From NCBI GenBank assembly GCA_001768515.1, contig MEOA01000002.1, positions 1 to 64,000 on the forward strand: a stretch of 64,000 bases of DNA, written 5' to 3'. The translations under genes were made by a program, and so were the position numbers. Of the stretch, positions 1 to 64,000 are shown piece after piece. The notes under the pieces were generated by a model, which saw nothing but the letters and a program-made list of their open reading frames with translations, did not search any database and was not told the DNA's origin. Numbering within the stretch: position 1 is the stretch's first letter; each line of letters opens with the position of its first letter. Source of the stretch: Bacteroidetes bacterium GWE2_42_24 (GTDB lineage Bacteria > Bacteroidota > Bacteroidia > Bacteroidales > TTA-H9).

Positions 1-1
1 C

Positions 2-3000
2 GATGCCCGTATTAAATATGTAGAAGCTGGTCAGGTGAAGCCTGAAGAGGCTCGTCCGAAAGAACAGATACTGCTCATCGATAGCAGAATTCAATCGCAG
101 AAAAAAATCGATGAACAGGTTAGTCTGTTAATCCAACAGGGCGACAAGTTTCTGGCTGATAGCCTGCCTGATGATGCAATTACAGTTTACCGGCAGGCGC
201 TGGCATTATTTCCTGATTACGAAATAGCAAACGCAAAGATTGAAGAGGCCGGGCTTTTCAAGGCCTCTTTGGCAAAGGCCGAAGCTGATTACAACAATTT
301 TATTGTTGAGGCTGATAAATATTACAACGAGCAACGCTTTGATGAAGCAAGCGAGTTTTACAATCTGGCGCTAAATATTAAACCATCTGCAATTCACCCC
401 AGAAACAGGATGGAAGCTATTGAAGCAGAAAGACTAAAGACCAGGAGCATAGCAGAGAATTATCAAAAAGCCTTACAGGAAGGGAACGATCTGGCAACGC
501 TCGAAAAATTTCAGGGAGCTATCGAATCCTTCCGAAAAGCTATGATATACAAGCCTGGTGATTCTATAGCATTTAACCGTATAGCACAGATTGAACAGAT
601 TCTCAATGAGCGGCAAGATCGCGAACAGGCGTACAAAGGACTCATTGAGTTAGCAGGAGGCTTTTATCAAAAAAATGAACTGCAAAATGCAGTTGAAAAA
701 TACAAGGAAGCGCAACTTTTATTTCCAGAAAGGACACTGGCAGGTGAACAGATTGCTAAAATTGAAAATGAGCTCAACAGTATAAAGGAAAAACAGAATA
801 ACTATGACAATCTAATCGCAAAGGGCGATCAATTACTGTCGGAGCAACAATATGATGCTTCCCGAAATAGTTACAATGCCTCGCTTCAGTTTTGCCCCAA
901 TTGCCCCTACCCTGTCAATCAAATCAGAATCATCGACAGTACACTTATGGTTCAGGCTAAATTTGAACAACAGTTTCAGGATTTAGTTAACAGAGGTGAC
1001 CAATTATTTAAAGCCGGAAATTACCTTACTTCACGAGAATTGTATGTGAAAGCTTCTGAAGTGCAACCAAATAACAAATATCCTCAACTGAGAATTGCAA
1101 CCATTGACAGTTTGAACGAAGCCTCAAGTCAGCAGCTAAAAATCTACGACGAGCTCATCGTCAATGCCAACAATTACTATCAACAATCAATATTTGATGA
1201 GGCTTACGCGCTCTATGTAAAAGCAAATGGAATCTTTCCTAATGAGCAACTACCAAAGCAAAGGATGATAGAAATCGAAAATCGAAGATCTCTGGAAAAC
1301 AAAAACCAACAACTTTTCCAGGAAAAGATGACACAGGCGGAGGAATTTTTCAGAAATAAGTATTACAGGGAAGCTGTGGAGACATTCAATGCCGCAAGAA
1401 TCTACACCAAAGACCCCGGCATTATAGAGAACCGTATACATATGATTGACTCTATATTAACTATAGAGCAACTCGCTGAAACAAGATATCTTGACGCAAT
1501 AAAAAATGGAGATATTGCATTTAATACAGGTGATTACGAGAATTCCAGGGCAGCTTTTCAGGAGGCATTAAACATTCGGCCTGAGCAATCCTATCCTTCT
1601 GAAAAGATTGCTTCGATCAATCAGATTTTTGCCAATCGCAAAGCAGCAATCGAATCAGCATATAATCAAGCCATTGGTGATGCCGATAAATTGCTTGCAG
1701 CCGAGCACTATGAAGAGTCAATTAAAGCATACCAAAGGGCACTCGAGCATATAGCTGCCGATTCATACGCTCTTTCAAAAATTGAGTATGCGCAGGCTGC
1801 CAATGAAGCTTTAAAAAACAAAAAGATCAGTTATCAGTTGCTCATTTCTAATGCTGATGCATTGTATAATCAGGGCGACCTTACGGGGGCACTGAAATTA
1901 TACTCAGATGCATTGGAAGTCTTCCCCCTCGAACCTTATCCGGCAAATCAGCGAGATCTGATTACGCTAAAAATTAATGAAAGGATTGCGCTCGAAACGA
2001 AGTTCAACAGCTTAATAGCCAAAGCCGACATATTGTTTGATCAGGAGGATTTTCTGACTGCCGCTTCAATTTATGAAGAAGCCATCCTGCTGAAGGCAGA
2101 TCAATATGCCTCCGAAAGGCTGGCAACTTCAAAACGCTACTTTTCAGAGATCAATCAAAAGAAGAAAATCTATGCTGATTTCATAGCCTTTGGAGATAAT
2201 TACCTAAAGATAAACGATTTTCGTAATGCAATCAGGCAGTATGAAATGGCCTTTAATATTCTTCCAATGAGAAAAGAAGCTGTTGATAAAAAGGAAAATG
2301 CAATCAGGCTTTGGGAAACAGAGAAAAGCACCTTTGAAGGATACAGAAATTCTATCAGGCAGGCAGATAGTCTGGCTGGTACAAAAAAATACAATGAAGC
2401 AATCGCGATGTATGATGAGGCACTCACATACAAGCCAAACGATAACTACGCCATCAAGAAGAAGCAGGATATTATTAAGCAAATTGCAGACCACAATCAG
2501 CGGGTGAAAGATTACGAACGTTATATGCAACAAGCCGACAGTTTGTATGCGTTGGAAGAACTTCGCAGGGCCCTGCCCTTCTATGAAAAGGCAGCACGCC
2601 TGTTTCCCGAGGATGAATACCCTAAAGCAAGAATCAGTGAAATTGCAGGGATACTGAACCAGCCTGCTTCGGGCAGGGGTATCAGTTATTTGGATTTGAT
2701 CAGAAAAGGTGATAGTTGTTTCGTGTTGAAGCGATATGAAAAATCAACTGATTATTACAATCTTGCTCAACAGGTTAAGCCAACCGAAGAATACCCCGTT
2801 ATCAAACTTCAGGAAACCTTTGAGATTGTATCATCTGCCGACAAACATCCCTTGCTCAGTCAAAATACCCGATTGTACAATGAAGAAACAGCGAAGGTAG
2901 GCCTTCCTGCAAACATCGTTCAGAAAGATCGTAAGCAGTATTTGATAATCAGAACTGAAGCCGCTGATACATCTGATGTTAAACTGATTATCAATTATGG

Positions 3001-3184
3001 AGATAAGTATTCTGGTAATGGTGGCTTCGTATGCAGGGTTCCGGTTTCAGGCGGCTACGGTCTTTTCGTCGGCTCGCTTACCGACCAGAATGGCTGGTTG
3101 TTTAAACCAACCGACTGGATGAACTTCTACGCCGAGAATGGTAACATCGTAATCCTTGAGATTTCGATCATCACACTCCCCTGA
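2..3184 (+). CDS. Large TPR-repeat protein, 5' end outside the window
   Basis: The reading frame is open to the window edge, so the first in-frame GTG at 35 is not a convincing start and the N-terminus is missing. About 1,060 residues are visible. I count about sixteen TPR-like units of roughly 60-65 residues, each following a pattern like GD.L....Y..A...Y..AL...P....P...I..I, joined by charged helices. The last 110 or so residues (from about position 940) are not TPR: they look beta-rich and include GDKYSGNGGF and GYGLFVGSL. No membrane segment is seen in the visible part. Such solenoids are protein-binding scaffolds; the partner is unknown. The missing N-terminus may carry a signal peptide or another domain. 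A long non-coding gap follows the stop, so it is the last gene of its unit. Confidence 0.8.
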   Translation, partial: DARIKYVEAGQVKPEEARPKEQILLIDSRIQSQKKIDEQVSLLIQQGDKFLADSLPDDAITVYRQALALFPDYEIANAKIEEAGLFKASLAKAEADYNNFIVEADKYYNEQRFDEASEFYNLALNIKPSAIHPRNRMEAIEAERLKTRSIAENYQKALQEGNDLATLEKFQGAIESFRKAMIYKPGDSIAFNRIAQIEQILNERQDREQAYKGLIELAGGFYQKNELQNAVEKYKEAQLLFPERTLAGEQIAKIENELNSIKEKQNNYDNLIAKGDQLLSEQQYDASRNSYNASLQFCPNCPYPVNQIRIIDSTLMVQAKFEQQFQDLVNRGDQLFKAGNYLTSRELYVKASEVQPNNKYPQLRIATIDSLNEASSQQLKIYDELIVNANNYYQQSIFDEAYALYVKANGIFPNEQLPKQRMIEIENRRSLENKNQQLFQEKMTQAEEFFRNKYYREAVETFNAARIYTKDPGIIENRIHMIDSILTIEQLAETRYLDAIKNGDIAFNTGDYENSRAAFQEALNIRPEQSYPSEKIASINQIFANRKAAIESAYNQAIGDADKLLAAEHYEESIKAYQRALEHIAADSYALSKIEYAQAANEALKNKKISYQLLISNADALYNQGDLTGALKLYSDALEVFPLEPYPANQRDLITLKINERIALETKFNSLIAKADILFDQEDFLTAASIYEEAILLKADQYASERLATSKRYFSEINQKKKIYADFIAFGDNYLKINDFRNAIRQYEMAFNILPMRKEAVDKKENAIRLWETEKSTFEGYRNSIRQADSLAGTKKYNEAIAMYDEALTYKPNDNYAIKKKQDIIKQIADHNQRVKDYERYMQQADSLYALEELRRALPFYEKAARLFPEDEYPKARISEIAGILNQPASGRGISYLDLIRKGDSCFVLKRYEKSTDYYNLAQQVKPTEEYPVIKLQETFEIVSSADKHPLLSQNTRLYNEETAKVGLPANIVQKDRKQYLIIRTEAADTSDVKLIINYGDKYSGNGGFVCRVPVSGGYGLFVGSLTDQNGWLFKPTDWMNFYAENGNIVILEISIITLP

Positions 3185-3383
3185 CCGGCAGCGATCCGAA
3201 CCATAATAACCCTATATGTTCAAGCTTTCCTGAATTGCAATATCCAGGCTAAGGCTTCAGCAGCCTGTGTTATCAGTTAAATAACATACAGAAGAAATTC
3301 TTAGCTACATGACTCTCTGTTGCTTACCGCGATTCTCTGCACAACAATTGCATTATCAATATCTCGCGTTATTAGCCAAAGCC

Positions 3384-3610
3384 TATTCATTGAAACCAGC
3401 CAGAATGCATTTTTTATACATTTTCGTTCAAACTTCGTTCAATGAAATCAGCTAAACTGCAATTTTTTAGGCTTTTCATTCAAAATTCGTTAAATGAAAT
3501 CAGGAAACATTGCAGTTTTTATGAATTTCGTTCAAACTTCGTTCAATGAAATTCGGCAAATTGCAATTTTTATATATTTTCGTTCGAACTTCGTTCAAAG
3601 AAAGTTAAGT
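3384..3610. repeat. 52-bp tandem repeat, about 4.3 copies
   Basis: The phrase TTCGTTCAAAC or a close variant begins at 3423, 3475, 3527 and 3579, exactly 52 nt apart, and a partial copy precedes it (TTCATTGAAACCAG at 3386). Each unit holds two TTCGTTCAA-like words, then ATGAAATCAG, then a GCAATTTTTA-like A/T tract. The copies have diverged by several bases. The fixed spacing is close to five helical turns, which would suit an array of protein-binding sites, but no function is shown. Confidence 0.9.
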
Positions 3611-3653
3611 AACCAAATTATACATTTCAAATAGGCTGATAATCAAGCAAAAG

Positions 3654-3686
3654 AGAGACCAAAGTTATACCAAAGATATACTAAAG
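3654..3686 (-). repeat. Three 11-bp units, CTTTGG type
   Basis: Read on the minus strand the units are CTTTAGTATAT, CTTTGGTATAA and CTTTGGTCTCT, placed head to tail with an 11-bp period. A related four-unit element lies at 41689-41732 on the plus strand. One unit per helical turn suggests binding sites on one face of the DNA, or a dispersed extragenic repeat family. Confidence 0.6.
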
Positions 3687-3954
3687 AGGGAACAGAGCCT
3701 TTTTTTACATATCTTTTTATCGGATTTACAGTATGTTATGGGTAAGTTTGTAAAAAAATTTTAATAAGTAGTATTTAAAACATAGGGCTGCCATTTACAT
3801 CGTAAGTCACCGGATATTGGATAATCATGTAACGGGAAGGGTATGCCATAAAAAATGACCTACATTGCGGGAGATATTTCTTTGAAAACCATTAAAAGGC
3901 ATTTGAAAGCAAGACCTAAAACCGAATATTTATATATCTCAACCAATTTAGAGA

Positions 3955-3985
3955 TTTGTCACAAACAAATTTGGTGTTATATTTG
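3955..3985 (+). promoter_or_regulatory. Promoter for dnaA
   Basis: TTTG at 3955-3958, a 19-nt spacer, then TATATTTG at 3978-3985. This is an excellent match to the Bacteroidetes primary sigma consensus (TTTG, about 19 nt, TAnnTTTG). Transcription would start near 3992, giving an unusually long leader of about 390 nt before the dnaA ATG. Confidence 0.7.
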
Positions 3986-4385
3986 CCCGAATGGATTCTC
4001 TGTTGTTATCTCTTTTGCATGACAACTAAAAATAAGATTATCTTTCGGTAAGATATTTTCAAAGTAACTTCAAAATACAATAAAAAAAACTATCAGATCA
4101 GCGCATCTGATGTTGAATAACGTGCAACTTCAATAGATATATAGATTGGTTGATTCAATTTTCAAAATTTTAAATTATATATCATATAATATTGAAAAAC
4201 AGAAACATGTGCAATTCAGACAAATACCTTATACAACAATTTTTCCTGTAAGTCAAGCAAAATAAATCTTTTTTTTCAACTTTTATTTAACCACTTTTGT
4301 TAACAATTACTTCACATAAAATTAGGATTTCAGGATAAATTTTATAGCCCTGACCCCGAAATAACTATCCGAAAAAACTGGCTAC

Positions 4386-5840
4386 ATGATTCCAACGGTG
4401 ATCGAAAAAGACTATGCACAGGTTTGGGATAATTGTCTGAGAATCATAAAAGACAACATTCCTGCCCAAAGTTTTAAAACTTGGTTTGTTCCAATTCAAC
4501 CAGTAAAACTTGAAAAAAATGTTCTGACGATTCAGGTTCCAAGTCCATTCTTTTATGAATGGCTTGAAGAGCATTATATTACCCTTTTGAAGAAAACAGT
4601 TAAAAAAGAGCTTGGGGCAGATGGTACCCTGGAGTATACCATTATCATGGATAGTTCTCAGCAGAACAGCTCTCCTTTTACCATCAGAATGCCAGCTTCC
4701 CACCGTAATGCCATCAGCAACCCTTCCGTTTCAATGCCACTCAATATTAACCATGAAGGAGGCTCAAAAGAAATTCCTAATCCATTTGTTATTCCCGGGC
4801 TCAAAAAGATTAAGGTCAATTCGCAATTAAACGATCGACTCAGTTTCGATAATTTCATAGAAGGCGATTGTAACCGATTGGCCCGTTCGGCCGGGTATGC
4901 CATCTCAGATAAGCCTGGCGTCACAGCATTTAATCCCTTTTTTATTTATAGTAATGTAGGTTTAGGTAAAACCCATTTATCGCAAGCCATTGGGATTCAA
5001 GTTAAAAACAATTTTCCTGACAAAACAGTTCTTTACTTGTCAGCAGAACAGTTTCAGCATCAATTCACCGATTCAGTACTGAACCGTAATCAGAATGACT
5101 TCGTCAACTTCTATCAGATGATTGATGTGTTGATTATCGATGATATCCATAATCTGGCTGGAAAACAGAAGACACAGGATGTGTTCTTTCATATCTTTAA
5201 TCATCTTCACCAAAGGTCTAAACAGATCATCATCACAAGCGACAAAGCACCTGTTGAACTGAATGGGATTGAGCAAAGGTTGCTGTCAAGGTTTAAATGG
5301 GGCTTAGCAGCAGACCTGCAACTTCCTGATTTTGAGACGAGGGTTGCCATTCTGAAAAAGAAAACCTATAATGATGGCATCGAGATGCCAAATGATGTGA
5401 TTGAGTATCTGGCTTATAACATTACATCTAATATCAGAGAGCTTGAAGGGGCACTGAATAGTATTATCGCGCAATCGGTTCTGAACAAGAAGTCAATTAA
5501 CCTTGATCTGGCCAGAAGAATGGTTGATAAAATCGTGATTTGCAATACGAAAGAAATATCAATTGACTATATACAGAAGGTAGTGTGTGATTATTTCAGC
5601 ATTTCTGTTGATGAACTGAACAGTAAAAGTCGTAAGCGTGACATTGTTCAGGCACGTCAACTTGCCATGTTTTTTTCAAAAGAGATGACCAAGGCATCAC
5701 TTGCCACAATTGGCCTGCATTGTGGGAATAAAGACCATGCAACAGTTCTTCATGCCTGTAGAACCGTCAACAATCTTCTTGAGACAGACCGGCTCTTCAA
5801 AACCTATCATGATGAATTAGTCAGAAAAATTAAGCTCTGA
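4386..5840 (+). CDS. dnaA: Chromosomal replication initiator DnaA
   Basis: DnaA is the AAA+ initiator that binds and melts the replication origin. The 484-residue protein has the normal four-part layout: an N-terminal domain I (about 1-90, with a W..CL..IK pattern), a short linker, the AAA+ domain with Walker A GLGKTHL near residue 197 and Walker B LIIDDIHN near 255, a NIRELEGALN box, and a C-terminal helix-turn-helix (QARQLAMF, then NKDHATVLHACRT). The last motif departs slightly from the usual GGRDHTTV form but keeps the DH core. The length is typical. It is followed 69 nt later by a phosphatase gene. The ATG start is well supported by the domain I alignment and the preceding AT-rich leader. 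Confidence 0.98.
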   Translation: MIPTVIEKDYAQVWDNCLRIIKDNIPAQSFKTWFVPIQPVKLEKNVLTIQVPSPFFYEWLEEHYITLLKKTVKKELGADGTLEYTIIMDSSQQNSSPFTIRMPASHRNAISNPSVSMPLNINHEGGSKEIPNPFVIPGLKKIKVNSQLNDRLSFDNFIEGDCNRLARSAGYAISDKPGVTAFNPFFIYSNVGLGKTHLSQAIGIQVKNNFPDKTVLYLSAEQFQHQFTDSVLNRNQNDFVNFYQMIDVLIIDDIHNLAGKQKTQDVFFHIFNHLHQRSKQIIITSDKAPVELNGIEQRLLSRFKWGLAADLQLPDFETRVAILKKKTYNDGIEMPNDVIEYLAYNITSNIRELEGALNSIIAQSVLNKKSINLDLARRMVDKIVICNTKEISIDYIQKVVCDYFSISVDELNSKSRKRDIVQARQLAMFFSKEMTKASLATIGLHCGNKDHATVLHACRTVNNLLETDRLFKTYHDELVRKIKL

Positions 5841-5909
5841 AAACTTTCATCCATCATTTCTGTTTCAAATTGTGTCATGCAAGAATGATATCAACTTTAA
5901 AAAATTGAA

Positions 5910-6404
5910 ATGAGAATTTTGATGGTATGCATGGGAAACATCTGCAGGTCTCCACTCGCAGAAGCAATTCTTAAGGATAAATTCAGAAAAAGCAACATTG
6001 ACGTCATTGTTAAATCGGCCGGTACAATTCGTTTCCATGAGGGAGAAGGAGCAGATGCGCGTGCAACAGAAACCGCGAGCCAGCATCATCTTTCACTTAG
6101 CGATCACACAGCACGCGGTCTAACCAAACATGATTTGGTTGAGTTTGACAAAATCTATGTCATGGATGCCGCCAATTATCGTGATGTAAGGAAGTTTGCC
6201 GGTCAGGATTTTAATCCATCGCAAGTTGATTATATTCTGAATGAGGTTTACATGGGACAAAACCAGGAAGTGCCTGACCCCTACTATGGTGGAAAAGATG
6301 GTTTTGAAAATGTTTTTCAACTGCTTGATAAAGCTTGTTCTCAGATTGTCTTGAATATTAGAGCCAATTCTCTGGCTAATCGAAATTATAATCAACCATT
6401 ATAG
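5910..6404 (+). CDS. Low-molecular-weight protein tyrosine phosphatase
   Basis: This 164-residue cytosolic enzyme should hydrolyse phosphotyrosine or small phosphomonoesters. The family P-loop C-x5-R is present at the N-terminus (CMGNICRSP), and the general-acid loop DPYYGG lies near residue 117. The length fits the family (about 150-165). It starts 3 nt before the next plus-strand gene with the same orientation and follows dnaA, a neighbourhood I recall as common in Bacteroidetes. In other bacteria such phosphatases counter tyrosine kinases in polysaccharide export, but no such kinase is in the window, so its substrate is open. Confidence 0.93.
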   Translation: MRILMVCMGNICRSPLAEAILKDKFRKSNIDVIVKSAGTIRFHEGEGADARATETASQHHLSLSDHTARGLTKHDLVEFDKIYVMDAANYRDVRKFAGQDFNPSQVDYILNEVYMGQNQEVPDPYYGGKDGFENVFQLLDKACSQIVLNIRANSLANRNYNQPL

Positions 6405-6407
6405 CCG

Positions 6408-7376
6408 ATGCTTTTAGAAAAAATCCCTGAAAAAGAAGATGTACAGGAGGCGCTAACCAGGATATTACCTTATATCCATCAGACTCCAATTATGACTTCC
6501 AGTAATCTGAACGAGCTAACAGGAGCCAGATTGTTGTTTAAATGTGAGAACCTGCAAAAAGCGGGAGCCTTTAAATCGCGTGGCGCCTGTAATGCCATTT
6601 GGTCGCTCGATGAAGAGGATCTTGATTATGGCGTAGGAACACATAGTAGTGGAAACCACGCACAAGCCCTTGCCCGGGCGGCTGCTATCAGGAAGACCAA
6701 AGCTTATGTAGTGATGCCACGCAATGCCCCTTCGGTAAAAGTAGCTGCCGTCAGGTCGTATGGAGCCGAGATAACATTTTGTGAGCCTAATCTTTCGTCA
6801 CGTGAGGAGACCTTACACCACATTCTAGAGGAAACGGGAGCCATTGAAATTCATCCTTATAATAACTATACAATCATTTGTGGGCAGGCTACCTGCGGTT
6901 TGGAGATATTTCAGGAAACGGGAACGCCCGATTTCATTTTAGCTCCGGTTGGAGGCGGCGGACTATTGTCAGGAACAGCTCTTGCAGCCCACTACTTTTC
7001 GCCGGGAACGAGAGTAATCGGTTGCGAACCAGCAGGTGCCGATGACGCTTACCGATCGTTTAAAGAAGGAAAAATACAACCCTCTTTCACACCCAGAACC
7101 ATTGCGGATGGACTGCTCACCTCACTGGGAAGCCGTACATTTCCAATTATCAGAGAATACGTTCACGATATAGTGACAACCAATGAAGCGTCTATTATAA
7201 AAGCCATGAGGTTGATCTGGGAAAGAATGAAGATTGTGATTGAGCCTTCCGCGGCAGTGCCACTTGCTGCCATTCTTGAGGAGAAAATCTGCATAAAAGG
7301 AAAAACCGTAGTAATCATTCTCTCAGGAGGTAATATCGATCTGGAGAAGATCCCCTGGGTCACAAAAAATCAATAA
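6408..7376 (+). CDS. Threonine dehydratase / serine racemase family PLP enzyme
   Basis: A fold-type II PLP enzyme of 322 residues. The Schiff-base lysine lies in GAFKSRGA (about residue 54), preceded by KCENLQKAG, and the phosphate-binding glycine loop is GGGGLLSG (about 184). Members of this family either deaminate L-threonine or L-serine to 2-oxoacids or racemise serine. There is no C-terminal ACT-like regulatory domain, so it resembles the catabolic or racemase form rather than biosynthetic IlvA. It begins 3 nt after the phosphatase stop and ends 2 nt before the methylase gene, so all three are probably co-transcribed. Sequence alone does not separate dehydratase from racemase. Confidence 0.88.
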   Translation: MLLEKIPEKEDVQEALTRILPYIHQTPIMTSSNLNELTGARLLFKCENLQKAGAFKSRGACNAIWSLDEEDLDYGVGTHSSGNHAQALARAAAIRKTKAYVVMPRNAPSVKVAAVRSYGAEITFCEPNLSSREETLHHILEETGAIEIHPYNNYTIICGQATCGLEIFQETGTPDFILAPVGGGGLLSGTALAAHYFSPGTRVIGCEPAGADDAYRSFKEGKIQPSFTPRTIADGLLTSLGSRTFPIIREYVHDIVTTNEASIIKAMRLIWERMKIVIEPSAAVPLAAILEEKICIKGKTVVIILSGGNIDLEKIPWVTKNQ

Positions 7377-7378
7377 CA

Positions 7379-8083
7379 TTGAAAGGCATACTATACCTTA
7401 TTCCCACACCTATCGCACCCGATTCTGCCGATGCTTCGTTCACCGCTTTTGATCCGGCCATTTTGCTTCCGTTAAGGCACTTTATCGTCGAGGAGATAAA
7501 AACAGCCAGACGATTTCTTCGTAAACTATATCCTGATTTTCCAATTGACTCATGCCAGTTTACATTATTAAATGAACATACTGTTAAGGCGGATTATCCC
7601 GATTTGCTTCAACCGGCATTTGATGGTTTTAATATGGTCTTAATGTCAGAAGCCGGTTTACCGTGTGTCGCCGACCCCGGATGGCAGATTGTCGCGCTGG
7701 CTCACGAAGCCGGTATTAATGTAAAACCCATGCCAGGCCCTTCCAGCCTGATGCAGGCACTAATGGCTTCGGGTTTCATTGGGCAACAATTTGTCTTTCA
7801 TGGATACCTTCCGGTAATACCTGCCCAAAGAGTAAACATGTTAAAACAGATTGAGAAAGATGCGCTGAACAAGCATTACACACAGATTTTCATAGAGACC
7901 CCATACAGAAATCAACAGATGTTAAACTCAATAATTAATGCACTGCGGCCTGATACAATGCTGTGTATTGCATCTGGAATCCAGACAGAACAAGAATCCA
8001 TAGTGGTTCAGACAGTGGCCGACTGGAAAATGAATGACGTACGCTTATTGAAAACACCTTCGGTTTTTCTGATCTATTCGTGA
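7379..8083 (+). CDS. RsmI-like SAM-dependent methyltransferase
   Basis: A 234-residue member of the tetrapyrrole-methylase (RsmI-like) superfamily. It has the N-terminal LIPTPI strand, the MSEAGLPCVADPG loop and the MPGPSSLMQAL motif that form the SAM pocket. Bacteroidetes often carry a shorter RsmI-like paralogue of this kind in addition to true RsmI, which 2'-O-methylates 16S rRNA C1402; whether this copy does that is unknown. The start is TTG at 7379, 2 nt after the upstream stop; it is chosen because the conserved N-terminal LYLIPTP strand begins immediately and no ATG is available before it. Confidence 0.85.
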   Translation: MKGILYLIPTPIAPDSADASFTAFDPAILLPLRHFIVEEIKTARRFLRKLYPDFPIDSCQFTLLNEHTVKADYPDLLQPAFDGFNMVLMSEAGLPCVADPGWQIVALAHEAGINVKPMPGPSSLMQALMASGFIGQQFVFHGYLPVIPAQRVNMLKQIEKDALNKHYTQIFIETPYRNQQMLNSIINALRPDTMLCIASGIQTEQESIVVQTVADWKMNDVRLLKTPSVFLIYS

Positions 8084-8222
8084 TTCAAAACACTTATAGA
8101 GTTTGCTGAGTGTAGCCTCACCATTTTTGAATAAAACCTTTAAGACTTTATTTAAAAATTAATTTACATATAAGCCTGATAAATAATTAGTTATAATTTT
8201 AAAGCGGAATCTATAAAATTTG

Positions 8223-8230
8223 TATATTTG
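8223..8230 (+). promoter_or_regulatory. Promoter -7 element for serine palmitoyltransferase
   Basis: TATATTTG matches TAnnTTTG exactly, about 90 nt upstream of the serine palmitoyltransferase ATG. The -33 side is weak: only a TTTT run near 8197-8200 lies at suitable spacing. Confidence 0.5.
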
Positions 8231-8288
8231 CAATCTTTTGCTGGTTTGCCAGCGAATTCAAAAAGAGTGGCAAACAGAAAATTCTTAA

Positions 8289-9509
<1,221 letters not shown>

Positions 9510-9527
9510 GTTAAATGAGAAAACAAC

Positions 9528-10682
9528 ATGAAAGATATTCAAATAAAAGAAGTTTTAACTGATAGCGAACTTAAGAAATTTGTAAGTTTTCCAATCCGGT
9601 TATACGCTGATAATCCTAACTATGTCCCCCCCATTATTGAGGACGAATTGCGAATTTTAAAAAGTAGTGAAAACCCGGTTTTCAAATATTGCAGGGTGAA
9701 GCTGTGGATTGCCATCGAAGGGAAAGAAGTTGTAGGCAGGGTAGCCGGAATCATCAATGAGGCATTCATTGACAAATGGGCTCGTCGTTATGCCCGATTT
9801 GGGTGGCTGGATTTTGTTGAGGATGAGGACGTGTCCAGGTGTTTGATAGAAGCCGTTGAAAAATGGGCTCTTGCCGAAGGGATGGAAGCGCTGAACGGTC
9901 CGCTTGGATTTACCGATTTCGATCCCGAAGGTATCCTTATAGAAGGCTTTAATGAAAAATCGACAATAGTCCAGCGTTACAATGCACCTTATTATATGAC
10001 CTACCTTGAAAGAGCCGGCTATATTAAGGATGCTGACTGGGTTGAATACCAAATAACCATCCCTGACCATGTTCCTCAGAAGTTTACACGAGCTTCAGAC
10101 TACCTGTTAAAAAAATATGGCTTAAGTGTAATAAAATTCAATAAGAAGGAAGAAATACTTCCTTACGTCAGAGAGGTATTTTCCATTATCAATGATATTT
10201 ACGGGTTGATGTATGGTTTCGTACCTATTACCAATGAGTTACGCGACTTTTACATTAGCAGGTACCTCCCATTCCTCGATCCCGAATTGATGGCCATTAT
10301 TGTTGATAAAGATAACAAGGTGGTTTCGTTCGGTGTTACGATGCCCTCCTTATCAGATGTGTTTAAAAAAGCCAACGGCAGCCTGACAAAATTAAAGGCA
10401 ATGGCTTTAACCGGACTGAAAACTAAAACAGATACCGTTGATATGTATTTCATTGGTGTTCGTCCGGATTATCTTAACAAAGGTTTGAGCGCTGTTTTGA
10501 TTAGTGAAATTGGTAAAAAACTAATTACCAGCGGTTATAAATACGCCGAAACCAATATGGAGTTTGAAAGCAATGAAGCTGTTCAGGCCCTATGGAAACA
10601 TTTCACTGCCCGTCGCCACAAACGTCGCCGTTGCTATCTGAAATATTTTATCAATAGTACCCGAATCGAAGATAACATTTGA
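9528..10682 (+). CDS. GNAT-fold acyltransferase, ceramide synthase candidate (copy 1)
   Basis: A 384-residue protein with a GNAT-like C-terminal half. Visible landmarks are NPNYVPP near residue 28, GRVAGIIN near 70, GPLGFTDFD near 125 and FIGVRPDYLNKGLS near 310, the last resembling the GNAT acetyl-CoA loop. The bacterial ceramide synthase described in Caulobacter is, as I recall, a GNAT-type protein of similar size encoded near serine palmitoyltransferase, so N-acylation of sphinganine or ketosphinganine is the best guess. It is a clear paralogue of the next gene. The C-terminus is rich in His, Arg and Lys (ARRHKRRR), which may contact membrane phosphates. No membrane segment is seen. Confidence 0.65.
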   Translation: MKDIQIKEVLTDSELKKFVSFPIRLYADNPNYVPPIIEDELRILKSSENPVFKYCRVKLWIAIEGKEVVGRVAGIINEAFIDKWARRYARFGWLDFVEDEDVSRCLIEAVEKWALAEGMEALNGPLGFTDFDPEGILIEGFNEKSTIVQRYNAPYYMTYLERAGYIKDADWVEYQITIPDHVPQKFTRASDYLLKKYGLSVIKFNKKEEILPYVREVFSIINDIYGLMYGFVPITNELRDFYISRYLPFLDPELMAIIVDKDNKVVSFGVTMPSLSDVFKKANGSLTKLKAMALTGLKTKTDTVDMYFIGVRPDYLNKGLSAVLISEIGKKLITSGYKYAETNMEFESNEAVQALWKHFTARRHKRRRCYLKYFINSTRIEDNI

Positions 10683-10692
10683 TAATTAAATT

Positions 10693-11820
10693 ATGGCCAT
10701 AGAAATCCGGGAGGTGACTTCAGGAAAGCATCTTCGTGAATTTATCCGTTTCCCGTACAGGCTTTATAAGGATAATCCGTACTGGGTTCCGCCACTCGAT
10801 TTTGATGAGAAATCAACATTGACCCATGGGAAGAACCCGGCCTTAAGTTTCTGCGATTTTAAGATGTGGATGGCCTATAAGGACAACCGACCGGTGGGGC
10901 GAATTGCAGGTATTATTAATCATAAAGCCAACGAAATCTGGCAGGAGAAACACGCCCGTTTTGGATGGATTGACTTTGACGATGATGAGGAAGTCTCGGC
11001 TTTACTCTTCAAAACTATTGAAGAGTGGGCTATAGCCCATAAGATGGAAGCTGTTCATGGCCCGCTGGGCTTTACTGATTTCGATAAGGAAGGGATGCTG
11101 ATCGAAGGCTTCAGTGAGCTTGGGACGATGGCCACTAACTATAATCACCCATATTATCCTGTTCACACTGAATTGGCTGGTTATCAAAAAGACACTGACT
11201 GGATTGAATTTGAGGTGAAAGTACCTGAAGGGGTTCCTGAAAAGCACAGGAGAATTTCAGAATTAGCACTTAAACGCAACAACCTGACTCTTTATACAGC
11301 TAAGACATCCAAACAGATACTCCCCTATGCCTCTCAAATTTTTGATTTAATAAACCTGGCCTATAAGGATTTGTATGGATTTGTACCGGTGACTGACAAA
11401 CAAAAGGAATATTATACAAAAACATACTTCAGTTTTATCAAAGCAGAATATGTTCCCATCATATTAAACAAAGATAACAAGGTTGTTGGTTTTGGAATAA
11501 CCATGCCATCATTGAGTAAAGCACTTCAAAAGGCCAAAGGGAAACTATTTCCTTTCGGATTTTTCTATTTATTAAAGGCCATGCGGAATAACGACCGTGT
11601 CGATTTTTACCTGATGGCTGTAGCTCCAGAACTCCAGAACAAGGGGGTAAACGCTGCCTTGTTTACCGATTTGATCCCAAAATACATTAATGCCCGGGTA
11701 AAATTTGCCGAGACCAATATCGAGCTTGAGGACAATCAAAAAGTAACCAGTCAATGGGAGTATTTTGACCGGCGTATGCATAAAAAAAGAAGAGCTTATA
11801 TTAAGCACCTCCTTAAGTAA
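10693..11820 (+). CDS. GNAT-fold acyltransferase, ceramide synthase candidate (copy 2)
   Basis: A 375-residue paralogue of the upstream gene, 10 nt after it. It shares NPYWVPP (residues 28-34), GRIAGIIN (69-76), GPLGFTDFD (123-131), the C-terminal GNAT-like segment with LQNKGVNAALF, and a basic tail (RRMHKKRRA). The two proteins are similar along their whole length but not identical, so this is an old duplication rather than a recent one. One may acylate the sphingoid base and the other a different substrate or chain length, or they may act as a pair. It is the last gene of the unit that begins with serine palmitoyltransferase. Confidence 0.65.
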   Translation: MAIEIREVTSGKHLREFIRFPYRLYKDNPYWVPPLDFDEKSTLTHGKNPALSFCDFKMWMAYKDNRPVGRIAGIINHKANEIWQEKHARFGWIDFDDDEEVSALLFKTIEEWAIAHKMEAVHGPLGFTDFDKEGMLIEGFSELGTMATNYNHPYYPVHTELAGYQKDTDWIEFEVKVPEGVPEKHRRISELALKRNNLTLYTAKTSKQILPYASQIFDLINLAYKDLYGFVPVTDKQKEYYTKTYFSFIKAEYVPIILNKDNKVVGFGITMPSLSKALQKAKGKLFPFGFFYLLKAMRNNDRVDFYLMAVAPELQNKGVNAALFTDLIPKYINARVKFAETNIELEDNQKVTSQWEYFDRRMHKKRRAYIKHLLK

Positions 11821-11861
11821 AGGTTCGTTGCCAATTAATCAGGAAGCGGGTTATAGACGGG

Positions 11862-11894
11862 TTGTCTAACCAACTAATAAATTCCTTAATTTTG
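11862..11894 (+). promoter_or_regulatory. Promoter for the PLP enzyme / CDP-alcohol unit
   Basis: TTG at 11862-11864, a 22-nt spacer, then TAATTTTG at 11887-11894. The -7 element is a full match; the spacer is at the long end of the usual range. The ATG of the PLP enzyme lies 85 nt downstream. Confidence 0.6.
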
Positions 11895-11979
11895 CGGGAA
11901 CCGAAAACTTAGACGGTTTTCGATTAAATTTATTAATTCATTCGATTCTAAAAGCCTAACGGTTTATTAATTAGTATTC

Positions 11980-13020
11980 ATGGAAAAGAAAAAGCTTATC
12001 TACCTCGACCGCAACGAGAATCACTACGGTCCTGCACCACGTTGTTTCAAAGTGCTTAGCAAACCTAATTTCAACAAACTTAGTGCTTATTCACGAGATT
12101 TCTCACGTGGCATCAAAAGCAGACTATCTGAAAGGCTTGCACTTGACTTCGGGATTGAAGAGAGTCGCGTATTGTTGGGATACGGTGGTGAAGATATTCT
12201 TAAACAAATAGTACATTGTCAGCTTCAAAAAGGTGATAAAATTTTGATCCCGGCCTATTCATGGTGGTATTATAAAGCCATTGCAGAAGAGGTTGAAGGT
12301 GTTAAAGTAGAATATCCTTTAACTAAAGGAGAAAAGACATTCTACTATGATGTAGATGAAATGATTCGCCTTGTAAAGACCGAAAAGCCAAAAATGATAC
12401 TAGTGGCATCGCCAAACAATCCAACGGGAAATGCCATTGATTTGAGCGAGTTAAAACGTTTTCTGAATTCTACCGGTGATGCAGTAGTAGTAGTTGATGA
12501 GGCCTATACCGTTTTTGCCAATCCCGACACTTCTTATGTAAAGGAGCTTGTAAATAATTACCACAATCTTTTAGTAGTCAGAACATTTAGCAAATACTAT
12601 GCACTTGCGGGTATTCGTATCGGGTTTGCCCTCATGGGAACGAATCTGGCTAAATTCTCACGATTCTCGGCTCGTTACCTCGGCTATAACAGGCTCTCAG
12701 AACGTATCGCCCTTGCGGCCCTCGATTCTGATGATTACTACAGCGAGATGAGGGTTAAAATGCTGGACGATATAGAGATGTTTTTTAATGAATTCAGTGC
12801 CTTACCGGGCTTTACCCCATATAAATCACTGGCCAATTTCATCCTTGTTGAAATTCCCCAGGAAATCAAGGTTCCGCTGAAGAACCATTTACTCAGCAAA
12901 GGTCTTGTGATTAAATTTATGGATGAAGATAACCTTCGGAGCCATGTCCGCATCTCGATTGGTACTCAGGAGGAGAACCGCATGTTGATGGATGCCGTGA
13001 AAGAGTTTGTGAATAGTTAG
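11980..13020 (+). CDS. HisC/CobD-like PLP-dependent enzyme, fold type I
   Basis: A 346-residue fold-type I PLP enzyme. The PLP lysine is K205 in RTFSKYYALAG, preceded by NNPTG (146-150) and the pocket Asp in VVDEAY (D173); R213 and a C-terminal arginine (HVRIS) suit a phosphate- or carboxylate-bearing substrate. General resemblance is to histidinol-phosphate aminotransferase and to CobD, the threonine-phosphate decarboxylase. No other histidine or cobalamin genes are near. The next genes are a CDP-alcohol phosphotransferase and a LicC-like cytidylyltransferase, so I infer that this enzyme prepares an amino-alcohol phosphate for a lipid head group, for example by decarboxylating phosphoserine or phosphothreonine. 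Simple transamination remains possible. Confidence 0.7.
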   Translation: MEKKKLIYLDRNENHYGPAPRCFKVLSKPNFNKLSAYSRDFSRGIKSRLSERLALDFGIEESRVLLGYGGEDILKQIVHCQLQKGDKILIPAYSWWYYKAIAEEVEGVKVEYPLTKGEKTFYYDVDEMIRLVKTEKPKMILVASPNNPTGNAIDLSELKRFLNSTGDAVVVVDEAYTVFANPDTSYVKELVNNYHNLLVVRTFSKYYALAGIRIGFALMGTNLAKFSRFSARYLGYNRLSERIALAALDSDDYYSEMRVKMLDDIEMFFNEFSALPGFTPYKSLANFILVEIPQEIKVPLKNHLLSKGLVIKFMDEDNLRSHVRISIGTQEENRMLMDAVKEFVNS

Positions 13021-13023
13021 CAA

Positions 13024-13908
13024 ATGGGATTATCATGGCTTACCGAGTATAAGAATTCCCTAAAGGCGTTGGAAATAGAGGAGTTTTTCGATCTCGTTTT
13101 CTACAGGCCTCTCGGATTTCTGGTAGTGAAAGCGGTGTCAAGAACAGCTATCACACCTAATCAGTTAACATACACAGCCTTATTTTTTGGCGTTATTGCC
13201 GGAATTTCCTTTTCCTTTGGTACGAAAGAAGCATTTGTACTCGGAGGCCTTTCCTATCTGCTTTTTGATGTATTTGATTGCAGCGACGGCCAGCTTGCCC
13301 GTTTGAAAAGAAACGGCACGCTTACCGGCAGAATTATCGACGGTGTGGCAGATTATCTGGCAGGCATAGCTGTATATATTGGAATTTGTTTTGGTTATGT
13401 TGCAAACACCGAGAACCGGTTATTATGGTTTATACTTTTGATCGTTGCCGCTGGAAGTCACATTGTCCATTCAATGATTACCGACTTCTACCGGCAACGG
13501 TTTATCAGGTATGGATTTGGAGAGAAGAGTGCTTTGGGAAACAGCGATGCACCCTACATAGATGAACTAATGCGTCTTAGAAAAGAAGGCGGATCAAAAT
13601 TTAACAGGGTAATACTCTCAATTTATCTGGCCTATTCATCCCGGCAATCAAAGATAACACGCAATGAATCAGTAACTGAATCTAAATTCACTGTTACACC
13701 CGGGGTGTATTATCATAATAATGCGGCGATTATGAGGTCGTGGACTTTTCTGGGACCGACAACTCAAATTACATTTCTTGTAATTACCGCCCTGTTTTTT
13801 CGTCCTGATATATATATCCTTGGAATGATTTTTGGATTTAACTTATTGGCGATTATACTGTTCATCTGCCAACAGGTAATTGATCGCCGGCTGGCCAAAA
13901 TTGTATAA
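13024..13908 (+). CDS. CDP-alcohol phosphotransferase, complete motif
   Basis: A 294-residue integral membrane enzyme that moves a phospho-alcohol between a CDP carrier and an acceptor lipid alcohol. The family signature D-x2-DG-x2-AR-x8-G-x3-D-x3-D is complete: D85, D88, G89, A92, R93, G102, D106, D110. About six hydrophobic segments are visible. The N-terminus (EEFFDLVFYRPLG) and the segment after the motif (DFYRQRF) are shared with the second copy at 17842, so the two are paralogues. It starts 3 nt after the PLP enzyme and ends 3 nt before a LicC-like cytidylyltransferase, so it most likely uses the CDP-alcohol that enzyme makes, with ceramide or diacylglycerol as acceptor. Confidence 0.85.
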   Translation: MGLSWLTEYKNSLKALEIEEFFDLVFYRPLGFLVVKAVSRTAITPNQLTYTALFFGVIAGISFSFGTKEAFVLGGLSYLLFDVFDCSDGQLARLKRNGTLTGRIIDGVADYLAGIAVYIGICFGYVANTENRLLWFILLIVAAGSHIVHSMITDFYRQRFIRYGFGEKSALGNSDAPYIDELMRLRKEGGSKFNRVILSIYLAYSSRQSKITRNESVTESKFTVTPGVYYHNNAAIMRSWTFLGPTTQITFLVITALFFRPDIYILGMIFGFNLLAIILFICQQVIDRRLAKIV

Positions 13909-13911
13909 TTT

Positions 13912-14652
13912 ATGATTAAAGTTGTAATCCTTGCTGCCGGAATGGCTCGTCGTCTTCAACCACTTACCAATTCAACGCCTAAGTGTTTACTGCCGGTCGG
14001 GGATAAAACACTTATTGACCGGGCACTTATATCTATTAAAGCTGCCGGCCTTTCACATGTTGTGATTGTGACAGGCTTTGAGGCAGATCAAATCAAAAAA
14101 CATTGTCAATCGCATTATTCAGATATAAACTTCGAGTGGATTCACAATGAACGCTTCGAAGAAACCAACAACATCTATTCGCTCTGGCTAACTAAAGAAA
14201 CGATGAGCGGACATAGTCTGTTATTGCTCGACAGCGATATCATATTTCATCATCAGATACTTACAAACCTATTGGAGAGCAATTTTGAAAATTGTCTTGC
14301 TTTACGGGAATCTGACAAGCTTGGTGATGAAGAAATTAAAGTCACGGTTGATGAAGAAGGATTTGTAAAAGCCATCAGTAAAGTTGTTGACCCAAAACAG
14401 GCGATCGGTGAATCGCTTGGAATAGAATTATTCGGAATTGGGCTGACTTACAAACTTTTCAGATGTGTAAATGAACTCATCGTGAAACAAGGGCGTGATA
14501 ATGACTTTTATGAAGTTGCGTTTGAAAAGATTATCTTTGAAGGCGGTCAGATAAAGCCTGTTTCAGTAGGCTCACTACCCTGTATGGAAATCGATACAGC
14601 CTCAGATCTTCAGGCAGCCTTTCCTCTGTCCATTCAACTTGATCATGAATAA
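13912..14652 (+). CDS. LicC-like phospho-alcohol cytidylyltransferase
   Basis: A 246-residue nucleotidyltransferase. It opens with VVILAAGMARRLQPLT and PKCLLPVG, the nucleotide-binding loop. It then has ERFEETNNIYSLW, a phrase typical of choline-phosphate and related phospho-alcohol cytidylyltransferases (LicC type), the metal site LLLLDSD near residue 104, and a C-terminal MEIDTASDL. The expected reaction is CTP plus a phospho-alcohol giving a CDP-alcohol. The substrate could be ethanolamine phosphate, aminopropanol phosphate, choline phosphate or an aminophosphonate; no phosphoenolpyruvate mutase is in the window, which argues against a local phosphonate route. It is packed tightly after the phosphotransferase. 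Confidence 0.8.
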   Translation: MIKVVILAAGMARRLQPLTNSTPKCLLPVGDKTLIDRALISIKAAGLSHVVIVTGFEADQIKKHCQSHYSDINFEWIHNERFEETNNIYSLWLTKETMSGHSLLLLDSDIIFHHQILTNLLESNFENCLALRESDKLGDEEIKVTVDEEGFVKAISKVVDPKQAIGESLGIELFGIGLTYKLFRCVNELIVKQGRDNDFYEVAFEKIIFEGGQIKPVSVGSLPCMEIDTASDLQAAFPLSIQLDHE

Positions 14653-14663
14653 TAGCTGAGCAA

Positions 14664-15488
14664 ATGACACAAGCACTCCTAACGATAGCTGTCATCGGAT
14701 TTGTTGCCGGATTTATCTTTTCGATGCCTGTGGCTGGCCCTATCAGTATTCTGGTAACAAGTAATGCACTGCGTGGAAGATTGAATTTCTGCATCCATGC
14801 AGCCTTGGGGGCTTCCATTGCAGATCTCGTGTATGTTTTCCTTGCTGTATTGGGTTTGACGGAATTATATAATTTGTACCGACCCGTTATCCCCTATATT
14901 CTTATTGTTGGCGCCATTTTTTTGTTTTTTTTAGGATTAAAAATCGCCAGAACCCAATTGGATATCGAAGAAAAGGAGAGACAGCTAAATCCTGATGCCG
15001 GCAAGAAAAAAAACAACGGATTTGTAACAGGCTTTCTGCTTAACTTTCTTAACCCTACCCTTTTTTTAGGCTGGCTTACCAGTTCATTTATCACCATCAG
15101 TTTTGTGGCCTATATGGGTTTTAACACGGGTGGCTTAGACAAGATGTTGACAAAGAATGTCGAAAACATCAATAAAACTACAGTATCTGGTGACTCAGCA
15201 CAATTAATATCAACTGATTACGTCTTCATAGATAAAGCAATCCAACGTGAAGAAATTCCACCCAAGGTGAGTGCTGATCCGAGTTTCCCATTTATTATCA
15301 GTGGCTTGTATGCCTTCTTCCTTTCTCTTGGTAGTGTCCTTTGGTTTTATCTCTTTTCGGTGTTTCTTGTACACAACCGCAAGCGGATTAAATTACAATA
15401 TCTTTCATGGCTTGTGAATGGACTGGGGATATTGTTGTGTGGCTTCGGCGTGCTGCTGGCCTACAAGGCGATTTGTAGCTTTATATAG
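14664..15488 (+). CDS. LysE-family membrane exporter with a central insertion
   Basis: A 274-residue inner-membrane protein of the LysE translocator family. The N-terminal half has the family pattern (GFIFSMPVAGPISILV, then a Gly-rich helix GASIADLVY), and NFLNPTLFLGW matches the second conserved helix. Between about residues 155 and 210 there is a polar stretch with no membrane character, longer than usual for this family and likely a loop outside the bilayer. The family exports amino acids and similar small molecules. It starts 11 nt after the cytidylyltransferase, so it may export a by-product or a head-group precursor; that link rests only on position. Confidence 0.75.
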   Translation: MTQALLTIAVIGFVAGFIFSMPVAGPISILVTSNALRGRLNFCIHAALGASIADLVYVFLAVLGLTELYNLYRPVIPYILIVGAIFLFFLGLKIARTQLDIEEKERQLNPDAGKKKNNGFVTGFLLNFLNPTLFLGWLTSSFITISFVAYMGFNTGGLDKMLTKNVENINKTTVSGDSAQLISTDYVFIDKAIQREEIPPKVSADPSFPFIISGLYAFFLSLGSVLWFYLFSVFLVHNRKRIKLQYLSWLVNGLGILLCGFGVLLAYKAICSFI

Positions 15489-15515
15489 GAAGGATTATCC
15501 ACTGACTCACTTCAG

Positions 15516-15544
15516 TTGCTCCATAGAAATCATACTTATATTTG
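15516..15544 (+). promoter_or_regulatory. Promoter for the second nucleotidyltransferase
   Basis: TTG at 15516-15518, an 18-nt spacer, then TATATTTG at 15537-15544. A near-ideal Bacteroidetes promoter, with the ATG at 15601. Confidence 0.7.
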
Positions 15545-15600
15545 CAACCGATTGTGATATAACGGCTCAAGCAACCTGACAATCAGATATATAATCAATT

Positions 15601-16296
15601 ATGAAGCTTTTAATAATAGCAGCAGGCGAAGGCAGCCGGCTTAGGCAAGAGGGAGTATTAACTCCAAAACCATTAATTGAAATTGATGGTATTCCATTAA
15701 TAGAAAGACTTATACAGCAGGCGATTGAACATTCTTTTTCCGAAGTTTGCATTATAATTAATGATTTATACCATGAGGTAAAAACTTTCATTACAACTAA
15801 AAGTTTTCAGATTCCAATTCAACTGATAGTAAGATCTACCACCAGTTCTCTCCACAGTTTTTACGAATTACGCCATTTCATTAATAATGAATCATTTGTA
15901 CTTACAACAGTTGACCCGGTTTATAAAACTGAAGCTTTCTCCGGTTACCTGAATTATGTTGATGAAAACGATAATCCACTAGGGATAATGGCACTTACTC
16001 AGTATGTTGATGATGAAAAACCTCTCTGGGTACTTACTGACGCGAAGATGAGTATCATGGCCTATCAATCCGAACAAGGAGATGCTGTATATGTGAGTGC
16101 AGGCTTTTACTTCTTCAAACCAGAAGTAATCAAATTTCTGGAGATAGCCGTTTCTCTTAATATGTCTAAAATGAGATCTTTCCAACAATTTCTGCTTGAT
16201 AAAGGCAATCTGCTTTTAGGTTTTGACATGGGAAAGGTAATTGATATTGATCATGTTAATGACATTATTGCTGCCGGGGAAATGCTTAAAGAATAA
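15601..16296 (+). CDS. Sugar-/polyol-phosphate nucleotidyltransferase
   Basis: A 231-residue nucleotidyltransferase with LLIIAAGEGSRL and PKPLIEIDG at the N-terminus and a catalytic Asp in LTTVDPVY near residue 102. It lacks the NNIYSLW phrase of the 13912 protein and the two are only distantly alike, so they should have different substrates. Because a myo-inositol-phosphate synthase lies in the next unit, I infer inositol phosphate as the substrate, giving CDP-inositol as in the archaeal and Thermotoga di-myo-inositol-phosphate pathway; other sugar phosphates are possible. It has its own promoter and a T-rich stretch after the stop, so it may be monocistronic. Confidence 0.7.
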   Translation: MKLLIIAAGEGSRLRQEGVLTPKPLIEIDGIPLIERLIQQAIEHSFSEVCIIINDLYHEVKTFITTKSFQIPIQLIVRSTTSSLHSFYELRHFINNESFVLTTVDPVYKTEAFSGYLNYVDENDNPLGIMALTQYVDDEKPLWVLTDAKMSIMAYQSEQGDAVYVSAGFYFFKPEVIKFLEIAVSLNMSKMRSFQQFLLDKGNLLLGFDMGKVIDIDHVNDIIAAGEMLKE

Positions 16297-16325
16297 TTTT
16301 TTTTGTTTTCTTAAAAACTATTTAC

Positions 16326-16352
16326 ACTTTAAAAGTTTTTTTAGTACTTTTG
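16326..16352 (+). promoter_or_regulatory. Promoter and possible operator of the TetR-led unit
   Basis: TACTTTTG at 16345-16352 is a -7 match, 20 nt upstream of the TetR gene. A small palindrome, ACTTT-A-AAAGT (16326-16336), sits in the spacer region, and AAAAGT/ACTTTT (16331-16336 and 16346-16351) forms a second inverted pair overlapping the -7 box. Such placement would suit autorepression by the TetR protein. The tract is A/T-rich, so chance palindromes are easy. Confidence 0.4.
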
Positions 16353-16371
16353 TATCGCAAAACAAAATTGA

Positions 16372-16980
16372 ATGGATATCAAGGCGAGGATAATTGAGAC
16401 GGCTATTAAACTTTTTTTGAAATTCGGAATCAGAGGGGTTACCATGGATATGATTGCCAAGGAAGCTGGCGTTTCGAAGCGAACGATCTATGAGAACTTT
16501 AAAGACAAAACCGAGGTTTTGGAGACTTGTCTTTTGCATATGGATCGTTTAAAAAACGAGGAAATGATTAATTTGAAAACCGTAGGTGGAAACATTATCG
16601 ATACCATATACCGATTAGCTAATCATCACATAAAAGACTTGCAGTCTATCAATCCATTATTCTTTCATGATTTGCAAAAAATCTATCCGAAACTCTGGAA
16701 AAACTCCCTTGACAAGAAAGACAAAGATGGACTATCAGAAATCCATAAACTATTCAGAAAAGGCATTAATGAAGGGCTAATAAGATCAGACATCCACCTT
16801 GAAGTAGCAAGCAGAGTCATGCTTGAACACTTTAAGCTGGCATTGACCCTTGAATTACAACGAAACCGGGGTTACGACAGAAATATACTGTTCGAGAACA
16901 TTATACTGAATTATTTCAGAGGGATTGCCACAGAAAAGGGGCTTGATATTCTAAAGAGCTACCAGGCTACGACACAATAA
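16372..16980 (+). CDS. TetR-family transcriptional regulator
   Basis: A 202-residue regulator with an N-terminal TetR helix-turn-helix (IIETAIKLFLKFGIRGVTM, then IAKEAGVSKRTIYENFKDK) in residues 6-50 and a helical ligand-binding C-terminal domain. The length is typical. It is the first gene of the unit that continues with ATP-grasp, CDP-alcohol phosphotransferase, flippase-like protein, HAD hydrolase and inositol-phosphate synthase, with small gaps or overlaps throughout. I infer that it regulates this unit and itself. TetR proteins in lipid loci often sense acyl-CoA or a lipid, but the ligand cannot be read from the sequence. Confidence 0.92.
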   Translation: MDIKARIIETAIKLFLKFGIRGVTMDMIAKEAGVSKRTIYENFKDKTEVLETCLLHMDRLKNEEMINLKTVGGNIIDTIYRLANHHIKDLQSINPLFFHDLQKIYPKLWKNSLDKKDKDGLSEIHKLFRKGINEGLIRSDIHLEVASRVMLEHFKLALTLELQRNRGYDRNILFENIILNYFRGIATEKGLDILKSYQATTQ

Positions 16981-16993
16981 AAACAGAATAGCA

Positions 16994-17845
16994 ATGAACT
17001 TAAAATTTGCCGCAATAGCAAGAGGACAGCGATATTCCCCAAATCATATCGGAAACGATGCCCAGATTTTAAAACTCACCATCAGGCACATTGAGGAAGC
17101 CGGGCATTCGGTTCAGGTATATGATGAAGATAGTATCACACCTGAACTTGTTTCGGAGAATTACATTTTCAATATGATCAGAGGGCGCTATGCCCTTACA
17201 GTACTTCAGCGACTTGAAGGACAAGGTGCTCTGGTGATTAACCCAACAAGTGGCGTTAAAAACTGTTACCGTTCACGATTAGCCAAACTGCTGCCAAAGG
17301 CTGGAATTCCTGTTCCTGCCGGAATATGTGTTTCAACTTCAACTATGAAGTTTGACCTTCCGATTAAAGCCAACCCATTTACCGCTTGGGTAAAACGGGG
17401 TGATGTGCATGCAATTCACCGTGAAGATATTACACAAGTTTATAGCGAAAATGAACTCTATGGTATTCTTAGGGAATACCACAGAAGGGGAATAGAAGAG
17501 GCAGTTGTTCAGGAGCATGTTGCAGGCCCTGTTGTTAAGTTCTATGCGGTGAGGGGAAGCGGGTTTTTCCATTGGTATTTTCATGAAGGAACCGGCAAAG
17601 CTGAATTTAACACAAAACAACTGGAAGATATTGCAGAAAAGTGCGCAAATACATTGAACGTGGACATTTATGGAGGTGATGCCGTAATCGGAAGCGATGG
17701 AGCAATATCTATTATCGATCTTAACGACTGGCCTAGTTTCGCACCTGTCAGGGATGTTGCTTCAAAACACATCGCTGAATTAATTATCGGAAAGGCCGTT
17801 GATCACGAAATAAAAAGCCCTTCATTTAAGCAAAAAGCAGGATGA
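16994..17845 (+). CDS. ATP-grasp (RimK-like) enzyme in the inositol-lipid unit
   Basis: A 283-residue protein with ATP-grasp character. It has the N-terminal FNMIRG segment, a central AWVKRGDVHA strand, the QEHVAGPVVKFYAVRG hinge and a C-terminal metal site IIDLNDWPSF (D242 and N244 by count). This is the arrangement of RimK-type ligases, which join an amine to an activated carboxylate; the inositol polyphosphate kinase ITPK has the same fold. Both readings are interesting beside inositol-phosphate synthase: amino-acyl decoration of a head group, or phosphorylation of an inositol. It overlaps the next gene by 4 nt, so the two are translationally coupled. Confidence 0.75.
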   Translation: MNLKFAAIARGQRYSPNHIGNDAQILKLTIRHIEEAGHSVQVYDEDSITPELVSENYIFNMIRGRYALTVLQRLEGQGALVINPTSGVKNCYRSRLAKLLPKAGIPVPAGICVSTSTMKFDLPIKANPFTAWVKRGDVHAIHREDITQVYSENELYGILREYHRRGIEEAVVQEHVAGPVVKFYAVRGSGFFHWYFHEGTGKAEFNTKQLEDIAEKCANTLNVDIYGGDAVIGSDGAISIIDLNDWPSFAPVRDVASKHIAELIIGKAVDHEIKSPSFKQKAG

Positions 17846-18771
17846 AACAAACTGTTAGTCAGACATTAAAATCATCAGATACAGAGGAATTTATCGATAT
17901 TTATTTCTATCGAAGGATCGGCTATTGGGTAGCCAGAGCATCTGCCGCTGTAGGTATTACACCAAATGCCATAACAATTGTGAGCATTTTCTGGGGAATT
18001 CTGGCAGGTCACCTGATGATGTATGAAGATATTTGGATCAACCTGCTGGGCGTACTTTCGTTAATCATCGCCAATACCCTTGATAGTGCCGATGGCCAAT
18101 TGGCAAGGATGACAAACAACAAAACACGGCTTGGACGTATCCTTGACGGACTGGCAGGGAACATCTGGTTTGTCAGTATTTACATCCACCTTGGATTAAG
18201 GATGCAAAATGAGGGAATGGGTAGCTGGATATGGTTGTTGGGAGCTTTTACCGGTCTATGCCATGTTTTTCAGGCAGCTATTGCTGATTACTACCGCAAC
18301 GGGCACCTCTTTTTTATTAAAGGAGAAGGAGGCAGTGAATTTGACAATTCACAATCCATGCAGAAGCTATCAAAATCCCTGTCATGGAAGAAGGAATTTT
18401 TCTACAAGCTTTTTATGTCCTCTTATGTAAATTACACCAGGGAACAGGAATTATTTACCCGTCATATGGGGCTGTTGATTACCAAGGTACGTGATGCCTA
18501 CCCTTCGGGTGTTCCACTTTGGCTTAGTACTGGTTTCGGGACTGATAACAAACCCCTGATGAAATACACCAATATACTCTCATTCAATACACGTGCCATT
18601 GCCCTCTTTGTAGCTGTACTGTCCGGTATTCCCATTGGTTATTGGATCTTCGAATTTACCGTTCTGAATATTGTTTTGATTTATATGGTTTGGCAACAGG
18701 AAAAAATCAGCATGAGATACATTAATCTGGTTGATAATAATATAGCAACAACTGATGGGAATGAAGAATAA
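17842..18771 (+). CDS. CDP-alcohol phosphotransferase lacking the last motif Asp
   Basis: A 309-residue membrane protein, paralogue of the 13024 gene. Its signature reads D81, D84, G85, A88, R89, G98, D102, then G106 where the family has its eighth residue, an Asp regarded as the catalytic base. The codon at that place is GGG in an otherwise intact frame. The rest of the protein is well preserved, with about six membrane segments and a shared N-terminus (EEFIDIYFYRRIG). Position next to inositol-phosphate synthase suggests inositol head-group transfer, to ceramide or diacylglycerol. Either another residue serves as base, or the protein is a non-catalytic partner of its paralogue. Confidence 0.8.
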   Translation: MKQTVSQTLKSSDTEEFIDIYFYRRIGYWVARASAAVGITPNAITIVSIFWGILAGHLMMYEDIWINLLGVLSLIIANTLDSADGQLARMTNNKTRLGRILDGLAGNIWFVSIYIHLGLRMQNEGMGSWIWLLGAFTGLCHVFQAAIADYYRNGHLFFIKGEGGSEFDNSQSMQKLSKSLSWKKEFFYKLFMSSYVNYTREQELFTRHMGLLITKVRDAYPSGVPLWLSTGFGTDNKPLMKYTNILSFNTRAIALFVAVLSGIPIGYWIFEFTVLNIVLIYMVWQQEKISMRYINLVDNNIATTDGNEE

Positions 18772-19750
18772 AACTACAAACCTGATTTTTCTCATGCTTG
18801 GAGGTGCTATCCTGATTTTTCTCCTCTGGGACTTCGGTTTCGAAAACATTTGGTCAAATGTTCATAAGATTGGATGGTGGCTTGCTCCTATTACAGGAAT
18901 TTGGCTGATAATATATATACTCAATGCCCAGGCGTGGAAAGTAATTATAGGAAAAGATAATACTGTGAATTTCTTTCGGCTGTTATCCTTAAAGATCACA
19001 GGCTTTTCCATTAACTACCTCACACCAGTTGTTGGCCTGGCAGGTGAACCCTGGAAAATACTTAACATAAAAAATGAAATTGGAGTTGAAAAAGCCTCTT
19101 CTTCTATCATTCTGTACAACATGATGCATATTTTGTCGCATTTCTATTTTTGGGTAACAGCAGTAATCTTATTTCTTGTAACAAATATTCCTGAAGTAGT
19201 CACTACTCTTGTATTAGGATTCGTGTTGGCAATATTGGTCAGCCTAATTGCAGTATTTTATATTTGGCATTCAAAGGGCGTGGTATATTCATTACTCAGA
19301 TTTCTTCGGGTAATACCTGGTCTTAAAGGTCTGGTCATCAAGATAGAATCAAAAGAAGACTCGTTAAAAAACATCGAAAATCAGGTTATAGAACTATACA
19401 CTCATCGTAGAAAATCATTCTATCTCTCATTAAGTCTTGAATATATTGCTCGTCTGGTTGCTTCCCTCGAATTCTATTTTATTATGAGGGCAATATCTGT
19501 GGATATCTCCATTCTGGAGGCTTTATATATAAATGCAGCATCCTCTTTATTGGCAAATCTGTTTTTCTTTATCCCACTGCAACTTGGGACTCGTGAAGGA
19601 AGTTTATATATTGTTTATGAGAGTCTTAAATATACACCGGCTTTAGGCGTTTTTGTCAGTCTGGTGACAAGAATCAGAGAGTTTTTCTGGATCTTTATCG
19701 GTTTAATCCTGCTAAAAATAGGAACACCCGCCCAATATAGAACGAAATGA
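18755..19750 (+). CDS. Flippase-like membrane protein (LPG synthase TM / UPF0104 family)
   Basis: A 331-residue polytopic membrane protein with about eight hydrophobic segments and the family patterns YLTPVVGLAGEPWK near residue 88 and PLQLGTREGS near 275. This matches the membrane part of lysylphosphatidylglycerol synthase and the HpnL-like putative lipid transporters. There is no C-terminal aminoacyl-transferase domain. The ORF overlaps the phosphotransferase by 17 nt and the HAD gene by 4 nt. I infer movement of the finished lipid, or of an intermediate, across the inner membrane. Direct evidence for transport in this family is thin. Confidence 0.8.
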   Translation: MGMKNKTTNLIFLMLGGAILIFLLWDFGFENIWSNVHKIGWWLAPITGIWLIIYILNAQAWKVIIGKDNTVNFFRLLSLKITGFSINYLTPVVGLAGEPWKILNIKNEIGVEKASSSIILYNMMHILSHFYFWVTAVILFLVTNIPEVVTTLVLGFVLAILVSLIAVFYIWHSKGVVYSLLRFLRVIPGLKGLVIKIESKEDSLKNIENQVIELYTHRRKSFYLSLSLEYIARLVASLEFYFIMRAISVDISILEALYINAASSLLANLFFFIPLQLGTREGSLYIVYESLKYTPALGVFVSLVTRIREFFWIFIGLILLKIGTPAQYRTK

Positions 19751-20463
19751 TAATGAGAATGAAGCCTGGAGCTATCATATTTGATTTTGGAGGAACCATT
19801 GACACCAATGGGGTTCATTGGAGTGAGAAGTTCTGGGACAGCTATATTTATACCAATGTACCGGTAACAAAGACAGACTATGAAGAAGCGTATGTATCGG
19901 CTGGTGATAAAATGTTGCGGGGAATCGTAAAGCCAACATTTTCTTTTAAGCAAACAATTGAGGTACAAATAGACCTGCAATTAAATTGGCTGGTTAGTAA
20001 AGAGATTATTGATGCTGAAAGTGTTGACCAATACCTGACATCCATTTTGAATTACTGCTACGAAGATGTCATCAGAACGACCTCGTTTTTAAGGCCTTTA
20101 TTGGAAAAACTGCACGAACATTATCCGATAGCACTGGTTTCTAACTTTTATGGAAATATTGGAAATGTATTAAAAGAATTTCAGATCGATCATTGCTTTG
20201 ATCGTGTGATCGACTCAGCTGTAGTTGGAATCAGGAAGCCCGACCCTGATATCTTTCTTATGGGAGTTAACTTGCTGGGTGTACATCCTTCTGACACATT
20301 AGTTATTGGTGACTCCTACGACAGGGATATTGAGCCTGCTTCAAAAGCAGGATGCAAAACCGCCTGGTTAAAAGGAAGAAGCTGGAGAATGCAACCCGAA
20401 GGTGAGTTGGCAGATATTACAATTAACAATCTTCAGGAATTAAGTTTAATTCTTGAATTCTAA
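19747..20463 (+). CDS. HAD-superfamily hydrolase with DxG instead of DxD
   Basis: A 238-residue HAD enzyme. Motif I reads DFGGT: the nucleophile D13 is present but the usual second Asp is Gly15. Motif II (LVSNF), motif III (RKPDPDIF) and motif IV (IGDSYDRD) are intact, with an alpha-helical cap of about 80 residues between motifs I and II. HAD phosphatases normally need the second Asp as acid/base; members lacking it include phosphonoacetaldehyde hydrolase (DxAGT) and haloacid dehalogenase (DxYGT). Located between the flippase-like gene and inositol-phosphate synthase, it could dephosphorylate an inositol-phosphate lipid, but the motif makes ordinary phosphatase chemistry uncertain. Its start overlaps the upstream stop (ATGA). 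Confidence 0.78.
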   Translation: MIMRMKPGAIIFDFGGTIDTNGVHWSEKFWDSYIYTNVPVTKTDYEEAYVSAGDKMLRGIVKPTFSFKQTIEVQIDLQLNWLVSKEIIDAESVDQYLTSILNYCYEDVIRTTSFLRPLLEKLHEHYPIALVSNFYGNIGNVLKEFQIDHCFDRVIDSAVVGIRKPDPDIFLMGVNLLGVHPSDTLVIGDSYDRDIEPASKAGCKTAWLKGRSWRMQPEGELADITINNLQELSLILEF

Positions 20464-20490
20464 ATATTTAATCTTTAAATAATTATTATC

Positions 20491-21807
20491 ATGAATCCAA
20501 AAATAAGTAAACCCACTGGAAAACTTGGAGTTCTGATCGTAGGGATGAATGGCGCAGTAGCCACTACTTTTTTGTCGGGCACCATGGCTGTAAGAAAAGG
20601 CAAAGGTGTTCCGGTAGGTTCTCTAACCCAAATGGCTACAATTCGTATTGGGAAACGTGCCGATAACAATTTTCCAAAGATCAAAGACTTTCTTCCACTT
20701 TATGACCTGAAAAACATGGTTTTCGGAGGTTGGGATATCAGAGAAGAAAATGCTTATACCGCAGCAAAGATTGCCGAAGTGCTTAACGATAAAGATCTGG
20801 ATAACGTACGTGAAGAGTTGGAATCACTAGTCCCAATGAAGGCTGTCTTTGATCAGAATTTTGTCAAACGACTTAGCGGAACATGGACAAAAGAAGCCTC
20901 TACAAAAATGGAACTTGTTGAGATGCTACGCAAGGACATTAGAGACTTCAAAGCGAAGAACAATCTTGCTGATCTGGTAACAATCTGGTGCGGCTCAACC
21001 GAAGTGTTTATCCCGATGGAGGAAGTCCACAGTTCAATCGAAAAATTTGAAGAAGGATTGCTGAACAATCATCCTTCCATTTCACCCAGTATGATGTATG
21101 CATGGGCTACATTGAAAGAGAATGTGCCATTTATTAATGGGGCTCCTAACCTGACTGTTGACATGGGTGCCATTTTTGAACTTGCTGAGAAAATGCATCT
21201 TCCTATCGCCGGGAAAGACTTCAAAACTGGTCAGACCATGGTAAAAACGGTTATTGCTCCAATGCTGAAAGTAAGAATGCTTGGACTCGATGGCTGGTTT
21301 TCAACTAATATTCTTGGCAACCGTGACGGAGAAGTCCTCGATGATCCGGGATCCTTTAAGACTAAGGAGGAGAGCAAACTTTCGGTCATAGATAGCATTC
21401 TGCAGCCCAAACTCTACCCGGAACTTTATAAGGATTACTATCATAAAGTAAGAATTAATTATTATCCACCGCGCAAGGATAATAAAGAAGGCTGGGACAA
21501 TATTGATATCTTTGGATGGCTGGGTTATCCTATGCAGATAAAAATAGATTTTTTATGCCGCGATTCCATTTTGGCTGCTCCAATTGTATTAGACCTTGTA
21601 TTATTGATGAATCTGTCTCAACGAGTTGGTTTTTACGGAATTCAGGATTGGTTATCATTCTATTTCAAGAGCCCGATGCACTCTCCCAACGTTGTTCCCG
21701 AGCATGATTTATTTATTCAACATGTAAAATTGAAAAACACCATGCGGGAAATAATGAATGAGGAGCCTGTAACCCACTTGGATGAAAAATCAAAGATTGA
21801 TCGATAG
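20491..21807 (+). CDS. myo-Inositol-1-phosphate synthase
   Basis: A 438-residue NAD-dependent cyclase-isomerase that turns glucose 6-phosphate into myo-inositol phosphate. The NAD-binding start LGVLIVGMNGAVATT, WCGSTEVF, MYAWATLKENVPFINGAPN, the active-site GKDFKTGQTMVKT and NILGNRDG are all recognisable inositol-phosphate synthase landmarks. The length fits the bacterial and archaeal form. It is the last gene of the TetR-led unit, 27 nt after the HAD gene, and is followed by a strong terminator hairpin. It supplies the head group for the inositol-lipid branch inferred here; this gene is the key reason for that inference. Confidence 0.95.
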   Translation: MNPKISKPTGKLGVLIVGMNGAVATTFLSGTMAVRKGKGVPVGSLTQMATIRIGKRADNNFPKIKDFLPLYDLKNMVFGGWDIREENAYTAAKIAEVLNDKDLDNVREELESLVPMKAVFDQNFVKRLSGTWTKEASTKMELVEMLRKDIRDFKAKNNLADLVTIWCGSTEVFIPMEEVHSSIEKFEEGLLNNHPSISPSMMYAWATLKENVPFINGAPNLTVDMGAIFELAEKMHLPIAGKDFKTGQTMVKTVIAPMLKVRMLGLDGWFSTNILGNRDGEVLDDPGSFKTKEESKLSVIDSILQPKLYPELYKDYYHKVRINYYPPRKDNKEGWDNIDIFGWLGYPMQIKIDFLCRDSILAAPIVLDLVLLMNLSQRVGFYGIQDWLSFYFKSPMHSPNVVPEHDLFIQHVKLKNTMREIMNEEPVTHLDEKSKIDR

Positions 21808-21820
21808 ATGCTAAAAACGA

Positions 21821-21853
21821 AATCCCGTATAGACCTGAGGTCTATACGGGATT
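21821..21853. terminator. Perfect 15-bp hairpin between convergent genes
   Basis: AATCCCGTATAGACC (21821-21835), loop TGA, then its exact complement (21839-21853). The plus-strand side lacks a clear T run; on the minus strand the stem is followed by TCGTTTTTAG. It separates convergent genes and probably ends both transcripts. Confidence 0.75.
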
Positions 21854-21898
21854 ATACTTCCTTAAGATCGGAAACAGACAGATAAGACAGACCTGTAA

Positions 21899-22441
21899 CT
21901 AATCAGGAATAATACGTTCAGTTACTATCTTTCCATCTTCGAGTCCAATACCAGTAAGTTCCACCCAAGAAACTTTCATAGAGTTTTCAGGTTTAGCTTG
22001 AACAAATATCTTCGATAGAGCTGCTGGTTTTCCGTTGATCACAATTCGCCCCCGGTACTTCCCCTTTTGATCACGTTCAAGAATGACCTTTCGTGCCTGA
22101 AACGCCACTAACGATATTTCAAAAATTCCCTTTCCCGTCATTTTTGAATTGTACCCATAGGCCATCTTTTTTTGAAAATAATTCAAATCACTTCTTTCAC
22201 CCATGTGATCAGTTTTATTAATCCAATATACCTTGAGGGGCTCTTCCGAATTTACCTTTCCATTTTTATCGATATTTAGATCATAACAAACAAGGTTGGC
22301 ATTTTTCGAGCGGGCTATAAAGAACATCCGGATATTATCATCATTTAACATGGTATTATCCGGCATAAAAGAAGTCAATACTAATGCAAACACCATTGCC
22401 CCCGACATTGTAACGAAAAAAGAGACCGATCGTCTTACCAT
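21899..22441 (-). CDS. DUF4833 family protein with signal peptide
   Basis: A protein of about 180 residues from the ATG at 22441. I prefer that start to one at 22468 because the next residues form a signal peptide (MVRRSVSFFVTMSGAMVFA) and because a TAATTTTG promoter element lies between the two. After cleavage the mature part contains FIARSKNANLVCYDL and YWINKTDHMGERSDL, which I recognise as the DUF4833 pattern common in Bacteroidetes. The function of the family is not known. It converges on the inositol-phosphate synthase gene and diverges from the DUF5686 gene, so it stands alone. Confidence 0.75.
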   Translation of the reverse strand: MVRRSVSFFVTMSGAMVFALVLTSFMPDNTMLNDDNIRMFFIARSKNANLVCYDLNIDKNGKVNSEEPLKVYWINKTDHMGERSDLNYFQKKMAYGYNSKMTGKGIFEISLVAFQARKVILERDQKGKYRGRIVINGKPAALSKIFVQAKPENSMKVSWVELTGIGLEDGKIVTERIIPD

Positions 22442-22456
22442 GATTAAAAATTTGTA

Positions 22457-22464
22457 CAAAATTA
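22457..22464 (-). promoter_or_regulatory. Possible -7 element for the DUF4833 gene
   Basis: TAATTTTG on the minus strand, ending 15 nt upstream of the chosen ATG. The leader would be very short and no -33 match was seen. Confidence 0.35.
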
Positions 22465-22506
22465 GCAAGAAAATCAGTTATTTCGTCGTTTCGTTAATAA
22501 AAGCAC

Positions 22507-22514
22507 TAAATTTG
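22507..22514 (+). promoter_or_regulatory. Promoter -7 element for the DUF5686 gene
   Basis: TAAATTTG matches TAnnTTTG, 60 nt upstream of the ATG at 22575. It argues against translation starting at the upstream ATG at 22296. Confidence 0.5.
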
Positions 22515-22574
22515 CAATCCTTTTTAATTAAGGTACTAATAAACCAGCTCAATCTTATTCAAATCCATTTGCCA

Positions 22575-25148
22575 ATGACTCTCTTGAAGCCATTTAGAAG
22601 TTCTAAGCTCCTTCGAATTACCTTATTTCTCTCAATAGTTTTTCTCATTAACCTGAGTGCAATCGGACAGCAAACTGTTGTTACGGGAAAAATCACCGAT
22701 GCTAACACCAACGAACCGATTCCCTTCGCCAATGTTGTATTAAAAGGAACTACGGTGGGGGCTACAAGTGATTTTGATGGCAAATACAGTATAACAACTA
22801 CTAAACCCTCTGACTCACTTATGGTTTTAGTTGTTAATTACAAAGGCCGTACAAAAAAAGTAAAAAAAGGGATCTCGCAGAACATCGACTTTCAATTAGA
22901 AGGAGCCACCTTTGAGTTGGGTGAAGTTGTTATTAACGCAGGTGAAAATCCGGCAAATATCATTGTTCGTAAAGCACGGGAAATGAGGAATATATATAAC
23001 ATGGAAAAACTGGATGCTTACGAGTATAAAAGTTACGTTAAGACCGACATCAACATAGATAAAATTAGTGAAGGCTTTAAGAATAGCCGTGCAATGAAAC
23101 CGTTTGCCTACATTTTTGACAGCCTCCAAAAGGCAGCAGGTGAAGACGGTAAAGTGGTACTGCCGTTTTTTGTCAGTGAATCACTCAATGATATTTATTA
23201 CTTAAAAAACCCGAAACGCACAAAAACCATTGTTAATGGCAGCAAGATGACCGGGTTGATCCTTGACAACTTTCAGATATTTGAGCAATTTCTTGGAAAA
23301 GCTTTTCAGGATTATAACTTCAATGATAACTTTCTGAGAATATTCGACCGTTCTTTTATCTCCCCTATTGCAGCCGGATCATTCGCCTACTATGAATATT
23401 ACATCATGGATACCGTGATGATCGACAACCATCAGTGTTTCGAGCTTAAAGTTAAATCAAAGCGGCCTCAGGAATTAGCTTTCAATGGTACAATGTGGAT
23501 TGCTGATTCAACCTTTGCCTTGCGCCGGGTTGACTTTGAGATTCCACCAAACGCAAACTTTAACTTTATCGAACGTTACAAGATTCAGCAGGACTATGAG
23601 AATGTTGGCCTTGAGGCATGGCTGCCTACAAAAACGCGCGTACTTGTCGATATGCAGGAATTTGGTGACAGTACCCTCGGCTTGATTGGAAAGTTTTATG
23701 TTGCTAATAAAGAGTTTGTCCTCAATCAACCCAAAGATTTGAAATTTTATCGCGACAACATAGAAGTTGTTGAAAACAGCATGTACCGCGGAGATGACTA
23801 TTGGGCAGGTGAAAGAAGAAAAATGATCACTGACGCTGTCGCCGTCGAAAAATCGTATGATGTAATCGACTCATTAAGACAGTCTCCTAAGATGACAAGG
23901 ATTAGAAAAGCCATCCGAATCATTTGGGACGGCTATTATAATTTCGGTAAATGGCAGCTTGGGCATTGGTACACCATGGTTGGCAATAATAAGGTTGAAG
24001 GATTCCGGTTGCAGGCAACCGGCCAGACAACCATCGACTTCAGTAAAAAATGGATTTTAAAAGGTCATCTGGCATACGGATTCAAGGATACTAAATTTAA
24101 GTACAACGGGCAGGTTGAATACTACCTTAACCGCAATCGATGGACAAAAATTGGTGTAAGGCATCAATATGACATGGAACGACTTGGTATTGATCCAGAT
24201 TTCCTTGAATCCCACGTTTTTCTAAACTGGCTATTTATCTTTTCATCTCAGTTTGGATACCTCGAAAGAATGAGCCTTACCAATCAAACACGTTTTTGGT
24301 TTGAAACTGACCACTGGAGAGGATGGAATTCCAAATTCATGGTCACATACAGACATTTCCAACCAGCAGGAAATTACCATTTCGCCTACTTTGATGACAA
24401 CAACAATGTTCATGATAACTACCGAAACTCCGAATTTACTTTTGTAACAAGCTACTCTGCCAAACGCGTATGGCTCGTTGAAAACAACTGGCGTATCGGG
24501 GCAGAATCAATGAGGTCGCCAACATGGACATTTAAGGCGGTTCTTGGTTTTAAAGGAATCCTTGGCAGTGATTTCTCGTATCAGAAATTATCGCTAAACG
24601 TAGCACAATTTTGGAATACCGGATATTTAGGTCGGTTAGATTATTCGATCACTGCCCAAAAGGTTTTTGGGCAGGTACCTTATCCAAGTGCTATTATTTT
24701 TCAGGGGAATGAACCAATCTTTTCGTCAGAAAAAAGTTACAACCTGATGCACTTCTTTGAATTTGCCGCCGACGAATCTATCGAAGCTATTTTTCTTCAA
24801 CACTTCGACGGTTTCTTCTTCAATCGGGTCCCTTTGCTCAAGAGATTAAAGCTACGAGAAGTCGCCGGTCTGAATATTATTTTCTCAAGGATGTCTGACA
24901 AAAACAACTTCCGTACTGTCAATAACCCTGACGGGCTACTACCAGAAACAGATGACGGCATTGAAGTTACAAAATTCAGAACAATGAAACCAGAGAAACC
25001 ATATGTTGAGATTTCCTATGGCATTGAAAACTTATTTAAGGTTGTAAGAATTCAGGCTTATCATCGTCTAAGTTATCTCGACAAGGGACCTGATGGAAAA
25101 ACTGTTTTCCCATTTGCAATAAAAGGCTCCTTTATTTTCAGACTTTAA
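22575..25148 (+). CDS. DUF5686 outer-membrane protein with carboxypeptidase-regulatory-like domain
   Basis: About 857 residues from the ATG at 22575. A signal peptide (LRITLFLSIVFLINLSAIGQ) is followed by a carboxypeptidase D regulatory-like domain (VVTGKITDANTNEPIPFANV, then DFDGKYSI; mature residues about 1-95). The remainder is DUF5686, ending in many aromatic beta strands and a C-terminal Phe-rich strand (FAIKGSFIFRL), as in an outer-membrane barrel. The open frame extends upstream to 22296, but that part overlaps the divergent DUF4833 gene and would precede the signal peptide. The role is unknown; similar proteins resemble TonB-dependent receptors without a plug. An ABC exporter follows by 3 nt. 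Confidence 0.85.
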   Translation: MTLLKPFRSSKLLRITLFLSIVFLINLSAIGQQTVVTGKITDANTNEPIPFANVVLKGTTVGATSDFDGKYSITTTKPSDSLMVLVVNYKGRTKKVKKGISQNIDFQLEGATFELGEVVINAGENPANIIVRKAREMRNIYNMEKLDAYEYKSYVKTDINIDKISEGFKNSRAMKPFAYIFDSLQKAAGEDGKVVLPFFVSESLNDIYYLKNPKRTKTIVNGSKMTGLILDNFQIFEQFLGKAFQDYNFNDNFLRIFDRSFISPIAAGSFAYYEYYIMDTVMIDNHQCFELKVKSKRPQELAFNGTMWIADSTFALRRVDFEIPPNANFNFIERYKIQQDYENVGLEAWLPTKTRVLVDMQEFGDSTLGLIGKFYVANKEFVLNQPKDLKFYRDNIEVVENSMYRGDDYWAGERRKMITDAVAVEKSYDVIDSLRQSPKMTRIRKAIRIIWDGYYNFGKWQLGHWYTMVGNNKVEGFRLQATGQTTIDFSKKWILKGHLAYGFKDTKFKYNGQVEYYLNRNRWTKIGVRHQYDMERLGIDPDFLESHVFLNWLFIFSSQFGYLERMSLTNQTRFWFETDHWRGWNSKFMVTYRHFQPAGNYHFAYFDDNNNVHDNYRNSEFTFVTSYSAKRVWLVENNWRIGAESMRSPTWTFKAVLGFKGILGSDFSYQKLSLNVAQFWNTGYLGRLDYSITAQKVFGQVPYPSAIIFQGNEPIFSSEKSYNLMHFFEFAADESIEAIFLQHFDGFFFNRVPLLKRLKLREVAGLNIIFSRMSDKNNFRTVNNPDGLLPETDDGIEVTKFRTMKPEKPYVEISYGIENLFKVVRIQAYHRLSYLDKGPDGKTVFPFAIKGSFIFRL

Positions 25149-25151
25149 AAG

Positions 25152-26063
25152 ATGATTGAACAAATACTCAACATTCAGAACCTTAGTAAATCTTATGGTT
25201 CTATTAAAGCACTTAACCAATTAAATCTCACCGTCAATCGGGGTGAGATTTTTGGCATTTTAGGACCTAATGGCAGCGGAAAGACCACTACGCTCGGAAT
25301 AATATTGGGTGTTACGCTGCCCAATTCCGGCTCGTGTACATGGTTTGGGGAGAAGCCGTCAGCCTATCTTCGGACAAGAATTGGAGCGGTACTTGAGCAA
25401 CCCAATTTTTATCCCCATCTGACTGCCAGACAGAATCTGCGTGTTGTAGCTAGAATCAAAGGCGTACCTCACTCAGATATCATGCGCGTGCTTGCCATTG
25501 TTGGCCTTGAGCACAGAGCTGATCACAGGTTTAAGACCTTTTCTTATGGGATGAAACAACGTTTGGCTATTGGGGCAGCATTGCTGGGCGACCCTCAGGT
25601 ATTGATTCTTGATGAGCCGACAAACGGGCTGGATCCTCAGGGTATTGCAGAGATCAGAGAACTGGTCATTCGTATTGCTTCCCGGGGAATTACAATCATC
25701 ATGGCCAGCCACCTTCTCGATGAAGTACAGAAAGTATGCACAAATGTGGCTGTGCTTCGCACCGGTAAGTTGATTTATACAGGACCGGTTGATGACATGG
25801 TGGGTGAAACTACCCGGCTCGAACTCGTGGCTCCTGATATGACTGCATTGCATGCCGCCATTTCTGAATTGGATGGCTTAAACGAAATTACAGTAACCGG
25901 GGGAAGATTAGTTGCTAATTTTAATCATAAAGTTGATCCGGCGGCTGTCAATAAGGCACTTGCCGAAAAGGGGATTTACCTTTCACACCTGGCAAGGCAA
26001 CACCGTTCGCTTGAATCCCAATTTCTTGAATTACTATCTAACCCTGAAAAGACAAAGGCATGA
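25152..26063 (+). CDS. ABC transporter ATP-binding protein
   Basis: A 303-residue ATPase subunit of an ABC-2 type exporter. Walker A is GPNGSGKTTT (about 39-48), the Q-loop is near LEQPNF, the signature is FSYGMKQRL, Walker B is LILDEPTNGLD and the switch His is in MASHLLDE. The extra C-terminal 80 residues are typical of CcmA/NatA-type exporters. It overlaps the permease gene by 4 nt, so the pair is translationally coupled. The substrate is unknown; proximity to the DUF5686 gene could mean a joint envelope role. Confidence 0.93.
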   Translation: MIEQILNIQNLSKSYGSIKALNQLNLTVNRGEIFGILGPNGSGKTTTLGIILGVTLPNSGSCTWFGEKPSAYLRTRIGAVLEQPNFYPHLTARQNLRVVARIKGVPHSDIMRVLAIVGLEHRADHRFKTFSYGMKQRLAIGAALLGDPQVLILDEPTNGLDPQGIAEIRELVIRIASRGITIIMASHLLDEVQKVCTNVAVLRTGKLIYTGPVDDMVGETTRLELVAPDMTALHAAISELDGLNEITVTGGRLVANFNHKVDPAAVNKALAEKGIYLSHLARQHRSLESQFLELLSNPEKTKA

Positions 26064-26872
26064 TTAAAAAACTTTTAACCATCGAAATGCTCAAAATTGG
26101 CTCTTATCGCCTCTTTTGGGTGCTGATTTTCATTCTGGCTGCAGGCCTGGCCGCATCTTTCTGGGGTGTTGAGAGTATTTTACAGGAAGCAACTGATGAT
26201 GCACGCCACAACTCCCCCATTCCAATTCCGGATATTTCGCTCTACAGCTTCCCCGGAGTCTGGCATAACCTTACTTTTATGGCAGGAACAAGAATGTTTC
26301 TGCTTCTACCTGCCTTTGTCATAATTCTACTGGTTACCAATGAATATACTTTCCGTACTGTCAGACAGAATGTCATTGATGGACTGAGCCGCGATCAAAT
26401 TGTTTCTGCAAAGATCATGTTTGTTATACTGATAGCCTTCTCACTAACCCTCTATGTTGCAATCAATGGTTTGCTTTTGGGCATGCTCCATACCCCTGTT
26501 CAATTATGGGGAACCATTTTATCGAAGAGTTGGTTTCTTCTGGCATTTTTCCTCGAAGTATTAGGTTTCTCAATGCTTGCCATGATGATTGGTTTTCTGG
26601 TTCAAAAATCAATCTTTGCTTTGGGTATACTGTTTGTTTATTCAGTCATTGGCGAACCTATCGCTGTACATTATTCTCCTGAATGGCTCAAACCTTTGCT
26701 TCCGGTTAATGCCATCGCCAGATTAATTGAATTACCCAATAGTGCCATGATGAAAATATTTGGAATTCATTTCAATGAAAATATTTCCATTCAGGATGTA
26801 CTTGTAACCCTTTTCTGGAGTACAGCTTTTTGTACTATCTCCATTTGGGTGGTCAGAAAAAGAAATCTCTGA
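26060..26872 (+). CDS. ABC-2 type permease
   Basis: A 270-residue membrane protein with six hydrophobic segments (near residues 18-38, 75-97, 120-145, 160-185, 190-210 and 245-265). It has the ABC-2 layout: a long first periplasmic loop, and NEYTFRTVRQNVIDGLSR, the cytoplasmic coupling region. It pairs with the ATPase encoded just upstream. A strong intrinsic terminator follows 60 nt after the stop, ending the unit. Confidence 0.88.
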   Translation: MIKKLLTIEMLKIGSYRLFWVLIFILAAGLAASFWGVESILQEATDDARHNSPIPIPDISLYSFPGVWHNLTFMAGTRMFLLLPAFVIILLVTNEYTFRTVRQNVIDGLSRDQIVSAKIMFVILIAFSLTLYVAINGLLLGMLHTPVQLWGTILSKSWFLLAFFLEVLGFSMLAMMIGFLVQKSIFALGILFVYSVIGEPIAVHYSPEWLKPLLPVNAIARLIELPNSAMMKIFGIHFNENISIQDVLVTLFWSTAFCTISIWVVRKRNL

Positions 26873-26932
26873 TCTGACCTTAAGAACATTCATACCCTTT
26901 CTAAATAAAGAAATCAACTCATTGTCTGAGTG

Positions 26933-26963
26933 AAAAAACCGGCTGTCCAATTGCCGGTTTTTT
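26933..26963 (+). terminator. Intrinsic terminator after the ABC permease
   Basis: AAAAAACCGGC (26933-26943), a 9-nt loop, then GCCGGTTTTTT (26953-26963). A GC-containing stem running directly into a T tract is a classic Rho-independent terminator. Confidence 0.85.
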
Positions 26964-27040
26964 CCTTTTATTGCCTTCTTCCAACTTCTTTAATGCCTTA
27001 TACAGAACGCATAACGGTAACATTGTTCAAATAATTACCG

Positions 27041-27048
27041 TAAATTTG
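27041..27048 (+). promoter_or_regulatory. Promoter -7 element for the CoA-transferase gene
   Basis: TAAATTTG, 40 nt upstream of the ATG at 27088. A TTG at 27023-27025 gives a spacer of only 15 nt, so the -33 part is uncertain. Confidence 0.45.
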
Positions 27049-27087
27049 CTACCGATATAAATCAATATGTCTTAAAAAAGAACAATC

Positions 27088-28383
27088 ATGTATACCCCCG
27101 TCAGTTTTAATGAGGCCGTTAAGGTCATTAAATCAAACGATCATATTGTTATTCACAGTGTTGCCTGTGCTCCGCATAAACTTATCAACGCAATGGTCGA
27201 ACGTGGCCAAAGCGGTGCTTTTCGCAATGTGAAGATACACCATTTGCATACAGAAGGGCCTGCACCATACGCCGGAGCTGAATTTGAAGGAATTTTCCAA
27301 TTGGAATCCTTTTTCGTAGGCCACAATGTACGAAAAGATACCCAAGCTGGCTATGCCGATTACATTCCCGTTTTTCTGAATGAAACCCAGAAATTAATCC
27401 GTGAAGGCATCATCCCTGTTAATGTTGCCATGGTACAGGTTTCCCCTCCCAACAAGCACGGGTGGGTATCGCTAGGAACATCTGTTGACGCCACTCTGGC
27501 AGCAGTAGAAAACGCGGAGACTGTTATCGGAGTTATCAATCCAAAAGTACCCCGTGCATTTGGAGACGCCATGATCCACATGAGTCACATCGATATTTTC
27601 TGTGAAGACGACACACCACTTACAGAAGCAAAACCCGGCACGATCACTGAAACCGACAGAGCTATCGGTCGCAATGTTGCTGCATTGGTTGAAGATGGAG
27701 CCACATTGCAAATGGGTATCGGGGCCATTCCAAATGCAGTGCTTGCTGAGCTGGTTCATCATAAAAATCTAGGTGTTCATACCGAAATGTTCTCCGACGG
27801 ACTATTGCCTCTGGTTGCCAAAGGAGTAGTTAATGGCGCTGAAAAAAGAATTGACCGGGGAAAGATTGTCTCAACATTTCTTATGGGCTCTAAAAATCTC
27901 TATGATTTTATTGACGATAACCCTGGCGTCCTGATGAAGGATGTCGGATACACCAATAGTGTTGATATTATCTGCAAAAACCCCAAAGTAACTTCCATTA
28001 ATTCAGCTATTCAGATTGACCTGACTGGTCAGGTCTGTGCCGATTCGATCGGCACAAAGTTTTATTCAGGGGTGGGTGGCCAGATCGACTTTATTCGTGG
28101 TGCAGCTTCATCAGACCGTGGAAAGCCAATTATTGCCCTGCCGTCTATAACAGAAAAAGGAGTCAGCAAAATTGCACCCGTTCTTAATTTAGGGGCTGGT
28201 GTTGTGACAACCAGAGCCAACATCCATTGGGTGGTAACAGAGTATGGGGCTGTTAATTTGTACGGAAAATCACTTCAGGATAGGGCTAAATTATTGATAA
28301 GCATTTCCCATCCTCAACATCGTGAAGAACTGGAAATAGTCGCTTTTGAACGCTTTGGACCACATTTCCGATTTATAGGATAA
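27088..28383 (+). CDS. Acetyl-CoA hydrolase/transferase family protein
   Basis: A 431-residue protein of the acetyl-CoA hydrolase / 4-hydroxybutyrate CoA-transferase family. It has the two-domain CoA-transferase layout: MVQVSPPNKHGWVSLG near residue 115, LQMGIGAIPNAVL near 210, MFSDG and then GVGGQIDFIRGA near 332. Family I CoA transferases of this kind swap CoA between acetate and another short acid, or hydrolyse acetyl-CoA. Members occur in acetate- and butyrate-forming anaerobes, so a fermentative role is plausible. It stands alone between its own promoter and a terminator. Confidence 0.88.
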   Translation: MYTPVSFNEAVKVIKSNDHIVIHSVACAPHKLINAMVERGQSGAFRNVKIHHLHTEGPAPYAGAEFEGIFQLESFFVGHNVRKDTQAGYADYIPVFLNETQKLIREGIIPVNVAMVQVSPPNKHGWVSLGTSVDATLAAVENAETVIGVINPKVPRAFGDAMIHMSHIDIFCEDDTPLTEAKPGTITETDRAIGRNVAALVEDGATLQMGIGAIPNAVLAELVHHKNLGVHTEMFSDGLLPLVAKGVVNGAEKRIDRGKIVSTFLMGSKNLYDFIDDNPGVLMKDVGYTNSVDIICKNPKVTSINSAIQIDLTGQVCADSIGTKFYSGVGGQIDFIRGAASSDRGKPIIALPSITEKGVSKIAPVLNLGAGVVTTRANIHWVVTEYGAVNLYGKSLQDRAKLLISISHPQHREELEIVAFERFGPHFRFIG

Positions 28384-28400
28384 ACTTCATTTTTCAGTTT

Positions 28401-28435
28401 ATAGAGGCAGTCCGTGAGTCACAGGCTGCCTCTAT
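28401..28435 (+). terminator. Terminator after the CoA-transferase gene
   Basis: ATAGAGGCAG (28401-28410) pairs with CTGCCTCTAT (28426-28435) across a 15-nt loop, 18 nt after the stop. The following TTATT is only weakly T-rich. Confidence 0.65.
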
Positions 28436-28482
28436 TTATTAAAACTTCATAACACCATCAGGGAAGGATGAATCCGTTTGCC

Positions 28483-28490
28483 TATTTTTG
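28483..28490 (+). promoter_or_regulatory. Promoter -7 element for the GT2 / miaA unit
   Basis: TATTTTTG fits TAnnTTTG. It places transcription start near 28497, just upstream of the GTG start at 28513. Confidence 0.45.
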
Positions 28491-28512
28491 TGGTTTATTC
28501 TAATTATTTCAA

Positions 28513-29745
28513 GTGCCAGTCGCTAACCACAATAATGAATCTTCTCCATGCCTGTATCTGGCGCTTCCCGTGATGGATGAAAGCAGGCAGATCAACCGAT
28601 TACTCGAATCAATCGAAGCTCAGAATTATCACAATTTCAAACTTTTTGTCTGCGTAAACCAGCCGGATGACTGGTGGCATGTGCCTGAAAAGATAGCGAT
28701 TTGCAATGATAATGCGCATTCGCTTGAAATACTAAAAAACCATTCTGGCAAATCAATCACACTGATCGACAAGTCCTCTCCGGGAGAAGGTTGGAAAGGA
28801 AAGCACCAGGGAGTGGGTTGGGCTCGCAAAACAGTCATGGATGCCATCAATGCTGTGGCTTCAAATAATGATCTGATCGTTAGTATTGATGCTGATACGT
28901 GGTATCCTCCAGGGTATCTTTATTCCCTGGCCGGGAACCTTTTGACCAATCCTGATGCTACAGCTTTTGCCGTCCCATACTACCATAAACTTACTGGTGA
29001 AGAAAGAGCCGACAGGGCAATTTTGAGATATGAAATTTACATGCGCTACTATTCACTTAATCTGTGGCGATGTAATATACCCTATCGGTTTACTGCTATT
29101 GGGTCAGCCCTGGCAGCCCCTGTATGGGCTTATCGTCGCATTGGAGGCATCACACCCCACATGAGTGGCGAAGACTTTTATTTCCTGCTAAAACTCGCTA
29201 AAATTGGTCGTGTGGTGACATGGAACAGCGAGATGGCCTTCCCCGCAGCCAGATTTTCGGACAGGGTTCTGTTTGGAACTGGTCCTGCCATGATTCGCGG
29301 TGATGGTGGAGATTGGAGCAGTTACCCGTTTTATGACCCTAAACAGTTTGATTTGGTTTCGGAGACATTTACCTCGCTATATAACGCGCAAAACATGCCT
29401 CTTCAAAATCAATTTATCGGCTTTCTGAATGAACTTTTCAAAACAGATGACCTGTTTGCCCCTTTGAGGTCTAATCATTCAGATCGGCAGCGTTTTATCA
29501 AGGCCTGCGTTGAAAGGATAGATGCATTAAGAATATTGCAGTATCTTCGTCTGTATGGGATCAACAGAAAACTACAGGAAGAAGATAACCTGACCTCTTA
29601 TCTGAAGGATTATTTCGGAATCACTATTCCTCAGAATTTCTCTTTTAACCGCTCTACTGTTGATCAAATAGACGAAATACGAAATCAGCTTGCCGGATTG
29701 GAATCTCAATACATGGAAATTGAATGGAATCGAACAAAAAATTAA
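28513..29745 (+). CDS. Family 2 glycosyltransferase
   Basis: A 410-residue GT-A fold enzyme. The first strand LYLALPVMDES with RQINRLLESI after it, the metal-binding IDADTW near residue 123, GSALAAPVWAYRRIGG near 196 and GEDFYFLLKL near 217 give the usual GT2 order. No membrane anchor is seen. The start is GTG at 28513: the next in-frame ATG would remove the first beta strand. The last 22 nt overlap the start of miaA. The acceptor and sugar donor are not evident; its position in an operon with a tRNA gene looks like simple co-transcription. Confidence 0.82.
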   Translation: MPVANHNNESSPCLYLALPVMDESRQINRLLESIEAQNYHNFKLFVCVNQPDDWWHVPEKIAICNDNAHSLEILKNHSGKSITLIDKSSPGEGWKGKHQGVGWARKTVMDAINAVASNNDLIVSIDADTWYPPGYLYSLAGNLLTNPDATAFAVPYYHKLTGEERADRAILRYEIYMRYYSLNLWRCNIPYRFTAIGSALAAPVWAYRRIGGITPHMSGEDFYFLLKLAKIGRVVTWNSEMAFPAARFSDRVLFGTGPAMIRGDGGDWSSYPFYDPKQFDLVSETFTSLYNAQNMPLQNQFIGFLNELFKTDDLFAPLRSNHSDRQRFIKACVERIDALRILQYLRLYGINRKLQEEDNLTSYLKDYFGITIPQNFSFNRSTVDQIDEIRNQLAGLESQYMEIEWNRTKN

Positions 29746-30641
29746 TTGTCATTACTGGTGCCACGGCAACCGGGAAAACCAAACTCGCTGTCAGGTTGGC
29801 TTACGATCTGAACGGAGAAATCATCAGTGCTGATTCACGACAGGTTTATCGGGGAATGAACATCGGCACCGGAAAAGATCTGGCTGATTATGAGATTAAT
29901 GGAATCAAAATACCTTATCACCTGATTGACATTCATGAACCCGGGCATGAATACAACATCCATGATTTTGGCCACGATTTCCGGCATGCACTTCAATTAA
30001 TCGATAAAAAGGGAAGACAGCCGGTCTTATGTGGCGGATCAGGACTATATATTGAAACAGCCATCAAAGGTTACGCCTCAGACTCAGTTCCTGAGAATCC
30101 TCATTTAAGAGATGAACTGAGGTTGTATTCAGATACAGAACTGAGAGACCACCTCATGATTCTCAGAAAAGTTCATAACACAACCGATTTGACCGACCGG
30201 ACACGTCTTATCAGGGCAATTGAAATTGGCAGGCATATAGCAAACAAGCCTCCGGAAACGCACATCCAGCACCTGATGATCGGCCTCAAGCTCGAACGTC
30301 ATGTACTAAGGCAACGCATCACTGACCGACTTACCCAACGATTGGACGAGGGAATGATCAACGAAGTATACACACTACTTGATCGCGGAATTGAGCCGGA
30401 AGCCCTCGTTTTCTATGGGCTTGAGTACAAATACCTGACTTGGTATGCCATCGGAAAATTGTCGTACAAACAAATGTTTAGCGGGTTAAATACAGCCATC
30501 CATCAATTTGCCAAACGACAAGAGACATGGTTCCGTCGAATGGAAAAAAACGGATTCATAATTCATTGGATAGATGCTGCCCTTCCATTTGAGTCTGTTG
30601 CAAAAGCTGCTCATCAAATTATCATCAGAGAAAAAGCATGA
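29724..30641 (+). CDS. miaA: tRNA dimethylallyltransferase
   Basis: This enzyme adds an isopentenyl group to A37 of tRNAs that read UNN codons. The 305-residue protein has the P-loop GATATGKT (residues 12-19), the DSRQVYRGMNIGTGK substrate segment, GGSGLYIE and the C-terminal TAIHQFAKRQETWFRR. The length is typical. It overlaps the glycosyltransferase gene by 22 nt and the SDR gene by 4 nt. Confidence 0.97.
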   Translation: MESNKKLIVITGATATGKTKLAVRLAYDLNGEIISADSRQVYRGMNIGTGKDLADYEINGIKIPYHLIDIHEPGHEYNIHDFGHDFRHALQLIDKKGRQPVLCGGSGLYIETAIKGYASDSVPENPHLRDELRLYSDTELRDHLMILRKVHNTTDLTDRTRLIRAIEIGRHIANKPPETHIQHLMIGLKLERHVLRQRITDRLTQRLDEGMINEVYTLLDRGIEPEALVFYGLEYKYLTWYAIGKLSYKQMFSGLNTAIHQFAKRQETWFRRMEKNGFIIHWIDAALPFESVAKAAHQIIIREKA

Positions 30642-31648
30642 AAAAAGAAACTGTTGTTATAACCGGAGCAACCGGATTTATTGGAGGATTTCTAGTAGAA
30701 GAGGCTTTAAAAAGGGATATGAATATCTTTTGTGTTGTGAGAAAATCTTCCGATCTGAGTAGGATTAGTTTACCGGGTGTCAGATTTCTATATTTTCATC
30801 CTGAAGATGCAATTCAACTCGATGCCGAAATGGCTCAATTCTCCATAGAATACGGTTGTCCTGACTATTTTATCCACAATGCAGGAATTACTAAAAGTGT
30901 CAGGACATCAGATTTTGATCGTGTCAATGCACAACACACAGCCCGTTTTGCAGCGGGAGTTGCCAAACATTTCAGTTCATTAAAACGGTTTGTTCTCATG
31001 AGCTCATTGGCGGCACAGGGCCCGGGTAACGATCAAAACCTTAAACCAATCACCATCTCTGATTATCCTATTCCAAATACACTCTATGGGAAAAGCAAAC
31101 TTACGGCTGAAAAACTCCTTAAACAGTTTACAAATATTCCATGGGTGATTTTGAGACCTACGGGTGTTTATGGCCCCCGCGAACATGATTATTACCTATA
31201 TCTCAAATCTTTAACGAGGGGAATTGAACCTGTCATGGGATTTAAGGAACAGCACCTAAGCTTTTTATATGTGACTGATCTTGTACAGGCTGTATTTCTA
31301 TCCCTAACCGAGCCGGTGGTTGGTGAAACATTCTTATTGAGCGATGGGAATAACTACACAGGAACAGAATATGGAGATATTGCCAGAGAGGCACTTAATT
31401 GTAAGGCAATCCGCGTTAGAATTCCACTGCAGGTAGTCCGGCTGATCTCTTCATTGTTGGAGTATACGGGACGCATAACAAAAAATACCCCTACATTAAA
31501 CAATGATAAATTCCTATCCATAAAGGCTCTAAATTGGACCGTCGATATCAATGAAACCCAGATGAGGCTGAAATATCACCCACAGGTTGATCTTAGAACA
31601 GGACTAAGACTCTGCGTTGAATGGTATAGAAAAAACAAATGGTTGTAA
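30638..31648 (+). CDS. NAD-dependent epimerase/dehydratase (extended SDR)
   Basis: A 336-residue extended short-chain dehydrogenase. It has the NAD-binding GATGFIGG near the N-terminus, HNAGITK, a catalytic Ser in MSSLAAQG and the YGKSK catalytic pair near residue 150, then LRPTGVYGPRE. The family acts on nucleotide sugars, flavonoid-like ketones or sterol-like substrates. The start overlaps the miaA stop by 4 nt (ATGA), so the two are co-expressed. The substrate cannot be predicted from the sequence. Confidence 0.88.
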   Translation: MKKETVVITGATGFIGGFLVEEALKRDMNIFCVVRKSSDLSRISLPGVRFLYFHPEDAIQLDAEMAQFSIEYGCPDYFIHNAGITKSVRTSDFDRVNAQHTARFAAGVAKHFSSLKRFVLMSSLAAQGPGNDQNLKPITISDYPIPNTLYGKSKLTAEKLLKQFTNIPWVILRPTGVYGPREHDYYLYLKSLTRGIEPVMGFKEQHLSFLYVTDLVQAVFLSLTEPVVGETFLLSDGNNYTGTEYGDIAREALNCKAIRVRIPLQVVRLISSLLEYTGRITKNTPTLNNDKFLSIKALNWTVDINETQMRLKYHPQVDLRTGLRLCVEWYRKNKWL

Positions 31649-31780
31649 ATAGAAAGAATTGAATATCTTATTCTTATGCATTGAAAAATGAATTCTCCAT
31701 AATCTGATCGGCAACATTCATCTCTTTAACATTCATAAAATAAGGCAATTAATCATACACGAACGAAGTTCTAATCGACC

Positions 31781-33442
31781 TTAAACAACAGGAAGCGTGA
31801 ACCAGAATGTGCTCCCCTTCCCTGCCTCAGATTCCAGCCAAAGCGTTCCTCCCATAAGCTCTATAAGCCCTTTTGTAATACTAAGTCCAAGCCCGGCCCC
31901 CTGCTGCCTGTATTGCCTTCCCTGCTCTAATTGCTGAAACCGATCGAAGATGACAGTCTGGTTCTCTTTAGAAATACCAGATCCTGAATCTCTTACAAAG
32001 AATTTTACCATGTTATCTTCAGGCATCAAAAAGCCAAATGAAATGTAACCTTCAGTCGTAAATTTCACGGCATTAACCACCAGATTGGTAATAATTTGTC
32101 TGAAACGGTGAGGATCAACTGTAATAATTATATCTCGGGTATATGAAGCGGGCTCATAACTCAGCACTAACTGTTCTTTATGCTTAGCATGTAATTCGTT
32201 TTGAAATACCGGCAACATATCAGTAAGGATATTATGGGGGTCGATTGGTTCAACACGCAAAGTCAGTTCATGCGCTTCGATTTTAGAAATATCGATGATA
32301 TCATTTATTAAATTAAGCAAAGTCCCTGTATTGATGTTGATCAATCCGGCATAATAGTCGCGCTCATTTTGCGTCAAATCCTGATCAGCCAATAATTCTG
32401 AAAATCCGATAATTGCATTCATTGGTGTCCTGATTTCATGCGACATATTTGCCAGGAATGCCGATTTGAGACGATCAGTTCGTACGGCTTTCTCCTTTTC
32501 TTCCTTTAAGAGATCCTGCGCATGTGCCAACTCATCTATCTTCCGGTTTAGTTCGACAGTTTGTTTATTAACCTGTTTGCGCAATAAATAATTCGACAGC
32601 ATAATAATAATCAGGATGAGCAGGACTACCCCGATAATGGCCAGCGCGATGCGAAACCATGTAGTAAGTTTATTATCGGTTTCGTATTTCCCGAACCATT
32701 TCTTGTAAATACGATCGTACTCTCCAGTCTCTTGCAAAATTGATAATCCCTGATTAATCTTCATAATGATCTCTGTATTACCTTTTTTTGCGGCCATTAC
32801 GTAGTCACGGGGCAATACAGGCAATCCCACTTGCTTTAAATTCGAAAGCTTGTACTTATCAACCAGATACCAACCCACGCGTTTGGGAAGGAGCATCGCA
32901 TCACACTTACCCGATGAAAGTAACTGAAGTCCCTGCAGGTTATCTTCGACATAAGTAAGCTTAATTTCTTTATTTAACTTTTCAAGATAATCTTTTAGAA
33001 CCTGACTGTTATATATAATAACACGAAGTGTGTCGGACGCCGACAAGATATCATTGTACGACTTTACCTTTCCATCCTTTCTGACGAAAAAAGCATGGAA
33101 GGAGACCAATATCGGAGTACTAAATTCATAATTCCTCAAACGGTCAGGGCGGACATACATCCCGGGAATCAAATCTGCTTCGTTATTCTGCAGATCATTT
33201 ATCATTTCATACCAGGGTGAGGTCTCTATCCTGGTCTTCATCCCCATGACTAAAGCCAGTGCTTTCATCAAGTCTATATCGAAACCAGCAGGACGTCCTT
33301 CATCATCCAGAAACTGAAAAGGCGGGTACGCATTATCGCATTCAATTCGAACTACGGTCTTATCATCTGATGCATATAGAAACAAGCCGCTGATTACCAA
33401 CAGAACTATAATTACAATTTTATTGATAAAAGAATGCTGCAT
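31781..33442 (-). CDS. Sensor histidine kinase with periplasmic amino-acid-binding domain
   Basis: A 553-residue membrane kinase. Order: signal or first membrane segment (about 8-25), a family 3 solute-binding domain (about 28-255, with GFDIDLMKALA and YEFSTP), a membrane segment (about 263-288), a coiled coil, a HisKA domain with the phospho-acceptor His in NMSHEIRTPMN, and a HATPase domain (NLVVNAVKFT, DSGSGIS, GAGLGLSI). There is no receiver or PAS domain. Family 3 binding domains usually bind amino acids, and the genes just upstream encode an amino-acid-type NSS transporter, so sensing of its substrate is a reasonable guess. The ATG at 33442 is chosen over a TTG at 33445. Confidence 0.9.
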   Translation of the reverse strand: MQHSFINKIVIIVLLVISGLFLYASDDKTVVRIECDNAYPPFQFLDDEGRPAGFDIDLMKALALVMGMKTRIETSPWYEMINDLQNNEADLIPGMYVRPDRLRNYEFSTPILVSFHAFFVRKDGKVKSYNDILSASDTLRVIIYNSQVLKDYLEKLNKEIKLTYVEDNLQGLQLLSSGKCDAMLLPKRVGWYLVDKYKLSNLKQVGLPVLPRDYVMAAKKGNTEIIMKINQGLSILQETGEYDRIYKKWFGKYETDNKLTTWFRIALAIIGVVLLILIIIMLSNYLLRKQVNKQTVELNRKIDELAHAQDLLKEEKEKAVRTDRLKSAFLANMSHEIRTPMNAIIGFSELLADQDLTQNERDYYAGLININTGTLLNLINDIIDISKIEAHELTLRVEPIDPHNILTDMLPVFQNELHAKHKEQLVLSYEPASYTRDIIITVDPHRFRQIITNLVVNAVKFTTEGYISFGFLMPEDNMVKFFVRDSGSGISKENQTVIFDRFQQLEQGRQYRQQGAGLGLSITKGLIELMGGTLWLESEAGKGSTFWFTLPVV

Positions 33443-33462
33443 CAATTTCTAGTTATATCATA

Positions 33463-33470
33463 CAAAGCTA
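33463..33470 (-). promoter_or_regulatory. Possible -7 element for the sensor kinase
   Basis: TAGCTTTG on the minus strand, 21 nt upstream of the kinase ATG. No -33 match was seen; the kinase may also be read from the upstream transporter genes. Confidence 0.4.
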
Positions 33471-33524
33471 TCTTTTTTTTTGGATTGACGGCTACGATAA
33501 TATTGGATGACGACCGGGTCTGTG

Positions 33525-33647
33525 CTACATTTTTTCGTCAGAATTCTTATGCTGATCCCCTTTTAAAACTTTGAAAAAAAAATAACCAGCAAAACCTATC
33601 ACAATGGCCCATGTAGCCGCTATGGTTATTAAAGCTCCTGTATTCAT
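33525..33647 (-). CDS. metS: MetS-like small subunit of an NSS transporter (40 aa)
   Basis: A 40-residue protein, too short for most ORF callers: ATG at 33647, stop at 33525. It has one membrane helix (ALITIAATWAIVIGFAGYFF) and a short charged C-terminal tail (KGDQHKNSDEKM). The ATG lies 1 nt after the transporter stop (TGA-C-ATG), so translation is coupled. Size, topology and location fit the MetS small subunits known from MetP/MetS methionine transporters of Corynebacterium and from NSS operons in other bacteria. It presumably stabilises or completes the transporter. Confidence 0.85.
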   Translation of the reverse strand: MNTGALITIAATWAIVIGFAGYFFFKVLKGDQHKNSDEKM

Positions 33648-33648
33648 G

Positions 33649-35499
33649 TCAGTATTTTTTTTGTTTATGCTCACGTTGGTAGGCTATATGTACAAGCCAT
33701 GCAATACCCAGAAAAACAATTAAAAGCAGTAACCGGGACATATCCACATAGAAAATTTTATTGATCACACTTCCCTGATAGATAACCTGAGCCTGATCAA
33801 TATGATCACCGGTCTTGACAAGTAATTTTCCATCTGCACCCAGAATTGTTGTCTGAGCAAATTCTTCATCCCGCCCTTCTGGAATTACCTGAATAAAATA
33901 TCGATTCCCCGACATCCATGTACTGTCAACTGTTCCGGAGAGCTCTGACTGATAAGTCTCAGCAAAATATTCCGGATTAGCTGTACCTTCTTTATGTATT
34001 ACTTTTCCGATGATACTTTCGGCATGTAGCGGCCAACTTGTAAAACTCACCTTTGACCAATCATCATTTTCCGGCCTGATCAGTGATGTAACAAATACAA
34101 CGATAAGAACAACCGGAGTAACATATTGAAGTAGGTACCTGAAGATTATCGGGATTTTGATATCAGCACCTCTGTTAATTTCGGCCCATCCCTTTTTTAA
34201 TCCAAAAAACCAGGCAAAAAGCACTGATTCAAACATTGCAAATACAAACAGTGAAACGGTTCCCGCCCAATAATCATACTCATCGAAAACCCCATACTGA
34301 AAGAAGAAGACAGTCGGTAAACCAAGAATAAGAATGATAAGCCCAAAGGCAACAGCAGAGGTTTGACGACGCCATTTAAATTCATCCTGAAAAAATGCCA
34401 TTATTGGTGTGCCCATGGCCAATGATGATGTAATCCCGGCAAAAAACAACAGGCCGAAGAAAGCAACACCTGCAACCGCCGACACTACCCCCCCCCATTG
34501 TTCAAATAAAAACGGCATAGTACGAAATGCAAGGCCCAGTCCACCAAGCCCTGTCAGATCAACTACCCTGTCAACACCAAGATAACCAATGGCAATTGGT
34601 ATCACGATCGCACCGCCGAGCACAACCTCTACAAACTCATTCATAAACCCGGCTGACATCGCGTTGCAGGCAATGTCTTCATCCTTCTTTAAATACGATG
34701 CATAGCATTGAATTGAACCCATCCCTACCGAGAGCGTAAAGAAAATCTGACCTGCCGCCGCCAACCATACCTTTGGATTCAGGAGGGAATCGTAATTAGG
34801 CGTCCATAAAAAATTCAATCCTGCACTACCACTCAATACCGCACCATTGTGTCCGGCTTTTAAACTGATCCCTTTCCAGGCGAGAAAAATACCAAAAGCG
34901 ATCAGCAAAGGAACCCCAATCTTCGCGGTGCGCTCTACCCCACCGCTGAGTCCCTTGCTCAAAATCCAGGTATTAAGCGCCAGACACATTACAAAGAAAA
35001 TAATTGCTTCAAAGGGAATACCTGTCGTTGAAGTTGTCACATCCAGATAGTCGGAGAAGAACCCTGCAATCTGATGCTGGTTCAATCCGTCGAATGAACC
35101 GATAAAACTATGATAAACATACGACATCGTCCAGCTTTCTATGTAGCAATAATAGGCTGCAATAGCCACATTACAAAAAATACCAAACACCCCCACATAT
35201 TTCCATATCCGCTGCCGCCCCAGACTATGCATGATAAAAGGCGTACTGTGATGGCCAAACTGCCCCCCGTATCGCCCTGAACTCCATTCAATCAGCAATA
35301 ATGGAAGACCCAGAATAACAAGCGACACCAGATAAGGAATAATAAAAGCCCCTCCACCGTTTTGTACTGCCTGAACCGGAAATCGAAGAAAATTTCCAAA
35401 TCCTACCGCATTGCCAGCCATGGCAAGAACCAATCCGACTCTTGAGCCCCAGGCTTCTGTCTTTCTTGCTACCGGTAATTTTTGAGTGTTGTCTGACAT
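33649..35499 (-). CDS. Sodium-dependent NSS-family amino-acid transporter
   Basis: A 616-residue member of the neurotransmitter:sodium symporter family. The unwound first helix carries the conserved sodium/substrate motif AGNAVGFGNFLRFP; about twelve membrane helices follow. The start is placed at the ATG at 35499: the frame extends to 35595, but those 32 residues precede the conserved cytoplasmic N-terminus (RKTEAWGSR). Oddly, a polar stretch of about 120 residues (roughly 475-590) is inserted before the last helix, where most bacterial NSS proteins have a short loop. The likely substrate is an amino acid taken up with Na+. The gene is coupled to the MetS-like small subunit. Confidence 0.92.
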   Translation of the reverse strand: MSDNTQKLPVARKTEAWGSRVGLVLAMAGNAVGFGNFLRFPVQAVQNGGGAFIIPYLVSLVILGLPLLLIEWSSGRYGGQFGHHSTPFIMHSLGRQRIWKYVGVFGIFCNVAIAAYYCYIESWTMSYVYHSFIGSFDGLNQHQIAGFFSDYLDVTTSTTGIPFEAIIFFVMCLALNTWILSKGLSGGVERTAKIGVPLLIAFGIFLAWKGISLKAGHNGAVLSGSAGLNFLWTPNYDSLLNPKVWLAAAGQIFFTLSVGMGSIQCYASYLKKDEDIACNAMSAGFMNEFVEVVLGGAIVIPIAIGYLGVDRVVDLTGLGGLGLAFRTMPFLFEQWGGVVSAVAGVAFFGLLFFAGITSSLAMGTPIMAFFQDEFKWRRQTSAVAFGLIILILGLPTVFFFQYGVFDEYDYWAGTVSLFVFAMFESVLFAWFFGLKKGWAEINRGADIKIPIIFRYLLQYVTPVVLIVVFVTSLIRPENDDWSKVSFTSWPLHAESIIGKVIHKEGTANPEYFAETYQSELSGTVDSTWMSGNRYFIQVIPEGRDEEFAQTTILGADGKLLVKTGDHIDQAQVIYQGSVINKIFYVDMSRLLLLIVFLGIAWLVHIAYQREHKQKKY

Positions 35500-35846
35500 T
35501 TCTAAAGCATCAATGGTTGATAATGAATCTTTCGAACTAATAGTAAATATACAGCCTTGAATCAATAACCCCGCCACATGATTTTGATTAAACAATAACG
35601 CTGGTAAAAATCCGGGATGATCAATACCGTCTGGTAAACGGCGGGTTATTCATATCAAATCGGCGACTAAGTTACTGTTTGTTGTGAAAATTCAAAAACA
35701 AATGAATGGCTTTTAGAAAAGCATTATCGAGCACATGCAGTACTCGGATGGTCTAAGACCCTCCCACCTAAAAATATACGCTTTTAATCATATTTGATTA
35801 TTCATTCCCCTCTTTACAATGATAATTTCATCGACAGAAGGTATAT
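35500..35846. other. Gap between the NSS transporter and DUF2851 genes
   Basis: No gene is evident. It should hold the minus-strand promoter of the transporter, but I found no clean TAnnTTTG/TTTG pair. I see no hairpin or repeat. Confidence 0.4.
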
Positions 35847-37112
35847 TTATCCCTTGCTCCTGATCAATTGGTGGCCTATCTGACATTCAAGACATCGTCT
35901 TCTATCACAGTAATTCTTCTTTAATTCAAGCAAAGCTTGCGAATGAAACGAGGAGGGAACATCAATTCCAAGAGATTTCCAGAAACTAATCTGACTGTTT
36001 TCTTCGGCAGGCACCTGCGATAAAAGATTAATTGCTCTGTCGCTTGCATTTTGATCACCGCGATCACGCCCCCAGGCGAAAAGAAAAGGAACCACCGTAT
36101 TAATCAAAATGAGCCAAATGGAATTATTGCCAGGAGATGAAGAATGGGGCGGTGAGATTAATTCAAAACGATAATGATTCTTCCAATAATCAGAGGCTGG
36201 CACCATCAGAAGAGCTACCGCATCGCCTACGGTGCCTATAGATGTCAGTCGGCTGAATAGACCCTGACTATAATGAATCAATGAGGCAAACTGGGCAATT
36301 CGCAATGTAGGAAATGAAGGAGGACGAAGTCGCGCAAATTTCCAGATGCTGCTGTCCAAAGGATTCAACGAATACTTCTTCTGCAAAAAGCTGTATTCGT
36401 TCTGCAATTGCCGTGGCCATGTTTCCGTAAAGGACTGATTAAGCAACCCTGCTTGCCCGAAAAGAAGGGCCTCAAGCTGAACAAGACTATCACGATGACG
36501 TCCCAATATTTTTAACGGCAAACTACGTGCAAGCATTTCCATGGCATCGGCATTCACGCGTAATCCATACGAACGGGTCATTCGTAAGTAAAAAGCTTCT
36601 TCCCAACTCAACTTTGTCTCAGCCAACAACCGCTCAATCTCGTTGTACCGGCTCTGAAGCCTTTCAACGAGTGTACAACTCAGCATAGCTTCCAAGGCCA
36701 AAGGCCCCGCCTGAGCCGTATCAGGTTCACAGGGAACCTTGCCTCTTGAAGCCATCAATTGCTCATACTTGTTCTCTAAATCGTGATCAACATAGTTTCC
36801 TATAACGAGCGTATGACCCGGGGCTCCTTCAGGTGAGGCATCATCCTGAATCACGACGTGAAGAATAACGTTATCATAGGCTTTATCGCCACTATGCCCA
36901 TGTCGGGCCCAATCACTCGTTTTCACATGAATTTCCACATTACCCGCCCAAAGGGTATCACCGATACGTAAACGGGCATTGAAATAATCGGGTCCCGAAT
37001 CTATGTTACGGGTTCCCGGATGAACCACTTCTATACACTCACCCTGAGTGGTCACGAGTTGCTGCGGCAGAAGCCTGTGCTGCCACAGGTAATAAACAAA
37101 TTCTTCTCTCAT
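35847..37112 (-). CDS. DUF2851 family protein
   Basis: A 421-residue cytosolic protein. I recognise the DUF2851 pattern: an N-terminal FVYYLWQHR, HPGTRNIDSGPDYFNARLRIGD, WAGNVEIHVKTSDW with KAYDNVILHVV following, and a C-terminal Cys cluster (CDRRRCLECQIG) that could bind a metal. The family is widespread in Bacteroidetes and has no established function; the N-terminal acidic and His residues look like a metal-dependent active site, which is inference. No signal peptide or membrane helix is seen. It is not tightly linked to either neighbour. Confidence 0.85.
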   Translation of the reverse strand: MREEFVYYLWQHRLLPQQLVTTQGECIEVVHPGTRNIDSGPDYFNARLRIGDTLWAGNVEIHVKTSDWARHGHSGDKAYDNVILHVVIQDDASPEGAPGHTLVIGNYVDHDLENKYEQLMASRGKVPCEPDTAQAGPLALEAMLSCTLVERLQSRYNEIERLLAETKLSWEEAFYLRMTRSYGLRVNADAMEMLARSLPLKILGRHRDSLVQLEALLFGQAGLLNQSFTETWPRQLQNEYSFLQKKYSLNPLDSSIWKFARLRPPSFPTLRIAQFASLIHYSQGLFSRLTSIGTVGDAVALLMVPASDYWKNHYRFELISPPHSSSPGNNSIWLILINTVVPFLFAWGRDRGDQNASDRAINLLSQVPAEENSQISFWKSLGIDVPSSFHSQALLELKKNYCDRRRCLECQIGHQLIRSKG

Positions 37113-37729
37113 CCTACGAAGTTAATCACAAAAACAGCTAATTAGCAAGCCACAGCAACTTTTTTTTATAAAAAAGTTGCTGCCATTACAAAACCCAGTA
37201 TTGCTCTTAGTCCGTTTCGAAGGGGATCATTCCGTCTATGCTATTTTTTCGGGAATACCTGTCAACTCGTCCTGGATTTCGCAAAAAGGCTTTTCGTATT
37301 TGGTCAGGCATAGTATTTTCACAGAAGCCAACCAACAACATAACGGCTAAACCTTCGGGGATATTTACATGAGTGTTTACCAAAACCGCCCATTAGATTT
37401 ACCGGACAGCCGGTTGAGCGATGCATATTTGAGGTGGCTTTATTTGCCGGAAAGGAATTCGATACTCTGGATGATGCACACGATTGTGTACTGGAAGATG
37501 ATGAGATTTCCTCGTGATATGGTTTAAAAACAAGGGGCACCGTACAAGGTTTATGGCCTGCCGGGAGAGTGAATTTTCACCAGTGAATATCAAGCGAATG
37601 AGGCAGTGCTATGAAGTATGGGGAAAATACTTTCAATACATTGATAATCGCCTGCTTACAGCGGGCGTTAAATTATATAATACCGGCTTTCCCGGACAAC
37701 AACGAAAACATTCCGCTGATCGTTTGTTC
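37113..37729. other. Gap with possible remnant coding sequence
   Basis: No intact gene is supported. On the plus strand, a frame ending at a TGA near 37517 reads KPPIRFTGQPVER and then FEVALFAGKEFDTLDDAH. It looks protein-like, but it has no start codon, and the frame closes upstream. A second plus-strand frame (37514-37870) runs into the antisense of the flavoprotein gene. These may be a decayed gene; I cannot name it. Confidence 0.3.
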
Positions 37730-38941
37730 TTACTGATAAAACTCCAGACGCCCGGGTGCGGAATTCCCATAGAGCAGCCTGACCACCGTCCGCTGAAAAA
37801 CCGAACTACGGGCAATTTGCCTGAACACCCAGTTAAACAAGCGGGGCTTGGTTCCAAAAAACCTTATTAAACGTTGTCGGAATTTGATTTCTGGTCCTAT
37901 CCGGCGAAGGAGTTCCTTCTCATACCTTGAATTAAAACTGGTTGAAAAATTATTGTTCCGAAAAGCCTCCAGTAAATGTCCGGCAGCCAATTGCCCACTC
38001 ATCAGAGCATTCCCTATCCCCTCTCCTGCCAGCGGATCAACCAACGAAGCTGCGTCACCAACCGACAACCACCTCTCACCTGAGTAGTGCCGACAGCATT
38101 TACCAAGCGGGAGTATATCGCTCCCGATACTTCCGGTCAATATCGCATCCTGAAACCTACCCGACAGAACTGAGCTCTCCTGTATGATATCAAAAAACAA
38201 ACGGTTGAGATTGTGTTTCTTCTGCTGTTTAAAACCAAGCGGCAAGTATATGCCGGCATTCCAATGACCGTCAGGCAAAGGGAACAACCAGAAATATCCA
38301 GGGAATACATCCTTGAGAAAATAAAAACTAACCACAGCTTCGGCTCCTTCGGGTTTTACATCTTTAAAGATTCCCCGCAGCGCGATGGCATCTGTTTTTC
38401 TGTCGAATGGATCGCCCGCCAGCGAATTGATCAATTTTGAATGGGCACCATCAGCCACGATGGCCATTCTGCCTTTAAAACAACCGCGACTTGTTTCAAT
38501 GTCCACACGCCCCTCGCTTGTATGAATAGCTAAGGCTTCTGTTTCGCCAATAAAAACTGTACCGGGCAACTCAACAACAGCTTCAAGTAACGCGTGGTCA
38601 AACAACCGGCGATCGATAGTGGCACCCAAGACAGGTTGTTCACCCAATACTGCTGGCAAATATATATACTCTACCTGATCGGGTGTTACCAGACTGAAAC
38701 CATGAATAGGAAGCATTGGAAAGCCAATTTTCGATGCAGGAAGAAGTTCGCCCAGAACCCTTAATGATCGACTGCTTAGTCCTCCACCACAAACTTTATC
38801 GCGCGGAAACAGCGTTTTGTCAATGATTGTTACCGACAACCCTGAGCCAGATAGTCCAAGAGCTGTAGCAAGGCCGGCAGGACCGGCCCCGATTATTATA
38901 ACATCAGATTCTTTAGGATCAGGCATGTTGGTTTTTGTCAT
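37730..38941 (-). CDS. Geranylgeranyl-reductase-like FAD oxidoreductase
   Basis: A flavoprotein of about 400 residues. It has the dinucleotide-binding IIGAGPAGLATALGL near the N-terminus, the family mark PRDKVCGGGLSSRSL, ADGAHSKL in the middle and GDAASLVDPLAGEGIGNAL near residue 290, which contacts FAD. Members reduce isoprenoid chains of quinones or lipids. The start is uncertain: an in-frame TTG at 38956 lies inside a TATGTTTG promoter element, so the ATG at 38941 or 38926 is more likely. The gene is divergent from the galactanase gene. Menaquinone or polyprenol saturation is a guess. Confidence 0.87.
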   Translation of the reverse strand: MTKTNMPDPKESDVIIIGAGPAGLATALGLSGSGLSVTIIDKTLFPRDKVCGGGLSSRSLRVLGELLPASKIGFPMLPIHGFSLVTPDQVEYIYLPAVLGEQPVLGATIDRRLFDHALLEAVVELPGTVFIGETEALAIHTSEGRVDIETSRGCFKGRMAIVADGAHSKLINSLAGDPFDRKTDAIALRGIFKDVKPEGAEAVVSFYFLKDVFPGYFWLFPLPDGHWNAGIYLPLGFKQQKKHNLNRLFFDIIQESSVLSGRFQDAILTGSIGSDILPLGKCCRHYSGERWLSVGDAASLVDPLAGEGIGNALMSGQLAAGHLLEAFRNNNFSTSFNSRYEKELLRRIGPEIKFRQRLIRFFGTKPRLFNWVFRQIARSSVFQRTVVRLLYGNSAPGRLEFYQ

Positions 38942-38953
38942 GATTTTGTCCGA

Positions 38954-38961
38954 CAAACATA
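38954..38961 (-). promoter_or_regulatory. Possible -7 element for the flavoprotein gene
   Basis: TATGTTTG on the minus strand, just upstream of the ATGs at 38941 and 38926. The nearest TTTG upstream gives a spacer of about 27 nt, which is too long. Confidence 0.35.
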
Positions 38962-39162
38962 ATGGATTTTATTCACTTATAAGAACTTCAAATCAAAATA
39001 TCCATGCTTAATGTAAAATTTCAGATCAAACATGCCCCAAAAACCAAAAAACGCGGGGGAACAACTTAAGCAATGATTAGCCTCCGGAAGAAAAATTACT
39101 TTGACGTATTACATATAAGTCAAACATCCGGCAGAAATCACCGCTGGTACCTGTTTTGGTTG

Positions 39163-39170
39163 TACTTTTG
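39163..39170 (+). promoter_or_regulatory. Promoter -7 element for the galactanase gene
   Basis: TACTTTTG, 32 nt upstream of the ATG at 39203. No suitable -33 word was seen. Confidence 0.45.
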
Positions 39171-39202
39171 AGCCTCAATTAATCCGTTAGATACAACACA
39201 TC

Positions 39203-40294
39203 ATGAACCTGCCCCGATTCGTCCTTACCATTACTTTTGCCTCGCTGCTTGCTACTGCCTGCAGCAAGAATACTGACGAAGAGACCATCACAACCACTCC
39301 TGTCGATACCTCTGTTACATTCTTCATCAAGGCTGCTGATGCATCATTCATTCCTGAAATAAGACTCTCAGGAGCAACCACTTTTAATGCAGCCGGAGAC
39401 CCCGAAGATATGCTTACAACACTTAAAAATTCAGGTGTCAACACCATCAGGCTCAGGCTCTGGTATTCTTCGGCTAATGGTCATTCCGGGTTCAATGAAG
39501 TGAAAGCATTTTCTGACGAAATTAAAAGCAAGGGAATGAAAGTGTGGTTATCAGTTCATTACTCTGACACTTGGGCTGATCCGGAAAAGCAGGTTAAACC
39601 TGAAGCCTGGAATCAACTCTCTTACGTTACCCTCAAGGATAGTGTCAACGCCTACACCCGGAGAATTGCCCGGGCTATACAGCCCGACTATATCCAGATC
39701 GGCAACGAAATTAACAATGGCATCTTATGGCCTGAAGGCTCCTCCCAGAACCCTGAACAAATGAAAGCACTTATTGAGACAGGGATATCAGCAGTGCGCG
39801 CGGTGTCGGCTAAGTCCAAAATCATGATTCACATCGCAGGGATAGATGATGCCGAATGGCTACTGAATGAATACAACATTACTGGTTACGACATGGTCGC
39901 TTTGTCATATTACCCTGTCTGGCATGGCAAAAGTCTGCTAAACCTCGAAAAAGTCATTTATGATATAGGCCGGAAGTTTAATAAAAAAGTGGTGATCGCC
40001 GAAACGGCCTATCCTTTCACCCTTCTGTGGAACGACTATACCAACAATATCATCGGCTCCAACAACCAAATTCTTTCCGACTTTCCGGCAACACCTTCAG
40101 GCCAGAAAGAATACATGGCGTATATCAGTTCAATGTCGGGCAGGCTTGATTGTTCGGCGGGCTATTGTTATTGGGGAGGCGAATGGATTGCCTTTAAAGG
40201 AACCACAGCAACCAACGGATCAAGCTGGGAAAATCAGGCCATGTGGGATTTCGATGGGAAAGCGCTTCCCGTTATGGATATATTTAAAAACTAA
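39203..40294 (+). CDS. GH53 endo-beta-1,4-galactanase lipoprotein
   Basis: A 363-residue glycoside hydrolase family 53 enzyme, which cuts beta-1,4-galactan such as the side chains of pectin. The acid/base Glu is in QIGNEINNGILWP (about residue 168) and the nucleophile Glu in VIAETAYP (about 263). Other family marks are TIRLRLWY and SVHYSDTWADP. A lipoprotein signal ends at LLATAC, and the mature start CSKNTDEE is acidic just after the Cys, like the Bacteroidetes surface-export signal. No SusC/SusD pair or other pectin gene is nearby, so this is not a full polysaccharide-use locus. Its 3' end overlaps the convergent META gene by 4 nt. Confidence 0.93.
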   Translation: MNLPRFVLTITFASLLATACSKNTDEETITTTPVDTSVTFFIKAADASFIPEIRLSGATTFNAAGDPEDMLTTLKNSGVNTIRLRLWYSSANGHSGFNEVKAFSDEIKSKGMKVWLSVHYSDTWADPEKQVKPEAWNQLSYVTLKDSVNAYTRRIARAIQPDYIQIGNEINNGILWPEGSSQNPEQMKALIETGISAVRAVSAKSKIMIHIAGIDDAEWLLNEYNITGYDMVALSYYPVWHGKSLLNLEKVIYDIGRKFNKKVVIAETAYPFTLLWNDYTNNIIGSNNQILSDFPATPSGQKEYMAYISSMSGRLDCSAGYCYWGGEWIAFKGTTATNGSSWENQAMWDFDGKALPVMDIFKN

Positions 40295-41103
40295 TCACGG
40301 GCCTTTTCAAATCTGGCCGATAGAGCCATTGTGGCATTGTTCAGGGTGAGCTGATTCCCGTTGATGGTGTAATTATCAACCAGTTCAAGCATCTTCAGAA
40401 ACGCTTGTTCGATTGTCATCTGTTCTTCAGAACAGGCCATCCTGGTTGAAGCTATTTTCGAACAACTGATCCAGTTTTCGGCTTTTAACTCGTACGTTCC
40501 AAAATAGCTGTTACATCCGGCCGACCCATAGACCTTTTTTTCGGCACCTTCGAACGTGATGGAAATCCTTTGACGTGGAATTGCTGCCTTTGTGATTGCC
40601 TTACCGTTCAATTCGACCAAACGCCATTCAGTCCCCTCAAGGGTAGTAATATTTATGGCTATTGCATTCTCATTAACCAATGAGTACTTCAGAGCCGTTT
40701 CACCAGTAACTGGTTCACCTTCCACTTCGATCGGGAACAGCTTGCCATCCTCCCAACGAAAAACAAATCCCGACTCATCAGCATTGCTTACAACCAACCC
40801 GTGATCGGTGTCGCGCCACGAAGCCTTTCCTTTAAAATCTGACACCAGGCTACCATCCGAGGTCAGGTATTGTTTAGTCAGCGTAAAAGTATTCGCTTTC
40901 GTCAACCGAAAAGTTATCATCACCTCATTCCCCTTATTATCCGGAAGGATGCCTGTGTATGTTCCGGCCATGCTGGCTAAAGTCTGCTTATATTGACTTT
41001 CCTGCCCCTGCGCGGCCTTATGCATCTGCGAGGAACAGCCTGCCAATGTTGCAATTATTGCAATCGAAGTCAAAAATGAAACGCTTTTATTGAGTGCCAT
41101 CAT
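40291..41103 (-). CDS. Lipoprotein with NlpE-like and META (HslJ-like) domains
   Basis: A 270-residue lipoprotein: signal peptide ending in LAGC, an NlpE-like N-terminal domain (about 35-145, with ASMAGTYTGILPDNKG), then a META domain (about 155-265) with GTEWRLVELNG, GSAGCNSYFGTYEL and ASTRMACSEEQMTIE. NlpE-type domains sense envelope or copper stress and META domains are tied to heat or antibiotic response in other bacteria, so an outer-membrane stress role is plausible. Two adjacent ATGs (41103 and 41100) are equivalent starts. Tail-to-tail overlap with the galactanase gene is 4 nt. Confidence 0.87.
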   Translation of the reverse strand: MMALNKSVSFLTSIAIIATLAGCSSQMHKAAQGQESQYKQTLASMAGTYTGILPDNKGNEVMITFRLTKANTFTLTKQYLTSDGSLVSDFKGKASWRDTDHGLVVSNADESGFVFRWEDGKLFPIEVEGEPVTGETALKYSLVNENAIAINITTLEGTEWRLVELNGKAITKAAIPRQRISITFEGAEKKVYGSAGCNSYFGTYELKAENWISCSKIASTRMACSEEQMTIEQAFLKMLELVDNYTINGNQLTLNNATMALSARFEKARD

Positions 41104-41210
41104 TTGTTGTGTTTTAATCTGAATTGAAAACAGGAAATCTCCTTCTTCTGCCAGAGGCTTATTGTTGATTGGGAATAAAACAAATACTTATCCACAATTT
41201 CATTGAACAT

Positions 41211-41239
41211 CAAAGATATTGAATAATCGGAATCGTCAA
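41211..41239 (-). promoter_or_regulatory. Promoter for the META lipoprotein
   Basis: On the minus strand, TTG at 41239-41237, an 18-nt spacer, then TATCTTTG at 41218-41211. Near-ideal Bacteroidetes form; leader of about 100 nt. Confidence 0.65.
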
Positions 41240-41688
41240 TCTTTAATTTAATTGGTACTTTCCGAATCTGAGCGGCAACTATTTCTTTGTCAGAATTTCC
41301 AATGCTGATTTCGGAACGACTCTTCGAGGTTCTGCAGACCATCTCTCTTTTTCACGAACCTGAAGTAATAACTGGCACTTTTCTCAAAAACATGGTAACC
41401 AGGGTAAATATATGTTTAAAACACCCACAATATTCCGGTACAAATCTTAATGGTTTTATGGGGCGGCTTTCCGAGTGGCGAAGGTACAGATTGCTAAGGT
41501 CGCTGTTAAATTACTGTAGAAACCGCTAATAATCAACACGGTGTTTTTCGCGACATTTATTAGGATAAAAATACTGCTGAATTGCTAAGGCAAATATTGT
41601 GCCAAAAATTACATATATTTATATCTTCTTCATATATAAGATACTCAAACGTTACTACAACCATAAGCGATTCATAAGAAAAACATAA

Positions 41689-41732
41689 CTTTGACCCGAA
41701 TTTGGTCTATCTTTGGTACGACTTTGAGGTAA
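41689..41732 (+). repeat. Four 11-bp units, CTTTGG type
   Basis: CTTTGACCCGA, ATTTGGTCTAT, CTTTGGTACGA and CTTTGAGGTAA follow one another at 11-bp period. The middle units share TATCTTTGGTA with the minus-strand element at 3654-3686, so the two are related. Confidence 0.6.
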
Positions 41733-41777
41733 AACAGACTTACAGATAACACGTAATCAACAGATTAAAAAATACAT

Positions 41778-41799
41778 TTATGTGATTTTATTCACATAA
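41778..41799. promoter_or_regulatory. Perfect 22-bp palindrome of CRP-site form
   Basis: TTATGTGA (41778-41785), spacer TTTTAT, TCACATAA (41792-41799). The TGTGA-N6-TCACA core is identical to the CRP/FNR-family site layout. No gene start lies within several hundred bases on either side, so a regulatory role is unsupported. On the minus strand it is followed by ATGTATTTTTT, so it could instead be a hairpin terminator. Confidence 0.4.
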
Positions 41800-42021
41800 T
41801 AAAATTTTAAAAAGTTGTAATATTTTTTTAAAAGGGAAAAAATCAGACATAAAAAGGCGTCTAAAGTTTGAATTTTGGTTCAAAAACCGGAAGTGAGTGA
41901 AAAATGAAAATCTGTTTCTGAACGTCCGGAAAGTTGTGGGTATTAGCTTTGGCTTTTGCGTTGGCGTTGGCATTAACTTTAACTCCCGATAACAACCAGT
42001 GATTTTTAACAGATAATCAAT

Positions 42022-42055
42022 ATAGAAGAGACAAGGCGCGTCTTGTCTCTTCTAT
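42022..42055. repeat. Perfect 14-bp inverted repeat
   Basis: ATAGAAGAGACAAG (42022-42035), loop GCGCGT, then the exact complement (42042-42055). It looks like a transcription terminator, but no gene ends nearby and there is no strong T tract; it may be left from a lost gene. Confidence 0.6.
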
Positions 42056-43158
42056 TATATCATTCCCGACACCTAAATCCCTATCAATTTCAGAGAATAT
42101 CTGAAGCATCGGGTGTAGCGTATTCCTGCTGTTGTAAGGCTGCCAAATTATGCCATTTATTAAGATGAACCGTAGATGAAGCGTTGATAAAGCGTGCATT
42201 AAGCGTACGGTAAAGGATGATCTTTGCTTGATTTTTGGATGAAATGCGGCATATGTTCTTTTTAAACTACATCAAGTTATGCCAATATCATACCAAACCC
42301 GTATAAAACCAGGGGATGGATGAAAAAAAATTCGTTGTTAAATTGTTACTTATCGGCCAATATAACCCTCCGTATGGATTCAAAAGCCGTCAAATTAAAC
42401 ATGATTTTTGTCACCTTGGAAGTGTTTTCGCCCGCGGAGCCTGTTCCTCGGGCGATTGGCCGGCCGGATACAGAAGACCGCTTGTAGAAGGTTGGGGCAT
42501 CCAGATCGCCGGAGCATCGGGGTTTTTCTTTTTATTGCGCATCACCCGTTGTGAGGAAGATTAAAGGCTATGAGGATCAATGGCAATCAGGTCTCCAGAA
42601 GTTTTGTCGGGGTCAGGAAATGAAATCTCGCCATTTAAAGCTTGATTAGATCGTTCTATCTCTTTGGATGACTGATTTGCGAATACTATAATTACCCGTG
42701 AACCCGCTAATACGATTAAACAACACTAAAACAAATAGAATCAACAGAATGATGAATCATAATTATTATACCAATCAGATTATATGAACAACAAGGGTTA
42801 ATCCGGGAAGAATTAGGCTGTCATCATTTTATAAAGCAAGCGAAACATGATAAACTATAATAAGGTATGCTGCAAACATAATTAATAGTATTAATTCAGT
42901 CTAAAGCATCAACATATAAAATAACCACAAAATCAGCATGTGGTATTATAAACTGTACGGGGCATAGACTACCGGCGATAACTTTCGACGAGATGGTTAT
43001 CGGGAGGCTTAGTCGTTCGGAATCAGAGCTATTAAAATCATCAGATATATTTTCTGCTTTGCAAAGCCAGTCGGTAAAGAGCATGTAATGGGCAGAATAA
43101 TCCTGATTCTATCAAATCTTCAAAACATATGATTACGATCCTGAAGATATTGTTAGTT

Positions 43159-45750
43159 TTACTCGACCACTACCTTTGTAACGGCTGTACCGATGCCTGC
43201 TTCAAGCCTCAACAGATAAAGGCCGGCACGAACGCGTTTACCATTGATTGTGCCGTTCCATGAATAGGAATTGAGACCGCCGGGCATCCGTTTGGAGAAT
43301 AGCACTCCGGTTTCTTTACCATTCAGGTCGGTTACCGACAGGAGGCAATTGGCGCTTTGAGCCAGATAAAACTCAATGGTGGCCAAAGACCTGACGGGAT
43401 TAGGATAAACGGGTTTCAACACCAAACCTGAATTATTTCCATGACCTGGCATTGGATTAACAGACGTAATCAGATCCAGGTTCAGCTTCCAGGCCGAACA
43501 ACCATAAGTGCCCGCCACGAGCGTGCGGGTAGGTGCATGGATTTTCAGGTCATAGACAGGCACATTGGGCATTCCTTCCTGCAATCCGGCCCATACTTCA
43601 CCATAGTTTTCGGTGTAAAACATTCCGGCTTCAGATCCGACAATCAGGCGACCGGCTTTATCCGGATCACAAACAATTACATTTACCGGCAATTCAGGCA
43701 GGTTATTGCTAATGGGTTGCCAATTCTGACCCAGATCTGTTGAGCGGAAGACATAGGGATGAGGGACGTCGCTACGGAAACCAGAGACGGTTGCGTAAAC
43801 AGTGTTCTGATCGAAAGGATCGAAAGCTACACGGGTAATCCACCGGTTTGGTAGTCCGCTGGAGATATCGTTCCATGTATCGCCGTCATTCAGGCTTATG
43901 TGAACCTTCCCATCATCCGACCCTGCAATCACGAACTCAGGTGCAAGCTGCGAGATAGCAAGGGTGGACAAGGTGCTATAACCCGATTCCGAGAGGTTGC
44001 GGGTAAGGTCTCCGCTCACGTGCATCCATGTGTTCCCGCCATCGGTAGACTTCCATACCCTGTAGGTTCCGAAATAGAGGATTTCAGGATTTTCAGGATG
44101 CAATACAAGCGGCGATGACCAGTTAGTGCGATCGTTGCTCCAGTTACCACCAATATAGTTGAACCCATACCCTCCGTCGGTTGCTTTGAAAAGGTTTCCC
44201 CATTGCGATTCAGCATAAATAATGTCAGGGTTGGAATAATCAACCAGACAATAGAAACCGTCACCACTCAATATCCGTTCCCAGTCGTTAAGCGCGCCGG
44301 TACGGGTACCAACGGTATTATTATCCTGCGTACCTCCATAGATCCGTTCCGGATTATTGTAATCAACATCGATAGCATAGAATTGTGTCAATGGAAGGTT
44401 GTTGATTTTATTCCATGAATCGCCATAATCATTGCTGGTATAAAGCCCTCCATCGTTACCATGGATAATGAAACCCGTCGATGGATCAATGTGCATCGCA
44501 TGATGATCAACATATACTTCATCGAGGTTAAAGTATCCTGCAATTTGCTCATAACTATTACCCCCATCTTCTGAACGATAGAGGTCGACACCCAACACCC
44601 AGATTCGGTTGTCGAACGAAGGATCAACACGTATTTGTCCAAAATACCACCCTGTGGTGCTGTTCATACCATAAAGAGTACCGTCGTTGGTTTCATACCA
44701 GGTAGCACCTCCGTTAGTAGATTTAAAAACCGTACCAATAAAATTACCATCAATATTGCGATCGATGCAGGCATAGATGATTTCGGGATTATTGTGCGCG
44801 ATGGCAAGGCCGATACGTCCTTTCTCTTCACCGCCCGGTAAACCATCTGATAAAAGGGTCCAGTGGTCGCCGCCATCAATAGATTTATAGATACCTGAAG
44901 AGGTGCCGTGTGAACGGCGGTAGGTCAGCCCTCTCATGCGCTCCCACATAGAAGCATAGAGTATGTTTGGGTTGGTTGGGTGCTGAACAATATCAATTCC
45001 GGCAGTTGAGTCATTTACATACAGAACACGCTGCCAGGTGTTTCCTCCATCTCTGGTTCTGTATATTCCGCGCATTGCGTTAGCCGAAAACAGGGTTCCA
45101 CAGGCAGCAGCAAATACCCGGTTGCCATCGGAATAGTCAACCAGAATACGGCCAAAATAGGCCGATTGTTCCAGGCCCTTAAATTGCCATGACATCCCGG
45201 CATCGGTTGATTTATAGATTCCATTACCAATGAAGCTGAAACTTGAGGCATTGGCTTCACCAGTACCTGCCCACAAAGTATTACTATTGTTAGGATCGAT
45301 GGCTATCGCTCCTACCGAGATCACGGGGACGTTGGTAAACACATTCTGCCAGTTATTACCATTATCCTCAGTTTTGTAGATGCCCCCGGTAGCGGCAGCA
45401 ATGTAAAATATAGAAGGATTCACAGGATCTACTGCAATATCAGTTATTCGCCCACCAATATTTTTGGGACCGGCTTCAGTCCATGAAGCCCCTTTTACGA
45501 CAGAAGATGACTGAAGAGCTCTGGCTTCGCGAAGGGCATATAAATATTGTTCATGGCTGAAACCACCATTCGGGTAGAGCTTTTGCTTGCCAACCCAATC
45601 GTTTGGTGCCATTTTTGGCTCCTTTGTTTCTGGTAATGAGGCAAAAAGTCTGTGTTGCGGCTTATCAAGAAAAGCCTGTCCTAATAACAAGGCTGTAACC
45701 GCGAGAATCAGAAAAGCCCCGAGCGAAAAAACCAGTTTTTTATTTCTCAT
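43159..45750 (-). CDS. Secreted Asp-box (BNR/sortilin-like) protein with T9SS sorting domain
   Basis: 863 residues from the ATG at 45750. A signal anchor (LVFSLGAFLILAVTALLLG) is followed by a beta-propeller-like region with about eleven Asp-box motifs of the S-x-D-x-G-x-x-W type (for example STDGGNTW), as in sortilin-like and glycosidase-like propellers. The last 80 or so residues (YPNPV... to ...GLYLLRLE and a final VVVE) form a type A C-terminal sorting domain for the type IX secretion system. The frame extends to a TTG at 45771, but that lies in the promoter. No catalytic residues are evident; binding or hydrolysis at the cell surface are both possible. Confidence 0.9.
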   Translation of the reverse strand: MRNKKLVFSLGAFLILAVTALLLGQAFLDKPQHRLFASLPETKEPKMAPNDWVGKQKLYPNGGFSHEQYLYALREARALQSSSVVKGASWTEAGPKNIGGRITDIAVDPVNPSIFYIAAATGGIYKTEDNGNNWQNVFTNVPVISVGAIAIDPNNSNTLWAGTGEANASSFSFIGNGIYKSTDAGMSWQFKGLEQSAYFGRILVDYSDGNRVFAAACGTLFSANAMRGIYRTRDGGNTWQRVLYVNDSTAGIDIVQHPTNPNILYASMWERMRGLTYRRSHGTSSGIYKSIDGGDHWTLLSDGLPGGEEKGRIGLAIAHNNPEIIYACIDRNIDGNFIGTVFKSTNGGATWYETNDGTLYGMNSTTGWYFGQIRVDPSFDNRIWVLGVDLYRSEDGGNSYEQIAGYFNLDEVYVDHHAMHIDPSTGFIIHGNDGGLYTSNDYGDSWNKINNLPLTQFYAIDVDYNNPERIYGGTQDNNTVGTRTGALNDWERILSGDGFYCLVDYSNPDIIYAESQWGNLFKATDGGYGFNYIGGNWSNDRTNWSSPLVLHPENPEILYFGTYRVWKSTDGGNTWMHVSGDLTRNLSESGYSTLSTLAISQLAPEFVIAGSDDGKVHISLNDGDTWNDISSGLPNRWITRVAFDPFDQNTVYATVSGFRSDVPHPYVFRSTDLGQNWQPISNNLPELPVNVIVCDPDKAGRLIVGSEAGMFYTENYGEVWAGLQEGMPNVPVYDLKIHAPTRTLVAGTYGCSAWKLNLDLITSVNPMPGHGNNSGLVLKPVYPNPVRSLATIEFYLAQSANCLLSVTDLNGKETGVLFSKRMPGGLNSYSWNGTINGKRVRAGLYLLRLEAGIGTAVTKVVVE

Positions 45751-45768
45751 ATAAATGCGAATTAGACG

Positions 45769-45776
45769 CAAAGATA
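45769..45776 (-). promoter_or_regulatory. Promoter -7 element for the Asp-box protein
   Basis: TATCTTTG on the minus strand, 18 nt upstream of the ATG at 45750. It overlaps the alternative TTG start at 45771 and so argues against it. Confidence 0.5.
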
Positions 45777-46133
45777 ATTATTTACGTAAATTGAACACCT
45801 CAGAAGCAATCAACATTAAAGGAGGAGAATTCAAGTCAGAAAACGCTGTCAGCAATGATGCAGTAACGGGGTCACCGATAAGAGGGAGATTAACAAACTT
45901 TAAACAACCGGAGGAAGCATCTTCGCTGGTCTGAGGCTGATCATAAGGAAAGAAAGTCTATTATAGTAGTTTAATTCTGCCATACTGTCACTCGGTTATT
46001 TTTTTCTGTAAAAAATACCAGCAAATTCAAATTTTTCATTTCACAGTTTACTGCATAACAAAATCATCATCAATCACTTAAACTACTTAACACTCTTTAA
46101 CCACTTCATTAACCATTCTTAACGGGAATAATT

Positions 46134-46163
46134 TTTGATATCCAGGATCCGTGCTTAATTTTG
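46134..46163 (+). promoter_or_regulatory. Promoter of the MoxR/Bat operon
   Basis: TTTG at 46134-46137, an 18-nt spacer, then TAATTTTG at 46156-46163. This strong match puts transcription start near 46170, so translation begins at the ATG at 46185 and not at the TTG at 46161. Confidence 0.7.
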
Positions 46164-46184
46164 CCGCATAAAAATTTAAACAAG

Positions 46185-47177
46185 ATGATACAAACCGATA
46201 TCAAAGAACTCAACGAAAAGATTCAACGTGAGAGCGCATTCGTCGACATGGTGAGAATGGAGATGAACAAGGTAATCGTAGGCCAGAAACAGATGATTGA
46301 GCGACTTCTGATTGGTTTACTATCCAATGGACATATTCTGCTTGAAGGTGTCCCAGGGTTAGCTAAAACACTCGCCATCAAATCATTGGCCAACATCATT
46401 GAGGCTAAATTCAGCCGTATCCAGTTCACTCCCGACTTGTTGCCTGCCGACCTGATAGGGACACTGATTTATAGTCAGAAACAAGAAGAATTCGTAGTAC
46501 GCAGGGGGCCAATCTTCGCCAATTTCATCCTTGCCGATGAAATCAACCGTAGTCCGGCCAAGGTTCAGAGCGCTCTTCTGGAGGCCATGCAGGAACGCCA
46601 GATCACCATTGGCGATTCTACCTATAAACTTCCAGAGCCTTTTCTGGTTCTTGCAACGCAGAATCCCATAGAACAGGAAGGCACCTATCCATTACCAGAA
46701 GCACAGGTCGACCGTTTTATGCTGAAAGTAGTGATTGGTTATCCCGAACGTGAAGAAGAGAAGGCCATCATGCGGCAAAACATCAGTGGAGTATTCCCGG
46801 CCACATCCACAATACTGAAACCTGAGGACATAGTGAGGGCACGCGATCTGGTGCGGGAGGTTTACCTTGACGAGAAGATTGAAAACTACATTACCGATAT
46901 AGTATTTGCCACCCGATTCCCCGAACGTTTTAAACTGGAGCATTACAAAGGCATGATAGCCTATGGAGGTTCACCCCGTGCCAGTATCAACATGGCGCTT
47001 GCAGCAAAAGCTTTTGCATTCATTAAACGTCGCGGATACGTTATCCCCGAGGATGTGCGCGCCATCGCTCACGATGTATTGCGTCACCGCATTGGGCTCA
47101 CCTATGAAGCCGAAGCCGAAAATGTAACGCCGGAAATGATCATCAGCGACATTTTGAATACTGTTGAGGTGCCTTAG
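46185..47177 (+). CDS. MoxR-family AAA+ ATPase
   Basis: A 330-residue AAA+ chaperone-like ATPase. Walker A is GVPGLAKT and Walker B is ILADEINR, followed by SPAKVQSALLEAMQE and the sensor 1 segment LATQNPIEQEGTYPLPEAQ. MoxR ATPases are thought to help assemble VWA-domain protein complexes, and the genes downstream encode just such proteins. It heads the Bat operon. The start at 46185 is chosen because the upstream in-frame TTG falls inside the promoter. A 282-nt gap follows before the DUF58 gene, longer than elsewhere in the operon. Confidence 0.95.
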   Translation: MIQTDIKELNEKIQRESAFVDMVRMEMNKVIVGQKQMIERLLIGLLSNGHILLEGVPGLAKTLAIKSLANIIEAKFSRIQFTPDLLPADLIGTLIYSQKQEEFVVRRGPIFANFILADEINRSPAKVQSALLEAMQERQITIGDSTYKLPEPFLVLATQNPIEQEGTYPLPEAQVDRFMLKVVIGYPEREEEKAIMRQNISGVFPATSTILKPEDIVRARDLVREVYLDEKIENYITDIVFATRFPERFKLEHYKGMIAYGGSPRASINMALAAKAFAFIKRRGYVIPEDVRAIAHDVLRHRIGLTYEAEAENVTPEMIISDILNTVEVP

Positions 47178-47459
47178 TCGCTGAAATTGCCGGCATCTGA
47201 TATCTCTTTCCTGAGATAACCATGGTAATTAAAGCACGACCTGCCCTGTTACATTTCATTCCCGGCTTCGCCTAAAAAAGCCACAAGGGAACAGAACAGA
47301 CCGGAACAGGTTATACAAGAACAGCCGACAAGTAAAAATTGAAACTGCATGGTTCATGCATGTAGTTATTCATTGAACCTGGCTTTTCTAAAACCATTTT
47401 TCAAGGAAAAGATTAGGAGACCAGTGACCAGAAACTAAAAATAAGAAACATCTCCACCC

Positions 47460-48335
47460 ATGGACGCTGCAGAAATTTTTAAGAAAGTCAGAAAGATAGA
47501 GATCAAGACCCGTGGTCTGGTGAATCAGGTATTCGCCGGGCAGTATCATAGCATGTTTAAGGGTCGTGGTATGGCCTTTTCCGAAGTGAGGGAATACCAG
47601 TATGGTGATGACATCCGCAGCATCGACTGGAATGTCACTGCCCGTTTCAACCATCCTTATGTCAAAATCTTCGATGAGGAGCGCGAGCTCACTGTCATGT
47701 TACTGGTTGATGTAAGCGGATCGAATCAGTTTGGCACCCGGGTAAGGTTTAAGCAGGAAGCCATGACTGAAATCGCGGCAGTGCTTGCATTTTCAGCCAT
47801 TAAAAACAATGATAAGGTAGGGGTTATATTTTTCAGCGATAAGATCGAAAAATTTATTCCGCCGAAGAAAGGGACTTCACACATTTTAAGAATCATCCGC
47901 GAACTCGTAGATTTTAAAGCAACCAGTCGCAAAACAGACATTTCTGGTGCATTACGCTACTTAACCAACGTGATAAAGAAGCGGAGCACAGTATTTCTTC
48001 TGAGCGACTTTGCTGATGAAGGATACGAAAATGCGCTAAAGATCGCAGGCAATAAGCATGATTTGATTGCCCTTCGGGTATTCGATCAAAGGGAAGCTGA
48101 AATGCCCGATGTTGGTTTGGTTCAACTTAGCGATAGTGAAACCGGAGCCCGTCAATGGATTGACACATCCGATGCTGCTTTGCGGTATGCCTACAAAGTA
48201 AACCATGAACGCAGAAATAAAGATATCTCGAACATTTTGAAACGGTCAGGAGTTGATTTTGCTGAGGTAAGATGCGATATGGATTATGTTCCACCCCTGA
48301 TGAAGCTTTTCCGCAAACGAGGTACCCGCGCCTGA
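47460..48335 (+). CDS. DUF58 family protein of the Bat operon
   Basis: A 291-residue cytosolic protein with the DUF58 signature FKGRGMAFSEVREYQYGDD and SIDWNVTAR (residues about 35-65), then a VWA-like fold beginning LLVDVSGSNQFGT, where DVSGS resembles the metal-ion-dependent adhesion site DxSxS. DUF58 proteins regularly sit between MoxR and BatA. It is thought to be a partner or substrate of MoxR. The stop is 17 nt before the next gene. Confidence 0.92.
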   Translation: MDAAEIFKKVRKIEIKTRGLVNQVFAGQYHSMFKGRGMAFSEVREYQYGDDIRSIDWNVTARFNHPYVKIFDEERELTVMLLVDVSGSNQFGTRVRFKQEAMTEIAAVLAFSAIKNNDKVGVIFFSDKIEKFIPPKKGTSHILRIIRELVDFKATSRKTDISGALRYLTNVIKKRSTVFLLSDFADEGYENALKIAGNKHDLIALRVFDQREAEMPDVGLVQLSDSETGARQWIDTSDAALRYAYKVNHERRNKDISNILKRSGVDFAEVRCDMDYVPPLMKLFRKRGTRA

Positions 48336-48352
48336 CAAATAGTAAAAATAAT

Positions 48353-49348
48353 ATGTCAAAAACTCTGAAAACATATCTTAGAGCATCGATTGTGCTGATT
48401 CCTTTACTGGCCTTTGCAATTACGGCACAGGCTCAGGAAGGGGTAAAAGCATCAGTTGATACAACACATCTTGTCATCGGACAACCAACACACCTAACCC
48501 TCACTTTCCGGTTTCCTGAAGGTGCACGGACAGGATGGCCTCAATGGAGCGACACTCTTACAGGCAACATTGAGATTTTAAAACGATCAAAGATTGATAC
48601 CTTACCTGCCGTAAATGGCCTCACAGGCCTTCAGCAGATACTCACAATCAGCGTATATGATTCGGGGATGTATTTTGTTCCTCCCATTCAGGTTGGCTTC
48701 AGGCGTGAGAATGACACCGCCCCGACCCTGTTTGTCAGCAATCCAATTGCATTGATGGTAAACACCGTTGCTGTTGATACGACCAAAGCTTTCCGCGATA
48801 TTAAAGGACTCATAAAAGCCCCAATTACGTTCAGGGAGATACTTCCAGTCTTGGGTATCGGACTGGGAACGGTCATCATAATAATTGTTGCAATCTGGTT
48901 GATCAGGCGATTTTTACGTAAAGAGCCTATCTTTGCTGTAAGACCAAAGATAGCTTTGCCACCTGATGTTGAAGCGATTAAGTTTCTCGAAGCCCTCAGG
49001 CTTAAAAAATTATGGCAGAATGGGCAAGTAAAACTATATTACACTGAGCTTAGCGATATTATACGTCATTACCTCGAACGGAGATTCGACATTCAGGCTG
49101 CCGAGAAGACCAGTAGCGAGATAATGACTGAAGTCAGCCAGCTAAAGCTCGACAGAGAAACGGCAAGTTACCTTGAAGGAGTATTGTTATTGGCTGACCT
49201 CGCCAAATTTGCCAAGATGGAGCCACTGCCTCTCGAAAATGATACTGCACTTAATTCTGCCCTCAGTTTTGTAAGAGAAACAAAACCTGAAATCCATTCA
49301 ACTCCGGAACAGGAAGAAATTCCACTTAACGAACAGCCCAAGTCATGA
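48353..49348 (+). CDS. Bat-operon membrane protein (BatD-like N-terminus, DUF4381-like C-terminus)
   Basis: 331 residues from the ATG at 48353. A signal peptide ends near AITAQAQ; a periplasmic beta domain of about 140 residues follows, with the THLVIGQPTHLTLTFRF form seen in BatD-type proteins. A membrane helix (about 170-192) and a cytoplasmic helical domain (about 200-330) come next, with LWQNGQVKLYYTELSDIIRHYL, as in DUF4381. The frame runs upstream to 48272 inside the DUF58 gene, but that part has no signal peptide. It overlaps BatA by 4 nt. Confidence 0.82.
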   Translation: MSKTLKTYLRASIVLIPLLAFAITAQAQEGVKASVDTTHLVIGQPTHLTLTFRFPEGARTGWPQWSDTLTGNIEILKRSKIDTLPAVNGLTGLQQILTISVYDSGMYFVPPIQVGFRRENDTAPTLFVSNPIALMVNTVAVDTTKAFRDIKGLIKAPITFREILPVLGIGLGTVIIIIVAIWLIRRFLRKEPIFAVRPKIALPPDVEAIKFLEALRLKKLWQNGQVKLYYTELSDIIRHYLERRFDIQAAEKTSSEIMTEVSQLKLDRETASYLEGVLLLADLAKFAKMEPLPLENDTALNSALSFVRETKPEIHSTPEQEEIPLNEQPKS

Positions 49349-50349
49349 TAGCATACTTCGATCGTATTACATTTGCCCATCCATGGGTTTTCTTTTTATT
49401 GCTTATCATTCCCGCTCTGACGTTCTGGTATATCAGACGGCAAAACAAAATGAATGCTTCGGTCTCGTTTCCGGATCTAAAATCATTGGTTGGAATTCCA
49501 GCCTCATGGAGGGTTCGTTGGCGTCATATTCTTTTTGCCCTAAGAATGATTATTGTAGCCTTGCTGATCGTAGCTCTTGCACGTCCTCAATCGAGCACCA
49601 GTCGTCAGGACATCACTGTTGAAGGAATTGACATAGTGACTGCGCTCGATATATCCAGTTCAATGTTGGCAGAAGACTTCACACCCAACCGGCTCGAAGC
49701 TGCAAAGGCTGTAGCCGAAGAGTTTATAAAGGGGAGGCCTGGCGACAGAATCGGACTTGTAGTGTTTGCAGGTGAAGCCTTTACGCAATGTCCATTGACT
49801 ACTGATCACGCAGTATTAGAGAATCTGTTTGAAAAGATAGAAAGCGGTATGATAGAAGATGGAACAGCTATCGGTGACGGAATGGCCACAGCAGTCAACA
49901 GATTACAGGAAAGTGAAGCGGTGAGTAAGGTTATTATTTTGCTTACCGACGGAGAGAATAACCGAGGTAATATAGACCCGCTCATGGCCGCCGAAATCGC
50001 AAAAACGTACGGTATCAGAGTCTACACTATCGGTGTCGGGTCGGAAGGCATGGCCCCCTACCCGGTGAACACACCATTTGGAAAACAATATCAGAATCTG
50101 GAGGTTAAGATCGACGAAAAACTCTTAAGCCAAATGGCTGAGACTACCGGAGGCAAGTACTTCAGAGCTACCGACAATCGCTCCTTAAAGGAGATTTACG
50201 GTGAGATCGACAAAATGGAAAAATCACGCATTGACGTCACAGAATTCCGAAAGAAACATGAAGAGTTTTTACCCTTTGCATTATTGGCTGTGATATTTCT
50301 TGTGATAGAATTTGGTCTCCGACAGTTTGTATTTCGAACCATGCAATAA
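49345..50349 (+). CDS. batA: BatA, VWA-domain membrane protein
   Basis: A 334-residue protein with two N-terminal membrane helices (about 10-28 and 56-76), a von Willebrand factor A domain (about 88-290) with a complete metal site (ALDISSSM, T at CPLTTD, D at LLTDGENN) and a C-terminal helix (about 305-325). Bat proteins were first linked to aerotolerance in Bacteroides. The domain probably faces the cytoplasm or periplasm between the helices and binds partners through its metal. It overlaps the upstream gene by 4 nt and lies 12 nt before BatB. Confidence 0.94.
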   Translation: MIAYFDRITFAHPWVFFLLLIIPALTFWYIRRQNKMNASVSFPDLKSLVGIPASWRVRWRHILFALRMIIVALLIVALARPQSSTSRQDITVEGIDIVTALDISSSMLAEDFTPNRLEAAKAVAEEFIKGRPGDRIGLVVFAGEAFTQCPLTTDHAVLENLFEKIESGMIEDGTAIGDGMATAVNRLQESEAVSKVIILLTDGENNRGNIDPLMAAEIAKTYGIRVYTIGVGSEGMAPYPVNTPFGKQYQNLEVKIDEKLLSQMAETTGGKYFRATDNRSLKEIYGEIDKMEKSRIDVTEFRKKHEEFLPFALLAVIFLVIEFGLRQFVFRTMQ

Positions 50350-50361
50350 AAACACCATTCC

Positions 50362-52155
50362 ATGTTAAGATTTGCCAATCCTGAATATTTTTATATACTG
50401 CTGGTTATTCCCGCTGCATTCATCTTTTATATACTAGCCCGCAGAAACCAAAACAAGCGAATTTCTCAATTTGGAGAGACGTCACTGATGAAGCGGTTAA
50501 TGCCCGACTATTCGCCTCTGCGCTATAACCTCAAATTCATTTTATGGTCGCTGGCCCTGACCATGTTATCAATAGGACTTGCCGCACCACAACTTGGTTC
50601 GAAACTTAACAAAGTGAAGGCACGTGGTGTTGACATCATGATTGCTCTTGATGTATCGAACAGTATGTTGTCGCAGGATGTTAAGCCCAATCGTCTCGAC
50701 AATGCCAAACTGGCCATCAGCAAGTTGGTCGACAATCTGCGAAACGATCGTATCGGTATGGTAGTCTTTGCCGGTAAAGGATATGTTCAGTTGCCAATAA
50801 CGACCGATTATGCAGCAGCTAAGATGTTTCTGTCGAACATCAACCCTTCACTCGTCCCAACGCAAGGCACAGCCATAGGACAAGCCATTGAAATGGCTGC
50901 CGATGCGTTTAATGAAGATGCTCGCAGTCGTGCCATCATCGTCATAACGGATGGAGAAAACCATGAAGGGGATGCAGTAGAAACAGCCAAACAAATTGCC
51001 GAAAAAGGCATTAAGATCTATACTATCGGGATCGGTTCACCCGGCGGAGCCCCCATTCCTGAGTTAGCTGCCAATGGAACTCAAACCGGTTATAAGAAGG
51101 ACAATACCGGCAATACCGTGATCACTAAACTCAACGAAGGGATGCTCCAACAGATTGCTGTTGCCGGCAATGGGGCATACATCTATGCCGCAAATACCAA
51201 TTCTGCGTTAAAAAAAGTGAAGGAAGAAATCAGTAATATGGCTCAAAACGATTACGAAACACGTTTATTTTCAGATTACGTCGAGCGGTTCCAGTATTTT
51301 ATTGCCGCTGCACTCATCTTCCTGCTTGCAGAACTTTTTCTGGCACAACGCCGCAGCAGGTGGGCCGATAAATTCAATATTTTCGACGAAAAGTCAATGA
51401 AAGGACTTGCAAAGAAAGCCTCAATACTGGCAATCCTGATGCTTTGTAGCAGTATAAACTTGTTTGCCCAAAGCGAAAACAGAAACACCAGAAAAGGCAA
51501 TAAACTATACAACGAAAACAACTTCAGTGAAGCTGAGCTTGAATATCGTCGTGCACTGGAAAAAAATAACCGTTCATCCAAAGCTGGTTTTAACCTGGGA
51601 AACGCTATGTATAAGCAGAAGAACTTTGAAGAGGCAACTTCTACATGGGAATCATTAGCTGAAAGAACTGACGTAGATCCGAATGTGTCCTCTTCAGCAT
51701 GGTACAATTCAGGCAATGCCCTGCTTCAGGGCAAAAAATACAGCGATGCCATTGAGGCCTACAAGAAAGCGCTGAAGATTAATCCTAAGGATGAAGACGC
51801 CCGTTATAACATGGCATACGCACGCCAACTGCTGAAAAAAGAACAGCAAAAAAAGGATCAGAATAAGGATCAGAATAAGAAAGATCAGCAGAAGCAGGAT
51901 CAGAACAAGGATCAGCAAAAGAAGGATCAGGATAAGAAAGATCAGCAAAAGCAAGATCAGAATAAGGATCAGCAAAAGCAGAATCAACAGAAACAGAAAC
52001 AGCAACAGCAACAACAACCACAACAACAGGAGTTGCAGAAGCGTGATGCAGAGAGGATGCTGGAAGCTATGAAAAACGCTGAAAAAAAGACCCTCGAAAA
52101 CCTGCAGAAAAAACAGGTATCTTCGCAATCGCAAAAGACAGAAAAGGACTGGTAA
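50362..52155 (+). CDS. batB: BatB-BatC fusion (VWA domain plus TPR and Lys/Gln-rich tail)
   Basis: A 597-residue protein that joins what are usually two genes. The first 335 residues match BatB: two N-terminal helices, a VWA domain with ALDVSNSM and VITDGENH, and a C-terminal helix (QYFIAAALIFLLAELFL). From M346 (51397) there is a signal-peptide-like segment ending FAQ, then about three TPR units (about 380-485) as in BatC, then a very polar tail of K, D, Q repeats and a final helix. M346 could also be an internal start giving a separate BatC. The frame is intact throughout. Confidence 0.88.
   Translation: MLRFANPEYFYILLVIPAAFIFYILARRNQNKRISQFGETSLMKRLMPDYSPLRYNLKFILWSLALTMLSIGLAAPQLGSKLNKVKARGVDIMIALDVSNSMLSQDVKPNRLDNAKLAISKLVDNLRNDRIGMVVFAGKGYVQLPITTDYAAAKMFLSNINPSLVPTQGTAIGQAIEMAADAFNEDARSRAIIVITDGENHEGDAVETAKQIAEKGIKIYTIGIGSPGGAPIPELAANGTQTGYKKDNTGNTVITKLNEGMLQQIAVAGNGAYIYAANTNSALKKVKEEISNMAQNDYETRLFSDYVERFQYFIAAALIFLLAELFLAQRRSRWADKFNIFDEKSMKGLAKKASILAILMLCSSINLFAQSENRNTRKGNKLYNENNFSEAELEYRRALEKNNRSSKAGFNLGNAMYKQKNFEEATSTWESLAERTDVDPNVSSSAWYNSGNALLQGKKYSDAIEAYKKALKINPKDEDARYNMAYARQLLKKEQQKKDQNKDQNKKDQQKQDQNKDQQKKDQDKKDQQKQDQNKDQQKQNQQKQKQQQQQQPQQQELQKRDAERMLEAMKNAEKKTLENLQKKQVSSQSQKTEKDW
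51877..51990 (+). repeat. Two 57-bp units in the BatC-like tail
   Basis: Units start at 51877 and 51934 and each encodes 19 residues of the form KKDQQKQDQNKDQQK with minor changes. Shorter GATCAG-containing words repeat before and after. Such in-frame repeats can vary in copy number without breaking the gene. Confidence 0.85.
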
Positions 52156-52198
52156 TTAACGAATTGAATCACTGACAGTAACATGGCTTAACCAGAAA

Positions 52199-54097
52199 AT
52201 GATGATACTACAAGGAATCGATAAAATCAGAACGATGGGCATGACACTTAGTCTGACGTTTTTAATGCTAGCCTTTCAGGTGCAGGCCGATAACGTTCAG
52301 TTTATTGCCGAGGCACCACAGTCGGTATCTGTTGGAGCAACATTCAGAGTGGTATTTACCCTGAATGCTAAAGGAGACCATTTCAATGGACCCGATTTCA
52401 AAGGATTCGATGTAATTTCAGGGCCTAACCAGGGATCGAGTCAAAGTTTCCAAATGATCAACGGCAATGTGAGTCAATCAGTCTCTTTATCATTTACATA
52501 TCTCATCAGGGCTTCTGTTGCAGGGACTTTTGAGATCAGACCGGCAAAAATAACCTCCAACGGGAAAGAATTACACTCTAACAGTTTGCAGGTGACTGTC
52601 TCGTCATCCGGAGTCCCTCAGGGAAACAATGGACAACAGGGGCAGGGTCAGGGAAGGCAACAAAGGCAATCATCGGATAATCAAGCGAGCGAAGGAACTA
52701 TCGATGGCAAGGATGTATATATAAGAACTATCGTATCCAAAACAAATCCCACGGTTGGCGAGCAAATCACCGTTACATATAAAATTTATACCCGTGTAGG
52801 ATTGTCCAATCTTAATCTTACTAACTTGCCCAATATTTCAGGCTTTTGGTCAAAAGATCTGCTCGAATCGCAAAAACAGCTTCAGCAATCTACCGAGACT
52901 ATTGATGGACAAGAATATATTACTGCAGAAGTCAGAAAACTTGCCCTATTCCCACTTAAGAGCGGTGAAGTTACGATTCCTCCGATGGAGATGACAGTTG
53001 TTGCTCAGGTAAAATCGCGGAAGAAATCGAGGGTTCGTGATCCCTGGTTCGATGCTTTTTTCAACGATCCTTTATTTAATTCATCTACCCAGGCTGTTGA
53101 AGTCCCTCTTAAATCAAACGCAGTTACCGTAAATGTGCGAGATCTTCCGGCAGGCAAACCTGCTGATTTCTCAGGTGCAACGGGTAATTATTCGCTTAGT
53201 GGAAAGATAGACCGTACACAGTTAAAAGCCAACGAAGCGATAAACCTGAAGATTACTGTTTCGGGAACAGGAAACCTCGAAATGATCGACAAATTGCCAA
53301 TTACTTTCCCACCGGATTTTGATACTTACGATCCGAAAGTGACCACCAATATAAATAAGGGAGTCACTATATCGGGAAGCAAAACATTTGAATACCTTAT
53401 AATCCCGCGTAATGCCGGGAGTTTTACAATCGATCCTGTCAAATTCGTTTACTATGACCTGAGTGAGAGCCGGTATAAAACCCTTTCAACCGATAAGTTT
53501 GAGATAGAGGTTGCTAAAGGTGATGGCACACAGGCAAACATAAGCTACAGTGGCGTAGATCAGAAAGATGTACAATATGTTGGCAACGACATCAGGCATA
53601 TCAAATTGCCCCCATTCTCGCTTAAAGATTCAGGTATCCAATTCTTCGGGTCGCTAAATTATTTGCTGGCTTTGGCCGGAATTGTCATGGTAATAATTGT
53701 TGTACAGATATTGATGTACAAGCGCAGAAAAGCATTGGGCAACACAGGTTTAATGCGACTGAAGAAAGCAACAGGTGTAGCAAGGAAGAGACTTAAAAAA
53801 GCGGGAATATATCTCAAATCAGGTTCTGAAACCGAATTCTATAATGAGATTAGTCAGGCCTTATGGGGTTACCTGAGTGACAAATTTCAGATTCCATTGG
53901 CTGAATTGTCAACCGAATCGGTCAACGATGCCCTCAATGCGCGCAAAGTGAATCAGGAATTAATTGATGCCTTTACAGAGACCTTACAGAATTGCGAGTT
54001 TGCCCGTTTTGCGCCTGGTGACAAAAATGCCAATATGGAGCAGATCTACACCCAGGCACTCGAGGTAATCAGTCGAATTGAACGTGAACTTCGTTAA
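52199..54097 (+). CDS. batD: BatD, periplasmic/membrane protein
   Basis: A 632-residue protein: signal peptide (LSLTFLMLAFQVQA), several periplasmic immunoglobulin-like BatD repeats (for example VQFIAEAPQSVSVGATF near the N-terminus and IDRTQLKANEAINLKITVSG near 340), a Gln/Gly-rich linker near residues 145-165, one membrane helix (about 487-505) and a cytoplasmic tail with helices. The length and layout are usual for BatD. It follows BatB/C by 43 nt and overlaps an upstream in-frame extension of BatE. Bat proteins act together in the envelope; the exact role is unsettled. Confidence 0.93.
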   Translation: MMILQGIDKIRTMGMTLSLTFLMLAFQVQADNVQFIAEAPQSVSVGATFRVVFTLNAKGDHFNGPDFKGFDVISGPNQGSSQSFQMINGNVSQSVSLSFTYLIRASVAGTFEIRPAKITSNGKELHSNSLQVTVSSSGVPQGNNGQQGQGQGRQQRQSSDNQASEGTIDGKDVYIRTIVSKTNPTVGEQITVTYKIYTRVGLSNLNLTNLPNISGFWSKDLLESQKQLQQSTETIDGQEYITAEVRKLALFPLKSGEVTIPPMEMTVVAQVKSRKKSRVRDPWFDAFFNDPLFNSSTQAVEVPLKSNAVTVNVRDLPAGKPADFSGATGNYSLSGKIDRTQLKANEAINLKITVSGTGNLEMIDKLPITFPPDFDTYDPKVTTNINKGVTISGSKTFEYLIIPRNAGSFTIDPVKFVYYDLSESRYKTLSTDKFEIEVAKGDGTQANISYSGVDQKDVQYVGNDIRHIKLPPFSLKDSGIQFFGSLNYLLALAGIVMVIIVVQILMYKRRKALGNTGLMRLKKATGVARKRLKKAGIYLKSGSETEFYNEISQALWGYLSDKFQIPLAELSTESVNDALNARKVNQELIDAFTETLQNCEFARFAPGDKNANMEQIYTQALEVISRIERELR

Positions 54098-54128
54098 CCG
54101 ATTTAGCCATCGAAAAACTATTGTTGAA

Positions 54129-54911
54129 ATGAAAATAAAAACTAACCATATTTCCGCGGTTATACTAACCGGAATACTCGCCACCGTCTCACCATTAGTG
54201 GTTTTGGCTCAACTATCCCCCAAAGCCAATCTCGATAGTGCCACTGCCTGTTACACCAGCGGACGCTTTGCCGATGCGTTGGGCTACTACGATCAGGTAT
54301 TGAAAAACGGAAAAGAATCCTATGAACTCTATTTCAACATGGGAAATACCGCCTTCAGGTTAAACGAATTGGCGCAGGCAGTCTGGTTTTACGAAAAAGC
54401 ACTTCGGCTTAAGCCGGGCGATGAGGATGCCACATTTAACCTTGGGCTCATCAACAGCCGGATAACCGATAAAATTGATCAGGTGCCACTTTTGTTCTAT
54501 GAACGTTGGTGGAGGTCTTTTGTCAACCTGTTCCCGCCCGATACATGGAGTATGGTCAGCCTTATCCTGCTATCCCTTACAGGAGCTTCCCTCCTGCTTT
54601 TCTTTCAGGCTGGATATATGTGGCAGCGCAAAACAGGATTCTGGTTAAGCCTTACCTTTGGCGTCCTGTTAGTATTTTCTATTTCATTTGCATGGAAAGG
54701 AACTCAGCGCATCATGAATCACAATGAAGCAATCATATTTGCCACAACTGTTACTGCAAAGAGTTCACCTGATGCATCCGCTGTTGATCTTTTCGTATTG
54801 CATGAAGGGACCAAAGTGGGTATCAATGACCAGATTGGTGAATGGCTTCGAATAAAAATTGCCAATGGCAGCGTAGGCTGGATTAAGGAGAAATCCTTAA
54901 AAAGATTATAA
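54129..54911 (+). CDS. batE: BatE, TPR and SH3-like membrane protein
   Basis: 260 residues from the ATG at 54129. A signal peptide ends near VVLAQ; two TPR units follow (YYDQVLKNG, then FNMGNTAFRLNELAQAV), then two membrane helices (about 142-162 and 170-190) and a bacterial SH3-like domain at the C-terminus (LHEGTKVGINDQIGEWLRI, then GSVGWI). The open frame extends back to 54078 inside BatD, but the signal peptide fixes the start at 54129. It is the last gene of the operon; no clear terminator hairpin follows. Confidence 0.9.
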   Translation: MKIKTNHISAVILTGILATVSPLVVLAQLSPKANLDSATACYTSGRFADALGYYDQVLKNGKESYELYFNMGNTAFRLNELAQAVWFYEKALRLKPGDEDATFNLGLINSRITDKIDQVPLLFYERWWRSFVNLFPPDTWSMVSLILLSLTGASLLLFFQAGYMWQRKTGFWLSLTFGVLLVFSISFAWKGTQRIMNHNEAIIFATTVTAKSSPDASAVDLFVLHEGTKVGINDQIGEWLRIKIANGSVGWIKEKSLKRL

Positions 54912-55138
54912 TAGAAAAAGATCCTAATGTAAGGTTACCATATCAAAATATGTGGCCTAAATTAAACTACCAAGAATTCTCTAACATGAAAACAGATTTG
55001 ATTCAACCGAAGTCCTGAAAAAGCAAGTATTCTTCAGCAATAGATGGAATCAATGAGTTTGAAATACATTAACAACGGCAGTCCTTATTAATCGTGCGTC
55101 GCAATAGCCATAATTAAAATCAGACCAGAGTATTTCGT

Positions 55139-56014
55139 CTACGCCTCAAACCATTCATATGTACTCATCTGTACTGGGGCATTCAGGTTAGGAAGTACCC
55201 GTTCAAGCATAAAACCCTGATCTGGGTCATAATCATAACCAAAGGTGCTTCGCACACCCATAGAGATAAACTGGACGGCTCTGTCAATAGCAATTGGAAG
55301 ACTATCGCCCTGAATTAAAGCACCAGTAATGATACTTGTAAAAGCGTCACCAGTACCAGGATAGTGTGCAGGAAGATAATCACATGTTACCTTCCAAAAT
55401 CGACGATCGCCCGTAGAATATGCCAACACTGAAGTACGACGCGGTTGTCCTGTTATGGGGACACTGGTGACAATAACCGTTTTAGCTCCCATATCCGCGA
55501 GTTTCAGAATATTACTCCGAAGATCCTCGTCGCTGATAGTTGGGTTGTAATCCTGACCAAGCAACAAGGCTACTTCTGTTAGATTTGGTGTGATAATGTC
55601 GGCCTTTGCTACCAGACGACGCATTTTAATAACCATGTTCTGCGAGAGTGGTGTGTATAATGCTCCATTATCTCCGAGTACGGGGTCTACGACAACAAAT
55701 GTATCAGGGGTTTTGAAATCGTCGATAAAACGCTCCACGATCTCAATTTGAAGATGAGATCCCAGGAAACCACTGTAGATAGCATCGAAATGCACCTTAA
55801 GTTCTTTCCAGTGATCAATAATTGGCTGAAGGTGCTCAGTCAGGTCAATAAAATGGAATCCCTTGTACTTACTGTGACTTGAAAGGACAGCAGTAACCAA
55901 CGGAACAACCTGTACGCCCATTGTCGACAAAATTGGAATGACAACTGTCAGCGATGCTTTCCCAAAGCCTGAAAGATCATGTATGGCAGCCACACGTGGC
56001 AGGGGATTATTCAT
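55139..56014 (-). CDS. Pyridoxamine / pyridoxal kinase
   Basis: A 291-residue kinase of the ribokinase fold that phosphorylates pyridoxal, pyridoxine or pyridoxamine for PLP salvage. Landmarks are IHDLSGFGKASL at the N-terminus, DPVLGDNGALY near residue 117, TPNLTEVALLLG and the catalytic HYPGTGDAFTS near 222, whose Asp is the base. Bacteroidetes proteins of this kind are usually called pyridoxamine kinase. It stands alone; a TACCTTTG element lies 15 nt upstream of the ATG. Local PLP enzymes (palmitoyltransferase, PLP enzyme at 11980) would depend on such salvage only in a general way. Confidence 0.92.
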   Translation of the reverse strand: MNNPLPRVAAIHDLSGFGKASLTVVIPILSTMGVQVVPLVTAVLSSHSKYKGFHFIDLTEHLQPIIDHWKELKVHFDAIYSGFLGSHLQIEIVERFIDDFKTPDTFVVVDPVLGDNGALYTPLSQNMVIKMRRLVAKADIITPNLTEVALLLGQDYNPTISDEDLRSNILKLADMGAKTVIVTSVPITGQPRRTSVLAYSTGDRRFWKVTCDYLPAHYPGTGDAFTSIITGALIQGDSLPIAIDRAVQFISMGVRSTFGYDYDPDQGFMLERVLPNLNAPVQMSTYEWFEA

Positions 56015-56029
56015 AACTAAATTTTACTG

Positions 56030-56037
56030 CAAAGGTA
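56030..56037 (-). promoter_or_regulatory. Promoter -7 element for the pyridoxamine kinase gene
   Basis: TACCTTTG on the minus strand, 15 nt upstream of the ATG. No -33 match at usual spacing. Confidence 0.4.
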
Positions 56038-56303
56038 GCTGTAAAATGAATTGGTAACCTGTTACGACAGAATTCAACGAAACCCTGACGCTTTAAATAA
56101 GCCCCCTCAGGCAGATATATTAATACACTGTTTCCATAATATGGAAATTAATTTTACTCTATGGTGTTGGGATGGCAATCTATTATTTATTACCAGCTTT
56201 GATCATACTGACTATAAACCAAGCATATTTTTCAATCCCTAATATTGAAAAACGTCATTATTTAATTTATCAGCATCCCCAATTTCCTGAATTAGGAAAA
56301 TCA

Positions 56304-56311
56304 TATCTTTG
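56304..56311 (+). promoter_or_regulatory. Promoter -7 element for the hemerythrin gene
   Basis: TATCTTTG, 54 nt upstream of the ATG at 56366. No clear -33 word. Confidence 0.4.
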
Positions 56312-56365
56312 TAGGTCAATTTTTGGAAACCGTAATTAAATTCAATAAAGAGCGTACCGAGAAAA

Positions 56366-56794
56366 ATGAGTAACCCCGAGAAACTAAAATGGTCAAACAT
56401 CTTGTCAATTGGTAACCAAGCAATTGATAATGACCATGCAGAACTCCTGTCAATATTCAATCAGTTGGTCGATTTAACAAACAAAGAAGGCAGTCGTTCA
56501 GAATTTGCAGAAATCCTGTCCAGAATGACCGACTATGCCCGCCAGCATTTTAAAAAGGAAGAAGCGTATATGGAGAAGTTCGCTTATCCAAATCTTTCAG
56601 AACATAAAAAAAGCCATCAAACTTATATTCAAACCGTAGCGAACTATAATCTCAGTTTTCTCCGCAACCAAAAGCCTGACCCCATTGCCCTGCTTATGTT
56701 TATAGAGTCTTGGTGGACCAACCATATCCTTCATGCCGACAGCATGTTTGAGCGCTATAAGAACGGGATTAATGCTGAGGTCAACTACAAATAA
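56366..56794 (+). CDS. Bacteriohemerythrin
   Basis: A 142-residue single-domain hemerythrin, a four-helix protein that binds O2 at a di-iron centre. All seven ligands are in place: H24, H61, E65, H80, H84, H120 and D125, with the usual spacing (HFKKEE, HKKSH and HILHAD). No membrane or signalling domain is attached, so it is soluble. In anaerobes and microaerophiles these proteins store, deliver or sense oxygen. It has its own promoter element and is followed 133 nt later by the helicase gene. Confidence 0.96.
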   Translation: MSNPEKLKWSNILSIGNQAIDNDHAELLSIFNQLVDLTNKEGSRSEFAEILSRMTDYARQHFKKEEAYMEKFAYPNLSEHKKSHQTYIQTVANYNLSFLRNQKPDPIALLMFIESWWTNHILHADSMFERYKNGINAEVNYK

Positions 56795-56879
56795 ATCACG
56801 CATCAGACACCCAATACTGCAACCCGTTGGTTAGTCCATCCCTTGAAGGCATACAAATTGGCGATTAGGATTCAGAATA

Positions 56880-56908
56880 TTGAAGTTCTTGTTTTCGGTG
56901 TACCTTTG
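56880..56908 (+). promoter_or_regulatory. Promoter for the DEAD-box helicase
   Basis: TTG at 56880-56882, an 18-nt spacer, then TACCTTTG at 56901-56908. It puts transcription start near 56915, so the ATG at 56928 is the start rather than one at 56880. Confidence 0.65.
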
Positions 56909-56927
56909 CAAAACAAACGATTCCATT

Positions 56928-58172
56928 ATGAAATTTGCCGACCTGAAAGTAGCCAGCGAGATAAAGCAGAATCTTGACAAACTGGGATTTATACGCCCCA
57001 CGGACATCCAGTTCAAAGCCATCCCTCCCATCATGCGTGGTGAAGATGTATTGGCCGTTGCACAGACTGGTACAGGGAAGACAGCAGCCTTTGCTATTCC
57101 GGTTATCCATATGATAAATGAAGCGAAGCCTTCCCGCCGCTATCAGGGCATCAGGTGTCTGGTTATGGTCCCAACACACGAACTGGCCCTGCAAATCAAC
57201 AAGGTATTCAACAGCATTGCAGCACATACACATGTAAAAGCCACAAGTATCTATGGTGGTGTTGATCAGGATCCCCAAATCAGTATGCTCAGGAAAGGAA
57301 CCGATATTCTGATCGCAACTCCCGGCAGGATGTTTGACTTAGCAAGTCAGGGACATCTCGATTTATCAAACATTGACATCCTTATTCTCGACGAAGCTGA
57401 TCACATGCTCGATTTAGGGTTTATCAAAGATATTCGCGATTTGAGCAGAAAGCTTCCCAGAGAAAGGCAGACGCTTTTCTTTTCGGCAACCATTAATCCT
57501 GATATTAAAAAGCTTGCCTACGACCTCGTTAAAGATGCCATTCGAATTCAGGTCTCTCCTAAAAATCCAGTCAATAAAAACATCAATCATTCTGTAGCCA
57601 TGATTGACATGGACGACAAACGCTTCTTTCTTGAGCGAATGGTTAAGGAAAATCCAGACCAAAAAATTCTTGTCTTCGTTCGCACAAAAGTAAGGGCTGA
57701 AAGGGTTAAATCGGCCATGGAGCGCGTTGAGATAAAAAGCGATACGATACACAGCGACAAAGACCAATCGGACCGTAATCGTGTGATGGAAGAGTTTGGA
57801 GCCGGGAGACTGATGATGTTGATCGCTACCGACATCTCAGCCAGAGGAATCGATATCCCTGATGTTGATTTTGTAGTTAATTATGATTTGCCCGATAAAC
57901 CCGAAAACTACGTACACCGCATCGGGCGGACAGGCAGAGGCAACAAACGCGGCGAGGCTGTTTCTTTCTGCAGCAAGGAAGAAAAGCCTCTGCTAAAAGA
58001 GATCGAGAGCTACACTGGAGCCCCCATTGAGGTAATTAGCATCCCGGCAGCAGAATATGACACCACGATAAGTTTCTCGGCCGAAGCCAAAGATGACTGG
58101 AAAACACTTATCAACGAGCACGAAAAGACGATGGCGAAGATTAACAGGAAAAAGAAGAAAAAGAAATTGTAG
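56928..58172 (+). CDS. DEAD-box ATP-dependent RNA helicase
   Basis: A 414-residue RNA helicase. All motifs are present in order: Q motif (GFIRPTDIQ), Walker A AQTGTGKT, PGR, LDEADHML, SAT (FSATIN), then ARGIDIPDV and HRIGRTGR in the second RecA domain. A short Lys-rich tail (KINRKKKKKKL) likely binds RNA. It belongs to the RhlE-like group common in Bacteroidetes, active in ribosome assembly or RNA decay, often induced by cold. The start at 56928 follows from the promoter. Confidence 0.96.
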   Translation: MKFADLKVASEIKQNLDKLGFIRPTDIQFKAIPPIMRGEDVLAVAQTGTGKTAAFAIPVIHMINEAKPSRRYQGIRCLVMVPTHELALQINKVFNSIAAHTHVKATSIYGGVDQDPQISMLRKGTDILIATPGRMFDLASQGHLDLSNIDILILDEADHMLDLGFIKDIRDLSRKLPRERQTLFFSATINPDIKKLAYDLVKDAIRIQVSPKNPVNKNINHSVAMIDMDDKRFFLERMVKENPDQKILVFVRTKVRAERVKSAMERVEIKSDTIHSDKDQSDRNRVMEEFGAGRLMMLIATDISARGIDIPDVDFVVNYDLPDKPENYVHRIGRTGRGNKRGEAVSFCSKEEKPLLKEIESYTGAPIEVISIPAAEYDTTISFSAEAKDDWKTLINEHEKTMAKINRKKKKKKL

Positions 58173-58302
58173 CAACCTTTTGATGTGCATCAGCCTGATC
58201 AATGCATGATTAGCTCAGTACTCTAGCTTCTTCTTAAACATATCCGCATTGACCCCAAAAAATTGGCTAAGGGAGTTGAGGCTTCTTTTCCGATTCGTAT
58301 TT

Positions 58303-59562
58303 TCAACCAATGACCTTAGATACAAGCTGAGATGGGTTCTGTCTGACTTTCCGCCAAACAATTAGCGCAAGAATCACAATCATCATATTCCCAAGTCCAA
58401 GAATTCCATTTGTCGTCATCCATGCTGAGATGGTCTTTCCTACCATGTCACGGATATTTCCGCCATATAACACAAATGCAATGACAGAGAGCATGGTAAT
58501 CCAAACTGGCGGTTTTTGGCTTAATAAATAAAAAAATAACAGCGAAATCAGAGGAAGCGAAAACATGAAATGTTCAAAGTCGGTAACTGTAAGGTTCGGA
58601 ATTACCGCTAATACCCAAAAATATTCAAAAACAAAATTCCGTTGTCTTGAACAATTCTCATGCCCTGCCTGCTCCCTTTCCATATTTCTGTGCACAAACC
58701 TGAAAAGAAGCATATAGAAAATCCCGAGAATTGTAAAGCTAAACCAGATACCAGGCTGAAAACTGATGATATTATCAATGATTCTGTAAATCCAGGAATA
58801 AATTGTATCAAACCCTGTGACAGGCGATTGGTTATGGATCATCATTGTAGTAAGCCAGTCCTGATGCAGTTGATAGTTAGTCGCCAAACCAGTGTAAACA
58901 GATGGAGATAATAACCCGAACAGAAGTACAATGACCGAAATTCCAATGAACTTAAACTCTTTCCTAAAGACAAGCAACGGAAAGAACAAGAGAAAATGAG
59001 GCTTGACCAATACTGCCAGGGCCAAAAGAGTTGCAGCGGGAATGACTTTCCCTTGCTGATGTAAAACAAGTGACGGCACTACAAGCAACAAAAGCAAGCT
59101 GTTAATATTTCCAAGATGAAGCTCATAATAAAACGGGAGCAGGCAAACCAGAAACATCAAGAGCTGAACCTTTAACTGAATCATTTCAAAAGTATCCGGA
59201 AAAAAGACATCTCTGATGAACGCCGAGATAAAACGAATAGCAATCAAAATTGACAAGCACAGGAGGACAAAATAGATAACCTTTGCAATACCAAATGGAA
59301 ACACTGCCAATGGCAGAAACAAGTACAGCACTATGGGTGAATATTTGTAATACCCCGAATCGAGACCAAATGCTTTTCCATATACCTGCCCTCCGTCGGC
59401 CAACGCATTTGAAGCCGAATAATATACCTCAAAATCATGTAGCCAAAAACGGCCATTAATATTTTGAAGGATGAAAAACCCAGCAAAAAAAAGCATTAAA
59501 ACAAGGATAAATACGCTGGTAGTGATAGACACCTTGAAATTCTTGAAACAACTCAGATTCAT
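58303..59562 (-). CDS. Membrane glycosyltransferase, GT87 (DUF2029) family
   Basis: A 419-residue polytopic protein with about ten hydrophobic segments. The first periplasmic loop holds FWLHDFEVYYSASNALADGG, with the acidic residues typical of GT-C enzymes, and YKYSPIVLYLFLP follows, as in GT87 mannosyltransferase-like proteins. These enzymes use polyprenyl-phosphate sugars outside the inner membrane. No other glycan gene is next to it, so its product is unknown. It is not closely linked to the sensor kinase genes upstream on the same strand (129-nt gap). Confidence 0.85.
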   Translation of the reverse strand: MNLSCFKNFKVSITTSVFILVLMLFFAGFFILQNINGRFWLHDFEVYYSASNALADGGQVYGKAFGLDSGYYKYSPIVLYLFLPLAVFPFGIAKVIYFVLLCLSILIAIRFISAFIRDVFFPDTFEMIQLKVQLLMFLVCLLPFYYELHLGNINSLLLLLVVPSLVLHQQGKVIPAATLLALAVLVKPHFLLFFPLLVFRKEFKFIGISVIVLLFGLLSPSVYTGLATNYQLHQDWLTTMMIHNQSPVTGFDTIYSWIYRIIDNIISFQPGIWFSFTILGIFYMLLFRFVHRNMEREQAGHENCSRQRNFVFEYFWVLAVIPNLTVTDFEHFMFSLPLISLLFFYLLSQKPPVWITMLSVIAFVLYGGNIRDMVGKTISAWMTTNGILGLGNMMIVILALIVWRKVRQNPSQLVSKVIG

Positions 59563-59691
59563 AGCATTATATTAGAACATAAGACCCAAAAACTGTTTAT
59601 CGGCAAAAATACAGATTATTTGAGCGCCTGCTACCAGCTTATTTTTTGAAAGACAAATTGTACTTCGATCTTGTTGAACAACGCTAGTTAT

Positions 59692-61968
59692 CTATAAACC
59701 AAAAGGTAATGAGAATGAAAAAACAGACCCATGGCCTGGTTTACTGTCGATCCATATCTTACCGTCTTGCTTTTCAATAAATTCTTTGCATATAATGAGC
59801 CCCAGCCCCGTCCCCTTTTCATTCGCAGTTCCCAGGGTTGACTGGCCGAAACCTGAGGCAAAAAGAACTTTTGCCTTTTCGGAAGTCATGCCAACACCGT
59901 TGTCAGCCACACTAATCCTAAATTCATTTTCAGTCCTTAAGACAGAAATACTAACAACACCACCCTTATATGAGAACTTAATTGCATTGGCTACAAGATT
60001 GTAAATAATTACATTGATCATCGAAGGATCACCATATACTTCCAATTGTTGGTCGATATTGTTTTGAATAGTAATCTCTTTCCCTGCAGCCACTTCAAAA
60101 AGCGATTTTCTTACCTCTTCGGTAACTGAATATAAACGAAACATGTCCTTCTGCACTTCAATTTTACCACGCTGGGAACGAGACCATGTAAGCAGCTTTT
60201 CGAGAAGAGTATATGTGTTTTTGGCGGTCACATGCAACCGGTTGATAAGCTCCCTGCTATCCTCTGGGGTCAGATCCTCAATATTGTTGTTCAGAAGTTC
60301 GGTAAACCCCAACATGGCATTAAACGGACTCAGAAGATCATGAGCTATAATTGAAAACAGCTTATCCTTTGTTTCATTGGCCACCTTCAGATCGCTGGCA
60401 AATTGTTCGAGCTGAAGCTGGAAGTTATATCTTTCAGTGACATCGCGGAGCACCCCTTCATGAAAAAGGACATTCCCATCACCATCCGTAGTTAGCCAAC
60501 CGTGATCCTCTACCCAAATTTTCTCACCATCTTTCCTCTTAAGCGGATAGATAGCCAATTCTTCCTTCATTTCCAGCAAAATAGCACGATCCCGATCATG
60601 AATGTCGAAATACAAGTCCTTATTAATATCAACAGCCATTAATTCTTCAAGATTGGCATAGCCCAATATATCAACGAGGGCAGGGTTCGCATCAAAAAAA
60701 CGCCCTTCGGGACTACTTCTGTACACGCCATCAGGTATACTGGCAAACAATGTTCTGTACTTTTCCTCGCTAGCCCTTAATGCCTTACCCGATTCCACAT
60801 CATGAGTAATATCATGGCCTATTCCAACTATTCCTACCACGTTACCACCAGGTTCCTGCAGGGGAACTTTTGTAACCCGTAACCATTGAACTTGTCCGTT
60901 GGTGTGCCGATAGATAGTTTCATGATCAATAAGCGAAACCCCCGTTCTGATTACTTCCATGTCCTGATTATACCCTTCCTGACCTGCTGATGACATCATC
61001 AGGTCAAGATCGGTTTTGCCTATCACATCTTCCTCTCTGGTCTTTTCAAGAAAGGCAACTTCAGCTTTGTTGGCAATGATTTTTCTCCCTTTACTATCTT
61101 TCACGTAGATCATGACTGGCAAATTATCGATGAGGGTACGCAGCATAATCTGCTGTCGCGTCACATTATCAAGAGCACTTTTGCGCTCGGTAATGTCGTG
61201 CAGACTACCTTCTATGCCTATATATCCTCCATGCTCATCATATCTTAGATGAGCATTGACAGAGACAAAGAATGTCTTTTCCTGGCCTGCCCGCAGCTCA
61301 ACCTCATAGTCATCTATCTGCCCTTTTTGTCTTAATATCTCCCAGAACTTATCCCTGTCCGCCGGATTATTATACAGTTCTTTTACAGACAAACCAATCA
61401 AATCCTGTGGCTGGTAGTGGGTATAATACGAAATCGAAGGGCTTATTAATGTTATGATGCCATTGACATCAGTTTGATAAAAAATATCCTGGACATTGTT
61501 AAAGATGCTTCTGTAAACCTTTTCACTATTTTGAAGGGCCTTATCGATCTTCATATACGCGGAAACATCATGAATGATTGAGTGCAGAAAAGCTTTACCG
61601 TTAATTATGATCTTATTGAGGGTTACCTCAGCATCAAACAGCGACCCATCCAAACGTTGGTGCTTCCAGTAAAATCGTTGTGGATGTCCTGCCATAGCTT
61701 CACGGCGATAATTCAGTCCACAGATCTTCGAATCAACTCCATCAGGCTGCTTTACCGGACTCAGCTTAGTGAACGAGAGGTTAAGAAGATCATTTTTACT
61801 AGCAGCCATAAACATCTTAACTGACAGAGCATTACAGTCTACAATCCTGTTGTCATCCATAAAAATAATAGCATCATTGGCCGACTCAAAAAGGAGACGG
61901 TACAGCTCGGACGAGTTAATGCTGTCGCCAAACCAGTTGGATGTTTTGTCTATATCTGTGTCAGTCAT
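59692..61968 (-). CDS. Soluble multi-PAS sensor histidine kinase
   Basis: A 758-residue kinase without membrane segments. Four PAS units are visible: about 20-135 (FESANDAIIFMDDN), 140-265 (IFNNVQDIFYQTD), 275-395 (LIDNLPVMIYVKDSKG) and 400-525 (LFASIPDGVYRSSPEG). A coiled linker, HisKA with the His in SIIAHDLLSPFNAML and a HATPase domain (NLVANAIKFS, ADNGVGM, GTGLGLIICKE) follow. The ligand of the PAS domains is unknown; oxygen, redox or small molecules are typical. It lies 24 nt downstream of a hybrid kinase on the same strand, so the two are probably co-expressed. Confidence 0.93.
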   Translation of the reverse strand: MTDTDIDKTSNWFGDSINSSELYRLLFESANDAIIFMDDNRIVDCNALSVKMFMAASKNDLLNLSFTKLSPVKQPDGVDSKICGLNYRREAMAGHPQRFYWKHQRLDGSLFDAEVTLNKIIINGKAFLHSIIHDVSAYMKIDKALQNSEKVYRSIFNNVQDIFYQTDVNGIITLISPSISYYTHYQPQDLIGLSVKELYNNPADRDKFWEILRQKGQIDDYEVELRAGQEKTFFVSVNAHLRYDEHGGYIGIEGSLHDITERKSALDNVTRQQIMLRTLIDNLPVMIYVKDSKGRKIIANKAEVAFLEKTREEDVIGKTDLDLMMSSAGQEGYNQDMEVIRTGVSLIDHETIYRHTNGQVQWLRVTKVPLQEPGGNVVGIVGIGHDITHDVESGKALRASEEKYRTLFASIPDGVYRSSPEGRFFDANPALVDILGYANLEELMAVDINKDLYFDIHDRDRAILLEMKEELAIYPLKRKDGEKIWVEDHGWLTTDGDGNVLFHEGVLRDVTERYNFQLQLEQFASDLKVANETKDKLFSIIAHDLLSPFNAMLGFTELLNNNIEDLTPEDSRELINRLHVTAKNTYTLLEKLLTWSRSQRGKIEVQKDMFRLYSVTEEVRKSLFEVAAGKEITIQNNIDQQLEVYGDPSMINVIIYNLVANAIKFSYKGGVVSISVLRTENEFRISVADNGVGMTSEKAKVLFASGFGQSTLGTANEKGTGLGLIICKEFIEKQDGKIWIDSKPGHGSVFSFSLPFGL

Positions 61969-61992
61969 TAACTTTTAATTAATGTTGAAAGA

Positions 61993-64000
61993 TTATTGAC
62001 CGGGAAGATACTTTTCAACCATAGCCACAAGGTCTTCCCTGCGGATTGGTTTTGCTAAATAATCAACACAACCTGCTGCCAAAGCCAATTCCCTGTCACC
62101 GGTCAGGGCATAGGCAGTAGTAGCAATTACAGGCAGATCGGGCCGATGCTTATTTATAATTCGGGTGGCTTCGAAGCCAGTCATCACGGGCATCTTTAAA
62201 TCCATCAACACCAAATCAATATCATCATTTCTTAGCACCTCATCAACCGCTTCCTGCCCGTTCAGTGCATGAATAAGAATATAGTCCAGACGTCGCAGAA
62301 TTAAATTAATCAGCATGAAATTGGTGGGTTCATCTTCGGCAATCAGAATTGTATGTTTCATAGGAGAAGGCACAATTTTAGTATGACACTCTATCGCTGT
62401 CGAAGGTTTAAAAACAGGATCCGCCTGACTGCAAGGAAGCGTTACGCGGAACACCGATCCCACGCCTATCTCTGATTCTACTGTTATAGCTCCTCCCAGT
62501 TTCTTCACAACTCCTTCAGCAATGGCAAGTCCAAGTCCACTACCTTCATATAGTCGGGTATTCCCGGGATCAAGCTGTCTGAACGCTTTAAATACCGCAT
62601 CCAGCGTATTTTTGGCAATCCCGATACCACTGTCGCGAACGTACACTTCAACAAAACCATCCAACATACAGGCACCTATCTCAATAAAACCTTTATGGGT
62701 GAATTTCAATGCATTCATCATGAGATGATTCAATACCTTCTCGATAAGTTCACGATCGGATTCCAGGTATACTTTACCAACTTCCTCCGGAACTGTATAT
62801 CGATAGTCGAGTCCTTTATTCATACAAGAATTCGAGAAGGCTTTTCTGACGCTCATCAGAACCTCATCCAGTCCAAAACGACGACTGTTTATCTCGAGAT
62901 TTCCAGAGGCAATCAGCGAGATATCCATAAAATCATTGATAGTATTCACAAGCCTGTCGCTACTGCTATGCAAGATAGAGAGCCATTCCTTCTTTTCTTC
63001 CGCGGTAATCCCCTCGGCAACCATCATCTGTCCAAAGCCTAATATACCATTTAGGGGAGTACGGATCTCGTGCGATATGTTATTCATAAACGCCGTTTTC
63101 AAACGATCACCGGCTTCGGCCTGGTCCTTTGCCTGCAAGATCTCCTGCTCGTGCCTCATCTTCTCGATGTAAATGCTCAACTGTGAAGCAATCACCTCAA
63201 ATATCTCAATGGTCACTTCATCGTAAGCATCACTATTCGTAAAGCTTTGCACGACAACTGTCCCGATGGTCTCATGACTGGTTTTCAACGGCACGCCAAG
63301 CCATTTACTTGCTATGGTTCCTTTTAGCTCCAGCTGCAACCGTTCGTCAAGTTCGATGATTTCATCGCGATTCAGCAACATCGACTTTCCAGATTTTACA
63401 ACCAAACCGGATAATGATTTGGCTGCAGGCCATCCCGTAGATTCATCCTTCTCATCTGCCCACAGTTCGCCTGAAAGGGTATCGGTCTTCTTTTCATACA
63501 AGTCGATGGAAAAATACGAGGTATCTATCACATATTGAAGTTCCTGTTTCACAACCCCCACCAACTCGTTAAACGATTCCGAGTTTATAACTGCCCTGGC
63601 AATATTATATTGAATCCGATGAATAAGATCAGCCCGTTTACGGCCAGAGATATCCTGCCCCTGAGCAATTGTCGCGACGTAATGATGCTCTGTTGCTGAA
63701 TATATGTTTGCACTATTCAGAAGGATGATATGCTGTTTGCCATCCTTGTCAATAACTGGAATTTCAACTGAATCCAAATTTTTACCCGATGACGCCTCAT
63801 CAATTATTTGCATGATCTCATCCAATCTGTCGTGTGGAAACAGTGTTGTCAATTTTTTACCAATGATTTCTTCAGAAGTATACCCGGTTAGTTTTTCGAA
63901 AGCATGATTGAAACGACTGACAATTAAACCATAATTCCAAACAACGATGGGTGCATTGGCACGATTAATCAAATTCTCCAGATAATCGCTCGTCTCTTTT
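61993..64000 (-). CDS. Hybrid PAS-GAF histidine kinase with receiver domain, N-terminus outside the window
   Basis: The frame is open through the window edge: codons before the TTG at 63972 read ETSDYLEN, which continues a PAS helix, so the true start is beyond 64000. Visible order: PAS (to about residue 115), GAF (about 130-285), HisKA with the His in NISHEIRTPLNGIL, HATPase (LMMNALKFT, DSGIGIA, GSGLGLAIAE) and a C-terminal receiver domain with the phospho-acceptor Asp in LVLMDLKMP and the Lys in LAKPI. It is cytosolic as far as can be seen. It precedes the multi-PAS kinase by 24 nt; its receiver could also accept phosphate from that kinase. Confidence 0.93.
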   Translation of the reverse strand, partial: KETSDYLENLINRANAPIVVWNYGLIVSRFNHAFEKLTGYTSEEIIGKKLTTLFPHDRLDEIMQIIDEASSGKNLDSVEIPVIDKDGKQHIILLNSANIYSATEHHYVATIAQGQDISGRKRADLIHRIQYNIARAVINSESFNELVGVVKQELQYVIDTSYFSIDLYEKKTDTLSGELWADEKDESTGWPAAKSLSGLVVKSGKSMLLNRDEIIELDERLQLELKGTIASKWLGVPLKTSHETIGTVVVQSFTNSDAYDEVTIEIFEVIASQLSIYIEKMRHEQEILQAKDQAEAGDRLKTAFMNNISHEIRTPLNGILGFGQMMVAEGITAEEKKEWLSILHSSSDRLVNTINDFMDISLIASGNLEINSRRFGLDEVLMSVRKAFSNSCMNKGLDYRYTVPEEVGKVYLESDRELIEKVLNHLMMNALKFTHKGFIEIGACMLDGFVEVYVRDSGIGIAKNTLDAVFKAFRQLDPGNTRLYEGSGLGLAIAEGVVKKLGGAITVESEIGVGSVFRVTLPCSQADPVFKPSTAIECHTKIVPSPMKHTILIAEDEPTNFMLINLILRRLDYILIHALNGQEAVDEVLRNDDIDLVLMDLKMPVMTGFEATRIINKHRPDLPVIATTAYALTGDRELALAAGCVDYLAKPIRREDLVAMVEKYLPGQ

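Follow-up and report, generated by a model that had tools for sequence, protein, structure and literature searches.

A candidate three-gene CDP-alcohol module for amino-alcohol sphingolipids in a Bacteroidales genome

Gene block and proposed route

Three adjacent genes of Bacteroidetes bacterium GWE2_42_24 probably form a self-contained Kennedy-type (CDP-alcohol) module that places an amino-alcohol head group on ceramide, a judgement that covers amino-alcohol head groups in general and not ethanolamine alone. The window (the whole stretch of contig MEOA01000002.1 analysed here, 64,000 nucleotides) carries the trio as three plus-strand open reading frames separated by 3 nt each, as the sequence-only reading had described. 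The first gene (11980-13020, 346 aa, Aminotran_1_2) encodes a PLP enzyme of the HisC/CobD superfamily that belongs to a clade of its own and is the proposed source of an amino-alcohol phosphate. It is followed by CDP-alcohol phosphotransferase 1 (13024-13908, 294 aa, PF01066 CDP-OH_P_transf), proposed to act on a CDP-amino alcohol and ceramide, and by a LicC/PntC-like CTP:(amino-alcohol phosphate) cytidylyltransferase with a putative substrate (13912-14652, 246 aa, Pfam NTP_transf_3/NTP_transferase).

In the proposed route, the PLP enzyme would take the place of the usual kinase by converting a central metabolite into a small phosphorylated amino alcohol. The likeliest product would be ethanolamine phosphate, by decarboxylation of phosphoserine, and the main alternative serinol phosphate, by transamination of dihydroxyacetone phosphate (DHAP). 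As its family strongly suggests, the LicC/PntC-like enzyme would combine this product with CTP to give a CDP-amino alcohol and pyrophosphate. The membrane phosphotransferase, whose motif is present, would then move the phospho-amino alcohol to ceramide from the neighbouring serine palmitoyltransferase pathway, with release of CMP. The resulting lipid would be a ceramide phospho-amino alcohol, most likely ceramide phosphoethanolamine. Given the module, ethanolamine has about an even chance of being the head group; serinol and some other head group are each considerably less probable, and aminopropanol is doubtful.

The trio is embedded in a block that runs from serine palmitoyltransferase through two GNAT genes, the trio and a LysE transporter to a set of "alternative" inositol-lipid genes, all on the plus strand. 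Serine palmitoyltransferase, the first enzyme of sphingolipid synthesis (8319-9509), matches the NCBIfam equivalog NF047600 at 687.6 bits (cut-off 640). It is adjoined by GNAT-family protein 1 (9528-10682), a candidate N-acyltransferase, and then by its paralogue, GNAT-family protein 2 (10693-11820), whose presumed function follows from its neighbourhood; both match PF00583 weakly. In most of the genomes inspected, a GNAT homologue adjoins serine palmitoyltransferase or a homologue of that enzyme. The LysE-type transporter (14664-15488, PF01810) is a frequent partner of the trio.

The genes at 15601-21807 fit an alternative inositol-lipid cluster, with NTP transferase, CDP-alcohol transferase, HAD and inositol-phosphate synthase genes together, and would make the inositol counterpart lipid. 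They begin with a second cytidylyltransferase (15601-16296, PF00483), proposed to be of inositol-phosphate type and kept with inositol-phosphate synthase in relatives; a LicC preference was looked for in this protein and none was found. An ATP-grasp-like protein of inositol-lipid clusters (16994-17845) is a conserved neighbour without a Pfam match, its class assigned by eye. The remaining members are CDP-alcohol phosphotransferase 2 (17842-18771, PF01066), 32% identical to transferase 1, an LPG_synthase_TM membrane protein (18755-19750, PF03706, 113 bits), a HAD hydrolase (19747-20463, TIGR01509/TIGR01549 above cut-off) and myo-inositol-phosphate synthase (20491-21807, PF07994, 344 bits).

Cytidylyltransferase and phosphotransferase

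The PLP enzyme and the cytidylyltransferase probably constitute a CDP-X module, where X is the head group. The NNIYSLW motif of the cytidylyltransferase (residues 86-92, about 14167-14187, plus strand) contains four residues, N86, N87, S90 and L91, that are invariant in an alignment of 26 orthologues. The N-terminal GxxxRLxPLT...K loop and the metal-site Asp/Glu residues are also present: R14, K24, D107, D109, E226 and D228, which we take to have these loop and metal-site roles, are invariant in the same 26. Compared with the PDB, the profile scores 104 bits against LicC and 100 bits against PntC, with the next structure at 53.5. In fold ranks taken from AlphaFold models, PntC (PntC-AEPT) scores Z 31.3 and LicC Z 28.5. 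The earlier assignment as a LicC-type enzyme on the strength of NNIYSLW is thus supported, the protein grouping with LicC and PntC by both profile and fold. Because these are its nearest relatives, X is probably a small amine.

Transferase 1 matches PF01066 at 47 bits (cut-off 22). The full catalytic motif D-x2-DG-x2-AR-x8-G-x3-D-x3-D, which had been noted from the sequence, is indeed found at residues 85-110 (13276-13353, plus strand), and D85-x2-D88-G89-x2-A92-R93-x8-G102-x3-D106-x3-D110 is invariant in 25 orthologues. This remaining member of the trio probably attaches X, with ceramide as the acceptor in Bacteroidales.

The PLP enzyme

The predicted model of the PLP enzyme has a pLDDT of 93.5. 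The PLP-site residues of HisC (Asn157, Asp184, Tyr187, Lys214 and Arg222, E. coli numbering) are all invariant in 40 orthologues. Lys214 aligns with K205, the Schiff-base lysine (12592-12594, plus strand). An SWWYYK motif (residues 94-99, 12259-12276, plus strand) is typical of the clade, and W95, W96, Y97 and Y98 are invariant in the same 40 sequences. The protein reaches the cut-off of neither the HisC model TIGR01141 (234.4 bits, cut-off 276.55) nor the CobD model TIGR01140 (139.3 bits, cut-off 290.55), and in the tree it falls in a clade of its own (100/100), separate from CobD. The nearest solved relatives of its profile are HisC aminotransferases (182 bits), followed by SMUL_1544 (6oux, 131.6 bits) and CobD (79 bits).

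Active-site positions further separate the clade from the known decarboxylases. At HisC columns 187, 243 and 339, CobD and SMUL_1544 share Phe, Trp and Arg (the Arg in SMUL_1544 and most CobDs), whereas all 40 trio members have Tyr, Leu and Gly; a CobD-like protein under the cut-off (L195) has Leu at column 339. The clade keeps the HisC-type residues Tyr176, Ser204 and Gly328 and not those of CobD. The HisC pocket is changed too, since the Tyr20 region is absent and Arg322 is replaced by Lys312 in 40/40; we take Tyr20 and Arg322 to be substrate-side residues. Phosphoserine decarboxylation is therefore possible but not favoured by the sequence, as the protein is without the residues common to the decarboxylases CobD and SMUL_1544. 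In chemical terms, an aminotransferase that converts DHAP into serinol phosphate stands equally near to HisC. The complete path proposed earlier survives as a conserved functional unit, tied to sphingolipid genes and including a LicC/PntC-like cytidylyltransferase; its phosphoserine or phosphothreonine decarboxylation, as originally put, does not, given the clade's distance from CobD and the missing Phe, Trp and Arg.

Linkage and distribution of the trio

Linkage was assessed at those 70 named PLP loci that extend 3 kb or more downstream, and a partner was counted if encoded on the same strand no more than 5 kb away. A CDP-alcohol transferase is found at 58/70 loci, directly adjoining the PLP gene at 49, and a cytidylyltransferase at 47/70; the LysE-type transporter lies within 5 kb of the PLP gene at 18/70. 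These loci come from several phyla, and the retained linkage indicates that the adjacency is not due to chance. Members of the PLP clade occur in Bacteroidota, Ignavibacteria, Calditrichota, Acidobacteriota and further groups. Other neighbours give little clue to the head group, being mostly generic (PGK/GAPDH, DUF192, enoyl-CoA hydratase, polyphosphate kinase; named by eye). An SDR beside the trio in L070, considered by eye as a ketosphinganine reductase, was rejected, NCBIfam giving only generic SDR matches.

Co-occurrence was evaluated within Bacteroidales alone, where a true serine palmitoyltransferase was defined as one above the curated NF047600 cut-off. Every one of the 16 Bacteroidales-type trio genomes that gave a result encodes one, compared with 56/198 across the order sample, and in the window, as in L071, L072 and L090, the sphingolipid block contains the trio. 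Only 4 of the 56 serine-palmitoyltransferase-bearing genomes carry the trio, and 52 are without its transferase, so the trio is not the general ceramide phosphoethanolamine route. In Ignavibacteria, where the trio does not adjoin serine palmitoyltransferase, co-occurrence is uninformative because 224/296 genomes of the phylum have a homologue at E<=1e-130. The serine palmitoyltransferase of G296 is a close match to the solved enzyme 3a2b and not identical to it.

In two Desulfobacterales/Proteobacteria bins (L126 and L144), the PLP and cytidylyltransferase genes sit instead with a PF04464 CDP-glycerol-type transferase, and no serine palmitoyltransferase was found in these bins. This swap indicates that the PLP enzyme and the cytidylyltransferase together make CDP-X, and that the CDP-alcohol transferase goes with sphingolipids.

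Alternative products and acceptors

Several alternatives concern the PLP enzyme and the product. An aminotransferase could convert DHAP to serinol phosphate, leading through CDP-serinol to a serinol-phosphate sphingolipid: HisC itself uses an acetol phosphate, of which DHAP is the smallest analogue, the clade retains Tyr176, Ser204 and Gly328, and Cj1437 catalyses this reaction (PMC11800397). The loss of Tyr20 and the Lys at Arg322 in 40/40 members count against it, and we regard it as a minority possibility. We know of no serinol-phosphate sphingolipid. CobD (1lc5) provides a superfamily precedent for ceramide phospho-1-amino-2-propanol, or another amino-alcohol lipid, made from phosphothreonine, but the missing CobD signature residues, the separate clade and a score of 139 bits against 290.55 make this improbable. 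Membership of CobD itself is ruled out by the score, the signature residues and the absence of CbiB from the 12 genomes examined, which also renders a cobalamin role unlikely; CobD is retained as an analogy. A plain histidinol-phosphate aminotransferase in an incidental position would explain why the protein is the best HisC-model match in the genome (234 bits). No HisD was found at E<=0.001 in this 97% complete genome (13/14 control genomes were positive), which excludes a HisC role, and with the sub-cut-off score, the distinct clade and the kept linkage this explanation is close to refuted. A 2-aminoethylphosphonate sphingolipid is very improbable: the cytidylyltransferase fold is nearest to PntC-AEPT, but the PLP enzyme is HisC-type, unlike PntC's class-V transaminase, and in 12 genomes that bear the trio or the transferase, no PEP mutase scores above cut-off (sole match 20 bits, G134).

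The acceptor may also be questioned. With diacylglycerol, which the CDP-alcohol phosphotransferase family takes as well as ceramide, the trio would add a CDP-ethanolamine-type pathway as a second source of phosphatidylethanolamine or a related lipid. The separation of trio and serine palmitoyltransferase in Ignavibacteria would fit, and outside Bacteroidales, where the homologues score under the curated cut-off, the acceptor could be diacylglycerol. This is nevertheless unlikely, since the genome already encodes a PssA-like CDP-alcohol enzyme (L191:6419-7186, identified by eye), true serine palmitoyltransferase accompanies the trio in 16 Bacteroidales-type genomes, and the sphingolipid block encloses it at four loci. 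A wider reading, in which an unrecognised PLP clade makes a new sphingolipid head group such as serinol phosphate while sphingolipid-free bacteria pass the same CDP-X to another transferase class, which may build a cell-surface polymer, is well short of an even chance.

Implications

Ethanolamine phosphoceramide is abundant in Bacteroides outer-membrane vesicles, and its route there was described in 2022 as not elucidated (PMC8791184), in agreement with the earlier remark that Bacteroidetes have no firmly assigned ceramide phosphoethanolamine gene set. The kinase-free combination of PLP enzyme, cytidylyltransferase and transferase is a three-gene candidate, open to testing, for one of the ways in which bacteria may make amino-alcohol sphingolipids. 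It would not settle the route of Bacteroides itself, as most serine-palmitoyltransferase-bearing relatives are without the trio. It also proposes a function for a large PLP clade that scores as HisC-like, and a modular CDP-X supply could serve lipid synthesis or a TagF-like transferase.

Comparison with known systems

LicC acts after choline kinase. LicC (phosphocholine cytidylyltransferase, 1jyk) and PntC (2-aminoethylphosphonate cytidylyltransferase, 6pd1) match the trio's third protein best in both sequence and fold, at about 22% identity; PntC differs in its fusion to a class-V transaminase, as the title of 6pd1 states. The alternative inositol-lipid cluster of Bacteroidetes, with NTP transferase, CDP-alcohol phosphatidyltransferase, HAD and inositol-phosphate synthase, has inositol as its proposed head group (PMC9246714). 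Like the trio, it pairs a cytidylyltransferase carrying a LicC-like motif with a CDP-alcohol transferase, but it has no PLP enzyme and its transferase is distantly paralogous to that of the trio (32% identity).

Drosophila ceramide phosphoethanolamine synthase uses CDP-ethanolamine and ceramide. It belongs to the CDP-alcohol phosphotransferases and shares its catalytic motif with the trio transferase (PMC9550178), and a BLAST search with it gave no match in B. thetaiotaomicron (PMC8791184). Unlike the trio transferase, it is an animal Golgi enzyme.

Cj1436 and Cj1437 of Campylobacter jejuni are PLP enzymes of the HisC-like superfamily. Cj1436 is a serine phosphate decarboxylase that yields ethanolamine phosphate, and Cj1437 an aminotransferase that turns DHAP into serinol phosphate (PMC11800397). 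Both resemble the proposed PLP step by reaction, while their products enter a capsule amide without CTP activation or a lipid. SMUL_1544 of Sulfurospirillum has been proposed to supply ethanolamine phosphate for norpseudo-B12 (PMC4585668). It serves cobamides and differs at the three active-site columns (Phe, Trp and Arg against Tyr, Leu and Gly in the trio), but it shares the fold and superfamily of the trio's PLP enzyme and is the closest decarboxylase-type structure to its profile.

A conserved three-gene module beside a ceramide pathway

The trio comprises, on the forward strand, genes for a PLP enzyme of the HisC/CobD superfamily (11980-13020), a CDP-alcohol phosphotransferase (13024-13908) and a cytidylyltransferase (13912-14652). 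ORF and Pfam checks confirmed the positions, 3-nt gaps and families assigned by the sequence-only reading, which had proposed a ceramide phosphoethanolamine-type route. A profile-guided scan of named genomes recovered 302 PLP enzyme relatives, of which the best 80 were kept; these came from Bacteroidales, Ignavibacteria, Calditrichota, Aminicenantes, Acidobacteriota and two bins labelled Desulfobacterales and Proteobacteria. Among the 70 loci of these best 80 with at least 3 kb downstream, the transferase lay within 5 kb of the PLP gene on the same strand in 58 and the cytidylyltransferase in 47, identifying the trio as a unit rather than a chance gene run. It is a real, conserved three-gene module. 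The closest locus from the named genomes, in a Bacteroidales MAG (L090), encodes a PLP enzyme 84% identical. Elsewhere, L074:9663-11391 and L079 (genomes G369 and G450) carry a tandem pair of CDP-alcohol transferases with no PLP or cytidylyltransferase genes nearby.

In the window's genome (4.32 Mb, 97% complete), a true serine palmitoyltransferase (NF047600, 687.6 bits versus a cut-off of 640) and two GNAT-like genes, tandem copies at 9528-10682 and 10693-11820, lie upstream of the trio. Downstream follow a LysE transporter, a second cytidylyltransferase, a TetR regulator, an ATP-grasp-like gene, a second CDP-alcohol transferase, a membrane protein, a HAD hydrolase and an inositol-phosphate synthase. 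The set from the second cytidylyltransferase to the synthase corresponds to the inositol lipid cluster called "putative alternative" in PMC9246714. Next to a single ceramide pathway, the window therefore has two CDP-alcohol sets in parallel: the inositol set, already proposed in the literature, and the trio. The whole block is also present in two other genomes (G020 and G134, 43-83% protein identity) and at L090, as far as its gene table extends.

Several neighbors recur. In Bacteroidota, Ignavibacteria and Calditrichota alike, a GNAT-like gene of ∼370 aa (the window copies; L183-L186, L188-L189, L247-L250) adjoins serine palmitoyltransferase or a homologue of it and is a candidate ceramide N-acyltransferase. 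The LysE-type transporter (window 14664-15488; L182:1119-1961), which possibly moves the lipid or a precursor, is found beside the trio in 18/70 loci, and near serine palmitoyltransferase rather than the trio in genome G012. There, an NAD-dependent epimerase-like protein (PF01370, L182:2651-3646) adjoins serine palmitoyltransferase and GNAT and is a possible ketosphinganine or ketoceramide reductase. The ATP-grasp-looking protein (16994-17845) has no Pfam match, and many relatives retain it in their alternative inositol-lipid clusters; the passages of PMC9246714 consulted do not mention it.

The lipid acceptor

Serine palmitoyltransferase scored over the cut-off in 56 of 198 sampled genomes of the order. 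The trio's transferase occurs in four of the 198, all among those 56, an overlap expected by chance at ∼0.006 by simple counting, with three of the four belonging to one family. Because it is absent from the other 52, the trio cannot be how ceramide phosphoethanolamine is generally made. True serine palmitoyltransferase was found in 13 of 15 tested named records labelled Bacteroidales, Bacteroidetes or Bacteroidota; in the remaining two (L099 and L109), homologues scoring 473-479 bits lie beside a GNAT gene, as in Ignavibacteria. Across both samples, 16 distinct Bacteroidales-type trio genomes have the true enzyme, although their relatedness means that these are not 16 independent trials.

At two loci, the PLP enzyme and cytidylyltransferase are kept and a CDP-glycerol-type, TagF-like transferase follows directly (L126:3617-4693; L144:11802-12851; PF04464, tested on the L144 copy). 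No serine palmitoyltransferase was found at E<=1e-100 in either bin (both are MAGs whose completeness is not given). The last gene is thus naturally exchanged where sphingolipid genes are missing, a match arguing that an activated head group (CDP-X) comes from the first two enzymes and that ceramide is the acceptor for the CDP-alcohol transferase, at least in Bacteroidales. The TagF-like enzymes may modify a surface polymer or glycan with the same CDP-amino alcohol. The window's genome also carries a PssA-like enzyme, so the trio is probably dispensable for phosphatidylethanolamine.

The activated group and the PLP enzyme

That the activated group would be a small amine is best supported by the cytidylyltransferase, which belongs with LicC and PntC: its family profile scores 104 bits for LicC and 100 for PntC over nearly full length, versus 53.5 for the next. 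In its structural model (pLDDT 96.7) PntC is nearest (Z 31.3), followed by LicC (28.5); on fold alone, LicC does not separate clearly from sugar enzymes (27.8 and below). The cytidylyltransferase of the inositol set shows no such preference.

Several known roles do not fit the PLP enzyme. A HisC role is contradicted by the lack of HisD, and of HisC over cut-off, in the window's genome. CobD and phosphonate roles are made unlikely by the lack of CbiB and of PEP mutase over cut-off, respectively, in 12 genomes that carry either the trio or the transferase alone. The trio enzymes group as one clade in a maximum-likelihood tree (100/100 support, long stem of 2.54), apart from the HisC groups and from CobD, itself a 100/100 clade that takes in the structure 1lc5 and the L192 CobD, which is followed by an ORF resembling CbiB.

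Profiles place the clade nearest HisC (182 bits), then the Sulfurospirillum decarboxylase-type enzyme SMUL_1544 (132) and CobD (79). The model (pLDDT 93.5) resembles HisC (Z 33-40), CobD (37) and SMUL_1544 (34) to a similar degree. PLP-binding residues are kept. In 40/40 members the N-terminal segment with HisC Tyr20 is lost, and Lys312, Arg11 and Trp95 replace HisC Arg322, Ala36 and Tyr110. The clade has conserved basic residues of its own (Arg11, Arg232, Lys312) which, together with the general Arg324, would suit a substrate bearing phosphate and carboxylate, short of proof. The phosphoserine or phosphothreonine decarboxylation originally proposed is not favored by the residues: at HisC columns 187, 243 and 339, Tyr, Leu and Gly (40/40) replace the Phe, Trp and Arg common to SMUL_1544 and CobD. 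Separately, PDB 3fkd (Porphyromonas gingivalis), deposited as L-threonine-O-3-phosphate decarboxylase, has His at the PLP Schiff-base Lys position in alignments, so its annotation looks doubtful.

The head group and comparison with known systems

Most probably, the trio supplies sphingolipids with an amino-alcohol phosphate head group. Ethanolamine would be the first choice, because sphingolipids of Bacteroidetes are known to carry it as their amino head group (PMC8791184). Serinol, formed by transamination of DHAP, is a serious rival. Both reactions have precedent in C. jejuni, where Cj1436 makes ethanolamine phosphate by decarboxylating serine phosphate and Cj1437 makes serinol phosphate by transaminating DHAP (PMC11800397); SMUL_1544 is itself the proposed maker of ethanolamine phosphate for norpseudo-B12 (PMC4585668). 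The last step likewise has precedent, since Drosophila ceramide phosphoethanolamine is made by a CDP-alcohol phosphotransferase with the same motif as the trio's (PMC9550178). The trio would be a variant of the known CDP-alcohol pathway in which a PLP enzyme replaces the kinase.
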